A DNA stretch of 64,000 nt, from NCBI RefSeq assembly GCF_025264645.1, contig NZ_CP073696.1:3906001-3970000 (forward strand). Direction: 5' to 3'. Both the position numbers and the translations under genes were made by a program. Source of the stretch: Edaphobacter lichenicola (GTDB lineage Bacteria > Acidobacteriota > Terriglobia > Terriglobales > Acidobacteriaceae). Under the pieces are notes generated by a model. It was not told the origin of the DNA. It did no database searches and saw nothing but the letters and a program-made list of their open reading frames with translations. Of the stretch, positions 1-64,000 are shown one piece after another (within the stretch, counting starts at the first letter, position 1; each line of letters opens with the position of its first letter).

Positions 1-462
1 AATGTCGAGGATGACATCGCCCTTTGTGCCGCGTGGGAGGGCGGAGAGGTCAGGTTTGGGCGTCGGGAAATAGCTGACCAGAGCAATGTTGATGTTGCCG
101 GAGCCGAGAGAGTCTGCGCCTGCGGCGGAGTCGGGCTGCGCGGAGGCTGGTGAGCTGGTGTTGGGAGAGGCGGTCGTTTCTTTCAGCTTTGGCTGAGGCG
201 GCGCAGGGAGAGGGGTGGTCGCTTCGGCTTGTTTGGGCTGAGTCTTTGCGTTGGGCACGGAGGCTTGAAGCGGTGCTCTGCCGGGCGAATACGTTAGCAA
301 GAGGTTGGTGCCATGGGGACTTCCTGGAAGGCGGATGGGTGCTACCCAGGAGGCGCTTTGGTGTACGAACGCAGCTACAAGAAGAAGATGCAGCGACATG
401 GAGGCGATGGCGTACGTCGGCGTGCGCTTTGGAGGTGCAACTGGCTTGCCGATAGTGTCCAT
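1..462 (-). CDS. TonB-like energy-transducer protein, C-terminus off the left edge
   Basis: Reading leftward from an ATG at 462 the frame stays open to the window edge (154 codons), so only the N-terminal part is present. It has a short cytoplasmic start, one hydrophobic segment near residues 18-36 (IASMSLHLLLVAAFV), a long Pro/Ala/Lys/Gln-rich linker of the periplasm-spanning kind, and ends in a stretch finishing KGDVILDI. That resembles the first beta-strand of the TonB C-terminal domain, which contacts the TonB box of outer-membrane receptors. A good ribosome site (AGGAGG) lies 8 nt before the ATG. The family call is inferred from architecture; the diagnostic C-terminal domain is mostly outside the window. 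Confidence 0.6.
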   Translation of the reverse strand, partial: MDTIGKPVAPPKRTPTYAIASMSLHLLLVAAFVHQSASWVAPIRLPGSPHGTNLLLTYSPGRAPLQASVPNAKTQPKQAEATTPLPAPPQPKLKETTASPNTSSPASAQPDSAAGADSLGSGNINIALVSYFPTPKPDLSALPRGTKGDVILDI

Positions 463-500
463 GCTCGACTCCTCCTAACCCGCCTAAAGTGCGCGCCGTC

Positions 501-539
501 GAAACAGAATAACAGCCGCAGTTTTCGTGGCTGCGGCTG
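501..539 (-). terminator. Probable terminator downstream of ddl
   Basis: The minus strand carries a 9-bp perfect stem (CAGCCGCAG/CTGCGGCTG, 9-nt loop) followed by a T-rich stretch, TTATTCTGTTTC. It starts 27 nt after the ddl stop codon and lies before the leftward TonB-like gene, so it would separate the two leftward transcripts. Confidence 0.5.
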
Positions 540-566
540 CTGGTCCGTGACTTTTACGGACTTCTG

Positions 567-1778
567 TTAGACGCGGGTGAAGGTGGTCTGTTGCTTTTCT
601 TTATGGCGCTCGGTGGCTAACGCGATGAGGCGGTCGATGAGTTGCGAGTAAGGGACGCCGGTGGCCTCCCAGAGTTTGGGATACATGCTGATGCTGGTAA
701 ATCCGGGCATGGTGTTGATTTCGTTGAGATAGATCCGGGCGGACTTCGATTCCCTGCCCTTCTTGTTTTTGAAGGCGGGCTCCATGAGGAAGTCGACGCG
801 GGCGAGACCGGCGCAGTCGCAGGCGCGGAAGGCGGCGATGGCCATCTCGCGGATTTCTTTTGATTCGGATTTGCTGAGTTGCGCGGGAATGATGGGGATG
901 GAAGCGTCGGAGTGGTACTTGGCGTTGTAGTCATAGAACTCGGCGCCGGGGACTATCTCGCCGACGACGGAGGCCTCGGGCGAGTCGTTGCCGAGGACGG
1001 CTACTTCGAGTTCGCGGGGCTTGGCGCCGGGGCCACCGACACCCTGCTCGATGATGAGCTTGCGGTCGAAGCTGGCGGCGAGGTCCATCGCGGGAGCGAG
1101 TTCGCTGCGATCGTGGACTTTGCTGATGCCTACGGAAGAGCCTAGATTCGCGGGTTTTACGAAGACGGGATAGGTGAGTTTCTTTTCGATGCGCTTGATG
1201 CAGCGCTTCGCGTCGGACTTCCATTCGCTGCGGAGGAGGTTGACGTGAGGCGTTTGGGGCAGGCCGGCAGCGGCGAAGAGCTGCTTCATCGCGGTCTTGT
1301 CCATGCCTGTTGCGGAGCCGAGAACGCCAGAGCCGACGTAGGCGATGTCGGCTAGTTCGAAGAGGCCCTGGATAGTGCCGTCTTCGCCGAAGGTGCCGTG
1401 GAGGACGGGAAAGATGACGTCGAGCGACTGGGCGAGGGAGCCGTTTTGTTGCGCGAGGGCGGTGCTTCCCTGCGCCAGATCGGCGCTTGCGTTGAGTGTG
1501 ATGGATTTCGTGGCGGCGTTTTTCTTCCGTGTTGGCGCGGGTTTTGTGTCGCCTGCCAGCAGGTGCTGCGCATCTCCGGAGCTGAGCCACTGGCCTTGCT
1601 TGGTGATACCGATGGGGATGACTTCGTACTTTGTGCTGTCGATGGACTTGAGGATGGACGCGGCGGAGAGGAGGGAGACTTCGTGCTCGCCGGAGCGGCC
1701 GCCGAAGAGGATTCCGACGCGGAGTTTCGGGGTGGAGGTTTTTTTTGTCTGCTTTGCTTTTTTCGTCTGCTTTGCCAT
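567..1778 (-). CDS. ddl: D-alanine--D-alanine ligase
   Basis: This cytoplasmic ATP-grasp enzyme joins two D-alanines for peptidoglycan precursors. Seen in the protein: the N-terminal [10 protein letters not shown] motif (about residues 25-34), the [11 protein letters not shown] block, the ATP-grasp [13 protein letters not shown] strand, LARVDF, and the C-terminal [16 protein letters not shown] signature. At 403 aa it is longer than the usual 310-375: it has a Lys-rich N-terminal tail and a Thr/Ala/Gln-rich insertion near residues 80-115. The ATG at 1778 is preferred over an in-frame TTG at 1790. It is monocistronic, with a hairpin terminator downstream. Confidence 0.95.
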
Positions 1779-2132
1779 GGATAGGTACAAGTTTCTACTA
1801 AATCGGAATGGTTAAGCGGGAAAAAAGTTCAGGGGGTATCGATGTGGTCTTTTACAGGGTATTTTGCAGATTTGGTGGTGTTTTTCGATGGTACATCGTG
1901 GTGAATTTGTGGTGATTTGCGTGGTGGACGTGGTGTTTTCGCACCACGTTTTCGGTCGCCGAAAAATGCGCCAACTTTCGCGGAAGATTTTTTTGAATAT
2001 TTTGTGGCGTGATGGGCCAGCTGTATTTTTATGACGGAACGATCCGTTAGAGAGTAAATGCGGGGCGAGGATAATGCTGGTGGTTACCTTTGATTTCGTC
2101 ATCGCACTGTGAGCCGGTGTTAGACTGCCGCG
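1779..2132. other. Intergenic region upstream of ddl with two stacked hairpins
   Basis: This 354-bp spacer holds no credible gene. It is rich in GTGGTG-type words on the plus strand (CACCAC on the other). It contains two adjacent perfect hairpins: ACGTGGTG/CACCACGT with a TTTTCG loop at 1928-1949, and TTTTCGG/CCGAAAA with a 3-nt loop at 1949-1965. The promoters of leftward ddl and the rightward 2133 gene must lie here. I could not identify -35/-10 boxes with confidence. Confidence 0.5.
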
Positions 2133-2612
2133 ATGCAACCAGACCTTCAACACGCCAGTTCTGCAATTGGGTCCGCGATAGGAGCGGACGCCGCCGAGTT
2201 CACGCCAACCGGAGAGAAGCACTTCGTCGCGGAAGCCGCGCTGATAGACATGGGTGCCTCTTTTCTCTTCGCTTTTTTGAAAGCTGTTGCAAGGCAGGCA
2301 GCCAGTATCGCCCAGGACAAGATGGGTAAATCACTGGGAGAGGCGATCGGAGACGCGTTTGCCGGCCTGCTGAGCCGCCTGAAGCGCAAAGAACCGCCAG
2401 TGGGTGAGAAGGATCTGGAGGATGCGCGGAAGGAAGCTCAGGCTGCGGTGAAGGCGAAGGGACTGTCGCAGGAGGAGGTCGCCGCAATTGGGCAGGCGGT
2501 TGCAACTGCGATGGCGGCGGAGCTGTCGAAGCGGTCGGATCCGGGGGTCAGCAACCGGGTTGCGGACAGCGTGAAGGTCGAGGGACTGAAGGTCATCACT
2601 CCGGAGGCTTGA
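2133..2612 (+). CDS. Uncharacterised protein, first gene of a three-gene unit
   Basis: Not recognised. This 159-aa protein has an Ala-rich central region (MGASFLFAFLKAVARQ and on) that looks amphipathic or membrane-associated, then a charged linker with the pattern KDLEDARKEAQAAVKAKGLS, likely helical or coiled-coil. There is no signal peptide or catalytic motif. The start is uncertain: the ATG at 2133 has no clear ribosome site, and an in-frame ATG at 2250 would give 120 aa beginning at the hydrophobic segment. Its stop is one base before the ATG of the next gene, so translation is probably coupled and the products probably act together. Confidence 0.6.
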   Translation: MQPDLQHASSAIGSAIGADAAEFTPTGEKHFVAEAALIDMGASFLFAFLKAVARQAASIAQDKMGKSLGEAIGDAFAGLLSRLKRKEPPVGEKDLEDARKEAQAAVKAKGLSQEEVAAIGQAVATAMAAELSKRSDPGVSNRVADSVKVEGLKVITPEA

Positions 2613-2613
2613 G

Positions 2614-3783
2614 ATGGTCAGTCCAGCGGCGGTTGCGCATCGCTATATGACATACCTGCGTTACTACGTGGCGACGATGCCGCAGGCTGCCGAAGACCTA
2701 TGGCAGATGTCGTTTCAGTTTGAACGACTCAGCGAAGAACAGAGGACGCCTGGTCACTGGTACCGGTATGAGGGGCAACCGGGGCTGATCGAAGTGGGAC
2801 TCGACCGGAGTGGGGAGTGGCATCCTGACGGCATACTGCCGGAGGGTGTCGATCCGGGTCAGGTGGTGACGATTCCGAAGGGAGAGCCGGTACCGACGGT
2901 GCTCGATCATCTGCTGGGTTTGCTTGGTCAGTTGCCTGCGGATGCGCCGAACCACGCGCAGACGGTCGAGATGATGGAGACGTTGAAGGACCTGGGTACG
3001 GCGGAGCGTATGGCGAGGCTGGCGAAGAACTTTCAGCAGACGCTGGCCTCGGTGCCGCCAGTGGCGGTGGAGCAGATTCGCTTTCTTGAACAGGCTTCCC
3101 TGCAGATGAGTCCGGAGCTTCTTGCGGGTAAGGCGAGGGGCTACGACGCAGCGGGTGTGTTGATGGTGACGGCGATTGCGCGCGAGGTGGCGAAGCTGAA
3201 TGACAAGGCGTGCTCTGCGCTGTTGGCCAAGGCGGCGGCGTGGCAGCTGGCCGCGGTGGATGAGATGGCAGCGCGCCTGATTGAAGGATGCTGGGGCCTT
3301 GGATTAAAGGCGCAACTGACGGCGGCGCTGGATTCGCTGCGGAGCCAGGGGGACGAGATTATTCAGAAGGCGCGGGAAGGGCTGTATCCAGAGAGACGCC
3401 CGGATCTTACACTCGATATCTACTATTCGCTCCTGTTGCAGTCGGTGCCGTATCTGCTGGGTGCGCATTCGGGATATTTCAAATTGTCGAAGGCTCCGAA
3501 TCTTTCGGAAGACGATGACGAGATGTTTACGCGCCGAGCAGGTTCCGCAGAGGAGAAGCTGGTGCGGATTACTTCGGCGCTGCACTACGCGGTGCAGGAC
3601 GTCGATCTGGCGCGGCTGCACGGCAAGCAGGCGCTGGTTGCGAGTCTGCTGAAGAGCGATCCAAAGCAGGCTGATACGCTGGTTCTCGAGATCATCGATC
3701 TTCAGTTTTTTTATCCGCCGACGTTCAAGCCGGTGTTGATGGGGAGTGGAGCGGCGCCGTCTGGTGTGTCTCCTGCTGCTTAA
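2614..3783 (+). CDS. Uncharacterised protein, paralogue A of a tandem pair
   Basis: Not recognised. The 389-aa protein has no signal peptide or membrane segment and appears mainly helical. It aligns along its whole length with the next gene, sharing blocks such as DRSGEWHPDG, LPEGVDP, PTVLD, EEQIRFLEQ/VEQIRFLEQ, PNLSEDD and DLQFFYPP. The conserved N-terminal aromatic and basic residues (YLRYYVATMPQAAEDLWQM) and the strictly kept C-terminal DLQFFYPP suggest two functional ends. It begins 1 nt after the stop of the 2133 gene (TGA-G-ATG). No nuclease, ATPase or peptidase motif is visible. Confidence 0.75.
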   Translation: MVSPAAVAHRYMTYLRYYVATMPQAAEDLWQMSFQFERLSEEQRTPGHWYRYEGQPGLIEVGLDRSGEWHPDGILPEGVDPGQVVTIPKGEPVPTVLDHLLGLLGQLPADAPNHAQTVEMMETLKDLGTAERMARLAKNFQQTLASVPPVAVEQIRFLEQASLQMSPELLAGKARGYDAAGVLMVTAIAREVAKLNDKACSALLAKAAAWQLAAVDEMAARLIEGCWGLGLKAQLTAALDSLRSQGDEIIQKAREGLYPERRPDLTLDIYYSLLLQSVPYLLGAHSGYFKLSKAPNLSEDDDEMFTRRAGSAEEKLVRITSALHYAVQDVDLARLHGKQALVASLLKSDPKQADTLVLEIIDLQFFYPPTFKPVLMGSGAAPSGVSPAA

Positions 3784-3841
3784 GTTCGATGACCGACTTA
3801 GGTACGACGCTCGGCTATAAGCTGCTTTAGCGGAGGTTTGA

Positions 3842-5017
3842 ATGTCCGATTCGCCCCAATGGGCTGTGCACCGCTTCTTCGTTTTTTTGCGATTTTACGT
3901 CGCGATCACGCCCCAGTCGGCTGAGGAGCTGTGGCAGATGATGAATCGTTTTGAGCAGAGACCCCGATCTGGAAGCGGCCCGACACATTGGTACCGGTTC
4001 GCGGGCGAGTTTCACTTGACCGAGATACGAGAGGACCGCAGCGGAGAGTGGCACGCTGACGGCAAGCTGCCGGAGGGCGTCGATCCGAGTGCGGTGGTGG
4101 TGATCCCGCCGGTAAAGCCGATACCGACTGTGCTGGATAACCTGATGGAGATCTTGCATCAGGTTCCGGCGAATGCGCCTCATCGTGAACAGACGACAGA
4201 GATGATGCAGACGATAGCGGAGCTGGGGACCCCGGAGAGTGCGGCGACGCTTGCGAGAAACATCCAGATGAGACTGAAAGAGATCCCTAACGTGGCTGAA
4301 GAACAGATTCGTTTTTTGGAGCAGGTATCGGAACGGATGTTGCGAGCGGAGCTACATGAGGGAAGGGTGAGGGGGACTGACGTCGCGGGGCTGCTGATGG
4401 TCAGGGAGTTTATCCGGACTGTTGCGTGGGTGAATCCGCAAGCCTGCTCCGGGATACTGAGCGATGCGGTGATGATGAAGGTGTCTGAGATTGGGGGCGT
4501 GGCCACGTTGATGCTTCAAGCCTGCTGGAATGGTGGACTGGGCGAGCAGTTGCGACAGGCGCTGGATTGGTTGCGGGGCCAGGGAGACAAAGCCATTGAG
4601 ACAGCACGGATGGGGATGTACCCAGAGGGGGAGCCGGAGCTTCAGCTAGAGATCTACTATGGGAGCCTTTTGAAGGCGATGCCATATTTACTGGCGGCGG
4701 CGAAGGGGTATTACCAGTTGAGCGTCATGCCGAATCTGTCGGAGGATGACCGTGAAGCATTTGCTCACAAGTACGGGACCGCGGATGAGAAGGCGGTTCG
4801 CGTTTTGACGGCGCTGTACTTTGCAGTGCTGGATGTGGATGGGTCGAGGCTAGCGGAACAGCGGGGGTTTGTGCAGTCGCTGCTGAAGATTGATAGGAAG
4901 AAGGCGGAGGGCCTGGTGACGGAGTTGGTTGATCTACAGTTCTTCTATCCGCCAGCGTATAAGGCATTGCTGATGGGAGATGAAGAGACAGGTACCGGCG
5001 GTGCTCTACAGCATTGA
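3842..5017 (+). CDS. Uncharacterised protein, paralogue B of a tandem pair
   Basis: Not recognised. At 391 aa it is a diverged duplicate of the preceding gene: the block order is the same (FLRFYVAITPQSAEELWQM, DRSGEWHADG, LPEGVDPS, EEQIRFLEQ, PNLSEDD, DLQFFYPP) and the length nearly equal. It lies 58 nt downstream with its own ribosome site (GCGGAGG before TTTGAATG), so it can be translated independently of the coupled first pair. Retention of both copies at full length suggests the two proteins are not redundant, perhaps forming a heteromer. This is inference. Confidence 0.75.
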   Translation: MSDSPQWAVHRFFVFLRFYVAITPQSAEELWQMMNRFEQRPRSGSGPTHWYRFAGEFHLTEIREDRSGEWHADGKLPEGVDPSAVVVIPPVKPIPTVLDNLMEILHQVPANAPHREQTTEMMQTIAELGTPESAATLARNIQMRLKEIPNVAEEQIRFLEQVSERMLRAELHEGRVRGTDVAGLLMVREFIRTVAWVNPQACSGILSDAVMMKVSEIGGVATLMLQACWNGGLGEQLRQALDWLRGQGDKAIETARMGMYPEGEPELQLEIYYGSLLKAMPYLLAAAKGYYQLSVMPNLSEDDREAFAHKYGTADEKAVRVLTALYFAVLDVDGSRLAEQRGFVQSLLKIDRKKAEGLVTELVDLQFFYPPAYKALLMGDEETGTGGALQH

Positions 5018-5223
5018 GCGATGCTTGAATCGCAAAACCTTTGTTCTGATGGCGTTATATTGGCAGACTTATCAATACAGAACGATTTCGCTGCAATGGT
5101 TTCGTAATGGTGTCCGAAAAAAGGCTGTAACTATTTGAGTTTTGATGGAGCTATTGCAATCGTTGCGGACGTATACTGGCGGGCACTTGAGGTTACAACT
5201 GCTTTAGTTTTGGGAGGCCGGTG

Positions 5224-6807
5224 ATGAAGATCCGATTTGGATACGGAATGTTTCTGACGATCGCGTTTTCGTTAGCGGGAGTTGTGGCTGCGGGGGCACA
5301 GAGTGGAGCGGCCGGAGAGCAAAGCAATCCTTTGGATGTGGAATCAGCATCGACCGCTCATGTGGCGACGGCTGATGCGCCAGCGGCTACTGTGCCGGCG
5401 GCCAGTGCGCCTGTGGGCGCACCCATCGACAATGGTGCGCGGCCTGGCGACTCGCATGTGAGGATTGTGCGATTGAGCGATGTGAAGGGTACGCTCTCGC
5501 TGGATCGCAAGACGGGGAACGGCTTTGAAGCGACGATGTCGAATATGCCGATCATCGAAGGCGAGAAGCTTCGGACCGCTGAAGGGTATGCAGAGATCGA
5601 GTTTGAAGACAACAGCACGCTGCGCGTGGCGCCGCACTCACTGGTGGAGTTTCCGCTGTTGGCGTTGCGGAGTTCGGGTGCGAAGGCCTCGACGATACAG
5701 GTGGTGCGCGGCATGGTGTATGTAAACCTGCAGAGCACGAAGGGCAATGAGTTCGTTCTGCGGGCGGGAGATCAGACGGTGACGGTTTCGCCGTCGACGC
5801 ATATGCGGATGACGGTGGACAACGGGCAGACGGTGGTGTCGGTCTTCAACGGAAACGTGGAAGTGGTGCACGGCTCAGCGACGACGATGGTGACGAAGAA
5901 GGAGACGCTGACGCTGGGCGGGGATCAGGTGGTTGTCGCGAAGAAGATTGAAGAAGAGCCGTACGATGCGTGGGACAAGGACGCGAACGACTATCATGCG
6001 CGGTACTCGCAGGCGAATGCGATGGTGGCTGGTGGTTCGACCTACGGATTGAGTGACCTGAACTACTACGGGAACTTTATTAATGGCGGAGCGTTTGGAT
6101 CTTTCTGGCAGCCGTATCTTATCGGCGCGGGATGGAGTCCGTACGGCAATGGCTTGTGGGCTTTGTATCCGGGGGCGGGCTACTCGTGGGTGTCTCCATA
6201 TCCATGGGGATGGCTGCCGTATCACTCGGGAACGTGGTCGTTCTTCCCGGGATATGGATGGGGCTGGCAACCGGGTGGTACGTTTAATGGGTTGAACAAT
6301 GTTGCGGGCGTTGCTGGGTTCGCAGGGGGTCCGGTTGGGCCTTCGGTGCATTCGCCGTTGCGCGCTGCGACGCCACAGGCGCCCACCGTGGGAGGGAGTT
6401 CGCTGGTGCTGGCGAACAGTACGCCGATGGTGATGTCGAAAGAAGAGAGGCCGGGGAACTTCGTGTTTCAACAGAACTCCGCGGGGCTGGGCGTTCCGAG
6501 AGGATCGCTCGGGAGCCTGAACAAGATTTCAAATCAGGTGGGACAGCGTGGGTCGGCGAGTATGCCGGTGTATGCCGCTTCGTTTTCGTCGGGGATGATG
6601 CCGTCGAGTCGCGGCGCGGTCAGTGGGCCGGTGACGTTGCGGGCCGGAGCGCCGATGCAGGGTGGCAACCCAGGGTTTGCTTCGCCATCTGGTGCGGGAT
6701 CTTTTGGGGGAGCTTCGGCGTCGCCGGCAGCTTCTCACAGCATGGCTGCTCCTTCGGCAAGTGGTTCTGCAGGCGGCGGGGCTCACGGCGGGTCGAGTTC
6801 GAAGTAG
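5224..6807 (+). CDS. Secreted FecR-domain protein with Trp/Gly/Tyr-rich DUF6600-like region
   Basis: The 527-aa protein starts with a signal peptide (about residues 1-26, ending VVAAGAQS). An Ala/Pro linker follows, then a FecR-like beta domain (about 80-230, including LSDVKGTL, EGEKLRTAEGYAEIEF, IQVVRGMVYV and FNGNVEVV). Next is a region of repeated aromatic GW/YG motifs such as YPWGWLPYHSGTWSFFPGYG (about 275-345), as in DUF6600 proteins, and a low-complexity Ser/Gly/Ala tail. FecR domains normally relay TonB-receptor signals to ECF sigma factors; the secreted form here lacks a membrane anchor and is more likely an envelope or surface protein. ATG 5224 is preferred to the GTG at 5221; the ribosome site is GGGAGG. 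Confidence 0.8.
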   Translation: MKIRFGYGMFLTIAFSLAGVVAAGAQSGAAGEQSNPLDVESASTAHVATADAPAATVPAASAPVGAPIDNGARPGDSHVRIVRLSDVKGTLSLDRKTGNGFEATMSNMPIIEGEKLRTAEGYAEIEFEDNSTLRVAPHSLVEFPLLALRSSGAKASTIQVVRGMVYVNLQSTKGNEFVLRAGDQTVTVSPSTHMRMTVDNGQTVVSVFNGNVEVVHGSATTMVTKKETLTLGGDQVVVAKKIEEEPYDAWDKDANDYHARYSQANAMVAGGSTYGLSDLNYYGNFINGGAFGSFWQPYLIGAGWSPYGNGLWALYPGAGYSWVSPYPWGWLPYHSGTWSFFPGYGWGWQPGGTFNGLNNVAGVAGFAGGPVGPSVHSPLRAATPQAPTVGGSSLVLANSTPMVMSKEERPGNFVFQQNSAGLGVPRGSLGSLNKISNQVGQRGSASMPVYAASFSSGMMPSSRGAVSGPVTLRAGAPMQGGNPGFASPSGAGSFGGASASPAASHSMAAPSASGSAGGGAHGGSSSK

Positions 6808-6946
6808 AAGTTGATTGCTTTAGCTGTGGATCGCGGAGTTGCCGCTTTCTATATGTAACTTTAACTATTACTAATAGGGCGCAACATTTCTTGCGGCTTT
6901 TTTGCCGTGCGTTGTCGTACTCTTAAGTTGAAGGAGAAAAGTATCT

Positions 6947-7192
6947 ATGTCGGATGAAGATTTGAAGGCTGAGATTGAACGGTTGCGAGCAGAGAATGAC
7001 AAGCTGAAGAATAAGAGCGGCGGGCGCGGGCTCAGCCTGAAGGTTAGCGAGAAGGGCGGCTTGTCACTGTATGGCATGGGGCGGTTTCCGGTGACGCTGT
7101 ATAAGGAGCAGTGGAGAAAGATTATTGAGATGGCGCCGGAGATTGAGGCGTTCATTCAGGCGAATGATGGTGCTTTGAAGGCTAAGGAGTAG
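6947..7192 (+). CDS. Small conserved protein with N-terminal coiled coil
   Basis: This 81-aa cytoplasmic protein has an N-terminal heptad-like helix (DEDLKAEIERLRAENDKLKN) and a compact basic/aromatic domain containing SLYGMGRFPVTLYKEQW. Small proteins with this layout recur in diverse bacteria and have no assigned function that I know of. The start is well supported by GAAGGAG upstream of ATG. It is monocistronic and followed by a strong terminator. Confidence 0.75.
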   Translation: MSDEDLKAEIERLRAENDKLKNKSGGRGLSLKVSEKGGLSLYGMGRFPVTLYKEQWRKIIEMAPEIEAFIQANDGALKAKE

Positions 7193-7208
7193 TAGTACAG
7201 TTGGATGG

Positions 7209-7243
7209 AAAGGCGGCTCCTGTTTGGAGCCGCCTTTTTCTTT
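7209..7243 (+). terminator. Rho-independent terminator
   Basis: A 12-bp perfect stem (AAAGGCGGCTCC/GGAGCCGCCTTT) with a TGTTT loop runs into TTCTTT on the plus strand. It lies 16 bp after the 81-aa gene and before the convergent ychF, so it may act on both. Confidence 0.85.
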
Positions 7244-7268
7244 GCTCGCGATGATTTGATTCTTTGTC

Positions 7269-8369
7269 CTAGACGTTGAATTTGAAGAAGAGGATGTCGC
7301 CGTCTTTGACGACGTACTCTTTGCCTTCGGAGCGGAGAAGGCCCTTTTCTTTGACGGCTTGCTCGCTGCCGTAGGTGAAGAGGTCGTCGGAGGCGTAGCA
7401 GTCGGCTTTGATGAAGCCCTTTTCGAAGTCGGAGTGGATCACGCCTGCGGCGCCGGGGGCCTTGGTGCCGCGGCGGATGGTCCAGGCGCGGACCTCCTGC
7501 ACGCCGGCGGTGAAGTAGGTGATGAGGTCGAGCAGGCGGTAGGCGGAGTGGATGAGGCGGTTGAGGCCGGGTTCGGCAAGGCCCATCTCTTTGAGGAACT
7601 CGTCGCGTTCGGCGGGTTCGAGTTGGGCGATTTCAGCTTCCATCTGGCCGCAGATGCGGACGACCTGGCTTCCCTCTTCTTCGGCGCGCTTTTCTACTGC
7701 GGCGGTGTAGGCGTTGCCGGTGATGAGGCCTGCTTCGTCGACGTTGGCGACGTAGAGCTGGGGCTTCGCGGTGATGAGGAAGAGGTCGCGGGTGAAGGGC
7801 TTTTCTTCATCGGAGAGGTCGACGGTGCGGGCTGGCTTGCCGGCTTCGAGGGCGGCCTTCAGTTTGGAGAGAGCGGCGAACTCGGTTTTAATCTTGTGGT
7901 CGGCGGAGGTGGACTTGTTGAGCTTTTCGACCTTGGTGTGGCGCTTGTCGACGGTGTCGAGGTCGGCGAGGAGGAGCTCGGTGTTGATGATGTCGATGTC
8001 GTGGAGGGGGTTGACGCCGCCGGCGACGTGGATGACCTCGGGGTCGTCGAAGCAGCGGACGACGTGGCAGACGGCGTCGGTGGCGCGGATGTGGCCGAGG
8101 AACTGGTTGCCGAGGCCTTCGCCCTTGCTGGCGCCTTCGACGAGGCCGGCGATGTCGATGAACTCCATCGTGGTGGGGACGAGCGATTTGGGCTTGATGA
8201 GTGCGGAGATCTTCTGGAGGCGCTCATCGGGCACGGTGACGACGCCGGTGTTGGGGTCGATGGTGCAGAAGGGGTAGTTGGCGGCTTGCGCCTTGGCTGA
8301 GGTGAGGGCGTTGAAGATCGTTGATTTTCCTACGTTGGGGAGACCAACGATTCCGCAGTTCAATGGCAT
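7269..8369 (-). CDS. ychF: Redox-regulated ATPase/GTPase YchF (Obg family)
   Basis: YchF is a universally conserved Obg-family P-loop NTPase that binds ribosomes and is linked to stress control. Seen: G1 GLPNVGKST (about residues 8-16), the switch region NYPFCTIDPN, G3 DIAGLVEGASKGEGLGNQFL, and a C-terminal TGS domain including AWTIRRGTKAPGAAGVIHSDF. The length, 366 aa, is typical. The gene stands alone, convergent with the 81-aa gene across a strong hairpin. Confidence 0.97.
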   Translation of the reverse strand: MPLNCGIVGLPNVGKSTIFNALTSAKAQAANYPFCTIDPNTGVVTVPDERLQKISALIKPKSLVPTTMEFIDIAGLVEGASKGEGLGNQFLGHIRATDAVCHVVRCFDDPEVIHVAGGVNPLHDIDIINTELLLADLDTVDKRHTKVEKLNKSTSADHKIKTEFAALSKLKAALEAGKPARTVDLSDEEKPFTRDLFLITAKPQLYVANVDEAGLITGNAYTAAVEKRAEEEGSQVVRICGQMEAEIAQLEPAERDEFLKEMGLAEPGLNRLIHSAYRLLDLITYFTAGVQEVRAWTIRRGTKAPGAAGVIHSDFEKGFIKADCYASDDLFTYGSEQAVKEKGLLRSEGKEYVVKDGDILFFKFNV

Positions 8370-8530
8370 TGTGCTGTTTCCTTGTTTTGCTATTCCCTGT
8401 TGCTGGCTTGGGTACGAGGCTGGTTTGGCGTCGTGGGTGTCTTTTATAGGATACCTTTTTGTGGGTTATTTCGTGCCGACGGGCTGTTCGTTGGTCCAGA
8501 CAGGCCGCTGGTTCGTCTAACTGAGACACG

Positions 8531-9568
8531 ATGAAGATGAGGCTCCGAGAGTTCGTTGTTTTCGTTGGTGTATGGAGCGGCGCTGCGTTTGCGCAAACGA
8601 CGCTCCATACCACGACGACGCTGGTGGTTGTGCCGACGCTGGTGCAGACACCGGATAAAGATCTGGTGTTCTCGCTTCGCGCGGAAGATTTTGTGTTGAC
8701 TGACAATGGGGTTCCGCAGAAGGTGACGCTGGAGGAGGAGACGAGGCGGCCACTGTCGCTGGTGGTGCTGATGCAGACGGGTGGGGATGCGCGTGGGCAG
8801 TTTCCGAGCTATGCGCATCTCGACACGATGATCGCGGAGCTGCTGGGAGAGCCTCCGAACGAGGTATCGGTCGTGAATTTCGACAGCCAACCGGAGGCTG
8901 CGTCTCCTTTTACGACGAACGTTGCGGAGTGGGGCGATGCGATCGATCATCCTGATGTGGGAGATCGAGGAGCCGCGATCTTCGACGGCATCGCATATGG
9001 ACTTGATCTCCTGCAGAAGCGGCCTGCGGGAAATCGCCGTGCGATTCTGCTGATCAGCCAGGCGCATGATGTTGGGAGCAAGACGCCGCTGAAGGAGCTT
9101 GTGAGGGGGCTGGGCGAGACGAATACCGCGATCTACAGCGTGACGTTTTCAGCGGAGAAGACGGCGGCGAGACAGGCGTTCAAGGATCCGCCGCATCTGA
9201 ACCCGCCGATCTCGCTATATCCTTCCGATGGCGGGATCAAGCCCTATAACGATCCAGCGAGACCTGTCGCGGGGTTCAAGCTGGATGCGCCGCTGGCGTT
9301 GATCTTTGGGGCGATGAGCAAGAATACGTCGGCTGAGGTTGCGACGTTGTCCGGAGGCGAGTGGAGCAGCTTCGATAATGCGCAGGAGCTGTCGCGGGAT
9401 CTTGGAGTGCTGACGAATCACCTCCACAACAGCTATGTTCTCAGCTTTACCCCGACCTCTTCGGAGCCGGGCCTGCATACGATCAAGGTTCGGCTGGCTC
9501 GTCATCCGGAGTTAGTGGTGTCAGCGCGGAGCAACTATTGGGCCTCAGATCAGTCGAGTCAGAAATGA
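8531..9568 (+). CDS. Secreted VWFA-related protein (acidobacterial type)
   Basis: The 345-aa protein has a signal peptide ending GAAFAQ (about residue 21). A beta-rich start of the TIGR03436 type follows (LVFSLRAEDFVLTDNGVPQKVTLEEE), then a von Willebrand A-like fold (LVVLMQTGG, FDGIAYGLDLLQKRPAGNRRAILLIS). The metal site is degenerate: an MQTGG replaces the usual DxSxS. Such proteins are numerous in Acidobacteria; their function is unknown, and surface binding or adhesion is inferred. It reads away from ychF from a shared 161-bp spacer. Confidence 0.85.
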   Translation: MKMRLREFVVFVGVWSGAAFAQTTLHTTTTLVVVPTLVQTPDKDLVFSLRAEDFVLTDNGVPQKVTLEEETRRPLSLVVLMQTGGDARGQFPSYAHLDTMIAELLGEPPNEVSVVNFDSQPEAASPFTTNVAEWGDAIDHPDVGDRGAAIFDGIAYGLDLLQKRPAGNRRAILLISQAHDVGSKTPLKELVRGLGETNTAIYSVTFSAEKTAARQAFKDPPHLNPPISLYPSDGGIKPYNDPARPVAGFKLDAPLALIFGAMSKNTSAEVATLSGGEWSSFDNAQELSRDLGVLTNHLHNSYVLSFTPTSSEPGLHTIKVRLARHPELVVSARSNYWASDQSSQK

Positions 9569-9630
9569 CAACGCAGAGACAAAAAAATCTGCAAGCAGGA
9601 CGCAGGTAGCGGTTAGGCTGGAGGTGCGAG

Positions 9631-10182
9631 GTGAGACGAATGCAAGCGAAGCGTGTGATGTGCGCGATGGCGATGGTGATGACAACTGGGCTGGCGATGG
9701 GACAGGCGCCGGCTGCTCCGGCGGGGCCGACCGGACCGGCGGCTGAGGTACAGCGAAGCTATACAACCTTTAAAACGAACATTCTGAAGTCTGCCGACAA
9801 GATGCCGGATGCTGACTATCAGTTCAAGCCGACGCCGGATGTGCGAACCTATGCGCGCGTACTAAATCATGTCACCGAGGCGCAGTTCAGGACCTGCGGC
9901 GCGTTGAATGGTACGGCAGCGGCTGATATACAGAAGCCGCCGGCGGATACTGCGGATAAAGCAACGATCATCGAAGCGCTGAAGCTTTCGTTCGCGGCTT
10001 GCGATAAGGCGTTTGGGGCGACTACGGATGCAAACCTTGCAGATATGTTCGACGTGTTCAACGCAAAGCGGTCGCGCATTGGTATTTTGTGGGGAACGGT
10101 GGCGCATGACGATGAACAGTATGCGACGCTTGCTTTGTACCTGCGGTTGAAGGGGTTGGCACCTCCCAGCAGTGAGAAGTAA
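9631..10182 (+). CDS. Secreted DinB-like protein
   Basis: The 183-aa protein begins with a signal peptide (MVMTTGLAMGQAP), then a Pro/Gly linker and a DinB-type four-helix bundle (SADKMPDADYQFKPTPDVRTYARVLNHV). DinB/YfiT folds usually bind a metal through three histidines; here LNHVTEAQF and VAHDDEQY keep two likely ligands. Export is unusual for the fold, and its role is unknown. The start may be the GTG at 9631 (GGAGG 6 nt upstream) or the ATG at 9640. A second secreted DinB-like gene follows at 11344. Confidence 0.8.
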   Translation: MRRMQAKRVMCAMAMVMTTGLAMGQAPAAPAGPTGPAAEVQRSYTTFKTNILKSADKMPDADYQFKPTPDVRTYARVLNHVTEAQFRTCGALNGTAAADIQKPPADTADKATIIEALKLSFAACDKAFGATTDANLADMFDVFNAKRSRIGILWGTVAHDDEQYATLALYLRLKGLAPPSSEK

Positions 10183-10422
10183 ATGCTGTAGAGGGATCAA
10201 CCTCTGTAGCGTTTCGTCGAGATCTCAATGAGATGCGTCTGGCCTGTTGCTCGCTGCGTCTATGGGTTCGAGGACGTGCGGACTGTCGAAGTTCGGCAGT
10301 CGCGCGAGTGCTGTTTCCTTGTCGAAGGTAAGCTCTTGTTAAGTGGCGGCGGAGTTGTCCCTTGTTGACGACGTAGCGATGGTGCTTGACTTCAGCGACG
10401 ACAGCCGGGATAGTTCTCTGGT

Positions 10423-11286
10423 ATGAGGCGCGCTGGGCAGATTGCCTTGACAGCTCGATTCGTAGAAGGCGTTGGGCGTTTTCGCGCGGGCCAGTATCTT
10501 CTGCGAGGCTTTCAAACGCTGCCGCTGACACGTTCGCTTTATCGAGGGCTGGTTGGCTATCGGCGACCGTTTGCGTCGCTTGAAGAGGCAGAGGCCGCGG
10601 TCTCGCGCTATTCAGGTGGTGGGCACGAGCATCCGCAGAATGTGAAGAACCATCTGGGCATGTACTCGCGTGCGAGGCCCAGCGACTATCCGGCGCTGTT
10701 TTATCTTCGGCCGATATTGCCTGGCATCCGGAGGGTCTTCGACCTGGGAGGAAATTCGGGCAATCTCTTTTATTCTTATTCGAATTATCTGAGCTGGCCT
10801 GAGGGCTTGCTATGGCAAGTGATGGATCTGCCGGGGAATATGGCTGCTGGCGAGGCTATCGCGAAGGAACGCGAGGCACATCAGCTCCAGTTCACTGGTG
10901 CATGGAGCGATGCTGACGGAGCGGATTTGTTGATCGTCTCCGGGTCGCTTCACTATCTGCATCGTCCACTGGCGGAGATGATTGGCGAGCTGAAGGTGAG
11001 GCCTTCGTACATCTTGATTAACCGGACACCGATGACGGATGGTGCGCCAGTCGCGACGATTCAGGACCTCGGGATCTTTCGCATTGCGTGCATGATTCAT
11101 AACAAGGGTCAAGTGATTCGCGATTTAGAGCAGCTCGATTATGTTGTGGTCGACGAGTGGAAGGCGCATGAGCTCTCGCTGGAGATTCCAGGGTATCCGG
11201 AGCTTCGTGTTCCTGCTTATACGGGAATTTTTCTTCGTCGAAAGGATATCCCGGAGCCTGGATTGCAGCTTTCGGCAATAGAATAA
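10423..11286 (+). CDS. Putative methyltransferase, TIGR04325 type
   Basis: The 287-aa protein matches the TIGR04325 (LIC12133-type) putative methyltransferases, often found in polysaccharide or glycolipid loci. Seen: the N-terminal GYRRPFASLEEAE block, the SAM-binding-like FDLGGNSGNLFYSY (about 107-120), WQVMDLPGNMAAGE, and LLIVSGSLHYL. The substrate is unknown. No polysaccharide genes are adjacent; it lies between two DinB-like genes. No strong ribosome site is seen before the ATG. The 240-bp gap upstream carries no convincing gene. Confidence 0.7.
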   Translation: MRRAGQIALTARFVEGVGRFRAGQYLLRGFQTLPLTRSLYRGLVGYRRPFASLEEAEAAVSRYSGGGHEHPQNVKNHLGMYSRARPSDYPALFYLRPILPGIRRVFDLGGNSGNLFYSYSNYLSWPEGLLWQVMDLPGNMAAGEAIAKEREAHQLQFTGAWSDADGADLLIVSGSLHYLHRPLAEMIGELKVRPSYILINRTPMTDGAPVATIQDLGIFRIACMIHNKGQVIRDLEQLDYVVVDEWKAHELSLEIPGYPELRVPAYTGIFLRRKDIPEPGLQLSAIE

Positions 11287-11343
11287 TCTCGTCAAAGAGG
11301 CCCGTAGTCGATCGGCACGCTAATCCTATGTGCAGGAGATCCT

Positions 11344-11883
11344 ATGAGACGAGTTCTACTTGTTATGTTGCTGGCTGTTGTGGCTTCTTCGAGCTTTGCC
11401 ATCGCGCAGCAACAGAAGCCGATGACGCTGAAGGCTGTTTTGCTGGAGCAGCTGCAGACGACGCACAACAAAGCGGAGTGGTTTGTTCCGGCGAATACCG
11501 CAGTTGCGGGTTTGACGCCGGCGCAGGCTAGTTGGACCGATAAGAGTGGGAATCATTCGGTGGGGCAACTGGCGAATCATCTGGTGTTCTGGGATCGTGA
11601 GTCGCTCGCGAAGTTCAAGGGCGAGAAGCCGGCGAAGTTCGATGGCAACAATGACGAGACCTTCAACAACTTCGATGAGAAGAGTTGGAACGATACGGTG
11701 AAGCAGCTCGACCAGGTGATGACGGACTGGGAGCAGGCTGTGGAGTCTGCTGATGACGCGAAGATCGCGCTGTGGGCGTCAACGATTGCGCATGTGGGAG
11801 CACATAACGCTTACCACATTGGACAGATCGTGTATGTGCGAAAGCTGCAGGGGGTTTGGGATCCGAATAAGGGTGTGAAGTAG
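11344..11883 (+). CDS. Secreted DinB-like protein
   Basis: The 179-aa protein has a clear signal peptide (RVLLVMLLAVVASSSFAIAQQ) followed by a DinB bundle. The three candidate metal-binding histidines sit in VGQLANHLVFWD, VGAHNAYHIGQI and nearby positions, the last being the classic C-terminal HxxxH pattern of the superfamily. DinB proteins can be thiol-dependent metalloenzymes, but the reaction cannot be read from sequence. The start is supported by AGGAG five nucleotides before ATG. Confidence 0.85.
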   Translation: MRRVLLVMLLAVVASSSFAIAQQQKPMTLKAVLLEQLQTTHNKAEWFVPANTAVAGLTPAQASWTDKSGNHSVGQLANHLVFWDRESLAKFKGEKPAKFDGNNDETFNNFDEKSWNDTVKQLDQVMTDWEQAVESADDAKIALWASTIAHVGAHNAYHIGQIVYVRKLQGVWDPNKGVK

Positions 11884-11920
11884 CGCCGCTTTTTGTTCTT
11901 ATCGCATTGGTGCGCTGCGA

Positions 11921-12283
11921 CTAGCCCCGGTGTTGATAGATGCCCAGGATGTTGCCTGCGGGATCACGAAAGTGAGCGGTGATCTCGTGAGCGTTGGGGT
12001 CGATGGGCTGGACGATCTCGCCACCGTGGGCAGTGATGAGGTTAACCGTTGCGGCTGCGTTGTCGACCATGATGGAGATGACGATGCCCAGGTGATTGGA
12101 TGGAGGACGATTGAGGACCCACATACCACTTACTTCGACACCGTCATCGAATGCAGTGGTGCCATCGGCGTGCTGGCGGAGTTCCCAGCCGAAGACGGAG
12201 GCGTAGAAGGAGGAGGAGACGGCTACATCTGTGGCGGGGATTTCGAGGTAGCAGATCTTGCCATTGGCGAAGCGGTGAGACAT
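11921..12283 (-). CDS. VOC-family (glyoxalase/bleomycin-resistance fold) protein
   Basis: The 120-aa cytoplasmic protein has paired beta-alpha-beta-beta-beta modules: the N-terminal ICYLEIPATDVAVSSSFYASVFGWEL and the C-terminal HFRDPAGNILGIYQ, where the penultimate block normally supplies a metal-binding Glu or Gln. VOC enzymes isomerise, cleave or epimerise small metabolites; the substrate is not evident. The start at 12283 has GAAGGAG upstream. It is divergent from the DUF1810 gene across 87 bp. Confidence 0.85.
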   Translation of the reverse strand: MSHRFANGKICYLEIPATDVAVSSSFYASVFGWELRQHADGTTAFDDGVEVSGMWVLNRPPSNHLGIVISIMVDNAAATVNLITAHGGEIVQPIDPNAHEITAHFRDPAGNILGIYQHRG

Positions 12284-12370
12284 GGCGGACTCCTTCGGGT
12301 TGAGTCTACTGCACGCTGGAGTACGCTGTGAAGATGGTTGCTGCACGGTGGAGAAAGACAAGGGGTGAGT

Positions 12371-12799
12371 ATGAACGCGGCCAACAATGAGTACGATCTG
12401 GATCGGTTTGGGGAGGCGCAGTTAGGAGTGTTCGCGCAAGCTTGTGCAGAGTTGCGAGCGGGACACAAGAAGACTCACTGGATGTGGTTTGTGTTTCCAC
12501 AGATTCGTGGGCTGGGTCATAGTCCTATGGCGATGAAGTATTCCATCTCGGGGCTGGATGAGGCGCGGGCTTATTTAGCGCATCCCGTGCTCGGGTTGCG
12601 GCTGCGCGAGTGTACGGCGATTCTGGTGGGAGCGAAGGACAGGCCGGTGAAGGAGATCTTCGGGGAGCCGGATGATCTTAAGTTTCATTCGAGCATGACG
12701 TTGTTTGCCAAGGCTGAAGAGGGTGGCGGCGTGTTTCAGGAGGCGCTGAATAAGTATTTTGGTGGTGAGATGGATCGGGCAACTTTAGAGCGAATTTAG
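12371..12799 (+). CDS. DUF1810 family protein
   Basis: The 142-aa cytoplasmic protein matches DUF1810: YDLDRFGEAQ, KKTHWMWFVFPQI, GLGHSPMAMKYSISGLDEARAYL and the C-terminal FHSSMTLFAKAE are hallmark blocks. The family has no firm biochemical role. Start at ATG 12371 after GGGGTGAGT, in preference to an in-frame TTG at 12338. A strong hairpin follows the stop codon. Confidence 0.85.
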   Translation: MNAANNEYDLDRFGEAQLGVFAQACAELRAGHKKTHWMWFVFPQIRGLGHSPMAMKYSISGLDEARAYLAHPVLGLRLRECTAILVGAKDRPVKEIFGEPDDLKFHSSMTLFAKAEEGGGVFQEALNKYFGGEMDRATLERI

Positions 12800-12805
12800 A
12801 GTTTG

Positions 12806-12853
12806 CGATGCCCATATCCACGACAGATGGCTTCGTCGCGGATATGGGCATCG
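12806..12853. terminator. Bidirectional terminator-like hairpin between convergent genes
   Basis: A 14-bp perfect inverted repeat (CGATGCCCATATCC/GGATATGGGCATCG) encloses a further 4-bp CGAC/GTCG stem. It lies between the convergent DUF1810 and six-hairpin genes, so it probably ends transcription from both sides. There is only a weak T tract. Confidence 0.65.
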
Positions 12854-12884
12854 ATGTTTGTTGTGCTGAGTTGATTCTCGTCTG

Positions 12885-14306
12885 CTATCCGATGACGCGG
12901 TATCCAAGCTGGAATGGGTTAGCGGCGAAGCCTGCGATGAGGTACCACCCCGTTGCGCCGATGTGGAGTGATGGGCCGTAGGTGAAGCCGAAGCCGGTGT
13001 CGAGGACGCTGGACGATGCGACGACGCCGAGGCCGCTGGGGATGACTTTTCCTCCTGCGGTTTGACCGACGCCGAGGATCTGCTGCGCGTGCTCGATGTC
13101 TTTCAGTAGCTGAACGGCTTTGGAGATATCTGTGAGGAGCGCCGGGAGTGGCTCGCCTCCGCGCAGGACTCTTGCGGTGAGAGCGGCGGCGGTGTGAGCT
13201 GTGCCTTCGAGCCATACTGCGTGTGGATCATTGGCGGGGCTGGTGAGGCTAACGTCGGAGAATGTTAGTCCGCTGACGGTTTGGCTGCCGGTGAGGTTGG
13301 AGTTTGGGGATGAGGCGGTGTCGGTGGTTTGAAGATTTGCGAGAGCCCAGTCGATGGTGCCGCGAGAGCGTGTGTCGAGGAACGCGAGATAAGACCAGGT
13401 CTGACAGTCTTCGGGGATGGGTGAGGGGTTGATGGTGATCTGGTCGGGCAGGGTGCCAGTGTAAAAGAACGGACCTTGCGAGTTGAACATGGCGAAGACG
13501 AATTGGATGGCGTGTTGAGCGAGAGCGGCCCAGGTCATGCCGTTGTTGGCGGAGCCGCCGTCGGTGAGGGTGTGGAGCATGGTGAAGAAGGCGTAAGTGT
13601 CGAGATTGCCTTCGGTGGATTTGCCGTTGGGCGACGGTTGAGATTGGTTGAACTGGTCGATGATGGTGCCGTAAGAGTAGCCGCCGGGGCCCTGGGTGTT
13701 GTAGGTGTTGGTGACGATCCAGTTTGCGACTAAGAGCGCGCCGGTGAGGTACTGCTTGTCGCGGGTGCGGCGATAGAGCTGAGCGAGGGCCATGCCGGCC
13801 CAGGCTTGATCGCCAACGGAGCTGCCGTAGAAGAAGAATGGAAACGCTGCGGGCGTGATGAAGGCACCGCTCGAGTCGGGCGCGTTGACGAAGTAGGCCT
13901 GGGCAAAGCGGCCGTCGGCTACGGGGAAGTTTGTCGCCTGCGCGTGGAGGAGGCCGAGGCCGAGGGTTTTGGCGCGGGCGAGGTCGTCCTGCTGGCCGCG
14001 AGAGAGATAGGCGTGGATGGCGACGGCGTTGTCGTAGGTGAAGCCGGTGGCCTGAAGAGCTGCGTCGCTGTAGCTCTGAGAGAGGCGGATGGTGGAGCCG
14101 GACGCGTAGGCGTCCATCATGAAGTTTTGGAAGGAGAAGCCGCGAGCGAGGGAGGTGAAGAGGTCTTGTGTGTTCGTGAAGGGGTTGGCGTTTGCGAGCT
14201 GCGCGTGTGCCGGCTGCGGCGCGAAGAGTGACGGCATTGCGCCTGCCACTGCGGCGGTGGAGACCATTCCGAAGAGGCTGCGACGCGTGATACTTGTAGA
14301 TGGCAT
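12885..14306 (-). CDS. Tat-exported six-hairpin (alpha/alpha toroid) protein, possible glycosidase
   Basis: The 473-aa protein has a twin-arginine signal (ITRRSLFGMVSTAAVAGAMP) with cleavage expected after AHA (about residue 35). The mature part shows repeated helical-hairpin motifs such as DQAWAGMALAQLYRRTRDKQYLTGA and a late LEGTAHTAAALTARVLRGG, as in six-hairpin glycosidases and lyases. No family-specific catalytic pair could be assigned, so polysaccharide processing is inferred. Tat export suggests folding, perhaps with a cofactor, before export to the periplasm. Confidence 0.65.
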   Translation of the reverse strand: MPSTSITRRSLFGMVSTAAVAGAMPSLFAPQPAHAQLANANPFTNTQDLFTSLARGFSFQNFMMDAYASGSTIRLSQSYSDAALQATGFTYDNAVAIHAYLSRGQQDDLARAKTLGLGLLHAQATNFPVADGRFAQAYFVNAPDSSGAFITPAAFPFFFYGSSVGDQAWAGMALAQLYRRTRDKQYLTGALLVANWIVTNTYNTQGPGGYSYGTIIDQFNQSQPSPNGKSTEGNLDTYAFFTMLHTLTDGGSANNGMTWAALAQHAIQFVFAMFNSQGPFFYTGTLPDQITINPSPIPEDCQTWSYLAFLDTRSRGTIDWALANLQTTDTASSPNSNLTGSQTVSGLTFSDVSLTSPANDPHAVWLEGTAHTAAALTARVLRGGEPLPALLTDISKAVQLLKDIEHAQQILGVGQTAGGKVIPSGLGVVASSSVLDTGFGFTYGPSLHIGATGWYLIAGFAANPFQLGYRVIG

Positions 14307-14503
14307 TTGGGGAGCCCTCCTTTGGGCATCGCCACTCTACGCTTGGGTTGCGAAGAGGCGCAAGAGTTGGAGAGCGGTTAGTTAGTGAATGTTTGAGGAG
14401 ACGAATAAAAGACTTGCGTGGGCGTGCGAAGACTTCTTTTACAACCGCTTAGCTTGCGTTTGCATCTCGCTGTGAGAAGGATCACATTTGCTGGGCGATA
14501 GAG

Positions 14504-15247
14504 GTGCGCGTGGATCGAGCGTGGAGAGTTGCGATGGCTCTGGTTGTTGGTCTGGCTGCGCCGATGCTCGCTGCAGGATGCGGGAAGCATGAGGCGCAGG
14601 CCACCGCTGCTCCAGTACCGGCGATGAAGCCTGCGCCGCCTACTCCTATCGATGTGAAGAAGACGGATGTGGGTGGGCCGACATGGGATCCGGAGTGGGA
14701 CAAGACTGTGGAGCTGGCTTTGCCGCCCGAGATGCTATCGGGGCAAGTGCCGCATGATGTGAAGCGATTCTGTCCCGCGTTCTATGGGATGGCAGAGGAA
14801 GATAAGCGTGCGTTCTGGGCTTACTTTTTTCAGGCGCTGGCTGGGGCAGAGGCCGGGTTGGAGCCGACCGTGCAGGCAAAGCACTCGCAGCCTGAGATGG
14901 TGGTGAAGGATGAAGTGACCGGGCGTCAGGCGCGGACCTGGGGGCTGTTGCAGCTTACCTATGAAGATCAGAAGCGGTATGGATGCGACTTCGACTGGGA
15001 TCGAGATAAGAAGCTGAAGGCGGACGATCCGGCGAGGACGATTTTGCAGCCGAAGAACAATCTCGAGTGTGGGGTGAAGATTATGGATCACCAGATCATC
15101 GAGAAACATAAACCGCTGCTGTCGGGGTCGGGGTACTGGTCGACGCTGCGGCCGGGGACGGTGAGCTATCGCGTGTTTGCAAAGCAGATGACGAATGTTC
15201 CGGCAGCCTGTCGGGTGGAGAGTGGCAGGAAGCTGGCTTCGCGGTGA
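14504..15247 (+). CDS. Lipoprotein with lytic-transglycosylase-like domain
   Basis: The 247-aa protein has a lipoprotein signal with lipobox LAAGC (Cys about residue 26) and a Pro-rich linker. The domain recalls soluble lytic transglycosylases: an acidic residue in AGAEAGLEPTV at the usual catalytic Glu position, and ARTWGLLQLTYEDQ matching the GLLQ motif. It probably cuts or binds peptidoglycan at an envelope membrane. The start is taken at GTG 14504; GTG 14510 is possible. It is divergent from the Tat-exported gene. Confidence 0.65.
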   Translation: MRVDRAWRVAMALVVGLAAPMLAAGCGKHEAQATAAPVPAMKPAPPTPIDVKKTDVGGPTWDPEWDKTVELALPPEMLSGQVPHDVKRFCPAFYGMAEEDKRAFWAYFFQALAGAEAGLEPTVQAKHSQPEMVVKDEVTGRQARTWGLLQLTYEDQKRYGCDFDWDRDKKLKADDPARTILQPKNNLECGVKIMDHQIIEKHKPLLSGSGYWSTLRPGTVSYRVFAKQMTNVPAACRVESGRKLASR

Positions 15248-15311
15248 GCTCTGGCGGGTCGTGTTCGCAGTGGGGTGCGAAGGCGAAGAAGGCGGTTCGC
15301 GTGTGGCGCGA

Positions 15312-15342
15312 ATGCCCACCTATGCAAGCGCAAGATGGGCAT
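15312..15342. terminator. Small hairpin between convergent genes, similar to the one at 12806
   Basis: A 7-bp inverted repeat (ATGCCCA/TGGGCAT) with a 17-nt loop sits between the transglycosylase-like gene and the convergent FG-GAP gene. Its outer ATGCCCA...TGGGCAT arms match those of the hairpin at 12806-12853, so the two may be members of one small palindromic family used at 3' ends. Confidence 0.4.
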
Positions 15343-15366
15343 CTTGCTCACTATTATCATTTTTGA

Positions 15367-17322
15367 CTAATTGATCGTTATGCTCGCTGAGACTTGATGA
15401 CTGACAGTCTGGCCAGCGAGTGTTGTCGAACCTGTAATAGTGAAAGGTGTTGTTACAGGCAGAGGCGGATTAGAGGAAGGTCCTTTAGAGCCCCCGCCGC
15501 TACATCCTAAAGCCAGACCCAGACCAGCAGAGACAAGCAGAAGGACAGCTAGCCGAGGAAATCCTCTGCGGCGAAATGGAAGAAGCCCTACGACAAGAAG
15601 AGAGGCAAGCGATAAAACGGACTCTTCCCCCATATGCGAATGGGGCTTTGCATGAACCTCGTTCGTAGCTACTGCTGTCGTCGTTACATTTACTGTGACA
15701 GTCGCGGGTTGTCCGTTCAATGCGGCGGTCGCAGAATTGCATGATGCTCCCGCTGGAAGGCCTGAACAGGTGAAAGTAACGTTGCCAGCAAACGATGAGA
15801 CGGGCGTGACGCTGAGACTATAGCCAACGGTTGATCCGGAGGACACTGTTTGAAAAGCCGATGCCAATGAAAGTTGAAAGTCAGTGACAGATTCCGCGAG
15901 GACGCTGCTTGTCGAAGCCAAATAATTTGAGTCTCCGGCATAGGAGATCGAGAGACTGTGCTGTCCGGTGGAAAGATTGGATATTGAAAATGTCGCCTGA
16001 CTAGCCGAGTTGAGGGGCTGTTGTCCGAGAGATGTTGTACCGTCTAGAAGTGTTACCGATCCTGTTGCTCCTAAGCCTTGCACTCCTGAAACCTGAGCGG
16101 CAAGCGTTATAGGAGTTCCGACAAGTGCCTGGCTTGCACTGCTAGTGAGCGTTACAGTGGGCTTAACTGGCTGCCTTATCGACAAGAAGATAGAAACGTT
16201 TTGTGTGACATAGTTGGTGACAATTATGTCCGGTAGACCGTCCCCGTTCAGATCAGCTAACTGTAGCTGGTTAGATCCAGCGGGCAGCGCAGCCGTGAAG
16301 TCAGGAGCAGTCTGGGGAAATTTGCCGGTTCCGTCGTTGAGAAACACGCTGAGTGAGGCGGAACTGGTATCTGCGACGACGGCGTCTATCTTTCCGTCTC
16401 CGTCCATATCAGCCGCGCCTACAACCGGGGGCGCAGTTGCTGGAATCTGGCTGATTGGAGGAGGAGTTGCGAGGACGATAACCTGAGAGCTGTTGAGCTG
16501 AAAGGTGCCGTCGCCATTTCCCAAGCTAACGGAGGCAATATTGGCAGACCCGACAAGCAGATCCCGATTTCCGTCTCCGTTGAAGTCAGCTGACGTTAGA
16601 AACTGTGGGCTGAAAATATCGCTGGATTTCACGGTTGATGGAGAAGCAAAGGATCCATCACCATTTCCGGAAAAGTACAACAGACTATTTCCAGTGAAAC
16701 CTGTCGCAATAAAATCATCTTTCTTGTCATTGTTGAAATCACCTGCGACAACTCCAAAGAAGGCGTCGCTCGCAGGCTGGTTTGCAAATGGCTGCAAAGT
16801 AAAACCGCCATGACCGTCGCCAAGGTAAACATAGAGGGAACCGTTCCCGCCAAGAATCACGTCAAGGTGGGAATCGTGATTTATATCGGCTACCGCAGCA
16901 CCCAAAAAGCCGTAAGAGCTCGGCAAGGCTTGCTGCTGAGCGAAGGTACCGTCTCCATTCCCTGTTAGAAGAATGGCCGCCTGCAGCCCAGCTACAGTTC
17001 CAACGATAAGATCCTGTTTTCCATCCTCGTTAAAATCACCGGCTACTATCGATCCAACTCCAATAGCACTTATCTGAAGAGTCGTTGAAATAGGTGCAGC
17101 GAAAGTTCCGTTTCCGGTGTTGAGGTAGACGACAACCCGCTTATCTACGTCATCCGTGACGACGAAGTCGAGCTTTCCGTCTCCGTTGAAGTCGGCCACA
17201 GCGAGACCGGTGAGATGTTGGAAGTTCGTGTTGATGTCTTGGCGGGGGCTGAACTGAGGGGTGGAGGCAATAGCCGGTAAGACACAGGTGGCCAGGAGGC
17301 AGACAACTCGGATTAAGCGCAT
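15367..17322 (-). CDS. Secreted FG-GAP/VCBS-repeat protein with Ig-like domain and C-terminal membrane tail
   Basis: The 651-aa protein has a signal peptide (residues 1-19) and at least seven FG-GAP-type repeats carrying calcium-loop motifs such as DFNGDGKLD, DFNEDGKQD, DMDGDGKID and DLNGDGLPD (about 35-375), forming a presumed beta-propeller. An Ig-like repeat (Big_3_5 type, about 385-475) and another beta domain follow. Near the C-terminus is a hydrophobic segment flanked by RRRG and ending in a lipobox-like GCSGGG. It is probably cell-surface anchored, and adhesion or glycan binding is inferred. Confidence 0.85.
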   Translation of the reverse strand: MRLIRVVCLLATCVLPAIASTPQFSPRQDINTNFQHLTGLAVADFNGDGKLDFVVTDDVDKRVVVYLNTGNGTFAAPISTTLQISAIGVGSIVAGDFNEDGKQDLIVGTVAGLQAAILLTGNGDGTFAQQQALPSSYGFLGAAVADINHDSHLDVILGGNGSLYVYLGDGHGGFTLQPFANQPASDAFFGVVAGDFNNDKKDDFIATGFTGNSLLYFSGNGDGSFASPSTVKSSDIFSPQFLTSADFNGDGNRDLLVGSANIASVSLGNGDGTFQLNSSQVIVLATPPPISQIPATAPPVVGAADMDGDGKIDAVVADTSSASLSVFLNDGTGKFPQTAPDFTAALPAGSNQLQLADLNGDGLPDIIVTNYVTQNVSIFLSIRQPVKPTVTLTSSASQALVGTPITLAAQVSGVQGLGATGSVTLLDGTTSLGQQPLNSASQATFSISNLSTGQHSLSISYAGDSNYLASTSSVLAESVTDFQLSLASAFQTVSSGSTVGYSLSVTPVSSFAGNVTFTCSGLPAGASCNSATAALNGQPATVTVNVTTTAVATNEVHAKPHSHMGEESVLSLASLLVVGLLPFRRRGFPRLAVLLLVSAGLGLALGCSGGGSKGPSSNPPLPVTTPFTITGSTTLAGQTVSHQVSASITIN

Positions 17323-17380
17323 ATTTGGCAGTAGAAGTACAGTGGGGACAGCCAGATACTACCAGCGTCATGGATAAACG

Positions 17381-18739
17381 TCACGGATAAATTCTGTTGA
17401 GTGTCCTTGCGAAGGGGATGGTTTCGCGGACGTGGTCGAGGCCGCAGATCCAGGCTACGGCGCGCTCGATGCCCATGCCGAAGCCGGCGTGCGGGACGCT
17501 GCCGTACTTGCGCAGGTCGAGGTACCACTGGAAGGCGTCGAGTGGGAGGTGGTGCTCTTCGATGCGGGACTTGAGCAGGTCGTAACTGTCGATGCGCTGG
17601 GAGCCGCCGATGATTTCGCCGTAGCCCTCGGGAGCGAGGACGTCGACACAGAGGGCCTTGGTGGGGTCGAGCGGGTCGGGCTGCATGTAGAAGGCCTTGA
17701 AGGCGGCGGGGTAGCGGTGGATCATGACGGGCTTGTCGAACTGGCTGGAGATGTAGGTCTCGTCGGGGCTGCCGAAGTCGTCGCCGTACTTGTGTGGGGC
17801 TTCGAGCTTGCCTTCGGCGAAGGCTTTTTCGAGCATGGCGTGGGCTTCGTCGTAGCTTAGGCGCGGGAAGGTGCCGACGATGGCTTCGAGTTTGGCGATG
17901 TCTTTGCCGATGACCTTGAGGTCGGCGCGGTGCGACTCGAGGACGCGGGTGACGATGTGGGTGATGAAGCCTTCGGCGAGGTTCATGAGGCCGTCGAGCT
18001 CGAGGAAGGCGACCTCGGGTTCGATCATCCAGAACTCGGTGAGGTGGCGGCGAGTCTTGGATTTTTCGGCGCGGAAGGTGGGGCCGAAGCTGTAGACCTT
18101 GCCGAGTGCGAGGGCGGTGGCTTCGATGTAGAGCTGGCCGGACTGGGTGAGGTAGGCCTTGTCGTCGTCGAAGTAGTCCATCTCGAAGAGCTCGGAGGTG
18201 CCTTCGCAGGCGTTGGGGGTGAGGATGGGTGGGTCGGTGCGGATGAAGCCGTTGGTGTCGAAGTATTCAGATGCCGCGCGCATGATGGTGGCGCGGACGC
18301 GGAGGATGGCAGACTGGCGCGGGGTGCGGACCCAGAGGTGGCGGTGCTCCATGAGGAAGTCGACGCCGGCCTCTTTGAGCTGGATGGGGAAGGGGGTCTC
18401 GACTGGGACCTTCTGGATGACTGTGACGTCTTCGACGTCTAGCTCGTAGCCGGAGGGGGCGCGGGAGTCGGCGCGGACTTTACCGGTGACGGTGAGGCTG
18501 GACTCGAGGGTGAGATTTTTCAGAGTCTCGAAGACCTCTTCGGAGACGGCGGCTTTGGGGACGATGCCCTGGATGGTGCCGGTGCCGTCGCGGAAGATGG
18601 GAAAGAGGAGCTTGCCCGAGGCGCGGAGGTTGTAGAGCCAGCCGCGGAGGGTGATGGTCTGGCCTTCGTGGGCGGATAGGGAGGCTATGGTGGCGAGGGG
18701 CGCGGAGGTTGTGACGGGAGTAGTTACAGATTCGCTCAT
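17381..18739 (-). CDS. asnS: Asparaginyl-tRNA synthetase
   Basis: This class IIb synthetase charges tRNA-Asn with asparagine. It has an N-terminal OB-fold anticodon domain ([19 protein letters not shown]) and class II motif 2 ([21 protein letters not shown] region, about 222-243). Motif 3 is [12 protein letters not shown]. The C-terminal [14 protein letters not shown] favours AsnRS over AspRS. The length of 452 aa is normal. The next leftward gene upstream (18769-19644) ends 29 bp before it, so co-transcription is possible. Confidence 0.95.
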
Positions 18740-18768
18740 TGGTTCCTTATTTGTTCTTGTTGCAGTTA

Positions 18769-19644
18769 CTAATTACTTTGCGCTGTCGCTTCGGTGGCTC
18801 GCTTGAGGAGGTCGAAAGCTTGCGTGGCTTTGGTGGCGGCGGATTCGGGGGTTTCTTCCAACTCGTGGGCGATCTCGAGGACGCCGGGGGTGTTGGCCGG
18901 AAGGGTCGCGATGTGGCGGGCTATGTTCTGCCAGTCGATTCCGGCGGTGCCGGGCCAGAGATGGTCGTCCTTTGCGCCGAGGTTGTCGTGGATGTGTAGT
19001 TCGGCGATGCGGGGCTTAAGGAGCTCGAAGGCTTCGTCGATGCCTTTGTTTGCTTCGGGTGCTGCGAGGTGTGCGTGGCCGATGTCGAGGGTGACGCCGA
19101 CGCGATCGAAGTGACCGACTTTGAGGATTTCGAGGAGGTGCTCGGGGGTGGTGATCTCGTTCTGGAGATTTTCTAGCAGGATGCGGACGCCGAGGGGGTG
19201 GGCGAAGGCTTTGAGGTGCTCGATGGCGGTGAGGGAGTTTTCGAGGGCGCGGAGGTTCCAGGCGTCGTCTTTGTAGCCGAGATGGAGTGTACAGGCGGTG
19301 ATGGGAATCTGCTCGGCGGACTCGAGGGCTCGCTTGACCTCGTCCATGGCAGAGATACGACGGGACTTTTCGGGGTCGATGAGGTTGAGATTGGGGGCGA
19401 CGTGGCGGGACCACTGGGCGTCGGCGCGGTCGCTGATGTAGAGGGGTTGGTGGAGCGTGGCTCCGACGCCGGTGTTGCGGAACCAGGTGGCGACGTCACG
19501 GACGGCGGCGCGGTCGGTGTAGTCGAAGTGGTGGCGGGCGGCGAAGAGCTCGATGGTTTGGGCACCGCTTTTTTGCAAGGCATCGAGCAGGCCGGGGTGA
19601 AGGCGCTGCGGGAGAAAGACGTGAGTGGAGATACCGGGTTGCAT
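18769..19644 (-). CDS. Sugar phosphate isomerase/epimerase family (AP endonuclease 2-like TIM barrel)
   Basis: The 291-aa protein has the xylose-isomerase-like TIM barrel pattern: [45 protein letters not shown] and [20 protein letters not shown]. The Glu, Asp and His residues in these blocks are the usual metal ligands. Members act on sugars, inositols or hydroxypyruvate; the substrate is unknown. ATG 19644 is preferred to the overlapping GTG at 19647. It precedes asnS on the same strand. Confidence 0.85.
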
Positions 19645-19735
19645 CACCTCTTAAGGTACAGCAGAGAGGACGCAAGGTGTCAGGGGAAGGTTTTCGGGAG
19701 TTCGGCTAGAATCGGAGCGCGATGGAGGAGATGGG

Positions 19736-20563
19736 ATGAAGAGTTTGGGACGGGCGATCTTTTCGGGTTGCGTGGCGGCGATGATTGGGATGGGCGGGGT
19801 GGCTTATTCGCAGTCTGGGACGACGGGTAGTACGGTGCCGCCTCCCGCTCCAGTTGCTGCTCCTGCACCGGTTGCTGCACCTGTAGCGGCGCCCGTCGAT
19901 GCCGAGAAGCAGATTGCGACGATGCAGGCGAAGCTGGATGATTGGCCTCAGTTGGCGAGATATAAGGCAGAGAACGCGGCGCTGGGGCCGGTCGGTCCGG
20001 GCGAGCAGCGGGTCGTGTTTTACGGCGATTCTCTTACCGACAACTGGGGACATCGGCCGGAGATGGGCGAGTTCTTTCCGGGGAAGCCATATGTGAATCG
20101 CGGGATCAGCGGACAGACGACGCCGCAGATGGTGGTGCGGTTTCGGCAGGACGTGATCAACCTGCATCCGTCGGTGGTGGTGATTCTGGCGGGGACGAAT
20201 GATGTTGCAGGAAATACGGGGCCGATGACACCGGAGATGACCGAGGATAACTTCCGGTCCATGGTCGACCTGGCGAAGTCGAATGGGATTCGAGTGATTG
20301 TGGCATCGATTCTGCCCGCGGCGGACTTTTCGTGGAGGAAGGGCTTGATGCCTGCACCGAAGATCAAGCTGCTGAATGCCTGGTTGCAGGGATATTGCGT
20401 GAACCATTCGGTGACGTATCTGGATTACTACTCGGCAATGGCGACGCCGGATGGAGGGATGAAGCCAGGGATCAGCGTCGATGGCGTGCATCCGAACGCG
20501 CAGGGCTACGCGATTATGGGACCGCTGGCGCAGGCGGCGATCGATAAGACGCTGGGGAAGTAG
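19736..20563 (+). CDS. Secreted SGNH/GDSL-family hydrolase
   Basis: The 275-aa protein has a signal peptide (about 1-26), then a Pro/Ala repeat linker (APVAAPAPVAAPVAAPV), then an SGNH fold. Block I is FYGDSLTD with Ser99, block II NRGISGQTT, block III AGTNDVAGN with Asn155, and block V DGVHPNAQGY with Asp249 and His252, so the catalytic set is complete. This subgroup, with G-rich NRGISGQTT, often deacetylates or de-esterifies extracellular carbohydrates; the actual ester is unknown. Confidence 0.9.
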   Translation: MKSLGRAIFSGCVAAMIGMGGVAYSQSGTTGSTVPPPAPVAAPAPVAAPVAAPVDAEKQIATMQAKLDDWPQLARYKAENAALGPVGPGEQRVVFYGDSLTDNWGHRPEMGEFFPGKPYVNRGISGQTTPQMVVRFRQDVINLHPSVVVILAGTNDVAGNTGPMTPEMTEDNFRSMVDLAKSNGIRVIVASILPAADFSWRKGLMPAPKIKLLNAWLQGYCVNHSVTYLDYYSAMATPDGGMKPGISVDGVHPNAQGYAIMGPLAQAAIDKTLGK

Positions 20564-20580
20564 ATCGGCGGCGGCGCAGG

Positions 20581-21303
20581 TTAGTGCGCGAGGAGACGCT
20601 TGAGACTTAGTGCGTCGCCGAACGCTGCACCGGAGGCGGTGTTGTCGAAGATGCACCAGATCTCTTTTGTGGATTGCTGGTTGATGGTGTCGGCAAGGGC
20701 TTGCAGGTAGGTCTCCGGATAGGCGGAGTAGTACATGCGCGGGCCGCCATGGAGGCGACAGTAGATGAGTTCGCCCCAGCCACCGGCGGTGGCGGCTGCG
20801 GGTATTCGCGCAGGGTCGGCAACAACTCTGGCGATGTTGAACTCTTTCAGGAGATGATCTGCTTCAGCTGTGAACCACGTTGAATGGCGAGGTTCAAAGA
20901 CGGTTGGGCCTTGGTAGAGATCGCGAAGCATGATGAGGAATGCTTTGGCGATGACGATGTCGAAGGCTGATTTTGGTGGGAGCTGAAAGAGAATCGGCCC
21001 TAATTTTTCTTTCAGGGTGTGCGCTTCACTGAGGAAGTTTTTCAGTTGATCCACGGTGCAGGCGAGTTTTGCTTCGTGGGTGATTGCCTTCGGCGCTTTG
21101 ACGGAGAAGCGGAAGCCCTCGGGAACACTTGCGCTCCAATCTGTCCACGTCGAGAGACGGTGGGAGCGGTAGAACGAAGAGTTGATCTCTGCACTGAGGA
21201 AGACCTGTGAATAGCGGGCGAGATGTGTGCCAACCTGAGGGACATCGATAGCGTACTGCTTCGGGACGCTCCAGCCGGCGGTGCCGATGCGGATGCTAGA
21301 CAT
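20581..21303 (-). CDS. DUF72 family protein (YecE-like TIM barrel)
   Basis: The 240-aa cytoplasmic protein begins IRIGTAGWSVP and contains VFLSAEINSSFYR, FRFSVKAPKAITHE, GPILFQLPP, FEPRHSTWF and, near the end, EIWCIFDNTASGAA, the standard DUF72 blocks. DUF72 has a TIM-barrel fold with no settled activity. It is convergent with the SGNH hydrolase (17-bp gap). Confidence 0.92.
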   Translation of the reverse strand: MSSIRIGTAGWSVPKQYAIDVPQVGTHLARYSQVFLSAEINSSFYRSHRLSTWTDWSASVPEGFRFSVKAPKAITHEAKLACTVDQLKNFLSEAHTLKEKLGPILFQLPPKSAFDIVIAKAFLIMLRDLYQGPTVFEPRHSTWFTAEADHLLKEFNIARVVADPARIPAAATAGGWGELIYCRLHGGPRMYYSAYPETYLQALADTINQQSTKEIWCIFDNTASGAAFGDALSLKRLLAH

Positions 21304-21341
21304 GTTTCGGTTCGATGCAGACGAGGCTCTTGGCGGCTGAT

Positions 21342-21692
21342 CTACCAGTGGATCGATGGGCTGAAGATGTAGTGGGTTCCGAGGAATCGTGCGAGGAAGA
21401 AGAGAGTCACCATGATGCTGGTGGCCCAGTAAAAGATCTGCACTGGGAGGGTCGCTGAAAGGGATGGGTGCGGGGGCGGTTCGGCCTCGCGAAAGATGAG
21501 GCCGCCGATGAGGGAGATGCCGGCGGAGAGTGCCAGGAGAAGCATCGAGTCGAAGATTCTGTCGCGGATGGCCTGGTGAGGCTGGAGAAGAAGCTGCGGG
21601 TCTTCGAGGGTGAAGAAGACGATGTGGAAGACAGCGAAGAGAGAGAGCAGGCAGAGGAGCAACGCGACGGGTTTAGCGAGTTCGAGCAGCAT
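21342..21692 (-). CDS. Small integral membrane protein
   Basis: Not recognised as a named family. The 116-aa protein shows three hydrophobic segments: VALLLCLLSLFAVFHIVFF (about 9-27), SMLLLALSAGISLIGGLIF, and IFYWATSIMVTLFFLARFL, so the N-terminus is probably cytoplasmic. The start at 21692 is set by a strong GGAGGGGGGACGGAGT upstream; the open frame extends further but without a better site. It is 38 bp downstream of the start of the DUF72 gene on the same strand, so it may be its operon leader. Confidence 0.65.
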   Translation of the reverse strand: MLLELAKPVALLLCLLSLFAVFHIVFFTLEDPQLLLQPHQAIRDRIFDSMLLLALSAGISLIGGLIFREAEPPPHPSLSATLPVQIFYWATSIMVTLFFLARFLGTHYIFSPSIHW

Positions 21693-21954
21693 ACTCCGTC
21701 CCCCCTCCGAGTGTACGCAGTAGTTTATCGCGTTTGTAGTGGCAGTGATTCTAAGATCTCTCCTCGCCAACTTTCGTCGCCAACTATCCTGGCCAACTGA
21801 GATAGGAATTCCGTCTTCCAACGCCGGAAGAGCGGCAGCGACGGACCGACCTATCGCTACCTGAGAATTTAACGGAAAAGCAGGAAGATTCTGGTGCGTT
21901 TACAACCTATGCGGAATCCATTACGGCAAGGACATGGGGCGACTATGGCGAGCG

Positions 21955-22205
21955 CGTGTAAAACGAGTTCGTGTGGCCTTGGTCGGTGTCGGCAACTAGG
22001 CGCGATATGGCCATATCCCCGCGTTGCGATTGCTGCCGAATACGAGATTGCGGCCGTTTCGAGTCGGCAACGAGCGACAGCCGACGAGATAGCAAAAGCC
22101 TTTGATATGCGGCATGCGTTCGACAGCGTGGACGCAACTTGTGAGTCACCCGGAGGTGATCTGACGTGCGGTTCGATCACGAGCTCACGGTTTCAGTTCA
22201 AGTAA
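21955..22205 (+). pseudogene. Remnant of a Gfo/Idh/MocA-family oxidoreductase N-terminus
   Basis: Three reading frames each carry a piece of one NAD(P)-binding domain, in the right order. First RVRVALVGVGN in the frame at 21955 (a Rossmann strand and glycine motif), then LGAIWPYPRVAIAAEYEIAA and SSRQRATADEIAKAFD in a second frame, then QLVSHPEVI followed by a stop in a third. At least two frameshifts are needed, and there is no C-terminal substrate domain. The order matches intact family members, so this is a decayed, truncated gene. Confidence 0.7.
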
Positions 22206-22266
22206 CTTCCGTGGCTCGGAGACAGATTTCACGCTAAAGGAACAAATCACACAGGAGAAATCAGAC

Positions 22267-22611
22267 ATGTTGAAGGTTCATATTCTTAGCAGGCGAAGAG
22301 CAGATATGACTCATGAGCAGTATGTGGATCACTGGAAGAACGTACACGCGCCGCTCTTTGCCAGCCAACCCGACGTAAAGCGCTACGTGCGCCGTTACGT
22401 GCAATGCTGGATTACCGGCGATCGTCCGGCTGGACCGAATCTGGGCGACACAGATGGACTTGTCGAGCTTTGGTTTGACGATATAGACGGCTTCAATGCG
22501 TTCGGCAATTCGCCGTCCTATTTAAACGTCATCAGGCCCGATGAAGAGCGATTTACCGATCCGAAAAAATGCGAGTACTTCTTTTCGGAGGAACATAGCA
22601 TCATCGCGTGA
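22267..22611 (+). CDS. EthD-domain protein
   Basis: The 114-aa protein is a dimeric alpha-beta barrel of the EthD type: LKVHILSRRRADMTHEQYVDHW at the start, RYVRRYVQCWI, GLVELWFDDIDGFNAF, and a C-terminal RFTDPKKCEYFFSEEH. EthD relatives take part in ether or polyketide oxidation or ring chemistry; the role here is unknown. The start has AGGAGAAATCAGAC before ATG. It lies just after the oxidoreductase remnant, so it may have lost a partner gene. Confidence 0.85.
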   Translation: MLKVHILSRRRADMTHEQYVDHWKNVHAPLFASQPDVKRYVRRYVQCWITGDRPAGPNLGDTDGLVELWFDDIDGFNAFGNSPSYLNVIRPDEERFTDPKKCEYFFSEEHSIIA

Positions 22612-22630
22612 ACATGAAGTCGAAAGTGAT

Positions 22631-24403
22631 TCAGTAGCCGGCGGCTTTGCCGTAGGCGCGGCGATTGTCGTGGCCGCCTAGCAGCTCGTGGGTTTTGGGG
22701 TCGATGGCGATGAGTTCGCTGTCGCCCCAGGTGCCGGGGTTGTGCTCGTCGGCGACGGCGAGGCGGTTGATGGTGTAACCCATCGCGGCGAGTTGGGCGG
22801 CGACGTCGGGCGAGAACTTCTTTTCGAGGTCGATGCGGTCGGGCAGGTATTGGTGATGGAAGCGTGGGGCGTCGGCGGCCTGCTGGATGTTGAGGCCATT
22901 GTCGATGGTGCTGATGATGTTGTTGGCGACGGTGGTGATGATCGTCGAACCTCCGGGAGTGCCCAGGACGTAGGCGAGCTTGCCGGGTTTGTACCAGTGG
23001 CTGGGCGTGGTGAGGATGGTGGGGGTCATCGCGGAGAGTGGACGCTTGCCGGGGCCGATGGAGTTGGCGGTGCTCTGGATGAGGCCGTAGACGTTGGGGA
23101 CGCCGACCTTGGAGGTAAAGTCGTCCATCTCATTGTTCATGAGGAAGCCGAGGCCTTCGACGGTGACTCCGGAGCCGAAGCCTCCGTTGAGGGTGTAAGT
23201 GCTGGAGACGGCGTTGCCGTCGGCGTCGACGATGGAGAAGTGTGTGGTTTGGGTGGACTCTTTTACGGCGGCGGCTTGAGGCGGTGGAGGCATGAAGCCG
23301 GCGGGACGGACGAGGTCTTTGCTTGGGGTGGGCTTGGATGGGTCGATGGAGCTGCGCCATGCTGCCGCGTACTTCGGGTTCGCCATTTGTTTGATCGGGA
23401 GTGTGTTGAAATCAGGGTCGCCAAGGTAGTCTCCGCGATCCTTGTAGGCGCGACGGAAGGCTTCGGCGATGATGTGGACCTGCGCGGCGCTACGGTCGGG
23501 GCCGAGCTTTGGAAGATCGTAGGTGGAGAGGATGTTGAGGATCTCGATGAGGATGATGCCACCGGAGGAGGGTGGCGGCGCGGTGATGAGATCGAAGCCG
23601 TGGTACTTGCCGCGGATGGGGACGCGCTCTTTGACCTGATAGGCGGCGAGGTCTTCGGCGGTGATGAGACCGCCTCCGGCTCGTTCGAAGTCGGCGAGCT
23701 GGTGCGCCATCGCACCCTTGTAGAAGTCGTCGGGGTCTTTTGAGATGCGGGTGAGGGTGGCGGCTAGTTCGGGCTGCTTGAAGGTGTCGCCCTCGCGGTA
23801 GAAGTCGCCGTCGCGTTGAAAGATTTTTGCGGAGACCGGAAAACCGCTGAGGCTTTTGCTGTGCAGTGCGCGTGCCTCTTCGGCGGAGAGCGTGTAACCG
23901 TCGGAGGCGAGCTTGATGGCGGGCGTCATGTCCTGCGCGAGGGTGAGTTTGCCGTAGTGCTTCTGCGCGTAGGCGAGGCCAGCGACGGAGCCGGGGACTC
24001 CGCTGGCTTTGTAGCCGACGAGAGACATGTCAGGGATGACGTTGCCCTGGGCGTCGAGGTACATGTCGCGGGTGGTGGCGGCGGGGGCCTTTTCGCGGTA
24101 GTCGATGAAGTGGGTCTTGCCGCTGTGGTCGCGGATGAGCATGAAGCCGCCGCCGCCGATGTTGCCCGCTGCGGGGTAGACGACGGCGAGGGCGAAGCCG
24201 ACAGCCACGGCTGCATCGACGGCGTTACCGCCTTGCTTGAGGATCTCGACGCCGGCGTCGGTTGCGTCGTGATGGATGGTCACGACCATGGCGTGCTGAG
24301 TGCGGACTGGTTGATCGGATGGGGAGGGAGTCTGAGCTGCGAGCGGGCTTGCGAAGAGAGCGAGTGAGACAGTGGCTGCAAGGACGCGGTTTCCGCAGGG
24401 CAT
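22631..24403 (-). CDS. ggt: Gamma-glutamyltransferase
   Basis: This periplasmic N-terminal-nucleophile hydrolase splits or transfers gamma-glutamyl groups of glutathione. The 590-aa precursor has a signal peptide ending PLAAQ (about residue 24), NIGGGGFMLI, and the autocleavage site TTHFSIVDADGNAVSSTYTL, where the nucleophilic Thr is about residue 388. Further blocks are GPGKRPLSAMTPT and LGTPGGSTIITT. Processing would give large and small subunits. The start is ATG 24403 with TTGGAG upstream. It is divergent from the ECF sigma gene. Confidence 0.95.
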   Translation of the reverse strand: MPCGNRVLAATVSLALFASPLAAQTPSPSDQPVRTQHAMVVTIHHDATDAGVEILKQGGNAVDAAVAVGFALAVVYPAAGNIGGGGFMLIRDHSGKTHFIDYREKAPAATTRDMYLDAQGNVIPDMSLVGYKASGVPGSVAGLAYAQKHYGKLTLAQDMTPAIKLASDGYTLSAEEARALHSKSLSGFPVSAKIFQRDGDFYREGDTFKQPELAATLTRISKDPDDFYKGAMAHQLADFERAGGGLITAEDLAAYQVKERVPIRGKYHGFDLITAPPPSSGGIILIEILNILSTYDLPKLGPDRSAAQVHIIAEAFRRAYKDRGDYLGDPDFNTLPIKQMANPKYAAAWRSSIDPSKPTPSKDLVRPAGFMPPPPQAAAVKESTQTTHFSIVDADGNAVSSTYTLNGGFGSGVTVEGLGFLMNNEMDDFTSKVGVPNVYGLIQSTANSIGPGKRPLSAMTPTILTTPSHWYKPGKLAYVLGTPGGSTIITTVANNIISTIDNGLNIQQAADAPRFHHQYLPDRIDLEKKFSPDVAAQLAAMGYTINRLAVADEHNPGTWGDSELIAIDPKTHELLGGHDNRRAYGKAAGY

Positions 24404-24480
24404 TCAGTAGCTCCAAGGGGAGTAGGTGGAATGATGAAGACAGGATATCCGGTTGCGTGGGAGAGGCTCGCAGATAAATG

Positions 24481-24506
24481 TGAACGGTTTTCGATTTGCA
24501 TCGGTC
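24481..24506 (+). promoter_or_regulatory. Candidate ECF-type promoter upstream of the sigma gene
   Basis: TGAAC and CGGTC are separated by 16 nt, resembling the GGAAC-N16-CGTC form typical of ECF sigma promoters. It is 56 nt before the sigma-factor ATG, which would fit autoregulation. This is a pattern match only. Confidence 0.3.
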
Positions 24507-24561
24507 TTAGGCATAGCAACAGACGAACAGCAGCACAGGAATAGCGGTCGGAAGAGGCGAG

Positions 24562-25140
24562 ATGGGTGTGCGAGTGGATGCCTTGGCGGGATACGTGGAC
24601 GAGAGAGCAGATGCGCTCGATGAGGGCGCACGACGCGATGAGCGGTTCGAGGAGATGGTGGCGCGACAGGCTCGGTTCATGTTCCAGGTGGCGTTTGGGC
24701 TGCTGCGCAACCGACAAGATGCTGAGGACGCCGTGCAGGAGGCTTTTCTGAAGTTGTACAGAACCGATGGATGGCAACGGATGGAGAACGAGAAGGGTTT
24801 TTTGGCACGGACCGTTTGGCGGGTCGCTTTGGATCATCTGCCGCGCGCTGCGGACCACCTAGATGTCTCTGAGATACAACTGACGGCGACTGGTGGAGCT
24901 GGTCTGTCTCCGGAGGAGCGAGCGATGAGTGAAGATGAGCGCTCGACGCTGCGAAGACTGATCGATGGATTACCGGAGGAGCTGCGACAGCCGTTGGTGT
25001 TGTCTTCGATTGAAGAGATGACCTCTGGAGAGGTTTCGGAGGTAATGGGAATACCTGAAGGTACGGTGCGGACGCGGGTGATGCGGGCGCGGGCAGAGTT
25101 GAGGCGACGTTTTACGGCGATGAAGGAGGTGCGGCGATGA
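24562..25140 (+). CDS. ECF-type RNA polymerase sigma factor
   Basis: The 192-aa protein has sigma region 2 (about 40-105: ARQARFMFQVAFGLLRNRQDAEDAVQEAFLKLY region) and region 4 (about 125-180: LRRLIDGLPEEL, EMTSGEVSEVMGIPEGTVRTR, ending in a basic helix). Regions 1 and 3 are absent, as in the extracytoplasmic-function class. Its stop overlaps the next gene's ATG by 4 bp (ATGA), so sigma factor and membrane protein are translated together. The adjacent gene occupies the usual anti-sigma position but carries a TonB domain. Confidence 0.93.
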   Translation: MGVRVDALAGYVDERADALDEGARRDERFEEMVARQARFMFQVAFGLLRNRQDAEDAVQEAFLKLYRTDGWQRMENEKGFLARTVWRVALDHLPRAADHLDVSEIQLTATGGAGLSPEERAMSEDERSTLRRLIDGLPEELRQPLVLSSIEEMTSGEVSEVMGIPEGTVRTRVMRARAELRRRFTAMKEVRR

Positions 25141-26231
25141 ACGATCAGATTGAGTTCGACGAGATTTTGGATGACGTGCTGCACGAGTTCGCCAATCCGG
25201 AGCCGACTGAAGAGTTACAACTGCGCGTGATGCGGCAGGTTCGAAGTGCGGGGACTGCCGAGGGTCTGGTGCAGGCAACTGTCAGCGAACGAGGCTGGGC
25301 AGAACAACTGGAGATGGCAGTGGGCTGGTCTGGTCAGCTCCTCCGTCAAGCGAATGGGCGCGAAGAAGGGATCTTCCGATCTCTGTGGATTGGCGTTCGC
25401 GATCTGCTCTTCCCTGCGAAGCTGCCTCCGCTGGTGTTGAAGTCGCGTCCGATTGCCCTGGACGACCGAATGGCTCCTGAGAAGAGCTATCCATCCACTG
25501 CATACGCGGTCGCGGCTCATGCCCTCGTCATCGTGGTGATCGGTTTTGTTGTGAACGCGCAGATTCGTAGTGCCTCGCCTGCGCGTGAGAGCGTTACGGC
25601 GATGATTGCCCCCCCGATTGCGCTGCGAGCTGATCCGAAGGCGGATGAGATTGGAGGCGGTGGTGGGCAGAGGGGACTCACTCCGGTATCGCGTGGTGCG
25701 TTGCCGAAGTTGGATCAGGAGCCACTGTCTGCGCCGAAGATTCCTCCACTGCAGACGCCTCAGCTTGCGATCGAACCGAGTGTCGATATGCAGAAGGACC
25801 TGAAGTCTGCCGTGTTGCCCGATCTGGGGGTGCCGAACTCTCCGCTTGTAAGCCTGTCGATGGGAGATGGGCGAGGCTCGGGGATGGGGCCGGGTGCAGG
25901 CAATGGAGTTGGACCGGGTTCAGGTGGGAATACGGGCGACGGGGTTCGGCGGATCGGGGGCGGTGTCAGTGCACCGGAGGTTATCTACCAGACGGAGCCG
26001 GAGTTCTCTGAGGAGGCGCGCAAAGCGAAGCTTTCTGGAAATGTAGAGGTGTATCTGTGGGTGGATGAGCATGGAAATCCGACCCATGTGCGAGTTATCC
26101 GCGGGATCGGGATGGGGCTCGATGAAAAAGCAGTAGAGGCGGTGCGGCAGTACAAGTTCAAACCCGCCATGGCGAATGGTAAGCCGGTGACGGTAGAGAT
26201 GTATGTCGATGTGGTCTTCCAGATCATGTGA
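25137..26231 (+). CDS. TonB-family protein with cytoplasmic N-terminus, coupled to ECF sigma factor
   Basis: The 364-aa protein has an unusually long cytoplasmic N-terminus (about 1-120) that is helical at the start (EFDEILDDVLHEFANPEPTEEL). One membrane segment follows (TAYAVAAHALVIVVIGFVV, about 121-140), then a Pro/Gly-rich periplasmic linker and a TonB C-terminal domain (about 278-364: VIYQTEPEFSEEARKAKLSG, GLDEKAVEAVRQYKFKPA). Ordinary TonB has almost no cytoplasmic portion. The overlap with the sigma gene and the early helix suggest that the N-terminus could bind the sigma factor. This is inference: no zinc-finger anti-sigma motif is seen. Confidence 0.85.
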   Translation: MNDQIEFDEILDDVLHEFANPEPTEELQLRVMRQVRSAGTAEGLVQATVSERGWAEQLEMAVGWSGQLLRQANGREEGIFRSLWIGVRDLLFPAKLPPLVLKSRPIALDDRMAPEKSYPSTAYAVAAHALVIVVIGFVVNAQIRSASPARESVTAMIAPPIALRADPKADEIGGGGGQRGLTPVSRGALPKLDQEPLSAPKIPPLQTPQLAIEPSVDMQKDLKSAVLPDLGVPNSPLVSLSMGDGRGSGMGPGAGNGVGPGSGGNTGDGVRRIGGGVSAPEVIYQTEPEFSEEARKAKLSGNVEVYLWVDEHGNPTHVRVIRGIGMGLDEKAVEAVRQYKFKPAMANGKPVTVEMYVDVVFQIM

Positions 26232-26255
26232 GTGAGCCGCGTAGAATCGTTAGCG

Positions 26256-27458
26256 ATGGCTACGCGTGTTCGTTCGTATTCGAAGATCAATTTGGGGCTG
26301 GCGATTGGGCCGGTGCGGGCAGATGGCTTTCATGGGTTGACGACGCTGTATCAGACGCTGGATCTTCACGATCTGGTGACAGTCATGGCTCGACGGAGCA
26401 GTGAGGCGGCCGACACGAAGATCACGTTGACGACGAATCATCCGTTTGTGCCGCGGGACGGACGGAATACGGCGTGGCGGATGGTCGAGCGTGCTTTGGC
26501 CAGGCTGGGGGTGACGGCGGAGGTCACGATTCATATTGAGAAGCGGCTGCCGGTACAGGGTGGGATGGGGGCTGGATCTGCAAACGCTGCGGCGGCGCTG
26601 CTGGGGTTGGAGCGGGAGCTGGGTGTCGCGCTGTCGGGGGTGGAGAGGCTGAAGCTGGCGGCGGAGATTGGGTCGGATGTGCCTTTGTTTCTGCTGGGTG
26701 GGGCTGTTTTGGGTCTGGGGCGGGGGGAGCAGGTGGTCCCGATGCCCGACCTGCCGAAGACCTGGTGCGTGGTAGCGGTGCCGTCTGTGGGGGTGTCGAC
26801 GCCCGCGGCGTTCAAAGAATGGGATGCCCGGAGGGCGGCGGAAGCGGTTGATTCGAAAGCGATAACGGACGCCAATCCACCGGAGAAAGACGACGAAACG
26901 GAGGGGGAGCTGGGCGAGGGATTAAGCATAACGCGGTCCATTGCATTGACTTCTCCGCCCCAACTTGATAAGCTACAGGAGTTGAGTCTTGCTTACTCAT
27001 CCCTCTCTGCCCCAGTTGGGGTCAAGACAGGTGATAGTAGGTCCGACACCTCCGGTATCGTTCGCGATCCTAATCCCGAGAAAAAACGGGGTTTGTCTGA
27101 TGAAAGTCAGGCTGACGCGATGAACGATCTGGCCGAGAACACCCTTCTCGCGCTTGTCCGCACCGGGATTGGAAGCGATGGTCTTCAAAATGATTTTGAA
27201 GAAGTCGTCTTTCCTCAGTATCCCTCCTTGCGAATAACCAAGCGCCAATTGATGGGTAGTGATTTGGATAGCTCTTCGGTAGATCGCCCTGCGATTTACG
27301 CGGCGCTATCAGGTTCTGGCTCTGCTCTGTTTGGACTTTACCGGTCCGAGCGGGATGCCAAGGCTGCTCAACTGCGCGTCCAGTCCTCTGGGGTCCAAGC
27401 TTTCCTGACGGAGACCTTGCCCCGAACCGAGTACTGGGAAAGAATGTTCGCGGAGTGA
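26256..27458 (+). CDS. ispE: 4-diphosphocytidyl-2-C-methyl-D-erythritol kinase, with an insertion
   Basis: IspE phosphorylates CDP-methylerythritol in the MEP isoprenoid pathway. Seen: SYSKINLGL at the N-terminus, the GHMP ATP-binding loop PVQGGMGAGSANAAAAL, the IGSDVPLFL block, NDLAENTL, and the C-terminal LSGSGSALFGLY. The protein is 400 aa from ATG 26256, against about 290 usually. The excess is a polar low-complexity insertion between about residues 190 and 285 (VDSKAITDANPPEKDDETEG and on), placed between the FKEWDA and NDLAEN blocks. GTG 26232 is a possible but weaker start. Confidence 0.93.
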   Translation: MATRVRSYSKINLGLAIGPVRADGFHGLTTLYQTLDLHDLVTVMARRSSEAADTKITLTTNHPFVPRDGRNTAWRMVERALARLGVTAEVTIHIEKRLPVQGGMGAGSANAAAALLGLERELGVALSGVERLKLAAEIGSDVPLFLLGGAVLGLGRGEQVVPMPDLPKTWCVVAVPSVGVSTPAAFKEWDARRAAEAVDSKAITDANPPEKDDETEGELGEGLSITRSIALTSPPQLDKLQELSLAYSSLSAPVGVKTGDSRSDTSGIVRDPNPEKKRGLSDESQADAMNDLAENTLLALVRTGIGSDGLQNDFEEVVFPQYPSLRITKRQLMGSDLDSSSVDRPAIYAALSGSGSALFGLYRSERDAKAAQLRVQSSGVQAFLTETLPRTEYWERMFAE

Positions 27459-27502
27459 CCTCGCCGGTCGATAGTAGAATCAAACTGCATCCGGCGATGT
27501 AC

Positions 27503-27576
27503 TGGGCGATCGACTAACGGTAGGTCAAGTGCCTTTGGAGCACTTTGTCTAGGTTCGAATCCTAGTCGCCCAACCA
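27503..27576 (+). tRNA. tRNA-Gln (anticodon UUG)
   Basis: A full cloverleaf is present. The 7-bp acceptor TGGGCGA/TCGCCCA starts with the U1-A72 pair typical of tRNA-Gln. The D-arm closes GAC/GTC, the anticodon stem AGTGC/GCACT encloses the loop CTTTGGA, giving anticodon TTG, and the T-arm is CTAGG-TTCGAAT-CCTAG. The 3' ACCA is encoded. It lies 44 bp after ispE. Confidence 0.95.
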
Positions 27577-27832
27577 AAAAGTCGACGCCAGATGCGACGA
27601 GCGAGATTAGGGATCTACGGCGGCAGCAACAACTTGCCGCAGGATGAAGACGATTTTGGAGTTCGCCCAAAACGAGGCGAACGAAGAAGTACGAAGTTTG
27701 AAGGACCGAAGTCTTTTAGTTTTTTTGAGTAGTCCGCAACGAGGATTTCAGAAGAAGTAACGGGGCCGCAACAAGGCCACGCAAGACAGTGCAGCAGGAA
27801 CATTCAAGGTCAACCAGCCTGGAGGGTTTCAC
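27577..27832 (+). other. tRNA-prs spacer with two hairpins; terminator-like signal inside
   Basis: No gene is seen. A GTTCGCC/GGCGAAC stem (27661-27682) is followed by a 6-bp stem AAGGAC/GTCTTT (27701-27716) that runs into TAGTTTTTTTG, a plausible terminator for the tRNA transcript. The remainder, about 105 nt, would hold the prs promoter and leader, ending in GGAGGG before GTG. Confidence 0.4.
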
Positions 27833-28942
27833 GTGAACGAACGAAACACGACTGCGGTTCTTTCCCCTATTTCAGAGCAGGCTGAAGAGACAGAAACGAG
27901 CTCTCAGCCTGCGCTAGCGCCTTCGCAGAACGGACAGGCGAAGGTTACGCGAGCGCCAGAGGCGCCAGCACCGGAAAAAAAGCGCTCCGGACGGCTGACA
28001 GATGATAAGCGCGTCAAGATTTTTTGCGGATCTTCCAATAAGGCCCTGGCCGAGGAGATCTGCAAGTTCGTCGGTGTGCCGCTGGGCGAGACCCGGTTGC
28101 AGAGATTCTCCGACGGCGAGGTTCATTTTCAGCTGCTCGAGAACGTTCGCGGTGCGGATGTTTTTCTCGTGCAGCCTACGTGTTTCCCGGTAGATCAGCA
28201 CCTTGTCGAGCTGCTGATCATGATGGATGCGCTGAAGCGCGCCTCGGCTGGGAGGATCACGGTTGTGATTCCCTACTATGGTTACGCACGGCAGGACAGA
28301 AAAGACCGTCCGCGTGTTGCCATTACGTCGAAGCTGGTTGCCGATCTTCTGACCACCGCCGGTGCGAACCGCGCTCTGCTCGTCGATCTGCATGCAGCCC
28401 AGATACAGGGGTTCTTCAATATCCCGGTGGATCATCTGTTTGCCAGCCCGGTGCTGGTGAGCTACTTCCGGGAGCTTGACCTGCCGAATCTGACGGTCGT
28501 TTCGCCGGACGCAGGTGGCGTAGAGCGTGCGCGCTTCTTCGCCAAGAAGCTGGATGTACCGTTGGCCATCGTCGACAAGCGGCGGACCGACATCAATGTC
28601 ACCGAGGTGATGAACGTGATCGGCGATGTGCAGGGCCGGACGTGCTTGATCCTCGACGACATCATCGACACCGCCGGAACACTGGTGAAGACGGTGGATG
28701 CGCTGCTGGCTGAGGGCGCGGAAAAAGTTTATGCGTGCGCGACGCATCCGGTGCTTTCGGGCCCGGCAGTCGAGCGTATCGCAGCATCACGATTGGAGCA
28801 GTTGATCGTGACCAATACCATCCCTCTGCGCGAAGACGCGCTGAAGGTGGAGAAGATTAAAGTGCTTTCGATTGCCGGCCTGCTTGGCCGGGCGATCGAG
28901 AGTATTCACATGGAGACCAGCGTCAGTACGCTGTTCAACTAG
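27833..28942 (+). CDS. prs: Ribose-phosphate pyrophosphokinase (PRPP synthetase) with N-terminal extension
   Basis: The enzyme makes PRPP from ribose 5-phosphate and ATP for purine, pyrimidine, NAD, His and Trp synthesis. Seen: KIFCGSSNKALAEEI, RFSDGEVHFQL, IPYYGYARQDRKDRPRV (the ATP flexible loop), VDLHAAQIQGFFNIPVDH, VSPDAGGVERAR and the PRPP loop ILDDIIDTAGTL. The protein is 369 aa, against about 315, with a 55-60 aa Gln/Ala/Pro-rich N-terminal tail. The GTG start has GGAGGG six nucleotides upstream, which supports the tail as translated. It heads the translation gene run. Confidence 0.96.
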   Translation: MNERNTTAVLSPISEQAEETETSSQPALAPSQNGQAKVTRAPEAPAPEKKRSGRLTDDKRVKIFCGSSNKALAEEICKFVGVPLGETRLQRFSDGEVHFQLLENVRGADVFLVQPTCFPVDQHLVELLIMMDALKRASAGRITVVIPYYGYARQDRKDRPRVAITSKLVADLLTTAGANRALLVDLHAAQIQGFFNIPVDHLFASPVLVSYFRELDLPNLTVVSPDAGGVERARFFAKKLDVPLAIVDKRRTDINVTEVMNVIGDVQGRTCLILDDIIDTAGTLVKTVDALLAEGAEKVYACATHPVLSGPAVERIAASRLEQLIVTNTIPLREDALKVEKIKVLSIAGLLGRAIESIHMETSVSTLFN

Positions 28943-29027
28943 GTCGCAACCAGCTACAGGCGGCCTGGACTAACCCAGGTAGCAAAGGGAGCAGAGCTCA
29001 ACTCTGTGCCCGAAAGGAAGATTCATC

Positions 29028-29723
29028 ATGGCAACATCCACTATTGAAGCAGTCGTCGCAACGCCCCGTGAGGGCAAGTTCAACAAGAATGCCGCTCGTC
29101 GCGTTCGTGTCTCCGGTAAGATTCCCGCCGTTGTTTATGGCGCGGGTCAGGACGCGGTTGCGGTTGCAGTTGACCCTCGCGTGATCACCAAGATTCTGCA
29201 CTCCGACTCTGGTCACAACACGATCTTCGACCTCAACGTCGAAGGCTCTGCCGTTGTGAAGGCCATGATTGTTGACTGGCAGCATGAGCCGATCAAGGGC
29301 GCGCTGCTGCACATCGACCTGAAGCGCATCGCCATGGACAAGATGATGACGGTCTCGGTGCCAATTCAGTTGGTTGGAACACCGGTGGGCGTGAAGTCAC
29401 AGGGCGGTATTCTCGAGCACGTTATGCGTGAGGTCGAGATTGAGTGCCTTCCGAACGATATTCCGAGCCACCTGGATGTCGACGTCTCCGGACTCGAGTT
29501 GCATGGAGTGATCCACGTCTCTGACCTGCCACACTCGGGCAGCATCAAATTCCTCGGCGACGAGCACGCGACTGTCGCTCACGTCACCTCGATCAAGGAA
29601 GAGGTTGTGGCTGCTGACGCGGTTGTCGCTGCTCCGGCCGAGCCAGAGGTTGCCAAGAAGGGCAAGACAGATGCTGCCGCTGCTGCACCTGCTGCCGATG
29701 CCAAGGACGCGAAGAAGAAGTAA
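29028..29723 (+). CDS. rplY: 50S ribosomal protein L25 (TL5/CTC type)
   Basis: The 231-aa protein binds 5S rRNA. It has the N-terminal L25 domain (REGKFNKNAARRVRVSGKIP, about 13-32) and the longer C-terminal beta domain of TL5/CTC forms (MTVSVPIQLVGTPVGVKSQGG, EIECLPNDIPSHLDVDVS). The tail is Ala/Lys-rich and likely disordered. The ribosome site is GAAAGGAAG. It lies 85 bp after prs, in the order commonly seen (prs-rplY-pth). Confidence 0.95.
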   Translation: MATSTIEAVVATPREGKFNKNAARRVRVSGKIPAVVYGAGQDAVAVAVDPRVITKILHSDSGHNTIFDLNVEGSAVVKAMIVDWQHEPIKGALLHIDLKRIAMDKMMTVSVPIQLVGTPVGVKSQGGILEHVMREVEIECLPNDIPSHLDVDVSGLELHGVIHVSDLPHSGSIKFLGDEHATVAHVTSIKEEVVAADAVVAAPAEPEVAKKGKTDAAAAAPAADAKDAKKK

Positions 29724-29728
29724 TTTAC

Positions 29729-29763
29729 GCGGCCTGCGAGTCTTTGAAAGATTTGCAGGCCGC
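29729..29763 (+). terminator. Hairpin between rplY and pth (attenuator or weak terminator)
   Basis: A 9-bp perfect stem GCGGCCTGC/GCAGGCCGC encloses an inner TCTTT/AAAGA stem. It starts 5 nt after the rplY stop codon. There is no T run after it (CTGAGTTTG), so partial read-through into pth is more likely than full termination. Confidence 0.45.
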
Positions 29764-29791
29764 CTGAGTTTGTTGGAAAGGGTAACAAAGC

Positions 29792-30421
29792 GTGAAGTTG
29801 ATTGTCGGTCTCGGCAACCCCGGTATCGAGTATCAGTTCACGCCGCACAACGCCGGCTTTCTCGCAGTGGATCGCATCGCGGACGATTGCGGCGTGGTCC
29901 TCTCGAATCGCCGGGGACGTGCTTTGACGGCGAAGGCAAGGCTTGCAGGTCACGAGGTTCTGCTTGCTAAACCTGAGACGTACATGAATCTGAGCGGGCT
30001 TTCGGTAGCCGCGCTGGTTCAGGAGCTAGAGATTGAAGTTCCGTCCGAGGATCTGATCGTCCTCTATGACGAGCTTGCATTTCCGCTGGGCAGACTACGC
30101 ATCAGCGCGAATGGCAGGGCAAACGGGCACAACGGAGTGAAGTCCATCTCCGGTGCGCTTGGAACGGAAGAGTGGTTGCGCATTCGCATTGGCGTTGGGA
30201 AACCGGCGCTGGCGGATGGCAGAGAGATCAAAGCCGGCGGCAGGGATTATCTGCTGTCGCAGTTTCGCAAGCAGGAGCTTGCGGTGCTGGATGAGGTGCT
30301 CGACAGAGTAGAAGACGCTGTTGAGGCGATGTTGACCGAAGGGGTCAGCGCCGCGATGAACAGATTCAACCGTCGGCCAGAGGATCCGGAGAATGGATCG
30401 GATGAGGCGAAGGGGAAGTAA
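29792..30421 (+). CDS. pth: Peptidyl-tRNA hydrolase
   Basis: The enzyme releases peptides from peptidyl-tRNAs dropped by the ribosome. Seen in 209 aa: LIVGLGNPGIEYQFTPHNAGF (catalytic His in HNAGF), KPETYMNLSG, LYDELAFPLGRLRI and NGRANGHNGVKSI. The C-terminus is a polar tail. The start is GTG at 29792. It sits between rplY and rpsF, consistent with the conserved bacterial order. Confidence 0.95.
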   Translation: MKLIVGLGNPGIEYQFTPHNAGFLAVDRIADDCGVVLSNRRGRALTAKARLAGHEVLLAKPETYMNLSGLSVAALVQELEIEVPSEDLIVLYDELAFPLGRLRISANGRANGHNGVKSISGALGTEEWLRIRIGVGKPALADGREIKAGGRDYLLSQFRKQELAVLDEVLDRVEDAVEAMLTEGVSAAMNRFNRRPEDPENGSDEAKGK

Positions 30422-30531
30422 AGAAGAAGTAGCGAAGGTTGTTACTTAGACGCAGTCGAAATTCCAAACCGGGTTGGCAGAACAGACGCCAGCACGGTGC
30501 GAAGCAGAACTTCGCAGAAAGAAGTAATCGA

Positions 30532-31035
30532 ATGAATCGTACCTACGAAATCATGTTCATCGTCCGTCCGGATGTTGAAGAAGCCGAACTCGACAAGCTG
30601 ATTGAAGGCTTCTCCGCAAACGTCACCAATGGTGGCGGTGAAGTGAAGAGCGTCGAGAAGATGGGCCGTCGCCGGCTCGCCTACACCGTCCGCAAGTTCA
30701 ACGACGGCTTCTACATCCTGCTGAACGTTGCCGCCGCTGGTTCGCTGATCACCGAGATCGAGCGTCGCCTCCGCGTCTCCGAGCAGGTCATCAAGTTCAT
30801 CACGGTTCGCATGGACGAAGAAGAGAAGCGTCTCGCTAAGGTCAAGGCCATCCGCGACACCAAGGTGAAGCGCAGCGCACAGCCAATCGCCGCTCCCGTA
30901 CAGGCTCCTGCAGCAGCGCCGGATGCCGATGCAGCGAAGGCAGAGGCCGAAGAAGAGAAGAAGCCAGTTGCTGCAGCTCCGGCTGAGCACGTTGCATCCG
31001 ATGCGCCGCCCGAGACTGTGTCCGCAGCGGTCTAA
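30532..31035 (+). CDS. rpsF: 30S ribosomal protein S6
   Basis: The 168-aa protein has the S6 ferredoxin-like fold: MNRTYEIMFIVRPDVEEAEL, RRRLAYTVRKFNDGFYILLN and LRVSEQVIKFITVRMDEEEK. An Ala/Pro/Glu-rich C-terminal tail (about 110-168) extends it beyond the usual 95-135 aa. The start at 30532 gives the conserved N-terminus; the frame is open further upstream but lacks conserved sequence. First gene of the rpsF-rpsR-rplI unit; S6 pairs with S18 in the ribosome platform. Confidence 0.95.
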   Translation: MNRTYEIMFIVRPDVEEAELDKLIEGFSANVTNGGGEVKSVEKMGRRRLAYTVRKFNDGFYILLNVAAAGSLITEIERRLRVSEQVIKFITVRMDEEEKRLAKVKAIRDTKVKRSAQPIAAPVQAPAAAPDADAAKAEAEEEKKPVAAAPAEHVASDAPPETVSAAV

Positions 31036-31196
31036 CTCTGGCCTCGCATCCATATTTGCGATGAGGCTGAAACCGCATCGCACAACGCATCACGATCGCC
31101 TAATTCGCTTCCACTCGATCACTTGATCGAATGTTCAGAGACTCCATCGCGGGTCTGGAGCGAAGGCAGGCACAACGTACCTGAGAGGGAAATATC

Positions 31197-31541
31197 ATGG
31201 CTGACGAAACGCAATCCACTGAGCAGCACGTACCAACATCCCGCCCGGCGCACTCTGGCCCTGGCGCGGGTCCCCGCACTCCACGTCCCGCCGGCGCACC
31301 CGGTGGTGGTCCTGGCGGCCGCAAGTTCTTCCGTCGCAAGAAGGTCTGCAAGTTCTGCACCGAGAAGATCGACGCCATCTCCTACCGCGATGTTCGCCTG
31401 CTTCAGGGCTTCGTCGCCGAACGTGGCAAGATCGTTCCGCGTCGTTTGACGGGTGTCTGCACACGCCACCAGCGCAAGCTCAGCTTGGCAATCAAGCAGT
31501 CGCGCAACATCGCCCTGCTCGCCTTCGCTGCACGCTTCTAA
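31197..31541 (+). CDS. rpsR: 30S ribosomal protein S18 with Pro/Gly-rich N-terminal extension
   Basis: The 114-aa protein ends in a normal S18 core (about 40-114: [41 protein letters not shown] region, [10 protein letters not shown]). CKFC plus the Cys in GVC and the following His form a possible zinc site, as in Zn-binding S18. The first 40 residues are a Pro/Gly/Ala-rich extension not found in the usual 75-85 aa protein. It lies 161 bp after rpsF. Confidence 0.95.
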
Positions 31542-31616
31542 CTTTTCCGCTGCGGCGGACTATCGGACACGCAAGACTGGCGGCACCAGAGCCAGAGACG
31601 AAATCGGAGAAATGCA

Positions 31617-32093
31617 ATGGAAGTCATTCTGAAGGAAGACGTAAATAAGCTCGGACATCGCGGCGATGTGGTTAAGGTCGCTGACGGTTACGGGCGCAAC
31701 TACCTGCTGCCGGAGAAGCTCGCAATCGAAGCGACCCTCGCAAACAAGGCAGTTATCGAGCAGATGAAGGCATCGGCGGTTCGCAAGTCCGCCAAGGAGA
31801 AGACTGGAGCCGAGCAGTTGGCGACACAGCTCTCTGCGGTTGAGCTTGTGTTCGAGCGCAAGGTGGGCGAGAACGAGCATCTCTTTGGCTCGGTCACCTC
31901 GGGCGATATCGCGCACCAGCTTGAGGCGAAGGGCTTCACCATCGATCGTCGCAAGATCTCCCTCGAGGAGCCGCTGAAGACGATCGGCGAGTATCACGTT
32001 CCCGTGAAACTGCACCGCGAGGTCACCAGCCATGTGAAGGTGACGGTCAAGGGCGACCAGCCAGAGGCCGAAGCAGCAGCCACCACCGCTTAG
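31617..32093 (+). CDS. rplI: 50S ribosomal protein L9
   Basis: The 158-aa protein has the N-terminal L9 domain (MEVILKEDVNKLGHRGDVVK, VADGYGRNYLLP), the long connecting helix, and the C-terminal domain (FGSVTSGDIAHQLEAKGFTI, IGEYHVPVKLHREV). It ends in a short Ala/Glu tail. The ribosome site is GGAG before AAATGCAATG. Last gene of the operon, followed at once by a strong terminator. Confidence 0.96.
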   Translation: MEVILKEDVNKLGHRGDVVKVADGYGRNYLLPEKLAIEATLANKAVIEQMKASAVRKSAKEKTGAEQLATQLSAVELVFERKVGENEHLFGSVTSGDIAHQLEAKGFTIDRRKISLEEPLKTIGEYHVPVKLHREVTSHVKVTVKGDQPEAEAAATTA

Positions 32094-32111
32094 TTTTCGG
32101 CAGTTCAAAAT

Positions 32112-32163
32112 CAAAGCGCATCAGCCCGGCGAAGTTTTCGCTTGAGCTGATGCGCTTTGTTTT
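32112..32163 (+). terminator. Terminator of the rpsF-rpsR-rplI operon
   Basis: A 14-bp perfect stem (CAAAGCGCATCAGC/GCTGATGCGCTTTG) encloses an inner GCGAA/TTCGC stem and is followed by TTTTG on the plus strand. It starts 18 bp after rplI and precedes the convergent permease gene. Confidence 0.85.
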
Positions 32164-32188
32164 GCGATGGACTCGCTTGAAGGAAAGA

Positions 32189-33463
32189 TTACTCGTACTT
32201 GAGCGTCTGCACAGGGTCCAGTCGCGCGGCGCGGTTCGCAGGGAGCGTTCCGAAAAGGACACCGACAAGCATCGAACTACCCAACGCGAATACTGGAGCC
32301 CATGGATTCATGGGGATGGTAAACGGCGTCAACAGACCCAACGTAAAGGGAATGGCGAGGCCAAGAATGGTACCGATCAGTCCGCCACTTAACGACAGGA
32401 AGACCGCTTCAGTAAGGAACTGCAGTCGTATCTCGCGGCTGGTCGCGCCAAGCGCCTTACGGATACCGATCTCCTTGATGCGTGACTGCACGTTGGCGAG
32501 CATGCTGTTCATGATGCCGACGCCGCTGACGATCAGGGTAATTCCTGCACCGAGGGTGAGCACGATCGTCAGCATGTCTGCAATCTTCGCCATGCTGCTG
32601 AGGAGTTCAGTCAGCGTCGCCGCGCTGTAAACGGAGCTGGCGTAGTGACGCGAGCGGACGATCGCAAGCATTCTGTCACGCGCTGGGAGCACCATTGAAG
32701 GGTCGCGCATGGTGAAGAAGATCTCTTTCAGATCGTTCGTTCCCTGAAAGTAGCGGGCCACAGGATAAGGGATGAGCAGCGTATGTTCGCTGATCTCCGA
32801 TTGACCGTAGGTGTCGAAGCTCTCCCTGAAGACGCCGATGATGACGAACGGTATGCCCTTGATGCTGATGGTTCTACCGACAGCGGCGTCGGAGCTGCCA
32901 TAGAGCTCAACGGCAAACGGTTTGACCATGACAGCAACCTTCTCATGGGCCAGGGCGTCCTGGTCATCGAAGAAGCGACCAGATACAACGACAAGATTAC
33001 GCACGATCCGATACTGCGGCGAGACGCCGAGCAGCATCGTCGACTGAGAGACGCCACCGCCCAGGCTGACGTTGTCGTGAAACTCAAGCATGGGAGATGA
33101 GGCGACGATGCCGGGAACCTGGTCGAGGACCGCGTGCATGTCATCGAGGGTCATGTAGTCCGGTGTGCTGGTGTTGTCCGGGCCGCTGACGGTGCCGCCG
33201 TTGTACTGCAGCTCAACTTTATTCGGACCGATGCTGGTGAGTTGGTCGAGCGCATACTGCTTCCCCGTCGAACCCAGCGTAGCCACCAGAATGATGGAGG
33301 CCGAGCCGATGACCATACCAAGCATCGTGAGCAGAAATCGCGTCTTGCTGGAGCGGAAGCTGTCGACTGCGAGCCTGACAACCTCGCTGAACATCATCGT
33401 CGAACGCGCGCTGGCTAGCGTACGGTCGAAGGAGCTCGGTTTGGGTAGGTTCGTGGTCGCCAT
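32189..33463 (-). CDS. MacB/FtsX-type ABC transporter permease
   Basis: The 424-aa protein has an N-terminal membrane segment after a basic stretch (SSKTRFLLTMLGMVIGSASIILV, about 37-58), then a large periplasmic MacB_PCD domain (about 60-280) and three C-terminal membrane segments with FtsX motifs (VQSRIKEIGIRKALGATSREI about 325-345). Such permeases export antibiotics, lipoproteins or peptides with a separate ATPase. No ATPase or membrane-fusion gene is adjacent, so its partner lies elsewhere. It is convergent with the ribosomal operon. Confidence 0.9.
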   Translation of the reverse strand: MATTNLPKPSSFDRTLASARSTMMFSEVVRLAVDSFRSSKTRFLLTMLGMVIGSASIILVATLGSTGKQYALDQLTSIGPNKVELQYNGGTVSGPDNTSTPDYMTLDDMHAVLDQVPGIVASSPMLEFHDNVSLGGGVSQSTMLLGVSPQYRIVRNLVVVSGRFFDDQDALAHEKVAVMVKPFAVELYGSSDAAVGRTISIKGIPFVIIGVFRESFDTYGQSEISEHTLLIPYPVARYFQGTNDLKEIFFTMRDPSMVLPARDRMLAIVRSRHYASSVYSAATLTELLSSMAKIADMLTIVLTLGAGITLIVSGVGIMNSMLANVQSRIKEIGIRKALGATSREIRLQFLTEAVFLSLSGGLIGTILGLAIPFTLGLLTPFTIPMNPWAPVFALGSSMLVGVLFGTLPANRAARLDPVQTLKYE

Positions 33464-33619
33464 GAGCTTTAACGATTAGACACCTATCAGTATCGCAGCG
33501 GTGCATGATTTCCCGCTAACTTCTGCGTGCCCCTCATGGCTCGGACGCACGCATACGTTAAAAGCTGCCTTCAGGCAGTGGCTGGAACCAGAAATCGGCC
33601 GACTCGACACATATGACGA

Positions 33620-34339
33620 CTAACTGTCTCCGTATACAGGGATTGCTGCGCCGTGAATCACCTTGGACTCGTCACTACAGAGGAACAAGATCACCTTTGC
33701 AATATCCTCCGGCTTGGGCCATGTCTCGAACTTCGAATTCGGCATCGCCTGCCGATTCGCCACTGTATCTATGATGCTCGGAAGAATGGAGTTGACTCGA
33801 ACTCCCTTCCCTTTAACGTCTGCGGCGAGCGAATCCATCATCGCCACGGCAGCAGCCTTCGTCGCTGCATAGGCGGATGCGCCTGCCCCATGATCGAATG
33901 CAGCTTTTGCCGCGACGTTGACGATCGATCCGTGAGCTTGCTTCAACATCGCAGGCAGCACCGCCCTCGACAGATTGAAGCCTGAACGCAGATTCAACGA
34001 CACCATCTGCTCGAGCAATGACGTCTCCGTCTTCCAAAGCGGAATGCCACCGGCGTAGCCACCAACGGTATTGACCAGCGCATCCACCTTGCCATGCTTG
34101 CTGACGAGTTCTTCCGCAAACTTCGCCGTCGCCTTCTCATCCGTGACGTCAACCTTGCAGCCGGACAGCGCGGAACCATTCGGGCCGGCGGCACTCTTGA
34201 GAGCGGCGAGCTCTTCTTCATGGCGATACGTCACTGCGACTGAGGCTCCCTCACTGAGAAACGCGAGGCTGACCGATCTTCCCAGCCCACCTGTCCCGCC
34301 AGCGACGATCACGATCTTGCCATCAAAGCTGATCTTCAT
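33620..34339 (-). CDS. SDR-family oxidoreductase lacking the usual catalytic serine
   Basis: The 239-aa Rossmann protein has the cofactor loop VAGGTGGLGRS (about 12-22), NTVGGYAGG in place of the NNAG motif, and the YAATKAA active-site Tyr/Lys. The Ser normally 13 residues before the Tyr is Ala here (VNVAAKAAFDHGAGASAY), so classical hydride-transfer chemistry is questionable or uses another residue. The start at 34339 has AGGAG upstream. It follows the GH31 gene by 14 bp on the same strand, suggesting co-transcription. Confidence 0.85.
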   Translation of the reverse strand: MKISFDGKIVIVAGGTGGLGRSVSLAFLSEGASVAVTYRHEEELAALKSAAGPNGSALSGCKVDVTDEKATAKFAEELVSKHGKVDALVNTVGGYAGGIPLWKTETSLLEQMVSLNLRSGFNLSRAVLPAMLKQAHGSIVNVAAKAAFDHGAGASAYAATKAAAVAMMDSLAADVKGKGVRVNSILPSIIDTVANRQAMPNSKFETWPKPEDIAKVILFLCSDESKVIHGAAIPVYGDS

Positions 34340-34353
34340 TACGTTCTCCTGAG

Positions 34354-36747
34354 TTACTGCTTCGAACCAACTATCTCGACCAATCCCTGCTCCGAAACTA
34401 CATTCAGCTTCGCACCCGAACGGTCCAGCTTCTTCGAAGCGTTCGACCAATGGAGCTTTGTAATCTCGGACTGGCCATTTTCGTAGTTGTAGGTCGTACC
34501 GTCATCGGTATAGATGTTAAAGTCACCATCGGCCCCGGGATAGACTCGCAGCGCGGCAATCCGCTGCGTATCATTTGTGCTCTCCACTGGTTCGCCGAGC
34601 GGAAGAATCGCCCCAGCACGCACGAACAAGGGAATGATATCGATTGGCGCAGCGACCGTAACCGTCTGGCCACCATGTACGCGCTCGTCTGTCCAGTAGT
34701 TGTACCAGTCCGTGCCAGAAGGAAGATAGACACTCCGCGAAGTCACTCCCTGCTCCGTCACCGGCGCGACCAGAATCGAAGGCCCGAACATATATTCGTC
34801 ACCGATATTCGCGACATTGGGGTCAGATCCAAAGTCCATGAAGAGCCCGCGCATAAATGGCGCTCCAGTCTCATGGGTTGTGTGCGCCAACGAATAGAGA
34901 TACGGCATCAGCTGATAGCGCAGGCGTAGGTACTCCTCAAGAATCGGTTCAGCCTGCTTGCCGTACGACCAGACTTCGTTCTGCGGACGGCTGCCATGGC
35001 TACGAAAGTTCGGCTGAAACGCGCCATACTCAAACCATCGAACATACAGCTCCGGGTAGTCGTCATAGTTGCCGACGTTCGCTCTCGCATCGGAGGGGTC
35101 AAGCAGCGGCGTCTTGTCAGGCTTATGCGACTCAGGCAGATACTGCCAACCACCAATGTCTGTGCTCCAGTAAGGCATTCCCGAGGCGACAAAGTTTATC
35201 CCAGTAGGCACCTGACGCTTCAGCGTGTCCCAGTTGCCGCTGATGTCCGACGACCAGAAGATCGTGCCGTTATGCTGCGCACCGAGGTACGAATCGCGCG
35301 CCAGAATCAGCGCCCTAAATTGCAGGTCCTTTCGAAAACCGTTGTAAAACGCCGCCGTATGGAACAACGGAAACACATTGAAGAACTGGGTTCCCGGACC
35401 TATGTGCCAGTAACTGCCATTCGGCGGCAGATCCGGCTCGGTCTCATCCGCCCAAAAGGCATCGAAGCCCTTGGCGACATAATTTTCCTTCACGATGTTC
35501 CAGTACCACCGTGCCGCGTCGGGGTTGGTGGTGTCGATATCCGATCCGGCACGGTCGTACGGCAGGCCGTTCGTGGGTGTTCCATCGGCAAGCTTTTCGA
35601 ACCAATCATTTTTCAAGACAGTCGCGTAGTACCGGTCTTCCGGAACAAAACGCGGCCACACACTGATCATGGTGTGGAAGTTCATCGCGTGCAGCTCCTT
35701 GTTCATCGCAGTCGGATCTGGCCACTTCGCCGGGTCCATGTCCATCTCGCCCATCTTCGTGTAGTGGAACCAGTCGATAACAAGATCATCGATGGGCAGA
35801 TGCCGATCGCGATAGCCCTTTGCAACCGCCATCAACTCGTCCTGGCTGGTATACCGCTGCTTGCATTGGATATACCCATAGGCCGACTTCGGCAGCATCG
35901 GCGTATCGCCAGTGAGCAGCCGGTAGCCCGAATAGATCTCGTCATAACTCTTCCCTGCGATGACAAAAAACGACACCCGCTGCCCGACATCGGAGGTCCA
36001 TCGCGTTACATCGTTGAAGCCGAACGCCACAGTCGTTGCCGACGGATTGTCCCAGACAATTCCGTACCCTTTATTCGTAACTACAAAGGGAACACATACA
36101 CTCTGGCCCGCGGGGGCGTTGTAGTCGTGAGCACATCTCACTGCATGCCCACGGCGGTCAAGATATCCCTCCTGGTTCTGTCCCAGCCCGTAGTAGTGCT
36201 CATCCTTCGGCGCAACAAACGTAGCTCCCACCTGAAAGAACGGCGCATCCGTTGGTCTGCGGTCATACAAGATGTCCGCGTTGCCGTCCTTGTGGTTCGG
36301 TACCGACATCTGCCACCCGTTCATCTCCAGCAACGAGGTCCCGTCGGGAGTCGTGATCTTAATGCCCACTCCGGGCGTCGATCCGTTGAAGAACTTCGCA
36401 ATGTCCGCCTGGGTTCCCGTAGGAGCGTGTCTTCCGCCTTCTGGTGCAACGGTCACCACCATGCGGGATGACCTCATCACATCTCCAGCCGGTGTGGTTT
36501 CAACGGTCCAACCCTGCGCAGCTTCCTTCGCCGATATTCCAAAGCCCGGCCCGGCCAATGCGTCGTCGCGCTGCAAGCTCAGGCTTACTCGAACGATATT
36601 TGGAGCGTAAGCTTCGACGTGAACGGTTGCACCACCGCGGCTCAGGGTGAGTTGTTGGGCGAACAATGTACTGATGTTCGTCGACAACGCTACAAGAAGG
36701 AAAGCTGGTGCAACTGTCTTGCGAAGATCAACGGTCAACACGTTCAT
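34354..36747 (-). CDS. Secreted glycoside hydrolase family 31 (alpha-glucosidase/alpha-xylosidase type)
   Basis: The 797-aa protein has a signal peptide ending STLFAQQ and a GH31 N-terminal beta domain. The catalytic barrel shows SAYGYIQCKQRYTSQDELM, LPIDDLVIDWFHY, the nucleophile region FWADETEPD (about residue 432), the acid/base region WSSDISGNWDTLKRQ, and SGMPYWSTDIGG. A C-terminal beta region follows. GH31 enzymes release alpha-linked glucose or xylose; the long inserts resemble alpha-xylosidases acting on xyloglucan pieces, but this is tentative. The start is ATG 36747 with AGAGGG. It is divergent from the GH42 beta-galactosidase. Confidence 0.9.
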   Translation of the reverse strand: MNVLTVDLRKTVAPAFLLVALSTNISTLFAQQLTLSRGGATVHVEAYAPNIVRVSLSLQRDDALAGPGFGISAKEAAQGWTVETTPAGDVMRSSRMVVTVAPEGGRHAPTGTQADIAKFFNGSTPGVGIKITTPDGTSLLEMNGWQMSVPNHKDGNADILYDRRPTDAPFFQVGATFVAPKDEHYYGLGQNQEGYLDRRGHAVRCAHDYNAPAGQSVCVPFVVTNKGYGIVWDNPSATTVAFGFNDVTRWTSDVGQRVSFFVIAGKSYDEIYSGYRLLTGDTPMLPKSAYGYIQCKQRYTSQDELMAVAKGYRDRHLPIDDLVIDWFHYTKMGEMDMDPAKWPDPTAMNKELHAMNFHTMISVWPRFVPEDRYYATVLKNDWFEKLADGTPTNGLPYDRAGSDIDTTNPDAARWYWNIVKENYVAKGFDAFWADETEPDLPPNGSYWHIGPGTQFFNVFPLFHTAAFYNGFRKDLQFRALILARDSYLGAQHNGTIFWSSDISGNWDTLKRQVPTGINFVASGMPYWSTDIGGWQYLPESHKPDKTPLLDPSDARANVGNYDDYPELYVRWFEYGAFQPNFRSHGSRPQNEVWSYGKQAEPILEEYLRLRYQLMPYLYSLAHTTHETGAPFMRGLFMDFGSDPNVANIGDEYMFGPSILVAPVTEQGVTSRSVYLPSGTDWYNYWTDERVHGGQTVTVAAPIDIIPLFVRAGAILPLGEPVESTNDTQRIAALRVYPGADGDFNIYTDDGTTYNYENGQSEITKLHWSNASKKLDRSGAKLNVVSEQGLVEIVGSKQ

Positions 36748-36958
36748 AAACCCTCTGCCCTGCGTGCTGGCCGGTAGGTGTGGCAATCCCCTGACCTATC
36801 GGCCCTGTCTCCAGAATCGTTAGGTTATCAGAATGCGAAGATGGAAATCGGCACTTCGATCGCTCCCGATTGCATCAGTTCTCGAGCCGCAAGTACGGGC
36901 GATCAAAAGATTTGTTAGTGTTTACTACGTTCCGTCTGAACGACCTCAAGGAGTCACC

Positions 36959-39004
36959 ATGTTGCGACGTGTCCTTCCGGCCATTGCCTTTCTGCTCTCT
37001 TCTTTCCTCTTCGCGCAATCCGCGTTGCCTCCCGCTCCACGCAAACCGGCTTTGCTCCTTGGAGCGGCATGGTATCCGGAACAGTGGCCCGAATCGCGTT
37101 GGGATGCAGACCTGCAGCTCATGGAAGCCGCACACATCAACTTCGTTCGCGTCGGAGAGTTTGCTTGGAGTACGCTCGAACCAAGCGAGGGCAACTACCA
37201 GCTTGACTGGCTCGAACACGCCGTACGAGCAGCGGAGAAGCACCACATTGCAGTTGTCATCGGCACTCCATCGGCTGCGCCACCAGCCTGGCTCACGACA
37301 AAGTATCCTCAAACGCTTCGGACGATGGAGAATGGACGGAAAGACGAGCACGGCAATCGTCAGCAGTTTGACTGGTCCGATCCAAAGTACCGCGAACTCG
37401 CTCGCAACGTTGCCTCCAAGATGGCGGAGCGATTTGGGCACGATCCGAATGTGATCGGTTGGCAGATCGACAACGAGTACGCCAATGAAAGCTACGGGGA
37501 TACGACGCGAACGCAGTTTCAGGACTGGCTTCACGCGAAGTACAAGACGCTCGACAACTTGAACACACGATGGACGACGTCATACTGGAGCGAGACGTAC
37601 CAGGACTGGCGCCAGATTCCCATCGAAGAAGTTCATGGAAACCCTGGGCTCTTGTTGAACTGGAAGCAGTTCGTCTCCGATACATGGCGGAGTTATCAGA
37701 AGAACCAGCTCGACGCGATACGTGCTCACGCCGACAAGAGGCAGACCATCACCACGAACATGATGGGTTGGTTCGATGCCTACGATCACTACACTGTCTC
37801 GCAGGATCTCGACTTTGCTTCGTGGGACGACTACGTCGGCACAGGGCAGTTGGACATCGTTCGCAACGGAGCCGCACACGACCTCACCCGAGGTTTTCTA
37901 CGCAAAAACTTCTGGGTTATGGAGACACAGCCTGGATTCGTGAACTGGAGCCCAGACAATAACGCATTGAACAAAGGCGAAGTCCGCGCGATGGCATGGC
38001 ACGATGTAGGCCATGGTGCAGAAGCAGTCGAGTACTGGCAGTGGCGAAGCGCGCTCAACGGGCAGGAGCAATATCACGGCACGCTCGTTGGTGCAGACGG
38101 ATCACCTGTGCCCCTTTACGACGAAATCAAACAAGTAGGAGCAGAGTTTGAAAAAGCCGCGCCGGTACTGGCCGGAACCACCGTCGAATCGCAGGTCGCT
38201 GTACTTCAGGACTACAACAGTCGATGGGCGATCAACTGGCAGCGGCACAACAAAGCATTCGATCCCGTTGATTCGCTGCTGAGTTTCTACGGGCCACTGC
38301 GTTCACTGGCACGCTCTGTCGATGTCGTCTCGGACACTGCCCCTCTCGGGAGCTACAAACTTGTCGTCGCGCCCGCGCTGAACGTGCTCACCCCTGTGGC
38401 TGCGGCGAACCTGGAAGCCTATGTCCGCGGCGGAGGCCACTTGGTTCTCGGACAAAGGAGCGGCATGAAAGACGAGGACAACACTCTCAATCCGCAGCGC
38501 CAGCCGGGCCCTTTGGCCGATCTACTCGGTGCACGAGTGGAGCAGTACTATGCCCTCGATACCACCGTGCCACTGGAAGGAACCTGGGGCAACGGTCAGG
38601 ACAAGATCTGGGCAGAACAGATCGGCGTCAAATCGCCCGACACGCAGGTCCTGATGCGTTACGGCAAGAGCAACGGATGGCTGGACGGCCAACCCGCTGC
38701 CGTAACGCGCAAGGTAGGCAAAGGCAGCATTACCTATATCGGTGCAGCGCTCGATGAGACAACCATGAAGGCTGCCGCCCAATGGATGATGGCGGATGCA
38801 GGTCTCCAGGCGATCATGCCTGGTCTGCCAGGCGACATCGACGTATCGATCCGCTCCGGAGAAGGCAAACGCGTGCTCATTCTGACAAACTACGGGACTG
38901 AGCCGCGCACGATTACACTTCCCCAGGCAATGTTTGACGTGCTGGCAGGAGGTACAGTTTCAACCGTCACTCTCGACCAATACGGGGTTGCGGTACTTCG
39001 TTAA
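36959..39004 (+). CDS. Secreted beta-galactosidase, glycoside hydrolase family 42
   Basis: The 681-aa protein has a signal peptide (MLRRVLPAIAFLLSSFLFAQ) and a GH42 TIM barrel: LGAAWYPEQWPESRW, INFVRVGEFAWSTLEP, acid/base Glu173 in WQIDNEYAN and nucleophile Glu322 in VMETQPGFVNW. A trimerisation domain and a small C-terminal beta domain follow. It removes beta-galactosyl groups from plant glycans. ATG 36959 is chosen because GGAG lies just upstream and the signal peptide starts there; the frame is open 42 codons further back. It shares a 211-bp divergent promoter region with the GH31 gene. Confidence 0.93.
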   Translation: MLRRVLPAIAFLLSSFLFAQSALPPAPRKPALLLGAAWYPEQWPESRWDADLQLMEAAHINFVRVGEFAWSTLEPSEGNYQLDWLEHAVRAAEKHHIAVVIGTPSAAPPAWLTTKYPQTLRTMENGRKDEHGNRQQFDWSDPKYRELARNVASKMAERFGHDPNVIGWQIDNEYANESYGDTTRTQFQDWLHAKYKTLDNLNTRWTTSYWSETYQDWRQIPIEEVHGNPGLLLNWKQFVSDTWRSYQKNQLDAIRAHADKRQTITTNMMGWFDAYDHYTVSQDLDFASWDDYVGTGQLDIVRNGAAHDLTRGFLRKNFWVMETQPGFVNWSPDNNALNKGEVRAMAWHDVGHGAEAVEYWQWRSALNGQEQYHGTLVGADGSPVPLYDEIKQVGAEFEKAAPVLAGTTVESQVAVLQDYNSRWAINWQRHNKAFDPVDSLLSFYGPLRSLARSVDVVSDTAPLGSYKLVVAPALNVLTPVAAANLEAYVRGGGHLVLGQRSGMKDEDNTLNPQRQPGPLADLLGARVEQYYALDTTVPLEGTWGNGQDKIWAEQIGVKSPDTQVLMRYGKSNGWLDGQPAAVTRKVGKGSITYIGAALDETTMKAAAQWMMADAGLQAIMPGLPGDIDVSIRSGEGKRVLILTNYGTEPRTITLPQAMFDVLAGGTVSTVTLDQYGVAVLR

Positions 39005-39091
39005 ACGGCCTCTTGCTGGCACTTCCGGTCACAGCAACGTATGCGGCCCAACCTGCATCTTCTTTAGAGGCACATCAAATTATCCGGACAC

Positions 39092-39117
39092 GTACCCCTG
39101 CAACATCGCAGGGGTAC
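39092..39117. promoter_or_regulatory. Perfect 10-bp inverted repeat upstream of glgE
   Basis: GTACCCCTGC/GCAGGGGTAC with a 6-nt AACATC loop sits 88 bp after the GH42 stop and 40 bp before the glgE ATG. No T run follows, so it could be an operator or leader hairpin for glgE as easily as a terminator. Confidence 0.45.
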
Positions 39118-39156
39118 TATAAGTACGAAAAGTTGCGTAGAAAGATCTGAGTGAGT

Positions 39157-41169
39157 ATGAAACCAATCGAAGGCCGGAAGCGAGTCGTTATAGAAGAGGT
39201 CTCCCCTCAGGTGGACGGCGGTCGCTATCCAGCAAAACGAACCCTCGACGATGTCGTGACTGTAACTGCAGCGGTCTTCGGAGACGGACACGACCATGTC
39301 TCTGGCCGTCTGCTGTATCGGCATTCGAGCAAGACCGAATGGCATTCCACACCGCTCGTTCCGCGCACCAACGATCTCTGGTCGGCAGCTTTCACAGCAG
39401 ATGAACTTGGCGATTGGCTCTTTACGATCGAAGGTTGGGTCGATCACTTCGATACGTGGAGTTCAGATCTACAGAAGCGAATAGACGCCCAGCCCGTGGC
39501 GGGCTCACAGGACGTTGCGCTTGCGTTACGCTCTGGTGCGCTACTGCTGGAGCAGATCGCCCAACGCGCCGCAGGTTCCGACAGCAAGCTTCTTGCCGAA
39601 ACGGCAGCCAAGCTGGAAAAGCTGGCCAAGAGTAAAGCCACATCCTACGAATATCCGCTGAGCGACGAGATCATTGAAATCGCTGCACAATATCCAGATC
39701 CCACTCTCACGGTTCGGTACTCGCGAGAGTTGCATCTGTGGGTCGATCGTGAGCGCGCCCGTTACTCGACGTGGTATGAGCTTTTTCCTCGGTCCACCTC
39801 GCCTGATCCTGGGCGTCATGGAACCTTTGCAGATGTAAAGGCACTCCTTCCAAGCATCGCCGCGATGGGCTTCGATGTGCTCTACATGCCTCCGATCCAT
39901 CCCATCGGCACCGCATTTCGCAAAGGTCCCAACAATAACGTAGTCAGCGCTGAAGGCGACCCGGGCAGTCCCTGGGCGATCGGCGCAAAGGAGGGCGGAC
40001 ACAAAGCGATCCTTCCTCAACTCGGCACCCTGCGCGACTTTGATGCCCTCGTTGCCGCGGCTCGCGAACACCGCATGGAGCTCGCCCTCGACATAGCATT
40101 TCAATGTTCACCGGATCATCCCTGGGTGGCCGAGCATCCCGAGTGGTTTAACATTCGTCCCGACGGATCCATCCAATACGCCGAAAACCCGCCAAAAAAA
40201 TATCAGGACATCTACCCGCTCAACTTCGAATCAACGGATTGGCGCGGCCTGTGGGAAGCGCTTCGCGATGTCTTCACCTACTGGATTCGCCGCGACGTTC
40301 GTATCTTCCGCGTCGACAACCCGCACACGAAGGCCCTTCCCTTCTGGGAGTGGTGCATCGGCGAGATACGCAAAAAATATCCCGACGTCATCTTTCTCGC
40401 AGAGGCCTTCACCCGACCGCACGTCATGTATTCGTTGGCGAAAGCCGGATTCACCCAGTCCTACACCTACTTCACCTGGCGCAATACGAAAGACGAGCTG
40501 GAGCAATACTTCGAAGAGATCACGAAGCCGCCAGTCACCGATTTCTTCCGTCCCAATCTTTGGCCAAATACACCAGACATTTTGCACGCGGCGCTTCAAA
40601 ATGGTGGGCGACCGGCATTCATGCAGCGCCTTATCCTCGCCGCGACACTGGGCGCGAACTACGGCATCTACGGTCCCGCTTATGAACTCGGCGAAAATCT
40701 CCCCGCCAAGCCTGGAAGTGAAGAATACCTCAACAGCGAGAAGTACGAGATCCGCCAATGGGACCGTTCCGCAAGCATCAGCCTCGCGCCTTTGATTACG
40801 AAGCTGAATCAGATTCGTCGCGACAACCCTGCGCTCCAAAGCGACGGTTCACTTCACTTCCACCACGTCGATAACCCCAATATCATCTGCTACAGCAAGT
40901 CCAGCGGAGCCAATCGGATTCTTGTCGCCGTCAACCTTGATCCTGCTCAGGAGCAGGCTGGCTGGATCGATCTGGACCTCAAGCGCCTCTCTATTCCGCA
41001 TAACGAAAACTTTGAAATAGAAGATATCCTCACCGGCGTGCGCTATCAATGGCACGATCGCAGCAACTACGTCGCGCTCCGTCCCGACGTAATGCCCGCG
41101 CATGTCTTCCGCCTGCTGCAACTACCAAAGGCTGAGGCTGCACCCGATTCGACACCGACTACACCATAG
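39157..41169 (+). CDS. glgE: Alpha-1,4-glucan:maltose-1-phosphate maltosyltransferase
   Basis: GlgE extends alpha-1,4-glucan using maltose 1-phosphate. Seen in 670 aa: an N-terminal GlgE-specific domain ([20 protein letters not shown]), a central helical insert, then a GH13_3 barrel with [17 protein letters not shown], nucleophile Asp387 in FRVDNPHTK and acid/base Glu416 in FLAEAFTRP. The C-terminal beta domain precedes an Ala/Pro/Thr tail. ATG 39157 is preferred to the nearby GTG at 39151. The treS-maltokinase gene follows 26 bp downstream, giving a trehalose to maltose to maltose-1-phosphate to glucan route. No glgB is in the window. Confidence 0.95.
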
Positions 41170-41195
41170 ATAAGCAACCAGTACGAGGACGACGA

Positions 41196-44531
<3,336 letters not shown>

Positions 44532-44544
44532 TCACAGACGCAAT

Positions 44545-44928
44545 CTACGGCAGCAACGAAACATGCGCTGCAACAATGCGCCACCCCTCTGGCATCCGTA
44601 CCCACATCTGGCTTTGCCGCCCACGAATGATCCTGCCATCGGCCCCGTTTCGCTCAAACTCGAGCGTCACGCTCCCCACGTCCTCACCAAACGCAACAAT
44701 ATCGAGCCGCTTCACTTCCCTCGCTAGTCCAACAGCGGAGCGGCCTCGACGAAACGCCTCCAGCTCTTCGAGCCCATAAAGGTTCTCAGAGACACCGAAG
44801 CGCATGACCTGTGGCGCAGCCCAAAACATCTTCGTCAACGTATCGACGTCGTTGTCGACCAGAGCCCTCTCGTACTGAGGATAGAGCTCCTGAAGTTCAG
44901 CGACCGTCTTTGCATCATTGATCAACAA
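44545..44928 (-). CDS. HpxZ/AtzH-like NTF2-fold protein (DUF3225)
   Basis: The 127-aa protein is an NTF2-like cone: an N-terminal helix ELQELYPQYERALVDNDVDTL, VMRFGVSENLYGLEELEAFRRGR, and the C-terminal QSQMWVRMPEGWRIVAAHVSL. These are the blocks of DUF3225, represented by HpxZ (oxalurate catabolism) and AtzH (s-triazine gene sets). The biochemical role in the family is not settled. It is last in the leftward RidA - acetamidase - HpxZ unit, 18 bp after the acetamidase. Confidence 0.85.
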   Translation of the reverse strand: MLINDAKTVAELQELYPQYERALVDNDVDTLTKMFWAAPQVMRFGVSENLYGLEELEAFRRGRSAVGLAREVKRLDIVAFGEDVGSVTLEFERNGADGRIIRGRQSQMWVRMPEGWRIVAAHVSLLP

Positions 44929-44946
44929 TTGGCTGCCTCTCGTCCT

Positions 44947-45885
44947 CTAGAACAAAGTTCGTTGCGGCAAAACACTCTTCGAGATCGATGCAGCGACCGT
45001 AATCATTGGACGATTCACCACTTGAGCCAAGCGCAGGTCCATCGCAACGCTGCATAAAACATAAGCATGGACAGGCGAAAACCCCCACTCGGCCACAAGG
45101 AGATCGATCATGCGCGAGGTCGCTGCTCTCGCCGCAGCCATCGTGTCCGTCCCGGATTCAACGACGATCCACGCGCCTTTCGCACCTGAAGACTCAGCGG
45201 TAGCTGCAACTTCGACCAGCGGCCCAGCAAGCGAACGTCGTTTATGAACCTTAAGACGAAGCGACACATCGGCAGGGCATTCGATGCCGTTGATGCAAAC
45301 CTCTCCGTCCCCTTGCGCCGCATGCGCGTCCCCTGCAGAAAAAAGCGCTCCGTCGTTCAGCACAGGTAAATAGAGCGTTGATCCCGCCACAAGATCACGC
45401 ACATCCATATTTCCGCCAAAATTCCCCGGTGGACGCGTACGAAACTCACCTGGCTCGGCCGGCGCAACCCCCATCACACCACAGAACGGCCGAAGCGGAA
45501 CCACCGCCGGCGCCAGTGTCTGCGTGATCTTCTCCTCAAGCTGCCAATGAAAAAGATAGGGCTCGGTAAATCTCTCGTCCAGAAATCCTAGTCCGCTGAT
45601 CACGCTGGTCCAACCCCATCCCTTGTGCCGCACCTCGAGCACCCCAACCTCGAGCACATCGCCGGGTGTCGCTCCAACCACGCCAATCGGTCCGGTCAGC
45701 GCATGGATTCGTTCGCGATCGATCGCGAGAAACTCCTCGACTGTCGCACCGGGCCTGACCTGCTCACCGCTCGCGTCCAGGCACTCCATATGGACGACAT
45801 CGCCAGATTCGATCCACAGGCGAGGTTTCAACTCACGGTTCCACCGCGAGTGTGTAGGCTCTGCGCTCAGACTGTATTCGGCCAT
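44947..45885 (-). CDS. Acetamidase/formamidase family protein
   Basis: The 312-aa cytoplasmic hydrolase belongs to the FmdA/AmdA family, which releases ammonia from formamide, acetamide or related amides. Seen: SGDVVHMECLDASGEQV, GPIGVVGATPGDVLEV, VVPLRPFCGVMGVAPAEPGE, PPGNFGGNMDVRDL (a central metal/active-site block), GDAHAAQGDGEV and GTDTMAAARAA. Its ATG lies 2 bp after the RidA stop codon, so the two are coupled. It should supply the amide-hydrolysis step of the surrounding cluster; the true substrate is unknown. Confidence 0.92.
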   Translation of the reverse strand: MAEYSLSAEPTHSRWNRELKPRLWIESGDVVHMECLDASGEQVRPGATVEEFLAIDRERIHALTGPIGVVGATPGDVLEVGVLEVRHKGWGWTSVISGLGFLDERFTEPYLFHWQLEEKITQTLAPAVVPLRPFCGVMGVAPAEPGEFRTRPPGNFGGNMDVRDLVAGSTLYLPVLNDGALFSAGDAHAAQGDGEVCINGIECPADVSLRLKVHKRRSLAGPLVEVAATAESSGAKGAWIVVESGTDTMAAARAATSRMIDLLVAEWGFSPVHAYVLCSVAMDLRLAQVVNRPMITVAASISKSVLPQRTLF

Positions 45886-45887
45886 GC

Positions 45888-46343
45888 CTATTCGATCTCC
45901 ACGATCATCTGCAACTCAACCAGAGCATTGCGCGGCAGAGCACTGACGCCGATCGCCGCCCGCACATGCCTGCCCGCCTCACCGAACACCTTGACCAACA
46001 AATCAGACGCACCGTTGATGACCTTCGGCGAGTCGGCAAACTCCGGCACAGCATTCACGTAACCATTGACACTCACGATGCTCTTAATCGCATCAAGCGA
46101 GCCCAGATGCTGTCGCAGCACAGCGAGGTGCGTCAAAACACAAGCCTGTGCCGCGGCGTAGCCCTCCTCAACGCCGCAACCGTCGCCAGCTCTGCCAGTA
46201 ATGACACCGTTGACGTCCGACGAAATAACCCCCGAGAGAAACACCAGTTTTCCCACCGTCTTTGCCGGCACATAGTTGCCGCCCGCAGCAGGTGGCAAGG
46301 GCAGATGATATCCCGCGTCCAAAATTGCTTTCTCTACATTCAT
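45888..46343 (-). CDS. RidA-family (YjgF/YER057c/UK114) protein
   Basis: The 151-aa trimeric protein has the family blocks GKLVFLSGVISSDVNG, AAQACVLTHLAVLRQHLGSL, SVNGYVNAVPEF and RAAIGVSALPRNALVELQM; the Arg in VRAAIGV is the position that binds carboxylates in RidA. RidA removes reactive enamines/imines and often accompanies deaminases and amino- or pyrimidine-catabolic enzymes. The start at 46343 gives the conserved N-terminus (MNVEKAI). First gene of the leftward unit, divergent from the cytochrome gene across 75 bp. Confidence 0.9.
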   Translation of the reverse strand: MNVEKAILDAGYHLPLPPAAGGNYVPAKTVGKLVFLSGVISSDVNGVITGRAGDGCGVEEGYAAAQACVLTHLAVLRQHLGSLDAIKSIVSVNGYVNAVPEFADSPKVINGASDLLVKVFGEAGRHVRAAIGVSALPRNALVELQMIVEIE

Positions 46344-46418
46344 TGGCCGTACTCTACCATGATGTGAAAGCCATCCTTTTTGCTTCCGTTGAAAAGCAAA
46401 TCCACGATAATCTGGGGC

Positions 46419-47300
46419 ATGTCTCCCTTGAAGCTGATCGCGTTTGTCGGTACGTGCCTCGCAGTGCCTGCCGCCAACTCGCTTTTGCCCGATCATCTGC
46501 TACAGCCAACCCGCAGCGCTCCTTCTGACCTTGAAATCACAGGCACCGCGGTGAAAGCCGCTCACGACGCGGTCCGTTACATCTCATACGAGCATCTCCT
46601 AACGCTTCCCCAGGTAACCGTTACGGTCACGGGCGACGACAACTTCCGTGAGCTTTCCCATGAAAAAATCGTCGTTACCGGAGTCTATCTCGACGTCCTC
46701 GAAGAATCTTTGGGTGTTGATTCCAGCTCTGATCTGGTCACAGCGCACTGCGCCGACGGCTACCGCTCCGACTTCACTCGCGAGTACATTCAATCCCACC
46801 GACCAATCCTCGCACTGAAGATTGACGGTAAACCCGTCAAGACGTGGGTCGCACAAACGCACACCAGCGACCCGGGCAGATACTTCATCACCCATGAGGC
46901 CTTCAGGCCCTCCTTCAGTGTTCTCTCCTATCAGGAGATACCCAAGATTCCTGCGATGGTCGTTCGCCTGGACTTCGGCTCGTCGCAGCCAGTCTTTCAC
47001 GCCATCGAGCCGCCCGCAGACGCTGCAACCAACCCCCTCGTCACCGAAGGCTTTCGTATTGCCCAGCAACACTGTTACCGCTGCCACAACATGGGAAACT
47101 ATGGAGGCACAAAAGCAAATAAATCCTGGCAAACACTCGGCACATATGCCGCTACGTCACCTTCAGCCTTCGAGCGCTACATCCACAATCCCAAATCGAT
47201 CGACCCCAAATCGGCGATGCCGGCCAATCCAGAGTTCGACACGCCAACCGTAAAAGCCCTTCAGGCTTACTTCCGGACCTTTGCACCTGGAGTCCACTAA
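46419..47300 (+). CDS. Exported c-type cytochrome protein with molybdopterin-oxidoreductase-like N-domain
   Basis: The 293-aa protein has a signal peptide (about 1-20) and an N-terminal domain with HCADGYRSDF (Cys111), similar to the cofactor-Cys region of sulfite-oxidase-type proteins. The C-terminal cytochrome c domain has a CYRCH heme site (Cys219, Cys222, His223) and a SAMP methionine as probable sixth ligand. It probably passes electrons in the periplasm. Whether the N-domain binds a cofactor is uncertain, as it is small. Its stop overlaps the next ATG (TAATG). Confidence 0.75.
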   Translation: MSPLKLIAFVGTCLAVPAANSLLPDHLLQPTRSAPSDLEITGTAVKAAHDAVRYISYEHLLTLPQVTVTVTGDDNFRELSHEKIVVTGVYLDVLEESLGVDSSSDLVTAHCADGYRSDFTREYIQSHRPILALKIDGKPVKTWVAQTHTSDPGRYFITHEAFRPSFSVLSYQEIPKIPAMVVRLDFGSSQPVFHAIEPPADAATNPLVTEGFRIAQQHCYRCHNMGNYGGTKANKSWQTLGTYAATSPSAFERYIHNPKSIDPKSAMPANPEFDTPTVKALQAYFRTFAPGVH

Positions 47301-47803
47301 TGGCCGCACGGCTCTCGAAGTCTCTCCTGATCCTTGCCGTCGCCTTCTTCTATTCACTCGTCGTCTTCAACAACACAACGGACTACAACTCCAACTACCA
47401 GTTCGTCCGCCACATTCTGCAGATGGACTCCACCTTTCCCGGCAATCACGGCATGTGGCGAGCGATCAATCAACCCGCCATCCACACACTCTTCTACATC
47501 TTCATCATCCTCTGGGAGACTGTGACGGCAATCCTCTGCTGGTGGTCTGGCATCGCGATGCTGCGCTCCATTCGTCTCGCACCAGAGAGCTTCTATCGCG
47601 CCAAAACACTGGGCGTAGCTGCTCTCACGTTAGGAATGCTGATGTGGTTCATAGCGTTTCTTTGCGTCGGCGGCGAATGGTTCCTCATGTGGCAGTCCAA
47701 AACATGGAACGGCCAGGACGCCGCGTTCAGAATGTTCGTCGTCCTCGGCATCGTGCTTCTCTATCTCACCATGCCTGAGCCAATCGCCCCTACAATCGAG
47801 TAA
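47300..47803 (+). CDS. DUF2165 family small integral membrane protein
   Basis: The 167-aa protein has four hydrophobic segments: SLLILAVAFFYSLVVF near the start, TLFYIFIILWETVTAILCWW, LGVAALTLGMLMWFIAFLCV, and MFVVLGIVLLYLTMP. The loops NNTTDYNSNYQFVRHIL and QMDSTFPGN are typical of DUF2165. Function unknown. The 1-bp overlap with the cytochrome gene suggests that the two work together, perhaps the membrane part of an electron-transfer pair. Confidence 0.85.
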   Translation: MAARLSKSLLILAVAFFYSLVVFNNTTDYNSNYQFVRHILQMDSTFPGNHGMWRAINQPAIHTLFYIFIILWETVTAILCWWSGIAMLRSIRLAPESFYRAKTLGVAALTLGMLMWFIAFLCVGGEWFLMWQSKTWNGQDAAFRMFVVLGIVLLYLTMPEPIAPTIE

Positions 47804-47880
47804 CTCCGTAAAATGCAGAGGTCCACTCATCACGATCTCCCGCATCAATAGCTTGTTCGCGCATAAGGTAGACCAACGCC

Positions 47881-49191
47881 ATGACAAATGACCTGTCTCC
47901 TCTCGCATCTCTCCGACACGCGCTCGCGTCCTCCGACAGCTATATCGACACTATCGCCACACTGGCCGCCGCCAAAGCAAACAGCAGCGCCTCTCACAAC
48001 ACCTACATCGCTCTCCAAACAGCCGAGTCGCTTCAACGCGCCGAGCAGCTTCCATCTCTCTATCCCGACGTCAACGACCGTCCCCCCTTATATGGAACGA
48101 CCATCTCCATCAAAGACTGCTTCGATGTAGAAGGCACCATCACCACCTGCGGCTCACGCTTCTATGCACAGTTCAACCCCGTCGCCGCAAATAACTCATG
48201 GGTTGCACAACGTTTGCTCGATGCAGGCGCTATCATCCCAGGCAAAACTCACCTTCACCAGCTCGCCTACGGGATCACCGGCGAAAACACCGACTACGGC
48301 AACTCCCTCCAGCCTCGCGATCCAACTCTGCTCACCGGAGGCTCTTCCAGCGGCGCTGCAGCCAGCGTGCAGGAGGGCTCTGCCCTCGCCGCCATCGGCA
48401 CCGACACCGGCGGCTCCGTCCGCGTCCCCGCTGCTCTCTGCGGACTCGCAGGCTACCGCTCCTCCCATGGCGTCAGCCGTGGCGAAGAGCGATGGGCCGA
48501 GGCCGCCCACCTTGCACCTTCGTTCGACACACTCGGCATCCTCTTCCGCGACCTTCGCGACGGCCCAGCTCTCGCCAACGCCATCTTCGACATCGCCGCC
48601 TCACCCGCGCCATCCCACCCACGCATCGGCTGCGTCGGCGAAGACTTCCTCCACGATGCCGAGCCCGAAGTCATCGAAGCCTACGCCGCATGGAAGCAAC
48701 AGCTTCTCCGGCACGGCGCCATACTCACTCCAATCGACACCACCTTCTGGGCCGACAGTCTGGAGATCTTCTCTCACATCCAGGCCAGTGAAGCAGCAGC
48801 GATCCATCGCGGCCACTATCAACACTTCGAACCAGCAATCGCCGAGCGTCTCGCGTGGGGAGCGTCCATCACCACAGAACAGCTCGTCGCCTTACACAAA
48901 CGCCTCGCAGTCTTCCGCTTTCAAATGTCGTTGATCTTCGAACAGGTCGATCTTCTCCTCGTGCCCTGCGCCCCGGTCAGCAAACTGCACGCAGGCCACG
49001 ACCAATCCAAGATCCGCCCGACCATCCTGCGCTACACAACACCCATCAGCCTGACTGGTCTTCCAGCCGTCACACTCCCCGGCGAGCACATCGGTGCAGC
49101 CTTCGGCACTGGCATGCAACTCATAGCCGCACCAATGCAGGACGCACCGCTTCTAGCCTTCGCAGCATCGCTCGCAACGCACAACACCTAG
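47881..49191 (+). CDS. Amidase (amidase-signature family)
   Basis: The 436-aa hydrolase has the full Ser-cisSer-Lys triad: Lys78 in SIKDCFDVEG, cis-Ser155 in GGSSSGAAASV and Ser179 in GTDTGGSVRVPA. The family includes AtzE, AtzF/allophanate hydrolase, HpxY and many amide hydrolases. The nearby HpxZ/AtzH-like gene favours an ureide-type substrate but does not prove it. No small HpxX/AtzG subunit gene was found nearby. Followed 61 bp on by the substrate-binding lipoprotein. Confidence 0.93.
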   Translation: MTNDLSPLASLRHALASSDSYIDTIATLAAAKANSSASHNTYIALQTAESLQRAEQLPSLYPDVNDRPPLYGTTISIKDCFDVEGTITTCGSRFYAQFNPVAANNSWVAQRLLDAGAIIPGKTHLHQLAYGITGENTDYGNSLQPRDPTLLTGGSSSGAAASVQEGSALAAIGTDTGGSVRVPAALCGLAGYRSSHGVSRGEERWAEAAHLAPSFDTLGILFRDLRDGPALANAIFDIAASPAPSHPRIGCVGEDFLHDAEPEVIEAYAAWKQQLLRHGAILTPIDTTFWADSLEIFSHIQASEAAAIHRGHYQHFEPAIAERLAWGASITTEQLVALHKRLAVFRFQMSLIFEQVDLLLVPCAPVSKLHAGHDQSKIRPTILRYTTPISLTGLPAVTLPGEHIGAAFGTGMQLIAAPMQDAPLLAFAASLATHNT

Positions 49192-49252
49192 ATCCACCAA
49201 ATAGGTCCACCAAAAACAGCAGATGCTACCCTGCTGAAAAACACCGGAGACA

Positions 49253-50239
49253 ATGCTGATGCGACCCCGAACGAGCTTAGCCGCCCTCTTCCTGATCGCA
49301 ACCCTCTGCTCGCTCACCGCCTGCAAGCGAGCAGCAACAACAGGCCCCATCGTCATCACATTCCAGACCGACTGGTACCCCCAGCCCGAGCACGGCGGCT
49401 TTTACGACGCGCTCCTCAAGGGCTACTACAAAGACGAGGGTCTCGACGTCCGCATCACACCCGGCGGCCCCTTCGTCTCCGCAGAAAACCAGGTCTCCGG
49501 TGGCGCGGCACAGTTCGCCATGGGCTCATCCGATCAGGTACTCGTCGCCGTCTCCCGCGGCCTTCCCGTCGTCGCCGTCATGGCCACGATGCAGCAGGAT
49601 CCGCAAGCCATCATGCTGCACAAAGACTCCCCCGTGCAATCTTTCGCCGACTTCAATGGTCACACCATCGCCGTCAAACCCGGCTCCATCTGGTTTCAAT
49701 ACCTTCTCAAGCGCTACAACCTCACCAACGTTCGCGAGATCCCCGCCACCTACAGCGTCGCCAACTTTCTCCAGGACCCCAACTACATCCAGCAATGCTT
49801 CGTCACCTCCGAGCCCTACTTCGCCCGCAAGAGCGGAGCCGAAATCAAAACCATGCTCATCAGCGACACCGGCTATCAGCCCTACCGCGTCGTCTTCACC
49901 GCAACATCTTTCCTACACGAACACCCCGAACTCGTCGCAAAGTTCGTCCGAGCCTCCCTCCGCGGCTGGCGCGACTATCTCAGCGACTCCACCACCGCCA
50001 ACACTGAGATCAGCAAACTCAATCCCGCCATGAGCCCCGATCAGATGCAGTTCAGCACGCAAACTCTACGCGATCAGCACTTCATCACCGGACCCGACCC
50101 CAATCAATTCGGCCACTTCATCTCCGACCGCTGGAGCACGATGTATCAACAACTCGTCGACCTCAAAGTCATCACAAATTCCATCGATCCGAAGACCGCC
50201 TACACCACGCAATTCATCGACGATGCCGCACGCCCATAA
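49253..50239 (+). CDS. ABC transporter substrate-binding lipoprotein, NMT1/THI5-like
   Basis: The 328-aa protein has a lipoprotein signal with lipobox SLTAC and an NMT1-type periplasmic fold: TDWYPQPEHGGFYDALLKGYY, EGLDVRITPGGP, FAMGSSDQVLVAVSRGLPVV and NGHTIAVKPGSIW. NMT1-like receptors bind pyrimidines, thiamin precursors, taurine or sulfonates, and small N-heterocycles. With the ATPase at 54903 and permease at 55851 it completes one importer. Start at ATG 49253 or 49259 (GGAG upstream). Confidence 0.9.
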   Translation: MLMRPRTSLAALFLIATLCSLTACKRAATTGPIVITFQTDWYPQPEHGGFYDALLKGYYKDEGLDVRITPGGPFVSAENQVSGGAAQFAMGSSDQVLVAVSRGLPVVAVMATMQQDPQAIMLHKDSPVQSFADFNGHTIAVKPGSIWFQYLLKRYNLTNVREIPATYSVANFLQDPNYIQQCFVTSEPYFARKSGAEIKTMLISDTGYQPYRVVFTATSFLHEHPELVAKFVRASLRGWRDYLSDSTTANTEISKLNPAMSPDQMQFSTQTLRDQHFITGPDPNQFGHFISDRWSTMYQQLVDLKVITNSIDPKTAYTTQFIDDAARP

Positions 50240-50280
50240 ATCTTTGTAGAAACAGTCTCGCCGCCGTGTTAGCGTTCAAC

Positions 50281-50850
50281 ATGGCCCCCAAAAATCTCTC
50301 CAGCCCGCAGCAGAAGGAGATAGACCGCCGATTCATGGAAGGTCTCATCCGCTTTACTGCGCTCAGTCTGGAGACCGCAGCGCCCGTTCCCTTCGGCGCG
50401 CTCATCGTCCACACTGCAACGGGAGAGGTGTTGATGCGTGGCCGCAACGCCGTCGGCCCCGAAAGCGATCCCAGCTCCCACGCCGAGCTTCGCACCGTCC
50501 GCAAGGCCACAAAAAAACTCAAGACCATCTCGCTCGCGGGCTACACGATGTACAGCACATGCGAACCCTGTCCAATGTGCATGGCCAACGCTCTCTGGGC
50601 CGGTCTCGACCGCGTCGTCTATGGCGCCACCATCGCCGACGCAAATCGCCACTGCCGCCAGATTCAAATACCGGCCAAAGAAGTAGCCCGTCGCAGCGAC
50701 ATGACCTGCATCGTCGAAGGCCCGTTCCTTCGCGCAGAGTGTTACGCTCTCTTCACTCACCCAAATATGTTGAAGGCCTTCGCCACCTGGAGCACACGCG
50801 CCAGCGGCACCCGCACCACACCCAAGCGTAAAAGGAGCCGCACGAAATGA
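50281..50850 (+). CDS. Nucleoside/guanine-type deaminase (CDA fold)
   Basis: The 189-aa zinc deaminase has His67 and Glu69 in SSHAELRTV and the paired Cys97/Cys100 in STCEPCPMCMAN, the full metal site. Length and layout resemble guanine deaminase and tRNA adenosine deaminase relatives, with a longer basic C-terminal tail (RTTPKRKRSRTK). It would hydrolyse an amino group from a purine, pyrimidine or similar ring. ATG 50281 is chosen over GTG 50266. The stop overlaps the next gene by 4 bp. Confidence 0.9.
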   Translation: MAPKNLSSPQQKEIDRRFMEGLIRFTALSLETAAPVPFGALIVHTATGEVLMRGRNAVGPESDPSSHAELRTVRKATKKLKTISLAGYTMYSTCEPCPMCMANALWAGLDRVVYGATIADANRHCRQIQIPAKEVARRSDMTCIVEGPFLRAECYALFTHPNMLKAFATWSTRASGTRTTPKRKRSRTK

Positions 50851-52211
50851 CCGCCTCCGACATCGCCGCCCTCACCACCTGTATCGTCGATCCCACCCGC
50901 GCCATCACCAACGCGCAGATCGTGCAGCGTCTCTCCCGCGACTTCTACTGGTACTCCCCCATCCTCAAAAAACAGCTCGACGACAAAACCGCAGAACTCG
51001 CCCTGCAACCCATCAACGTCGAAGAGATACAGCGCATCCTCGCCTGTTGTTATGAGCGCAACATCCCCGTCACCACTCGCGGTGCCGGCACCGGCAACTA
51101 CGGCCAGGCGGTTCCGCTTCACGGCGGGGTCATCCTCGACCTTGTCAACATGGACCGCATCGAAGCCATCACCCCCGAAGGCGTCGCCATCTGCCAACCA
51201 AACGTACGCCTCGGCACCCTCGAATCCACCGCACGCGAACAGGGCTTCGAGCTTCGCTGCTATCCCAGCACTATCGTTAAAGCCTCCGTTGGCGGCTTCC
51301 TCGGCGGAGGCTCCGGCGGCATTGGCTCCGTAGCCCACGGCGGCCTGCGCGACTTCGACACCGTCCGCGCCATCGAGGTCGTCACCATGGAAGCCGAACC
51401 GCGCATCATCCTCCACGAAGGCCAGGCCGTACACGACGTCCTCCACGCCTGGGGCACCAATGGCATCATCACAAAGATCTGGCTCGCCCTCACCCCTGCA
51501 GTCTCCTGGGCGCAATGTTGTGTCGCCTTCGACACCTTTGATCAGGCCTTCACCTTCTCCGAACAGGTCGCCTACGATCCCTACTGGATCAAGCGTCTCG
51601 TCACCACCTTCGAGTGGCCCATCCCCTCCTGCTTCGCACCAATCATCAACATCACACGCCCAAACAAATCTCTCATCTTCTTCATGGTCGCGGCAACGCA
51701 ACTCGCAGAACTCGAAGCCGAAGCAAAGACCGCCGGTGGCGAAATCACTTTGGCCGCCGACTACACCGGCCTTCGCACCACGCCCCTGCTCTCCGACTAC
51801 ACCTGGAACCACACCACCCTCTGGGCCATCAAGCAGGACGCAGCATTCACCTATCTGCAATGCGGCTTCAGCCCCACCGACGCACGCACGCAGTTCGCCA
51901 CACTCAAACGACACTTCGGCGATGAGATCCTCTTCCACATCGAGTTCATGAAGAACGGCGCCGGTACAGTCATCCCCGGCTCCATCCCTCTCATCCGCTT
52001 CACCACCGAGCAGCGCCTCAACGAGATCATCGACCTCTGCCGCTCCATCGGTGTCACCGTCGCTAACCCGCACGTCAACAACGTCGAAGGTGGCGGCCGC
52101 TACCGCGAAGACAACGTACAACTCCTCACCAAACAAAAGTACGACCCACGCGGCCTACTCAACCCCGGCAAGATGGTCACCTTCAAACCCGCATCCCAAG
52201 CCGCCATGTAA
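50847..52211 (+). CDS. FAD-binding oxidoreductase (GlcD/FAD_binding_4 type)
   Basis: The 454-aa protein has the PCMH-type FAD site (VTTRGAGTGNYGQAVPLHGG, about 70-90) and a second nucleotide block (ASVGGFLGGGSGGIGSVAHG). The C-terminal domain is of FAD-linked oxidase form, ending KYDPRGLLNPGKM. It probably oxidises a hydroxy or amine group of the cluster substrate. It overlaps the deaminase by 4 bp and precedes creatininase by 7 bp, so translation of the three is coupled. Confidence 0.9.
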   Translation: MTASDIAALTTCIVDPTRAITNAQIVQRLSRDFYWYSPILKKQLDDKTAELALQPINVEEIQRILACCYERNIPVTTRGAGTGNYGQAVPLHGGVILDLVNMDRIEAITPEGVAICQPNVRLGTLESTAREQGFELRCYPSTIVKASVGGFLGGGSGGIGSVAHGGLRDFDTVRAIEVVTMEAEPRIILHEGQAVHDVLHAWGTNGIITKIWLALTPAVSWAQCCVAFDTFDQAFTFSEQVAYDPYWIKRLVTTFEWPIPSCFAPIINITRPNKSLIFFMVAATQLAELEAEAKTAGGEITLAADYTGLRTTPLLSDYTWNHTTLWAIKQDAAFTYLQCGFSPTDARTQFATLKRHFGDEILFHIEFMKNGAGTVIPGSIPLIRFTTEQRLNEIIDLCRSIGVTVANPHVNNVEGGGRYREDNVQLLTKQKYDPRGLLNPGKMVTFKPASQAAM

Positions 52212-52218
52212 GGAGCCC

Positions 52219-53013
52219 ATGCAAACCTGGATCCCCGCCTCGCGCAACTTCGCCTATCTCAATTGGAAGCAGGTTGAAGCTCTGCCCAAAGATCACACCC
52301 TGCTCATCCTGCCCACCGCCGCCATCGAACAGCACGGTCACCACTTGCCGCTCGCCACTGACACTCTCATCAACAATCTCCTCCTCGGCAAATCCCTCGA
52401 AAAACTCCCGAACGACGCCCCCATCTACGCACTCCCTCCCGTCTGCTACGGCAAGAGCAACGAGCACATCGGCTTCCCCGGCACACTCTCTGTCTCCGCC
52501 TCGACCTTCATGGCCGTCATCCGCGACCTCGGCTCCAGCATCGCGTCCGCAGGGTTCAAAAAACTCGCTCTCTACAATACCCACGGCGGCAACTCCTCTC
52601 TCGTCGACGTTATGGCTCGCGATCTCCGCGCCGAGTTCAACCTCCGCGTCTTCTGCCTCTACGGCTCTGCCGGCGCATCATTCACCGGTTTAAACAAACA
52701 GGAAAAAACCTACGGCTTCCACGCTGGAGAGATCGAAACCTCTCTCCTCCTCGCCTCGACGCCGTCGCTAGTCGACACCACCGCTTACACCACCAACTAC
52801 ATCGCCGACATCGAACACCCCGAGCTTCTGCTCCCGGAAAACGCCTCCGCCACCTTTGCGTGGCTTACACGCGACATAGCCCCCAGCGGTGTCATGGGCG
52901 ATCCAACTCACTCCACCGCAGAAAAAGGCGAGCTTTGGATCGAAGAGGCCACCACTAAAATCGCCGCTGCCCTAGAAGCCATGTTGAAGTACGAAAACCA
53001 CCAGAAGCTTTAG
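52219..53013 (+). CDS. Creatininase-family amidohydrolase
   Basis: The 264-aa enzyme carries the metal motif IEQHGHHLPLATDT (Glu37, His39, Asp48), the YNTHGGN block (about 119-125) and FHAGEIETS (His168, Glu171/Glu173), the signature of creatininase, FAPy deformylase (ArfB) and MftE relatives. It opens cyclic amides or removes acyl groups. AAGGAG overlapping the preceding stop codon sets the start at 52219. Substrate not known; creatinine itself is only one option. Confidence 0.92.
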   Translation: MQTWIPASRNFAYLNWKQVEALPKDHTLLILPTAAIEQHGHHLPLATDTLINNLLLGKSLEKLPNDAPIYALPPVCYGKSNEHIGFPGTLSVSASTFMAVIRDLGSSIASAGFKKLALYNTHGGNSSLVDVMARDLRAEFNLRVFCLYGSAGASFTGLNKQEKTYGFHAGEIETSLLLASTPSLVDTTAYTTNYIADIEHPELLLPENASATFAWLTRDIAPSGVMGDPTHSTAEKGELWIEEATTKIAAALEAMLKYENHQKL

Positions 53014-53135
53014 CCACGAGGTGAAGATGGCAGTCGATCCCAAAGCAATACCAGAACCAACACAACAAACGCGAGCCTACGACCCGACCAACGGGAGGAC
53101 CGCAAAAGGTCATCGCCGCACAACAAGGTACACAC

Positions 53136-53181
53136 GCCACGAAGTGGCCGCCCCACGCGAAGTGGGCCCGTCCGGCAGGAC
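53136..53181 (+). repeat. Multi-hairpin intergenic repeat, short form (copy R1)
   Basis: A 46-bp unit of three mini-hairpins: GCCAC-GAA-GTGGC, CCCAC-GCGAA-GTGGG and GTCC-GGCA-GGAC. The first stem differs from other copies (GTCAC/GTGAC) by a paired change. An 18-mer (CCGACCAACGGGAGGACC) at 53084-53101, shared with 58823-58840, lies upstream. The next gene's ATG is only 12 bp after the repeat, so the repeat is in its leader. Confidence 0.85.
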
Positions 53182-53193
53182 AACATTACCCAA

Positions 53194-54906
53194 ATGACCA
53201 AGCCCCACATCGATTGCGGACAAGGCATCCACCTCCAACGCGCCGTCCCCTGCACGCTCTCCGACGGCACCATCCTCTACTCCGACCACTACCACCCCGC
53301 AAAACCCGGCCCACACCCCACCCTCCTCATGCGCCAACCCTACGGCCGCGACATTGCCTCCACCGTCGTCTACGCCCACCCAGTCTGGTTCGCCCGCCAC
53401 GGCTACAACGTTGTCATCCAGGACGTCCGCGGACGCGGCGACTCCACCGGAGACTTCTACCCCTTCCGCCACGAGCAGCAGGACGGCGTCGAGACCATCG
53501 CCTGGCTCCGCACCCTCCCCGAATCGAACGGCAAGATCGGCATGTACGGCTTCTCCTACCAGGGCATGACCCAGTGGCTCGCCGCCGCCGCCCAACCTGA
53601 AGGGCTCCTCTGCATCGCACCCACCCAAACCGCGCACGACCTCTACCGAGGCTGGTTCTACAACCACGGCGTGCTTCGATTAGCGTCATCCTTAGGCTGG
53701 GGCCTGCAGATGCTCAAGCAGGACGCCCGGCGCCTCCAACTCCGCGAAGCCAGCGACGCCCTCGAACGCACATGGTCATCGCTCTCCTCACAGATCCTCC
53801 ACACCCCAACCGCAACCCATCCTGCAATCAACGCCGAAGGCCTTCCAACCTACGTCACCGACTGGCTCCATCACGATCACCCCGGCAACTACTGGTCGCA
53901 GATGGACATCAGTACCAGCGCAGAAAAAATAAACGTCCCCGCCCTCCACATCTCCGGGTGGTACGACACCTACCTGCAAGGCAGCATCACCGGCTTCCGC
54001 GAAATATGTAACCGTGCTGGTTCGCAGCACGCCCGCGACAACCAATACCTCCTCGCCGGTCCCTGGATTCACATTCCCTGGGGCAACCGCATCGGCACAC
54101 AAAACTTCGGCCCCACCGCAAACCTCGACACCGACGCCCTCCACCTACGTTGGTTCAATCACTGGCTCAAGGACTCCGGCGAATTCTCCACCGAGCCACG
54201 AATCCGCTACTTCGCCCTAAACCAAAATCAGTGGCGCACCGCCGCAAAATGGCCCACTAACAACCATACCCTCTACCTCCACAGCGAAGGCCGCGCCAAC
54301 TCCAGCAAAGGCGACGGCGTCCTCACCTCCGCAGCGCCACAAACAAACGAACCTCCGGACATCTTCGTCGTAGACCCCGAAGTCCCCGTCATCGCTCCCG
54401 GAGGCATCACATCCGCCACCGGCTGCCACAATCAATCCGCACTCGAACTCGGCAATAACCTCCTCATCTACACCACCGCGCCATTCACCGCATCACTCCA
54501 CATCTTCGGCACCCCTGCAGTTACGCTCAACGCAACTACCTCCGCGCCCTTCGCCGACCTCGTCGTAAAACTCGTCTGCCTCCGCCCCAACACCGACGCC
54601 GACTTCATCTGCATCGGCGCCGCCCGCAGCACACACCTCTTCGCAACTACATACAAACCCGACACACCATACAAATGGCACTTCGAACTTGAGTCCACCT
54701 CCTGGGTCTTTCAACCCGGCGAGTCCCTCCGCATCGAGATCGCCGGCAACGCCTACCCCCTCTATGACCGCAACCCCGGCACCGCAACTCCACCATCAAA
54801 GGCCACCTCGTGGGACTGGCAACGCTCCACCCACATGATCCACCACGATCCCGCAAGTCCTTCAGCCATCCACCTTCCGGTCGTTGAAGAAATGGCGGGC
54901 CAATGA
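53194..54906 (+). CDS. CocE/NonD-type alpha/beta hydrolase (peptidase S15 family)
   Basis: The 570-aa protein has an S15 hydrolase core with nucleophile Ser121 in GMYGFSYQGM, Asp258 in ISGWYDTYL, His293 in GPWIHIPWG, and a C-terminal jelly-roll (XPD C-terminal) domain from about 380. Relatives cleave esters, acyl-peptides or Xaa-Pro bonds. No signal peptide is seen, so it is cytoplasmic and may act on an imported substrate. It follows repeat R1 and overlaps the ATPase gene by 4 bp. Confidence 0.92.
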   Translation: MTKPHIDCGQGIHLQRAVPCTLSDGTILYSDHYHPAKPGPHPTLLMRQPYGRDIASTVVYAHPVWFARHGYNVVIQDVRGRGDSTGDFYPFRHEQQDGVETIAWLRTLPESNGKIGMYGFSYQGMTQWLAAAAQPEGLLCIAPTQTAHDLYRGWFYNHGVLRLASSLGWGLQMLKQDARRLQLREASDALERTWSSLSSQILHTPTATHPAINAEGLPTYVTDWLHHDHPGNYWSQMDISTSAEKINVPALHISGWYDTYLQGSITGFREICNRAGSQHARDNQYLLAGPWIHIPWGNRIGTQNFGPTANLDTDALHLRWFNHWLKDSGEFSTEPRIRYFALNQNQWRTAAKWPTNNHTLYLHSEGRANSSKGDGVLTSAAPQTNEPPDIFVVDPEVPVIAPGGITSATGCHNQSALELGNNLLIYTTAPFTASLHIFGTPAVTLNATTSAPFADLVVKLVCLRPNTDADFICIGAARSTHLFATTYKPDTPYKWHFELESTSWVFQPGESLRIEIAGNAYPLYDRNPGTATPPSKATSWDWQRSTHMIHHDPASPSAIHLPVVEEMAGQ

Positions 54907-55697
54907 CGACCCCGCCAATCACTGTCCCCGTCATCGCCTTTGACCGCGCCACCAAGCGCTACCCCGCCTCCAAAGGCGCGACCGCAACCGTCCTTGAATC
55001 CATCACCACCCAGGTCCAACGCCGCGAGTTCGTCAGCATCATCGGCCCCTCCGGCTGCGGCAAATCCACCCTCCTCAAGATGGTCGCCGGCCTCAGCCCC
55101 GTCACCACCGGCGACATCGCCATCCACGGCATGACTCCGCAGAAAGCCCGCGAGCTAGTCTCCTTCATCTTTCAGGACGCGACTCTCCTCCCATGGCGCA
55201 CCGTCCGGCAAAACGTCGTCCTCGGCCTCGAGCTCGACGGAATGGCTCGCGAGACCCGCACCGCCAAAGTCGACGCGGTCCTCGCCCTCGTCGGTCTCTC
55301 TCACGTCGCCGACTCCTACCCTCGCCAGCTCTCCGGCGGCATGAAGATGCGCGTCTCCATCGCCCGCGCGCTCGCCACACGCCCCCAACTCCTCCTTCTC
55401 GACGAGCCCTTCGCCGCCCTCGACGAGATGACCCGCGACCGCATCAACGAAGAGCTACTCCGACTCCGCGAAGAGCAGAACTGGACCGCCCTCTTCGTCA
55501 CGCACTCCGTCGCCGAAGCGGTCTTCCTCTCCACTCGCATCCTGATCCTCGCTCTCACACCCGGACGCATTGCACACGACATACCCATCGATCTACCCTT
55601 CCCACGCACCGAAGCCACTCGCCGCAGCGAAGCATTCGACCGCACCATCGCCGCCGTCTCTCGAGCCCTAAGAGGAGTGACCCATGCAACGAACTAA
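54903..55697 (+). CDS. ABC transporter ATP-binding protein (SsuB/TauB-like)
   Basis: The 264-aa ATPase has Walker A GPSGCGKST, Q-loop FIFQDATLLPW, signature LSGGMKMRVSIARA, Walker B LLLLDEPFAALD and the switch His in FVTHSVAEAV. This subfamily powers nitrate, taurine, sulfonate and pyrimidine importers, in line with the NMT1-type receptor upstream. The ATG overlaps the S15 stop by 4 bp. Repeat R2 separates it from the permease gene. Confidence 0.95.
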   Translation: MTTPPITVPVIAFDRATKRYPASKGATATVLESITTQVQRREFVSIIGPSGCGKSTLLKMVAGLSPVTTGDIAIHGMTPQKARELVSFIFQDATLLPWRTVRQNVVLGLELDGMARETRTAKVDAVLALVGLSHVADSYPRQLSGGMKMRVSIARALATRPQLLLLDEPFAALDEMTRDRINEELLRLREEQNWTALFVTHSVAEAVFLSTRILILALTPGRIAHDIPIDLPFPRTEATRRSEAFDRTIAAVSRALRGVTHATN

Positions 55698-55723
55698 TCA
55701 TCACCACAAAACAAAGTACACAA

Positions 55724-55811
55724 GTCACGAAGTGACCGCCCGAACCGGGGTCCCCGCAAACAGGTCTTCGTTTGCGGGGTGGCAGAGCGCAGTGGGCCCG
55801 TCCGGCAGGAC
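55724..55811 (+). repeat. Multi-hairpin intergenic repeat, long form (copy R2)
   Basis: An 88-bp version: the outer GTCAC-GAA-GTGAC and GTCC-GGCA-GGAC hairpins are kept, and the middle is replaced by a longer hairpin, CCCCGCAAAC/GTTTGCGGGG with an 8-nt loop. It is nearly identical to copy R5. It lies inside the presumed transporter operon, between ATPase and permease. Confidence 0.9.
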
Positions 55812-55850
55812 AAAGAGTCTCTCAACCAACAAAAAAGAGGATCACTGCAA

Positions 55851-56642
55851 ATGAAAAAATTAGGACTAACCCTCCTCTCCGCCGCAGCAATCTTCGGATG
55901 CCTTCTCCTCCTCTGGCAGTCCATCATCTGGATCTTCGCCTTGCCGCCCTACCTTCTCCCCTCGCCCACCCGCGTCTCCCATGCCGTCATCGCCCGCTTT
56001 CCCTCTCTCATGACATCCCTAGGAATCACCGCAGCAGCAGCAGCCGGAGGCCTCCTGGCCGCTCTTATCGCAGGCCTCATCATTGCACTTATCTTCGCGC
56101 AATCCCCTTGGATCCGCCGCATGTTCTACCCCTACACCATCCTTCTCCAGACCGTCCCCATCGTCGCCATCGCCCCCATGATCCTCCTCTGGATGGGCCC
56201 AGGCCTCGGCTCGGTCACTCTCATCGCATTCATCATCTGCCTCGCCCCCATCATCGCCAACGCCACACAAGGCCTCATCAGCGTCGACCGCAACATGGTC
56301 GATCTCTTCCTCATGCACAACGCCTCACGCGCACAACTCCTGCTCAAACTCCGCCTCCCCCACGCCATGCCATCGCTCTTCACCGGCATCCGTATTGCCA
56401 GCGGTATCGCAGTCATCGGAGCCATCACAGGCGAGCTCTTCGCCGGCTCTTCCCGCGTCGGCGTCGGCGGTATCGGCTACGCCATCCAATACGCCAACGC
56501 GCAACTCGAGACCGACTACCTCTTCGCCCTCGTTCTCGCAGCCACGATCCTCGGCTTTGCCTTCTTCTTCACCGTAATGTTTCTGGAGTGGTACTTCCTT
56601 CACAACTGGCACGAATCCGCTCGGGCCGTAGAGCAAGATTGA
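55851..56642 (+). CDS. ABC transporter permease (SsuC/TauC-like)
   Basis: The 263-aa protein has about six membrane segments (including LGLTLLSAAAIFGCLLLLW, GLLAALIAGLIIALIF and LFALVLAATILGFAFFF). The cytoplasmic EAA-type loop that docks on the ATPase lies near SRAQLLLKLRLPHAMPSLFT. The start at 55851 is set by the conserved N-terminus and AGAGG upstream; the frame is open back through the R2 repeat, but that part is not protein-like. It completes the importer with 49253 and 54903. Confidence 0.92.
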   Translation: MKKLGLTLLSAAAIFGCLLLLWQSIIWIFALPPYLLPSPTRVSHAVIARFPSLMTSLGITAAAAAGGLLAALIAGLIIALIFAQSPWIRRMFYPYTILLQTVPIVAIAPMILLWMGPGLGSVTLIAFIICLAPIIANATQGLISVDRNMVDLFLMHNASRAQLLLKLRLPHAMPSLFTGIRIASGIAVIGAITGELFAGSSRVGVGGIGYAIQYANAQLETDYLFALVLAATILGFAFFFTVMFLEWYFLHNWHESARAVEQD

Positions 56643-56743
56643 TCATATTACGTTACAAATTACCCGTGCCCCAACGTTGAAAAAGATCTTTATCAGTTAC
56701 ACATAGCTAAGAGATTCGAAATCACAAAACAGAAAGGCCCAAC

Positions 56744-57571
56744 ATGTTGCGTCTGGAGACAGAAACCGGCTGGTGGCTCGTCACCCACCCCGACCACGCC
56801 AATCTAGCTGGTGCCTTCGCCACCCACTGGGGCAATGCCGTCTTCGCCCCGCCCGAACCCCGCACCAACGTCCTACTCGGCATTCACGTCCACGACGACG
56901 GCTGGGCTCTCCGCGACGCCGCCCCCACCATCACAAAACAGGGCAAACCATCCGCCTTCTCGTCAGAACTCGTCGGTAAATACTCGGCCTTCGAAGAGAT
57001 CGACCTCGCCGACTACCTCGCCGTCCGCGAGCGCGCCGTCCAACAGATCGCCGCCAAAGACGCCTACGCCGCCCTCCTGGTCTCCATGCACACCTACAAC
57101 CTCCTCACCGCCCGCGCAGACCGCACCACCATCGCTCCCGCACAACTCCCCCTCCTCGACGACTTCCTCGCCCGCCAGCAAACCCTGCAAGACACCCTCC
57201 GCACAACCATCCAATCCACCGCCGCCTCAGCCGAAGCCACCGACGAAGCCATCACAGATCAAATCCAGGACAACTTCCGCCTCCTCCAGGCCACCGACAA
57301 CCTCTCCCTCCTCACCTGCGTCGACTACGCCGCTCCCGCCACCCTCCTCCACCCCATGCGCAAAACCAACGGCACCCAAAGTGAAATCCAAGTCGAGCCA
57401 CAAGGCAACCGCACCTTCCGCCTCACCCCCTACCCCTTCGCCGAACCAACCCTGACCCTGACCTTCCCCGCCCGCCACATCACCGGCAAAACCTTCACCA
57501 CCTCCGCCGAACTCCAACATCAATTCGCCAAAGCCCCGGTCGAACACCTCACCGTAACCATCCACTCCTGA
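56744..57571 (+). CDS. DUF3891 family protein
   Basis: The 275-aa cytoplasmic protein has DUF3891 blocks: ETGWWLVTHPDHANLAGAFA, GIHVHDDGW and VSMHTYNLLTA. The spaced His/Asp residues (H-x-H-D-D) suggest an HD-like metal site, though no activity is established. It is separated from the permease by 101 bp containing an AT-rich stretch, so it probably has its own promoter. Confidence 0.85.
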   Translation: MLRLETETGWWLVTHPDHANLAGAFATHWGNAVFAPPEPRTNVLLGIHVHDDGWALRDAAPTITKQGKPSAFSSELVGKYSAFEEIDLADYLAVRERAVQQIAAKDAYAALLVSMHTYNLLTARADRTTIAPAQLPLLDDFLARQQTLQDTLRTTIQSTAASAEATDEAITDQIQDNFRLLQATDNLSLLTCVDYAAPATLLHPMRKTNGTQSEIQVEPQGNRTFRLTPYPFAEPTLTLTFPARHITGKTFTTSAELQHQFAKAPVEHLTVTIHS

Positions 57572-57678
57572 ACCCTAAGCCAGAGCCTACCCCTGAGCCA
57601 TCCTTTACAGACTCCCCTCTCATTGACGATGATGTTAGGGCCGGACGCACCCCCTCCGGCAGTTATGGGGAATCAACA

Positions 57679-58707
57679 ATGAGCACAGGCACCAGCGTCC
57701 TACGCGAAACACTCACCCAGATCATCGGCGCCGACCGCACCGAGCACCTCTTCAAGCTTCTCGTCATCCATCCCGAGATCGCGGCCGACCCCGGCCCGCA
57801 GGTCTCCCGCGCCGTCCTCGCCCAGGCCCTCAACATGCTTCTCTTCGAAGACCTCCTCGTCCGCGTCCCCACCGCCAAAACCTACGCCGACTACACCCTC
57901 AGCAAGGGCCGCCAGATCCTCCACGACCACGGCGCCGTCCGCACCGTCGCCCTCAACGGCATGGGTGGCCTCCCCGCCGGACAAGAGGCCATCACCCGCA
58001 TCCTCCGCCCCCTCGGCTACGCCCTCAACGGCGTCTACCCGCTCGAGCGCCTCAAGATGACCGGCCGCTCTCACGCCCAGGCCGACTACCCCGAAGAGAT
58101 CGCCCAGTTCTTCCTCAGCGAGCTTCACCCCGAGCGCTTCTCACCCGAGTTCCAGGCCGCCGTCCGCCGCGTCACCGCCACCTCAAAGGACCCCATCACC
58201 CCCGAAGCCAACGCGCTCCTCAACAAACTCGACTCAACCCATTCCCTCAGCATCGAAGAGTCCGTAAAGCTCCTCCCCGTCCTCGCCTCCGTCTTCGAGC
58301 GCCAGCACATGGAGCCCGCCCTCACCGACTACGAGATCCTCCTCGCCGAATCTCCCGAGATGGCCTGGATCTCCACCGAAGGCAACGCCTTCAACCACGC
58401 CACCGACCGCGTCCCCGACGTCGACCAGCTCGCCGAAGAACAAAAAGCCCTCGGCCAACCCATGAAGGCCGCCGTCGAAACCTCGCAGTCCGGCCGCGTT
58501 CGACAGACCGCCTTCCTCGCAGCCAAAGTCCAGCGCAAGTTCCACACACCCGAAGGCGCGCTCGTCGCCAAAGAGGTCAACGGCTCCTTCTACGAGTTCA
58601 TCACCCGCCTCCCGCTCCCCGAAGAAGACGGCAAAAAGCTCGACCTCAGCTTTGACAGTAGCAACGCCCAGGCCATCTTCAAGATGACCGCCACAGGCAA
58701 AGCCTGA
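57679..58707 (+). CDS. 2-oxoadipate dioxygenase/decarboxylase (HglS/YdcJ, DUF1338)
   Basis: The 342-aa protein matches the DUF1338 family, whose characterised member HglS converts 2-oxoadipate to D-2-hydroxyglutarate in lysine breakdown. Candidate iron ligands are His84 in HDHGAVRTVALNG, His240 in GNAFNHATDRV and Glu306 in GSFYEFITR. Further blocks are GMGGLPAG, KMTGRSHAQADYPEE and FFLSELHPERFS. The next gene encodes a YdiJ-type dehydrogenase, which fits as the enzyme that would oxidise D-2-hydroxyglutarate. Start at ATG 57679. Confidence 0.88.
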   Translation: MSTGTSVLRETLTQIIGADRTEHLFKLLVIHPEIAADPGPQVSRAVLAQALNMLLFEDLLVRVPTAKTYADYTLSKGRQILHDHGAVRTVALNGMGGLPAGQEAITRILRPLGYALNGVYPLERLKMTGRSHAQADYPEEIAQFFLSELHPERFSPEFQAAVRRVTATSKDPITPEANALLNKLDSTHSLSIEESVKLLPVLASVFERQHMEPALTDYEILLAESPEMAWISTEGNAFNHATDRVPDVDQLAEEQKALGQPMKAAVETSQSGRVRQTAFLAAKVQRKFHTPEGALVAKEVNGSFYEFITRLPLPEEDGKKLDLSFDSSNAQAIFKMTATGKA

Positions 58708-58713
58708 CGCCAT

Positions 58714-58759
58714 GTCCTGCCGGACGAGCCTCCTGCGCGGAGAGCGGTCACTTCGTGAC
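58714..58759 (-). repeat. Multi-hairpin intergenic repeat, short form, inverted (copy R3)
   Basis: The reverse complement gives GTCAC-GAA-GTGAC, a middle hairpin CTCC-GCGCA-GGAG, and GTCC-GGCA-GGAC. The middle stem differs from R1/R4 in sequence but still pairs. It starts 6 bp after the HglS-like stop and faces R4. Confidence 0.8.
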
Positions 58760-58794
58760 TCGTATACCGGACGCGACAGGATAATCTGCAACAC

Positions 58795-58838
58795 TCCTCC
58801 CGTTGGTCGGAATCAGCATATGCCGACCAACGGGAGGA
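58795..58838. repeat. Perfect 16-bp inverted repeat between R3 and R4
   Basis: TCCTCCCGTTGGTCGG and its exact reverse complement flank a 12-nt loop (AATCAGCATATG). With R3 and R4 outside it, the whole 58714-58912 stretch is a nested palindrome. Its right arm recurs upstream of R1 (53084-53099). Confidence 0.95.
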
Positions 58839-58866
58839 CCAAGTTTCAGCGAGACAAGGGACACGC

Positions 58867-58912
58867 GTCACGAAGTGACCGCCCCACGCGAAGTGGGCCC
58901 GTCCGGCAGGAC
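58867..58912 (+). repeat. Multi-hairpin intergenic repeat, short form (copy R4)
   Basis: A 46-bp copy with GTCAC-GAA-GTGAC, CCCAC-GCGAA-GTGGG and GTCC-GGCA-GGAC. It is identical to R1 except for the paired change in the first stem, and lies 77 bp before the YdiJ-like ATG. Confidence 0.9.
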
Positions 58913-58989
58913 ACAATCTTTCACATCCTTGTTAAGTCTTCATATCCCCCACCTCCAAACGCACCACTCGCAGCCGTATAGTGAGCAGT

Positions 58990-61935
58990 ATGTCCACCTC
59001 CCCCTTCGTCGTGCTGCCGAGCTCCCACGCCCGCGCCGTCGACACCTTCCCCGCCTCCGACGAGCTCTGTCAGCTCCTGCAAGAGCAGATCCGCGGCGAA
59101 GTCCGCTTCGATCCCGCCTCCAAGGCCCTCTACGCCACCGACGCCTCCAACTACCGCCACGTCCCCATCGGCGTCGTCATCCCACGCGACGAAGAGGACG
59201 TAATCAACACCGTAGCTCTCTGCCGCCGCTTCAACGCGCCCCTCCTCACCCGCGGCGCAGGCACCTCCCTCGCCGGCCAGGGTTGCAACTTCGCCGTCAT
59301 CCTCGACTTCTCCAAATACATGAACGGCATGGACGCGATAGACACCGTCAATCGCACGGTGAAAGTCCAGCCCGGCATCGTCCTCGACCGCGTCCGCGAC
59401 GAAGCAGAAAAATTCAACCTCACCTTCGCCCCTGACCCCGCCACGCACAGCCGCTGCACCATCGGCGGCATGATCGGCAACAACTCCTGCGGCGTACACG
59501 CCCTCATGGGCGGCAAAACCGTCGACAACATCCTCACCCTCGACCTCCTCCTCTACGACGGCACCCGCCTCACCGTTGGCCCCACCACCGAAGCCGAACT
59601 CGCCGCTCACATCGGCGCCGGCGGCCGCACCGGCGAGATCTACGCCACCCTCAAAAACATTCGCGACACGTACGCCGCAAAGGTGCGCGAAAAATTCCCC
59701 AACATCCCCCGCCGCGTCTCCGGCTTCAACCTCGACGAGCTCCTCCCCGAAAACTCATTCAACCTCGCCCGCGCCTTAGTCGGCAGCGAAGGCACCTGTG
59801 CCATCATCCTCGGCGCCACCCTCCAACTCGTCGAATCCCCACCCTGCCGCACCCTCATCGGCGTCGGCTTCTCCGACATCTTCATCGCCGCCGACCACGT
59901 CACCCAGATCCTCCAGTACAAACCCATCGGCCTCGAAGGCATGGACGGATACCTCCTCGACGCCCTTCGCCGCAAACAAAAATCCGTCGCAGACCTAGCG
60001 CTCCTCCCACCCGGCGACGGCTTCCTCATCGTCGAGTTCGGCGGCTCAACCCAGGCCGAAGCCAACGCCAAAGCCCGCGCCCTCGCCGCCTATCTCAAAA
60101 CCCTCAGCCCCGAGCCCAACACCCGCATCTACACCTCCGCCGAAGCCAAGCGCGTTTGGCACATCCGCGAGTCCGGCCTCGGCGCAACCGCATTCATCCC
60201 CGGCGTCGGCACCGGTTGGGAGGGATGGGAAGACGCCGCCGTCGATCCCACCCAGCTCGGCAGCTATCTCCGCCAGATCGCCGCGCTCATGAAGGAGTTC
60301 AACTACCGCAGCGCCATGTACGGACACTTCGGCCAGGGCTGCGTCCACATGCGTCACAACTTCGACCTCGAAACCCCCGCCGGCATCCTCAAGTTCCGCC
60401 AGTTCATGGACCTCGCCGCCGACATCGCCCTCGCCCACGGCGGCTCCCTCTCCGGCGAACACGGCGACGGCCAGGCCCGCGGCGCGCTCCTCCCCAAGAT
60501 GTTCGGCCCCGAACTCATGGACGCCTTCCGCTCCTTCAAGCGCGTCTTCGACCCCAACAACCGCATGAACCCCAACAAGCTCATCGACGCGCACGAGCCC
60601 CACGAAGACCTCCGCCTAGGCGCCGACTACCGCCCGTGGCAGCCCAAAACCCACTTCGCCTTCGCCGAAAACAACGGCAGCTTCGCCGACGCCAACCTCC
60701 GCTGCGTCGGCGTCGGAGCCTGCCGCAAAACCGACGCCGGCACCATGTGCCCCAGCTTCATGGCCACCGGCGAAGAGCTTCACTCCACCCGCGGCCGCGC
60801 CCATCTCCTATGGGAGCTCATGCAAGGCGAGATCCTCCCCGATCAATGGAAGAACAAGCAAGTCAAAGAGTCCCTCGACCTCTGCCTCGCCTGCAAAGCC
60901 TGCAAGTCCGAGTGCCCCGTCTCCGTCGACATGGCCACCTACAAAGCCGAGTTCCTCGCCCACCACTACGAAGGAGAGAACCGTCCGCTCTCGCACTACG
61001 CCTTTGGCCGCATCGACATCTTCGCCCGCATCGCCAGCCACGCCCCACATCTCGTCAACGCCATCAACAACGCCCCCATCCTCCGCTCCATCGTAAAAAA
61101 ACTCCTTCACATCCACCCCAACCGCACCTTCCCACGCTTCTCCCAACCTTTCACTCCCGACCGCCGCCTCGCCCGCGATCCCCGCCGCCGCCGCGACCGC
61201 CGCATCCCCCTGCCACCCGAAGCACCCGAGGTCTTCCTCTGGGCCGACACCTTCAACAACTACTTCCATCCCTCCGCCATGCGCGCCGCCCATCAGGTCC
61301 TCACCACCGCAGGCTTCCGCGTCACCCTCCCCACGCAACATCTCTGCTGCGGCCGCCCCCTCTACGACTTCGGCATGCTCGACACCGCCAAAGACTACCT
61401 CCTCAAAACTCTCGGCGCCCTCACCGCACAACTCCAGGCTGGCACCCCCATCGTCGTCCTCGAACCCTCCTGCGCCTCCGTCTTCCGCGACGAGCTCACC
61501 AACCTCTTCCCCCACGACCCACGCGCCGCAAAACTCCGCGACCAGACCTTCCTCCTCAGCGAGTTCCTCGTCAAACACGCCCCAAACTACAAGCCCCCAC
61601 AAATTGACGACAAAATAATCGTCCACGGCCACTGCCATCACCGCGCCACCATGGGCATGCACGACGAGCTGGCCCTCCTCCGCCTCACCGGGGCCGAAGT
61701 AGAACTCCTCGACTCCGGCTGCTGCGGCATGGCCGGCCCCTTCGGCTTCGAAAAAGACAAATACGACCTCTCGCAAAAACTAGGCGAGCGCGTCCTCCTC
61801 CCCGCCGTCCGCAACAAGTCCGTAAACACGATCCTCGTCACCGACGGCTTCAGCTGCGCCGAACAAATCACCCAGAACACCACCGCCAAACCCATGCACC
61901 TGGCCGAAGTCCTCGCCCAAAGAGCCGAACCATAA
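58990..61935 (+). CDS. FAD/Fe-S dehydrogenase, YdiJ (D-2-hydroxyglutarate dehydrogenase) type
   Basis: The 981-aa single chain has an FAD_binding_4 domain (LLTRGAGTSLAGQGCNFAVI, about 80-100; IGGMIGNNSCGVHAL), an FAD-linked oxidase C-domain (YGHFGQGCVHMRHNFD, GEHGDGQARG), and a ferredoxin-like region with two Cys clusters (CVGVGACRKTDAGTMCPS about 572 and CLACKACKSECP about 631). The CCG heterodisulfide-reductase-like domain carries LCCGRPLYDFG, CHHRA and DSGCCGMAG. The layout and size match YdiJ, a D-2-hydroxyglutarate dehydrogenase; D-lactate or glycolate dehydrogenases are alternatives. The start is ATG 58990; GTG 58981 is also open. Confidence 0.88.
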   Translation: MSTSPFVVLPSSHARAVDTFPASDELCQLLQEQIRGEVRFDPASKALYATDASNYRHVPIGVVIPRDEEDVINTVALCRRFNAPLLTRGAGTSLAGQGCNFAVILDFSKYMNGMDAIDTVNRTVKVQPGIVLDRVRDEAEKFNLTFAPDPATHSRCTIGGMIGNNSCGVHALMGGKTVDNILTLDLLLYDGTRLTVGPTTEAELAAHIGAGGRTGEIYATLKNIRDTYAAKVREKFPNIPRRVSGFNLDELLPENSFNLARALVGSEGTCAIILGATLQLVESPPCRTLIGVGFSDIFIAADHVTQILQYKPIGLEGMDGYLLDALRRKQKSVADLALLPPGDGFLIVEFGGSTQAEANAKARALAAYLKTLSPEPNTRIYTSAEAKRVWHIRESGLGATAFIPGVGTGWEGWEDAAVDPTQLGSYLRQIAALMKEFNYRSAMYGHFGQGCVHMRHNFDLETPAGILKFRQFMDLAADIALAHGGSLSGEHGDGQARGALLPKMFGPELMDAFRSFKRVFDPNNRMNPNKLIDAHEPHEDLRLGADYRPWQPKTHFAFAENNGSFADANLRCVGVGACRKTDAGTMCPSFMATGEELHSTRGRAHLLWELMQGEILPDQWKNKQVKESLDLCLACKACKSECPVSVDMATYKAEFLAHHYEGENRPLSHYAFGRIDIFARIASHAPHLVNAINNAPILRSIVKKLLHIHPNRTFPRFSQPFTPDRRLARDPRRRRDRRIPLPPEAPEVFLWADTFNNYFHPSAMRAAHQVLTTAGFRVTLPTQHLCCGRPLYDFGMLDTAKDYLLKTLGALTAQLQAGTPIVVLEPSCASVFRDELTNLFPHDPRAAKLRDQTFLLSEFLVKHAPNYKPPQIDDKIIVHGHCHHRATMGMHDELALLRLTGAEVELLDSGCCGMAGPFGFEKDKYDLSQKLGERVLLPAVRNKSVNTILVTDGFSCAEQITQNTTAKPMHLAEVLAQRAEP

Positions 61936-61947
61936 CAAGGTACGTAA

Positions 61948-62035
61948 GTCACGAAGGGACCGCCCGAACCGGGGTCCCCGCAAACAGGTCTTCGTTTGCG
62001 GGGTGGCCGAGCGTAGTGGGCCCGTCCGGCAGGAC
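61948..62035 (+). repeat. Multi-hairpin intergenic repeat, long form (copy R5)
   Basis: An 88-bp copy nearly identical to R2, with the same CCCCGCAAAC/GTTTGCGGGG insert hairpin. The first hairpin has one unpaired change (GTCAC/GGGAC). It starts 12 bp after the YdiJ-like stop and ends 55 bp before the next ATG. Confidence 0.9.
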
Positions 62036-62090
62036 AAAGAGATTTGCTACCCTAATCCCCAGTGTGAATCCCGTAGACGAGGTCCCATCC

Positions 62091-62738
62091 ATGCTCGACG
62101 TGCATCCCCCGCATGAACCTGTTCATGGCTGGCGCGACTTTCTGCTTCATATCCTGACTATTACCATCGGCCTCCTCATCGCCCTCGGCCTCGAAGGTCT
62201 CGTTGAATGGCGGCATCACCGCCACCTCGTCCACGAAGCAGAAGCCAGCCTTCACACCGAGATCGAAAGCAACGCCAAGGGCCTGCCCGACACCCTCGCC
62301 GCCCTGCACAAGAACCAGGCTGACCTCAAGCACGACGTCGAAGTCCTCAAATACATCATCAAAAATCACAAATCACCTCCGAGTGACAACATGACCATCA
62401 GCTACGGCATCCGCACCTTCGACGACGTCAGTTGGAAGACCGCGCAATCCACCACCGCCCTCTCCTACATGCCCTACGCCCAGGCCGAGGAGTACTCCGA
62501 CATCTACAGCCTCCAGGCCGAGCTCTACAACGCTGAGCAGCAGGCCGCCCGCGACGCCATCATCAGCCTCGCGCCCTTCATCAACACCAACGACAAAGAC
62601 CCCGACCCGACCGAGGGTCAGGCAAACGACATCAAACAAAAGATCGAGGTCCTCCAGGGCCAGCTCACTCTCGTCGACTCCTTCCTGAACTCCCTCGACC
62701 GTAGTTACAAAAAATTCCTCGCCGCCCACCCCAGCTAA
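62091..62738 (+). CDS. Single-pass membrane protein of unknown function
   Basis: The 215-aa protein starts with a basic/His-rich cytoplasmic stretch (HPPHEPVHGWRDF), then one membrane segment (LLHILTITIGLLIALGLEGLVEW, about 16-38) and a His/Arg turn (RHHRHLVHEAEASL). A long helical, probably periplasmic, domain with coiled-coil character follows (TLAALHKNQADLKHDVEVLKYIIKN). Proteins with this N-terminal layout recur in Acidobacteria; no function is known to me. ATG 62091 is chosen; GTG 62064 is in frame. Confidence 0.75.
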   Translation: MLDVHPPHEPVHGWRDFLLHILTITIGLLIALGLEGLVEWRHHRHLVHEAEASLHTEIESNAKGLPDTLAALHKNQADLKHDVEVLKYIIKNHKSPPSDNMTISYGIRTFDDVSWKTAQSTTALSYMPYAQAEEYSDIYSLQAELYNAEQQAARDAIISLAPFINTNDKDPDPTEGQANDIKQKIEVLQGQLTLVDSFLNSLDRSYKKFLAAHPS

Positions 62739-62837
62739 CCCGGGATTAGAACGCGCACAAATGTCGGTCTTCGTGTCGTCGCGTCTCCCAAAACCGCGTC
62801 TACACGTGTGAGCCTTGCATCTGCTCACACGAGGGAC

Positions 62838-63752
62838 ATGAAAAATCCAGTCGCATTCACCCGTCGCAGATTCCTCACCAACACCCTGGCCCTCGCGACG
62901 ACGATCGAGCTACAGCGCGCAGCCCTCGCCCTCGGCCTCTTCGAAAACTCCGACGTCTGCAAGCTCACACCCGAGCAGGAGGTCGGCCCCTACTACGTCG
63001 CCGACGAGCTCCTCCGCTCCAACATCGTCGAAGACCGGCAAGGCATCCCACTCGAACTGCGAATCGCCGTCCTCGACGCGCGAACCTGCAAGCCGCTCTC
63101 CAACGTCGCCGTCGATATCTGGCATTGCGACGCCCTCGGGCTCTACTCCGGCGACACCGCACAAAACCCAATGGGCCCCGGCGGCCCACCACCCGGATCA
63201 CAAGGCGGACCACCTCCAGGCCCACCAAACGGATTCGACCCGCAACATCCGCGCAATCATCCCGGCCCACCCGAAGGCTTCGGCCCGCCGCCGCAAAACC
63301 ATCCCACCGACAAGCTCACCTTTCTCCGCGGCATTCAAATCACCGCGCCAGACGGCTCCGTCAACTTCCGCACCATCTTCCCCGGCTTCTACATGGGCCG
63401 CACCAATCACATCCACTTCAAAGTCCGCCTCGACGGCCACGAAGCGAACAAGACCTACGTCGCAGGCCACACCTCCCACAACGGACAGATTTTCTTCCCC
63501 GAAGAGATCGCGACGCAGCTCATGCAGCACGAGCCCTACGCAAACCACAAAATCCATCGCACCACCCAGACCGAAGACCACGTCTTCGAGGATCAAAACG
63601 GCCAACTCCAAATCGCAAAGCTTCAACCCCTCCAAGCCGGTCAATTCACCAAAGGTCTTCGTGCAGAGATCATCGCAGCAGCCGATCCCACGGCAACCCC
63701 ATCTCCCGTTGGCCCCGGTGGTGGTCCACGAATGCCGCCTCCACAATCCTGA
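62838..63752 (+). CDS. Tat-type intradiol ring-cleavage dioxygenase with Pro/Gly insert
   Basis: The 304-aa protein has a twin-arginine-like signal (FTRRRFLTNTLALATT) and a protocatechuate 3,4-dioxygenase-like beta fold: VGPYYVADELLRSNI, VAVDIWHCDALGLYSG and FPGFYMGRTNHIHFKV. The Fe(III) ligands are probably Tyr103, Tyr185, His191 and His193. A Pro/Gly-rich insert (about 112-156) splits the fold between the first Tyr and the rest. Export suggests it acts on extracellular phenolics; substrate unknown. The C-terminal tail is Pro-rich. Confidence 0.88.
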   Translation: MKNPVAFTRRRFLTNTLALATTIELQRAALALGLFENSDVCKLTPEQEVGPYYVADELLRSNIVEDRQGIPLELRIAVLDARTCKPLSNVAVDIWHCDALGLYSGDTAQNPMGPGGPPPGSQGGPPPGPPNGFDPQHPRNHPGPPEGFGPPPQNHPTDKLTFLRGIQITAPDGSVNFRTIFPGFYMGRTNHIHFKVRLDGHEANKTYVAGHTSHNGQIFFPEEIATQLMQHEPYANHKIHRTTQTEDHVFEDQNGQLQIAKLQPLQAGQFTKGLRAEIIAAADPTATPSPVGPGGGPRMPPPQS

Positions 63753-63830
63753 TCTCACCAAAATGCCAAACCCTCCTCTGTTCGAATAAAATCTCCGCTG
63801 TAGAGTCGTGACACCGAGGTCTGAGTGACC

Positions 63831-64000
63831 ATGGGCAAAAGACTGCGGCAGACGGTCCCGGAGCGATGCGAACCATCAGCCTCCCGCCAACACAGATTCG
63901 CCGCTATCGCTCTCCTGTTCGTGCTCGCTGTGATCGCCGGCAACGCGCAATCGCAAACCGAAACCCCACCGACGCAATCTCCAGCCCCTGAAACTCCCAC
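63831..64000 (+). CDS. N-terminus of a secreted protein, cut by the right edge
   Basis: From ATG 63831 the frame is open for 56 codons to the window end. It reads as a basic N-terminus, a hydrophobic segment (FAAIALLFVLAVIAGNAQSQ) consistent with a signal peptide, and the start of a Pro/Thr-rich linker (TETPPTQSPAPETP). The domain that would name the protein lies outside the window. Confidence 0.55.
   Translation, partial: MGKRLRQTVPERCEPSASRQHRFAAIALLFVLAVIAGNAQSQTETPPTQSPAPETP

Follow-up and report, generated by a model that had tools for sequence, protein, structure and literature searches.

REPINs are described as extragenic palindromes of high and variable copy number, which occur as singlets and as spaced inverted doublets with a less conserved spacer (PMC3116915). 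CGTC-tagged REPs carry an unpaired CGTC tag and a CCA-like tail, and their stems, of 8-9 bp, mostly start with A/T pairs; head-to-head dimers predominate among them, and they are presented as having no known dedicated transposase (PMC3733652). The part of that account dealing with their occurrence names five phyla, Acidobacteria not being among them, while TIRYT transposases of Acidobacteria (Koribacter and others) are described there as having palindromic families of TIR repeats (PMC3733652). Quentin et al. report class 3 TnpA-Y1 proteins from Acidobacteria, whose genes lie between atypical hairpins marked by a CnGA foot; these hairpins are weak and can reach high copy numbers, about 600 in Solibacter (PMC6006769). 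REP counts have also been published for a Granulicella (PMC12306157). Literature searches found no paper on the repeats considered here.

A preliminary description of the 64-kb window (the whole stretch of DNA that was analysed) had recognised a dispersed, intergenic, REP-like family, and this assignment is supported genome-wide and in related species. Like REPINs and RAYT-associated REPs, the repeats are extragenic, dispersed and of high, variable copy number, and they occur as singlets and doublets, the latter inverted with a preferred spacing as in REPINs. Unlike a REPIN, each half-unit contains 3-4 mini-hairpins. RAYT-associated REPs differ by their GTAG/GTGG foot, which is lacking here, and no RAYT was found adjoining a copy. 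These motifs occur at the feet of the core hairpins H1-H3 in 28/215 copies on one strand and 1/215 on the other (the foot-motif counts predate the removal of three double entries from the copy set), and the 28 GTGG cases are read as the paired 3' arm of H1, not as a tag. Head-to-head dimers and the failure to find a transposase are shared with the CGTC-tagged REPs, and the H3 region contains CCGTCC (201 of 215 copies), but GTCC is here the 4-bp H3 stem itself and not an unpaired tag. The class 3 TnpA-Y1 hairpins, compared by description only, are similar in phylum, in their atypical weak folding and in high copy number, whereas no class 3 gene was found near the copies; the box A foot is CCGA in 125 and GCGA in 44 of 178 boxes, and the H1-H3 feet differ from CnGA. 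The TIR repeats of TIRYT elements, also compared by description only, belong to the same phylum and form a palindromic family, but no Y1 gene examined is flanked by the present element.

Repeat Copies in the Window

All five copies claimed for the window were found where they had been placed, with the hairpins described, among them the long form's 10-bp hairpin. Copies 3 and 4 constitute one head-to-head dimer (58713-58913), which, like box A and the bulge in H2, the preliminary description had overlooked.

53084-53098, + strand: box A (upstream hairpin) of copy 1, CC-GA-CC-AAC-GG-GA-GG, exact match, with tandem G.A mismatches
53126-53182, + strand: core of copy 1, with GGTACAC, H1 (53136-53148), bulged H2 (53150-53167) and H3 (53170-53181)
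55714-55812, + strand: copy 2, long form, with H1 (55724-55736) and H3 (55800-55811); no recognised box A
55752-55779, + strand: 10-bp hairpin of copy 2, CCCCGCAAAC/GTTTGCGGGG, replacing H2
58713-58768, - strand: inverted core of copy 3, left arm of the head-to-head dimer
58793-58810, - strand: inverted box A of copy 3, 2 mismatches
58823-58840, + strand: box A of copy 4, facing the box of copy 3; 15-nt hairpin at 58823-58837
58857-58913, + strand: core of copy 4, right dimer arm
61935-62036, + strand: copy 5, long form; no recognised box A
61948-61960, 61976-62003 and 62024-62035, + strand: H1 (one mismatch), 10-bp hairpin and H3 of copy 5

Both CCCGTCCGGCAGGACA (up to 3 mismatches) and RYCACGAAGTGRC (up to 1 mismatch) match the window five times, compared with shuffle means of 0.94 and 0.53, and for neither pattern did any of 100 shuffles reach five. 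The reported lack of copies in the first 53 kb agrees with the genome-wide model search, which gives only five copies in the window (E <=0.001). Copy 2 is flanked by an ABC ATPase gene and a permease gene, the dimer starts 5 nt past a stop codon, and copy 5 begins at the upstream neighbour's stop codon.

Architecture of the Half-Unit and the Dimer

The copy set comprises 241 distinct copies (244 entries minus three second endings of the same copy), namely 183 singles and 58 dimer arms. The half-unit consists, in this order, of the 15-nt box A hairpin (consensus CC-GA-CC-AAC-GG-GA-GG), a linker, GGTATAC, H1, H2 and H3, and it extends further than previously reported, with box A upstream at a preferred distance from the core. 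A box-A-type hairpin is present in 177 of the 238 distinct copies with upstream sequence, compared with 1/232 in the shifted control for the long-linker interval, which was counted before the three double entries were removed. The linker between box A and the core has two lengths. The H2 stem carries a single bulged base, which was read by eye in two genera.

Head-to-head pairs of half-units, about 200 bp long, are frequent, and the 29 close pairs (<=250 nt apart) group in spacing by linker class: the core-to-core gap is 70-72 for short+short (3 pairs), 82-84 for short+long (13), 97-101 for long+long (4) and 51-99 in the 9 dimers with an unclassed arm. The dimer termini are inverted (TGTCCTGCC...GGCAGGACA). 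Target duplication is absent in 27 of the 29 dimers, the other two showing 2- and 3-nt matches; a clean empty site was not obtained, as element-free intergenic regions differed along their whole length. Single-sequence folds (z from -0.7 to -2.1 for eight DNA folds and from +0.6 to -2.4 for five RNA folds) are weak evidence for structure. The long-range pairing of box A with H3, which appeared in two single-sequence RNA folds, was rejected, CCCGTCC at H3 being unchanged in 17 of 18 copies with a GC/GC box.

Distribution among Genomes

The covariance model gives 54 matches on the 5.66-Mb chromosome, and the search of related genomes, proposed earlier, found the family in related species. In all, 25 of 37 genomes of the genus were positive, with 1 to at least 89 matches each, and 0 of 24 genomes outside it; copy number varies strongly among species of one genus, and another genus is filled by a divergent sister family. 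The 16-nt 3' end, with up to 2 mismatches, matches genome G064 273 times, versus 6 for the reversed pattern. Phages and plasmids gave no match at E <=1e-5. In the Rfam search, only one tRNA in the window reached the gathering threshold, and the dimer gave three microRNA matches far below it.

Position and Orientation Relative to Genes

The repeats sit mostly just 3' of genes; 6 of the 241 distinct copies lie within a predicted gene and 4 in divergent gaps. Of the 147 singles that have a neighbouring gene no more than 600 bp away on the 5' side, 124 are on the strand of that gene (31/32 in this genome), and in co-directional gaps 58 singles are sense versus 9 antisense (15 versus 0 in this genome). 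This sense bias counts against a lagging-strand Y1 mechanism alone, which would not predict it. As to orientation relative to the replication strand, the copies, judged by eye, track local gene blocks. The dnaA gene is located at 4.42 Mb. No sense-strand intrinsic terminator was matched in 52900-62300; a sense-oriented terminator was rejected, since all 9 matched sites (8.7 in shuffles) are on the opposite strand, one of them being H1 of copy 2.

Stem Pairing and Exchange between Copies

The variable stems do keep their pairing, as had been claimed: 98.6% of cells are paired, and 3178 of 3225 are Watson-Crick, with 15 G-T and 13 A-C (for the copies of this genome the figures are 545 of 555, 3 and 3). 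The proposed covariation test gave 60 double-change cells versus 15 in shuffles, while the count of further pair types, one covariation measure, was about that of the shuffles (16 versus 15.8). The covariation rests on H1, H2 and the box A hairpin, because H3 is nearly invariant. The two H2 pairs that the retrieval pattern did not constrain show G-T 4 times and A-C 7 times. For comparison, the stems of 13 tRNAs from the same set of loci contain 14/284 G-U (Fisher p = 1e-8). The scarcity of wobble pairs favours a hairpin acting at the level of DNA over RNA. Against this stands the sister family, with its excess of G-T (16 versus 6 A-C). Cells other than Watson-Crick amount to 11/1515 in sense and 11/540 in antisense copies (p = 0.025); this is a hint of an RNA-level constraint and slightly lowers confidence in a REPIN-like reading.

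Within flanks 97-99% identical, a near-identical pair of genomes differs by the replacement of one entire hairpin and one entire arm. In the case at 173 kb, the loop and both stem sides changed together, which would be explained better by copying from another repeat than by one template switch. Dimer arms share the H2 type in 7/21 cases versus 3.6 expected (p = 0.037) and the H1 type in 15/21 versus 15.2. Paired variation had been taken earlier to mean that the folded form is selected. The compensatory change is real, but selection is only partly safe as a conclusion, since exchange of hairpins and arms contributes to the pairing pattern, as seen from the near-identical genomes. The family is a warning case, in which textbook covariation is accompanied by hardly any wobble and by replacement of whole hairpins, so that covariation alone need not imply a functional RNA.

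Origin and Proposed Mobilisation of the Repeats

The suggestion that a RAYT gene might be flanked by the same repeat was not borne out. No copy was found within about 1.5 kb of any of 31 PF01797 loci (30 of the 39 profile matches and the one of this genome; best E 0.11), none of 397 other loci examined contained a RAYT-like gene (positive control 28/30), and the copy-rich genomes G002, G014, G028 and G029 had no PF01797 match; the RAYT link was rejected on these grounds. No transposase-like proteins were seen by eye in the 25 largest similarity clusters around 120 loci, the other 35 clusters having at most two members each. The strict class 3 TnpA-Y1 motif scan of the loci, run without a positive control, gave one unconvincing match.

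It is very likely that the family is REP/REPIN-like mobile DNA. The derivation of a MITE from a DDE insertion sequence by internal deletion, with the dimer representing imperfect terminal inverted repeats of about 57 bp, would account for the inverted dimer ends, but is improbable given the dimers without target duplication, the excess of singles over dimer arms (though decay of dimers may have produced some of the singles) and the clusters without a transposase. A structured RNA element, with sense copies past the stop codon protecting or shaping mRNA 3' ends, agrees with the strand bias of the singles, with the slightly better pairing of sense copies and with strong hairpins in 9/15 dimer centres of the sister genus, some of them with T-rich ends. 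It nevertheless seems unlikely in view of the near absence of wobble, the presence of both orientations in dimers, the lack of an Rfam match and of a sense-strand terminator, and the copy between two ABC-transporter genes.

A purely mutational origin, by which quasi-palindrome template switching and gene conversion keep the stems perfect in otherwise inert debris, is unlikely as well, if slightly less so than the RNA element. Template switching is a described source of multi-base compensatory changes (PMC8794818), and the differences of a whole hairpin and arm between close genomes, the nearly exclusive Watson-Crick changes and the H2 sharing of dimer arms are all in its favour; it leaves unexplained the hundreds of dispersed copies, conserved loops, H2 bulge and preferred spacing, and the 173-kb case seems to fit copying from another repeat better. 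As to the mover, a HuH/Y1 enzyme has slightly less than an even chance in our estimation. Its narrower form, a class 3 TnpA-Y1 protein, we think unlikely: the CCGA directly preceding the box A mini-stem in the 125 boxes and the reported class 3 structures with a CnGA foot from Acidobacteria (PMC6006769) speak for it, against the GCGA boxes, the other feet at H1-H3, the outcome of the motif scan, and the four copy-rich genomes negative for PF01797, a profile that may miss class 3 members.

The reading that we prefer, and consider probable, is a REPIN-like non-autonomous mobile repeat. In its favour are the build from half-units that occur singly or head to head at preferred spacings, the strong differences in copy number among species of the genus, the almost exclusive Watson-Crick pairing, the replacement of entire hairpins and arms, the dimers without target duplications and the rarity of copies in divergent gaps; the failure to find a mobiliser gene or a clean empty site weighs against it. 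One strand, once single-stranded, would fold up as a series of mini-hairpins closed by GNA/GNNA-type loops, a kind of loop that is highly stable in DNA. A single-strand-acting enzyme, perhaps of HuH type, would recognise this series in trans and copy the repeat to new sites, mostly directly behind genes, where damage would be least. Gene conversion between copies would then swap entire hairpins or arms and, combined with the loss of broken stems, would keep the stems perfect; sense singles that are retained may act secondarily in the mRNA 3' end. A fuller version, in which mobile DNA of Acidobacteriaceae is read as a single-stranded row of mini-hairpins independently of RAYT, hairpins are exchanged as modules, and conversion spreads compensatory changes with few wobble intermediates, is put forward as a tentative proposal that is rather unlikely to hold in every part. 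This orphan REP-like family in named strains offers a place to look for its mobiliser and for what modular hairpins do. PF01797 has a single match in this genome, at 935 kb: a short relative with a broken frame, adjoining a different palindrome.

Genomic copies of the element

The preliminary description had placed five copies of the multi-hairpin intergenic repeat in the window (53136–53181, 55724–55811, 58714–58759 inverted, 58867–58912 and 61948–62035). A covariance-model search recovered all five and found no others in the window, which covers positions 3906001–3970000 of a single contig of 5.66 Mb that makes up the genome. The genome-wide search that the description proposed yielded 54 matches at E ≤ 0.001, using a model built from 42 short copies. 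The 3′ motif GGGCCCGTCCGGCAGGACA was detected 47 times in the genome at up to three mismatches (26 forward and 21 reverse), versus 0 matches for its reversed-control version. The five copies form a local cluster in 9 kb (window 53126–62036), the remaining 49 model matches being scattered along the chromosome. An ABC ATPase gene and a permease gene flank copy 2. A predicted 224-aa protein encoded beside copy 5 (window 62064–62738) has no Pfam match at E ≤ 0.001.

Architecture of the half-unit

The 244 entries gathered from this genome and its relatives include three second endings of copies already counted and thus represent 241 distinct copies, some of which are orthologues in sister strains and not independent. 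Upstream sequence was sufficient for reading box A in 238 of them. Box A, the upstream element of the half-unit, is a 15-nt hairpin, CC-GA-CC-AAC-GG-GA-GG, with tandem G·A mismatches, and is present in 177 of the 238 copies. In the interval from −54 to −44 it was found in 101 copies versus one of 232 shifted controls, and its inner pairs co-vary there (CC/GG in 84 and GC/GC in 17 of 104 entries). The position of the box GA defines two linker classes, long (about −49, 101 copies) and short (about −34, 76 copies); 61 copies have no recognised box A, a few of them bearing visibly damaged boxes. A mini-hairpin, e.g., CC-GAA-GG or GC-GAA-GC, was read from the listing inside the short linker.

The linker is followed by GGTATAC and the hairpins H1 (5 bp, GAA loop), H2 (GC, one bulged base and CNNC, with the loop GCGNA) and H3 (GTCC-GGCA-GGAC), which together make up the core. 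A long form in which a 10-bp hairpin takes the place of H2 had been described, and this was borne out: the hairpin occurs at four places in this genome (≤3 mismatches), every one within the element. Downstream of GGACA, positions +3 to +7 are rich in pyrimidines, with CTTT at +3 in 15 of 238 copies versus a background of 0.24%. The signal appears in both sense copies (on the strand of the neighbouring gene) and antisense copies and is weakest in the 15 copies of class ‘.E<’; at sites where a gene ends, the stop codon may contribute to it.

Pairing and covariation

The stems had been described as varying while keeping their pairing, and the proposed covariation test agrees with this. In 42 copies, with related copies counted as independent, doubly changed cells numbered 60 versus 15.1 in shuffles, double changes occurred at 7 pairs, and 98.6% of cells were paired versus 89.5% in shuffles. 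The covariation score was 0.284, compared with 0.102 for shuffles and at most 0.055 for slid versions; further pair types were not raised (16 versus 15.8 in shuffles).

A gapless 47-nt core is available for 215 copies, the rest being excluded for length or a missing flank. These copies comprise 3225 cells, of which 3178 are Watson–Crick, 15 G–T, 13 A–C and 19 other. H1 occurs in eight perfect types and is imperfect in seven of these copies, and the four loop-side pairs of H2 occur in nine perfect types and are imperfect in 19. This genome alone (37 copies) has 545 Watson–Crick cells out of 555, with three G–T and three A–C. Since the pattern used for fetching foreign loci fixes much of H1 and H3, the fair test lies in the two H2 pairs left free, which are Watson–Crick in 412 of 430 cases, G–T in four and A–C in seven. 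In comparison, 13 tRNAs from the collected loci have 14 G–U among 284 stem pairs (element versus tRNA, p = 1e-8); A–C is not comparable between the two because the tRNA finder favours standard pairs. Non-Watson–Crick cells number 11 of 1515 in sense copies and 11 of 540 in antisense copies (p = 0.025), and this small difference favours some RNA-level constraint.

Placement and dimers

Gene positions were taken from a simple gene caller made for this analysis. Thirty-three of the 241 copies lie in convergent gaps, four in divergent gaps and six within a predicted gene; sampled gaps of 30–600 bp in this genome were co-directional in 113 cases, convergent in 25 and divergent in 17. Among singles (lone half-units) in co-directional gaps, 58 are sense and nine antisense (p = 7e-10). 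A 5′ neighbour lies no more than 600 bp away from 147 singles, 124 of which are on the same strand as that neighbour. The respective figures for this genome alone, free of orthologues, are 15 versus 0 and 31 of 32. By eye, the coding strands in window 53000–62300 and in the sampled slices L074–L093 look C-rich over G, and the GC skew of these slices is strongly variable and seems to track gene direction.

Half-units also form dimers, 29 head-to-head pairs within 250 nt. Core-to-core gaps are 70–72 in three short+short, 82–84 in 13 short+long, 97–101 in four long+long and 51–99 in nine dimers with an unclassed arm. The short arm is the sense arm in eight of the nine long+short dimers with clear gene direction, and 15 of 25 dimer ends facing an incoming gene within 600 bp lie at most 7 nt from the stop codon. 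Target duplication is absent in 27 of the 29 dimers. A loose partner-box motif occurs just upstream of 77 of 127 box-bearing ‘singles’ (a figure without a control), and decayed dimers may thus be present among the singles. Both arms share the H1 type in 15 of 21 dimers (15.2 by chance) and the H2 type in seven (3.6 by chance, p = 0.037), so the two halves fold largely independently of each other.

Probable exchange between copies

Two genomes with 97–99% identical flanks were compared across 200 kb. Whole-hairpin and whole-arm replacements were found at the 157-kb site (L340/L350) and the 173-kb site (L341/L351), the latter being a shared dimer with whole-hairpin replacement. The right-arm H2 of this dimer is CCAC/GTGG (loop GCGTA) in one genome versus GCCC/GGGC (loop GCGCA) in the other; another shared dimer has left arms different throughout and nearly identical right arms. 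Two more dimers are present in only one of the genomes, and the intergenic DNA there differs throughout. At the window's own dimer site, four other species also possess a dimer, with arms of a different linker class or H1 type. These differences suggest exchange between copies; a single template switch would probably not alter both stem sides and the loop together.

Search for a mobilising protein

The preliminary description had likened the family to REP-type elements and proposed looking for a RAYT (REP-associated tyrosine transposase) gene flanked by the repeat. The RAYT profile PF01797 matched in 15 of 20 genus genomes, but no copy of the element was found at any of 31 loci examined, namely 30 of the 39 matches from that search and the one in this genome. 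The five genomes without a match include four copy-rich ones (G002, G014, G028 and G029) and one with four copies (G011); four others (G009, G012, G026 and G036) have matches but no copies were found in them. No RAYT-like gene was detected in 397 other loci by a scan that recovered 28 of 30 positive controls; these loci total 2.38 Mb, overlaps included, and far from all of them lie close to a copy. The match in this genome is weak and frame-broken; this short RAYT relative (L044:1384–1785, G000:C1 near 935 kb) adjoins a palindrome of another kind, GGGGCTAAAGCCCC, which may represent a further family of REP-like repeats in this genome.

The GTAG foot was likewise not found in the element. Thus, the REP-type reading holds for build and behaviour, which are REPIN-like, but not for foot or RAYT association, and by these tests the element is not a REPIN member. 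Quentin et al. (PMC6006769) report that Acidobacteria have class 3 (TnpA-Y1) HuH proteins associated with hairpins bearing a CnGA foot. Box A carries CCGA in 125 and GCGA in 44 of 178 boxes; class 3 is therefore the most promising lead to a mobiliser, though not a finding. A strict class 3 motif scan of the collected loci, run without a positive control, gave one unconvincing match.

Distribution and a sister family

The element was detected in 25 of 37 examined genus genomes, with one to at least 89 matches per genome, and in none of 24 genomes outside the genus. A broader survey of the order under stricter filters gave 45 positives among 397 genomes, 36 from the genus and nine from four further genera within the family. 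Copies occur in records titled Edaphobacter lichenicola, Granulicella sp. and Terriglobus sp., among others.

Genome G331, of another genus, gave 102 matches at E ≤ 0.01. In our own reading, its sister family lacks H3 and possesses H1 and H2 with a bulge of the same kind. G331 and G209 together gave 65 GAA-loop matches, of which 55 pair well; their H1 types are GCCAC/GTGGC (31), GTCCC/GGGAC (17), GTCAC/GTGAC (4), CCCAC/GTGGG (2) and one mixed. The pairs in these two genomes are 504 Watson–Crick, 16 G–T, 6 A–C and 50 other (partly bulge misregister); this excess of G–T over A–C is weaker for the claim that wobble pairs are avoided. Fifteen dimers in the sister genus have centres of 21–86 nt, with a strong hairpin in nine (−25.9 to −48.4 kcal/mol). 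The nine centres, in G331 (loci L374, L380, L383, L386, L411, L413, L414, L422 and L424), contain long hairpins, the inner sequence of which differs from copy to copy and stays largely complementary.
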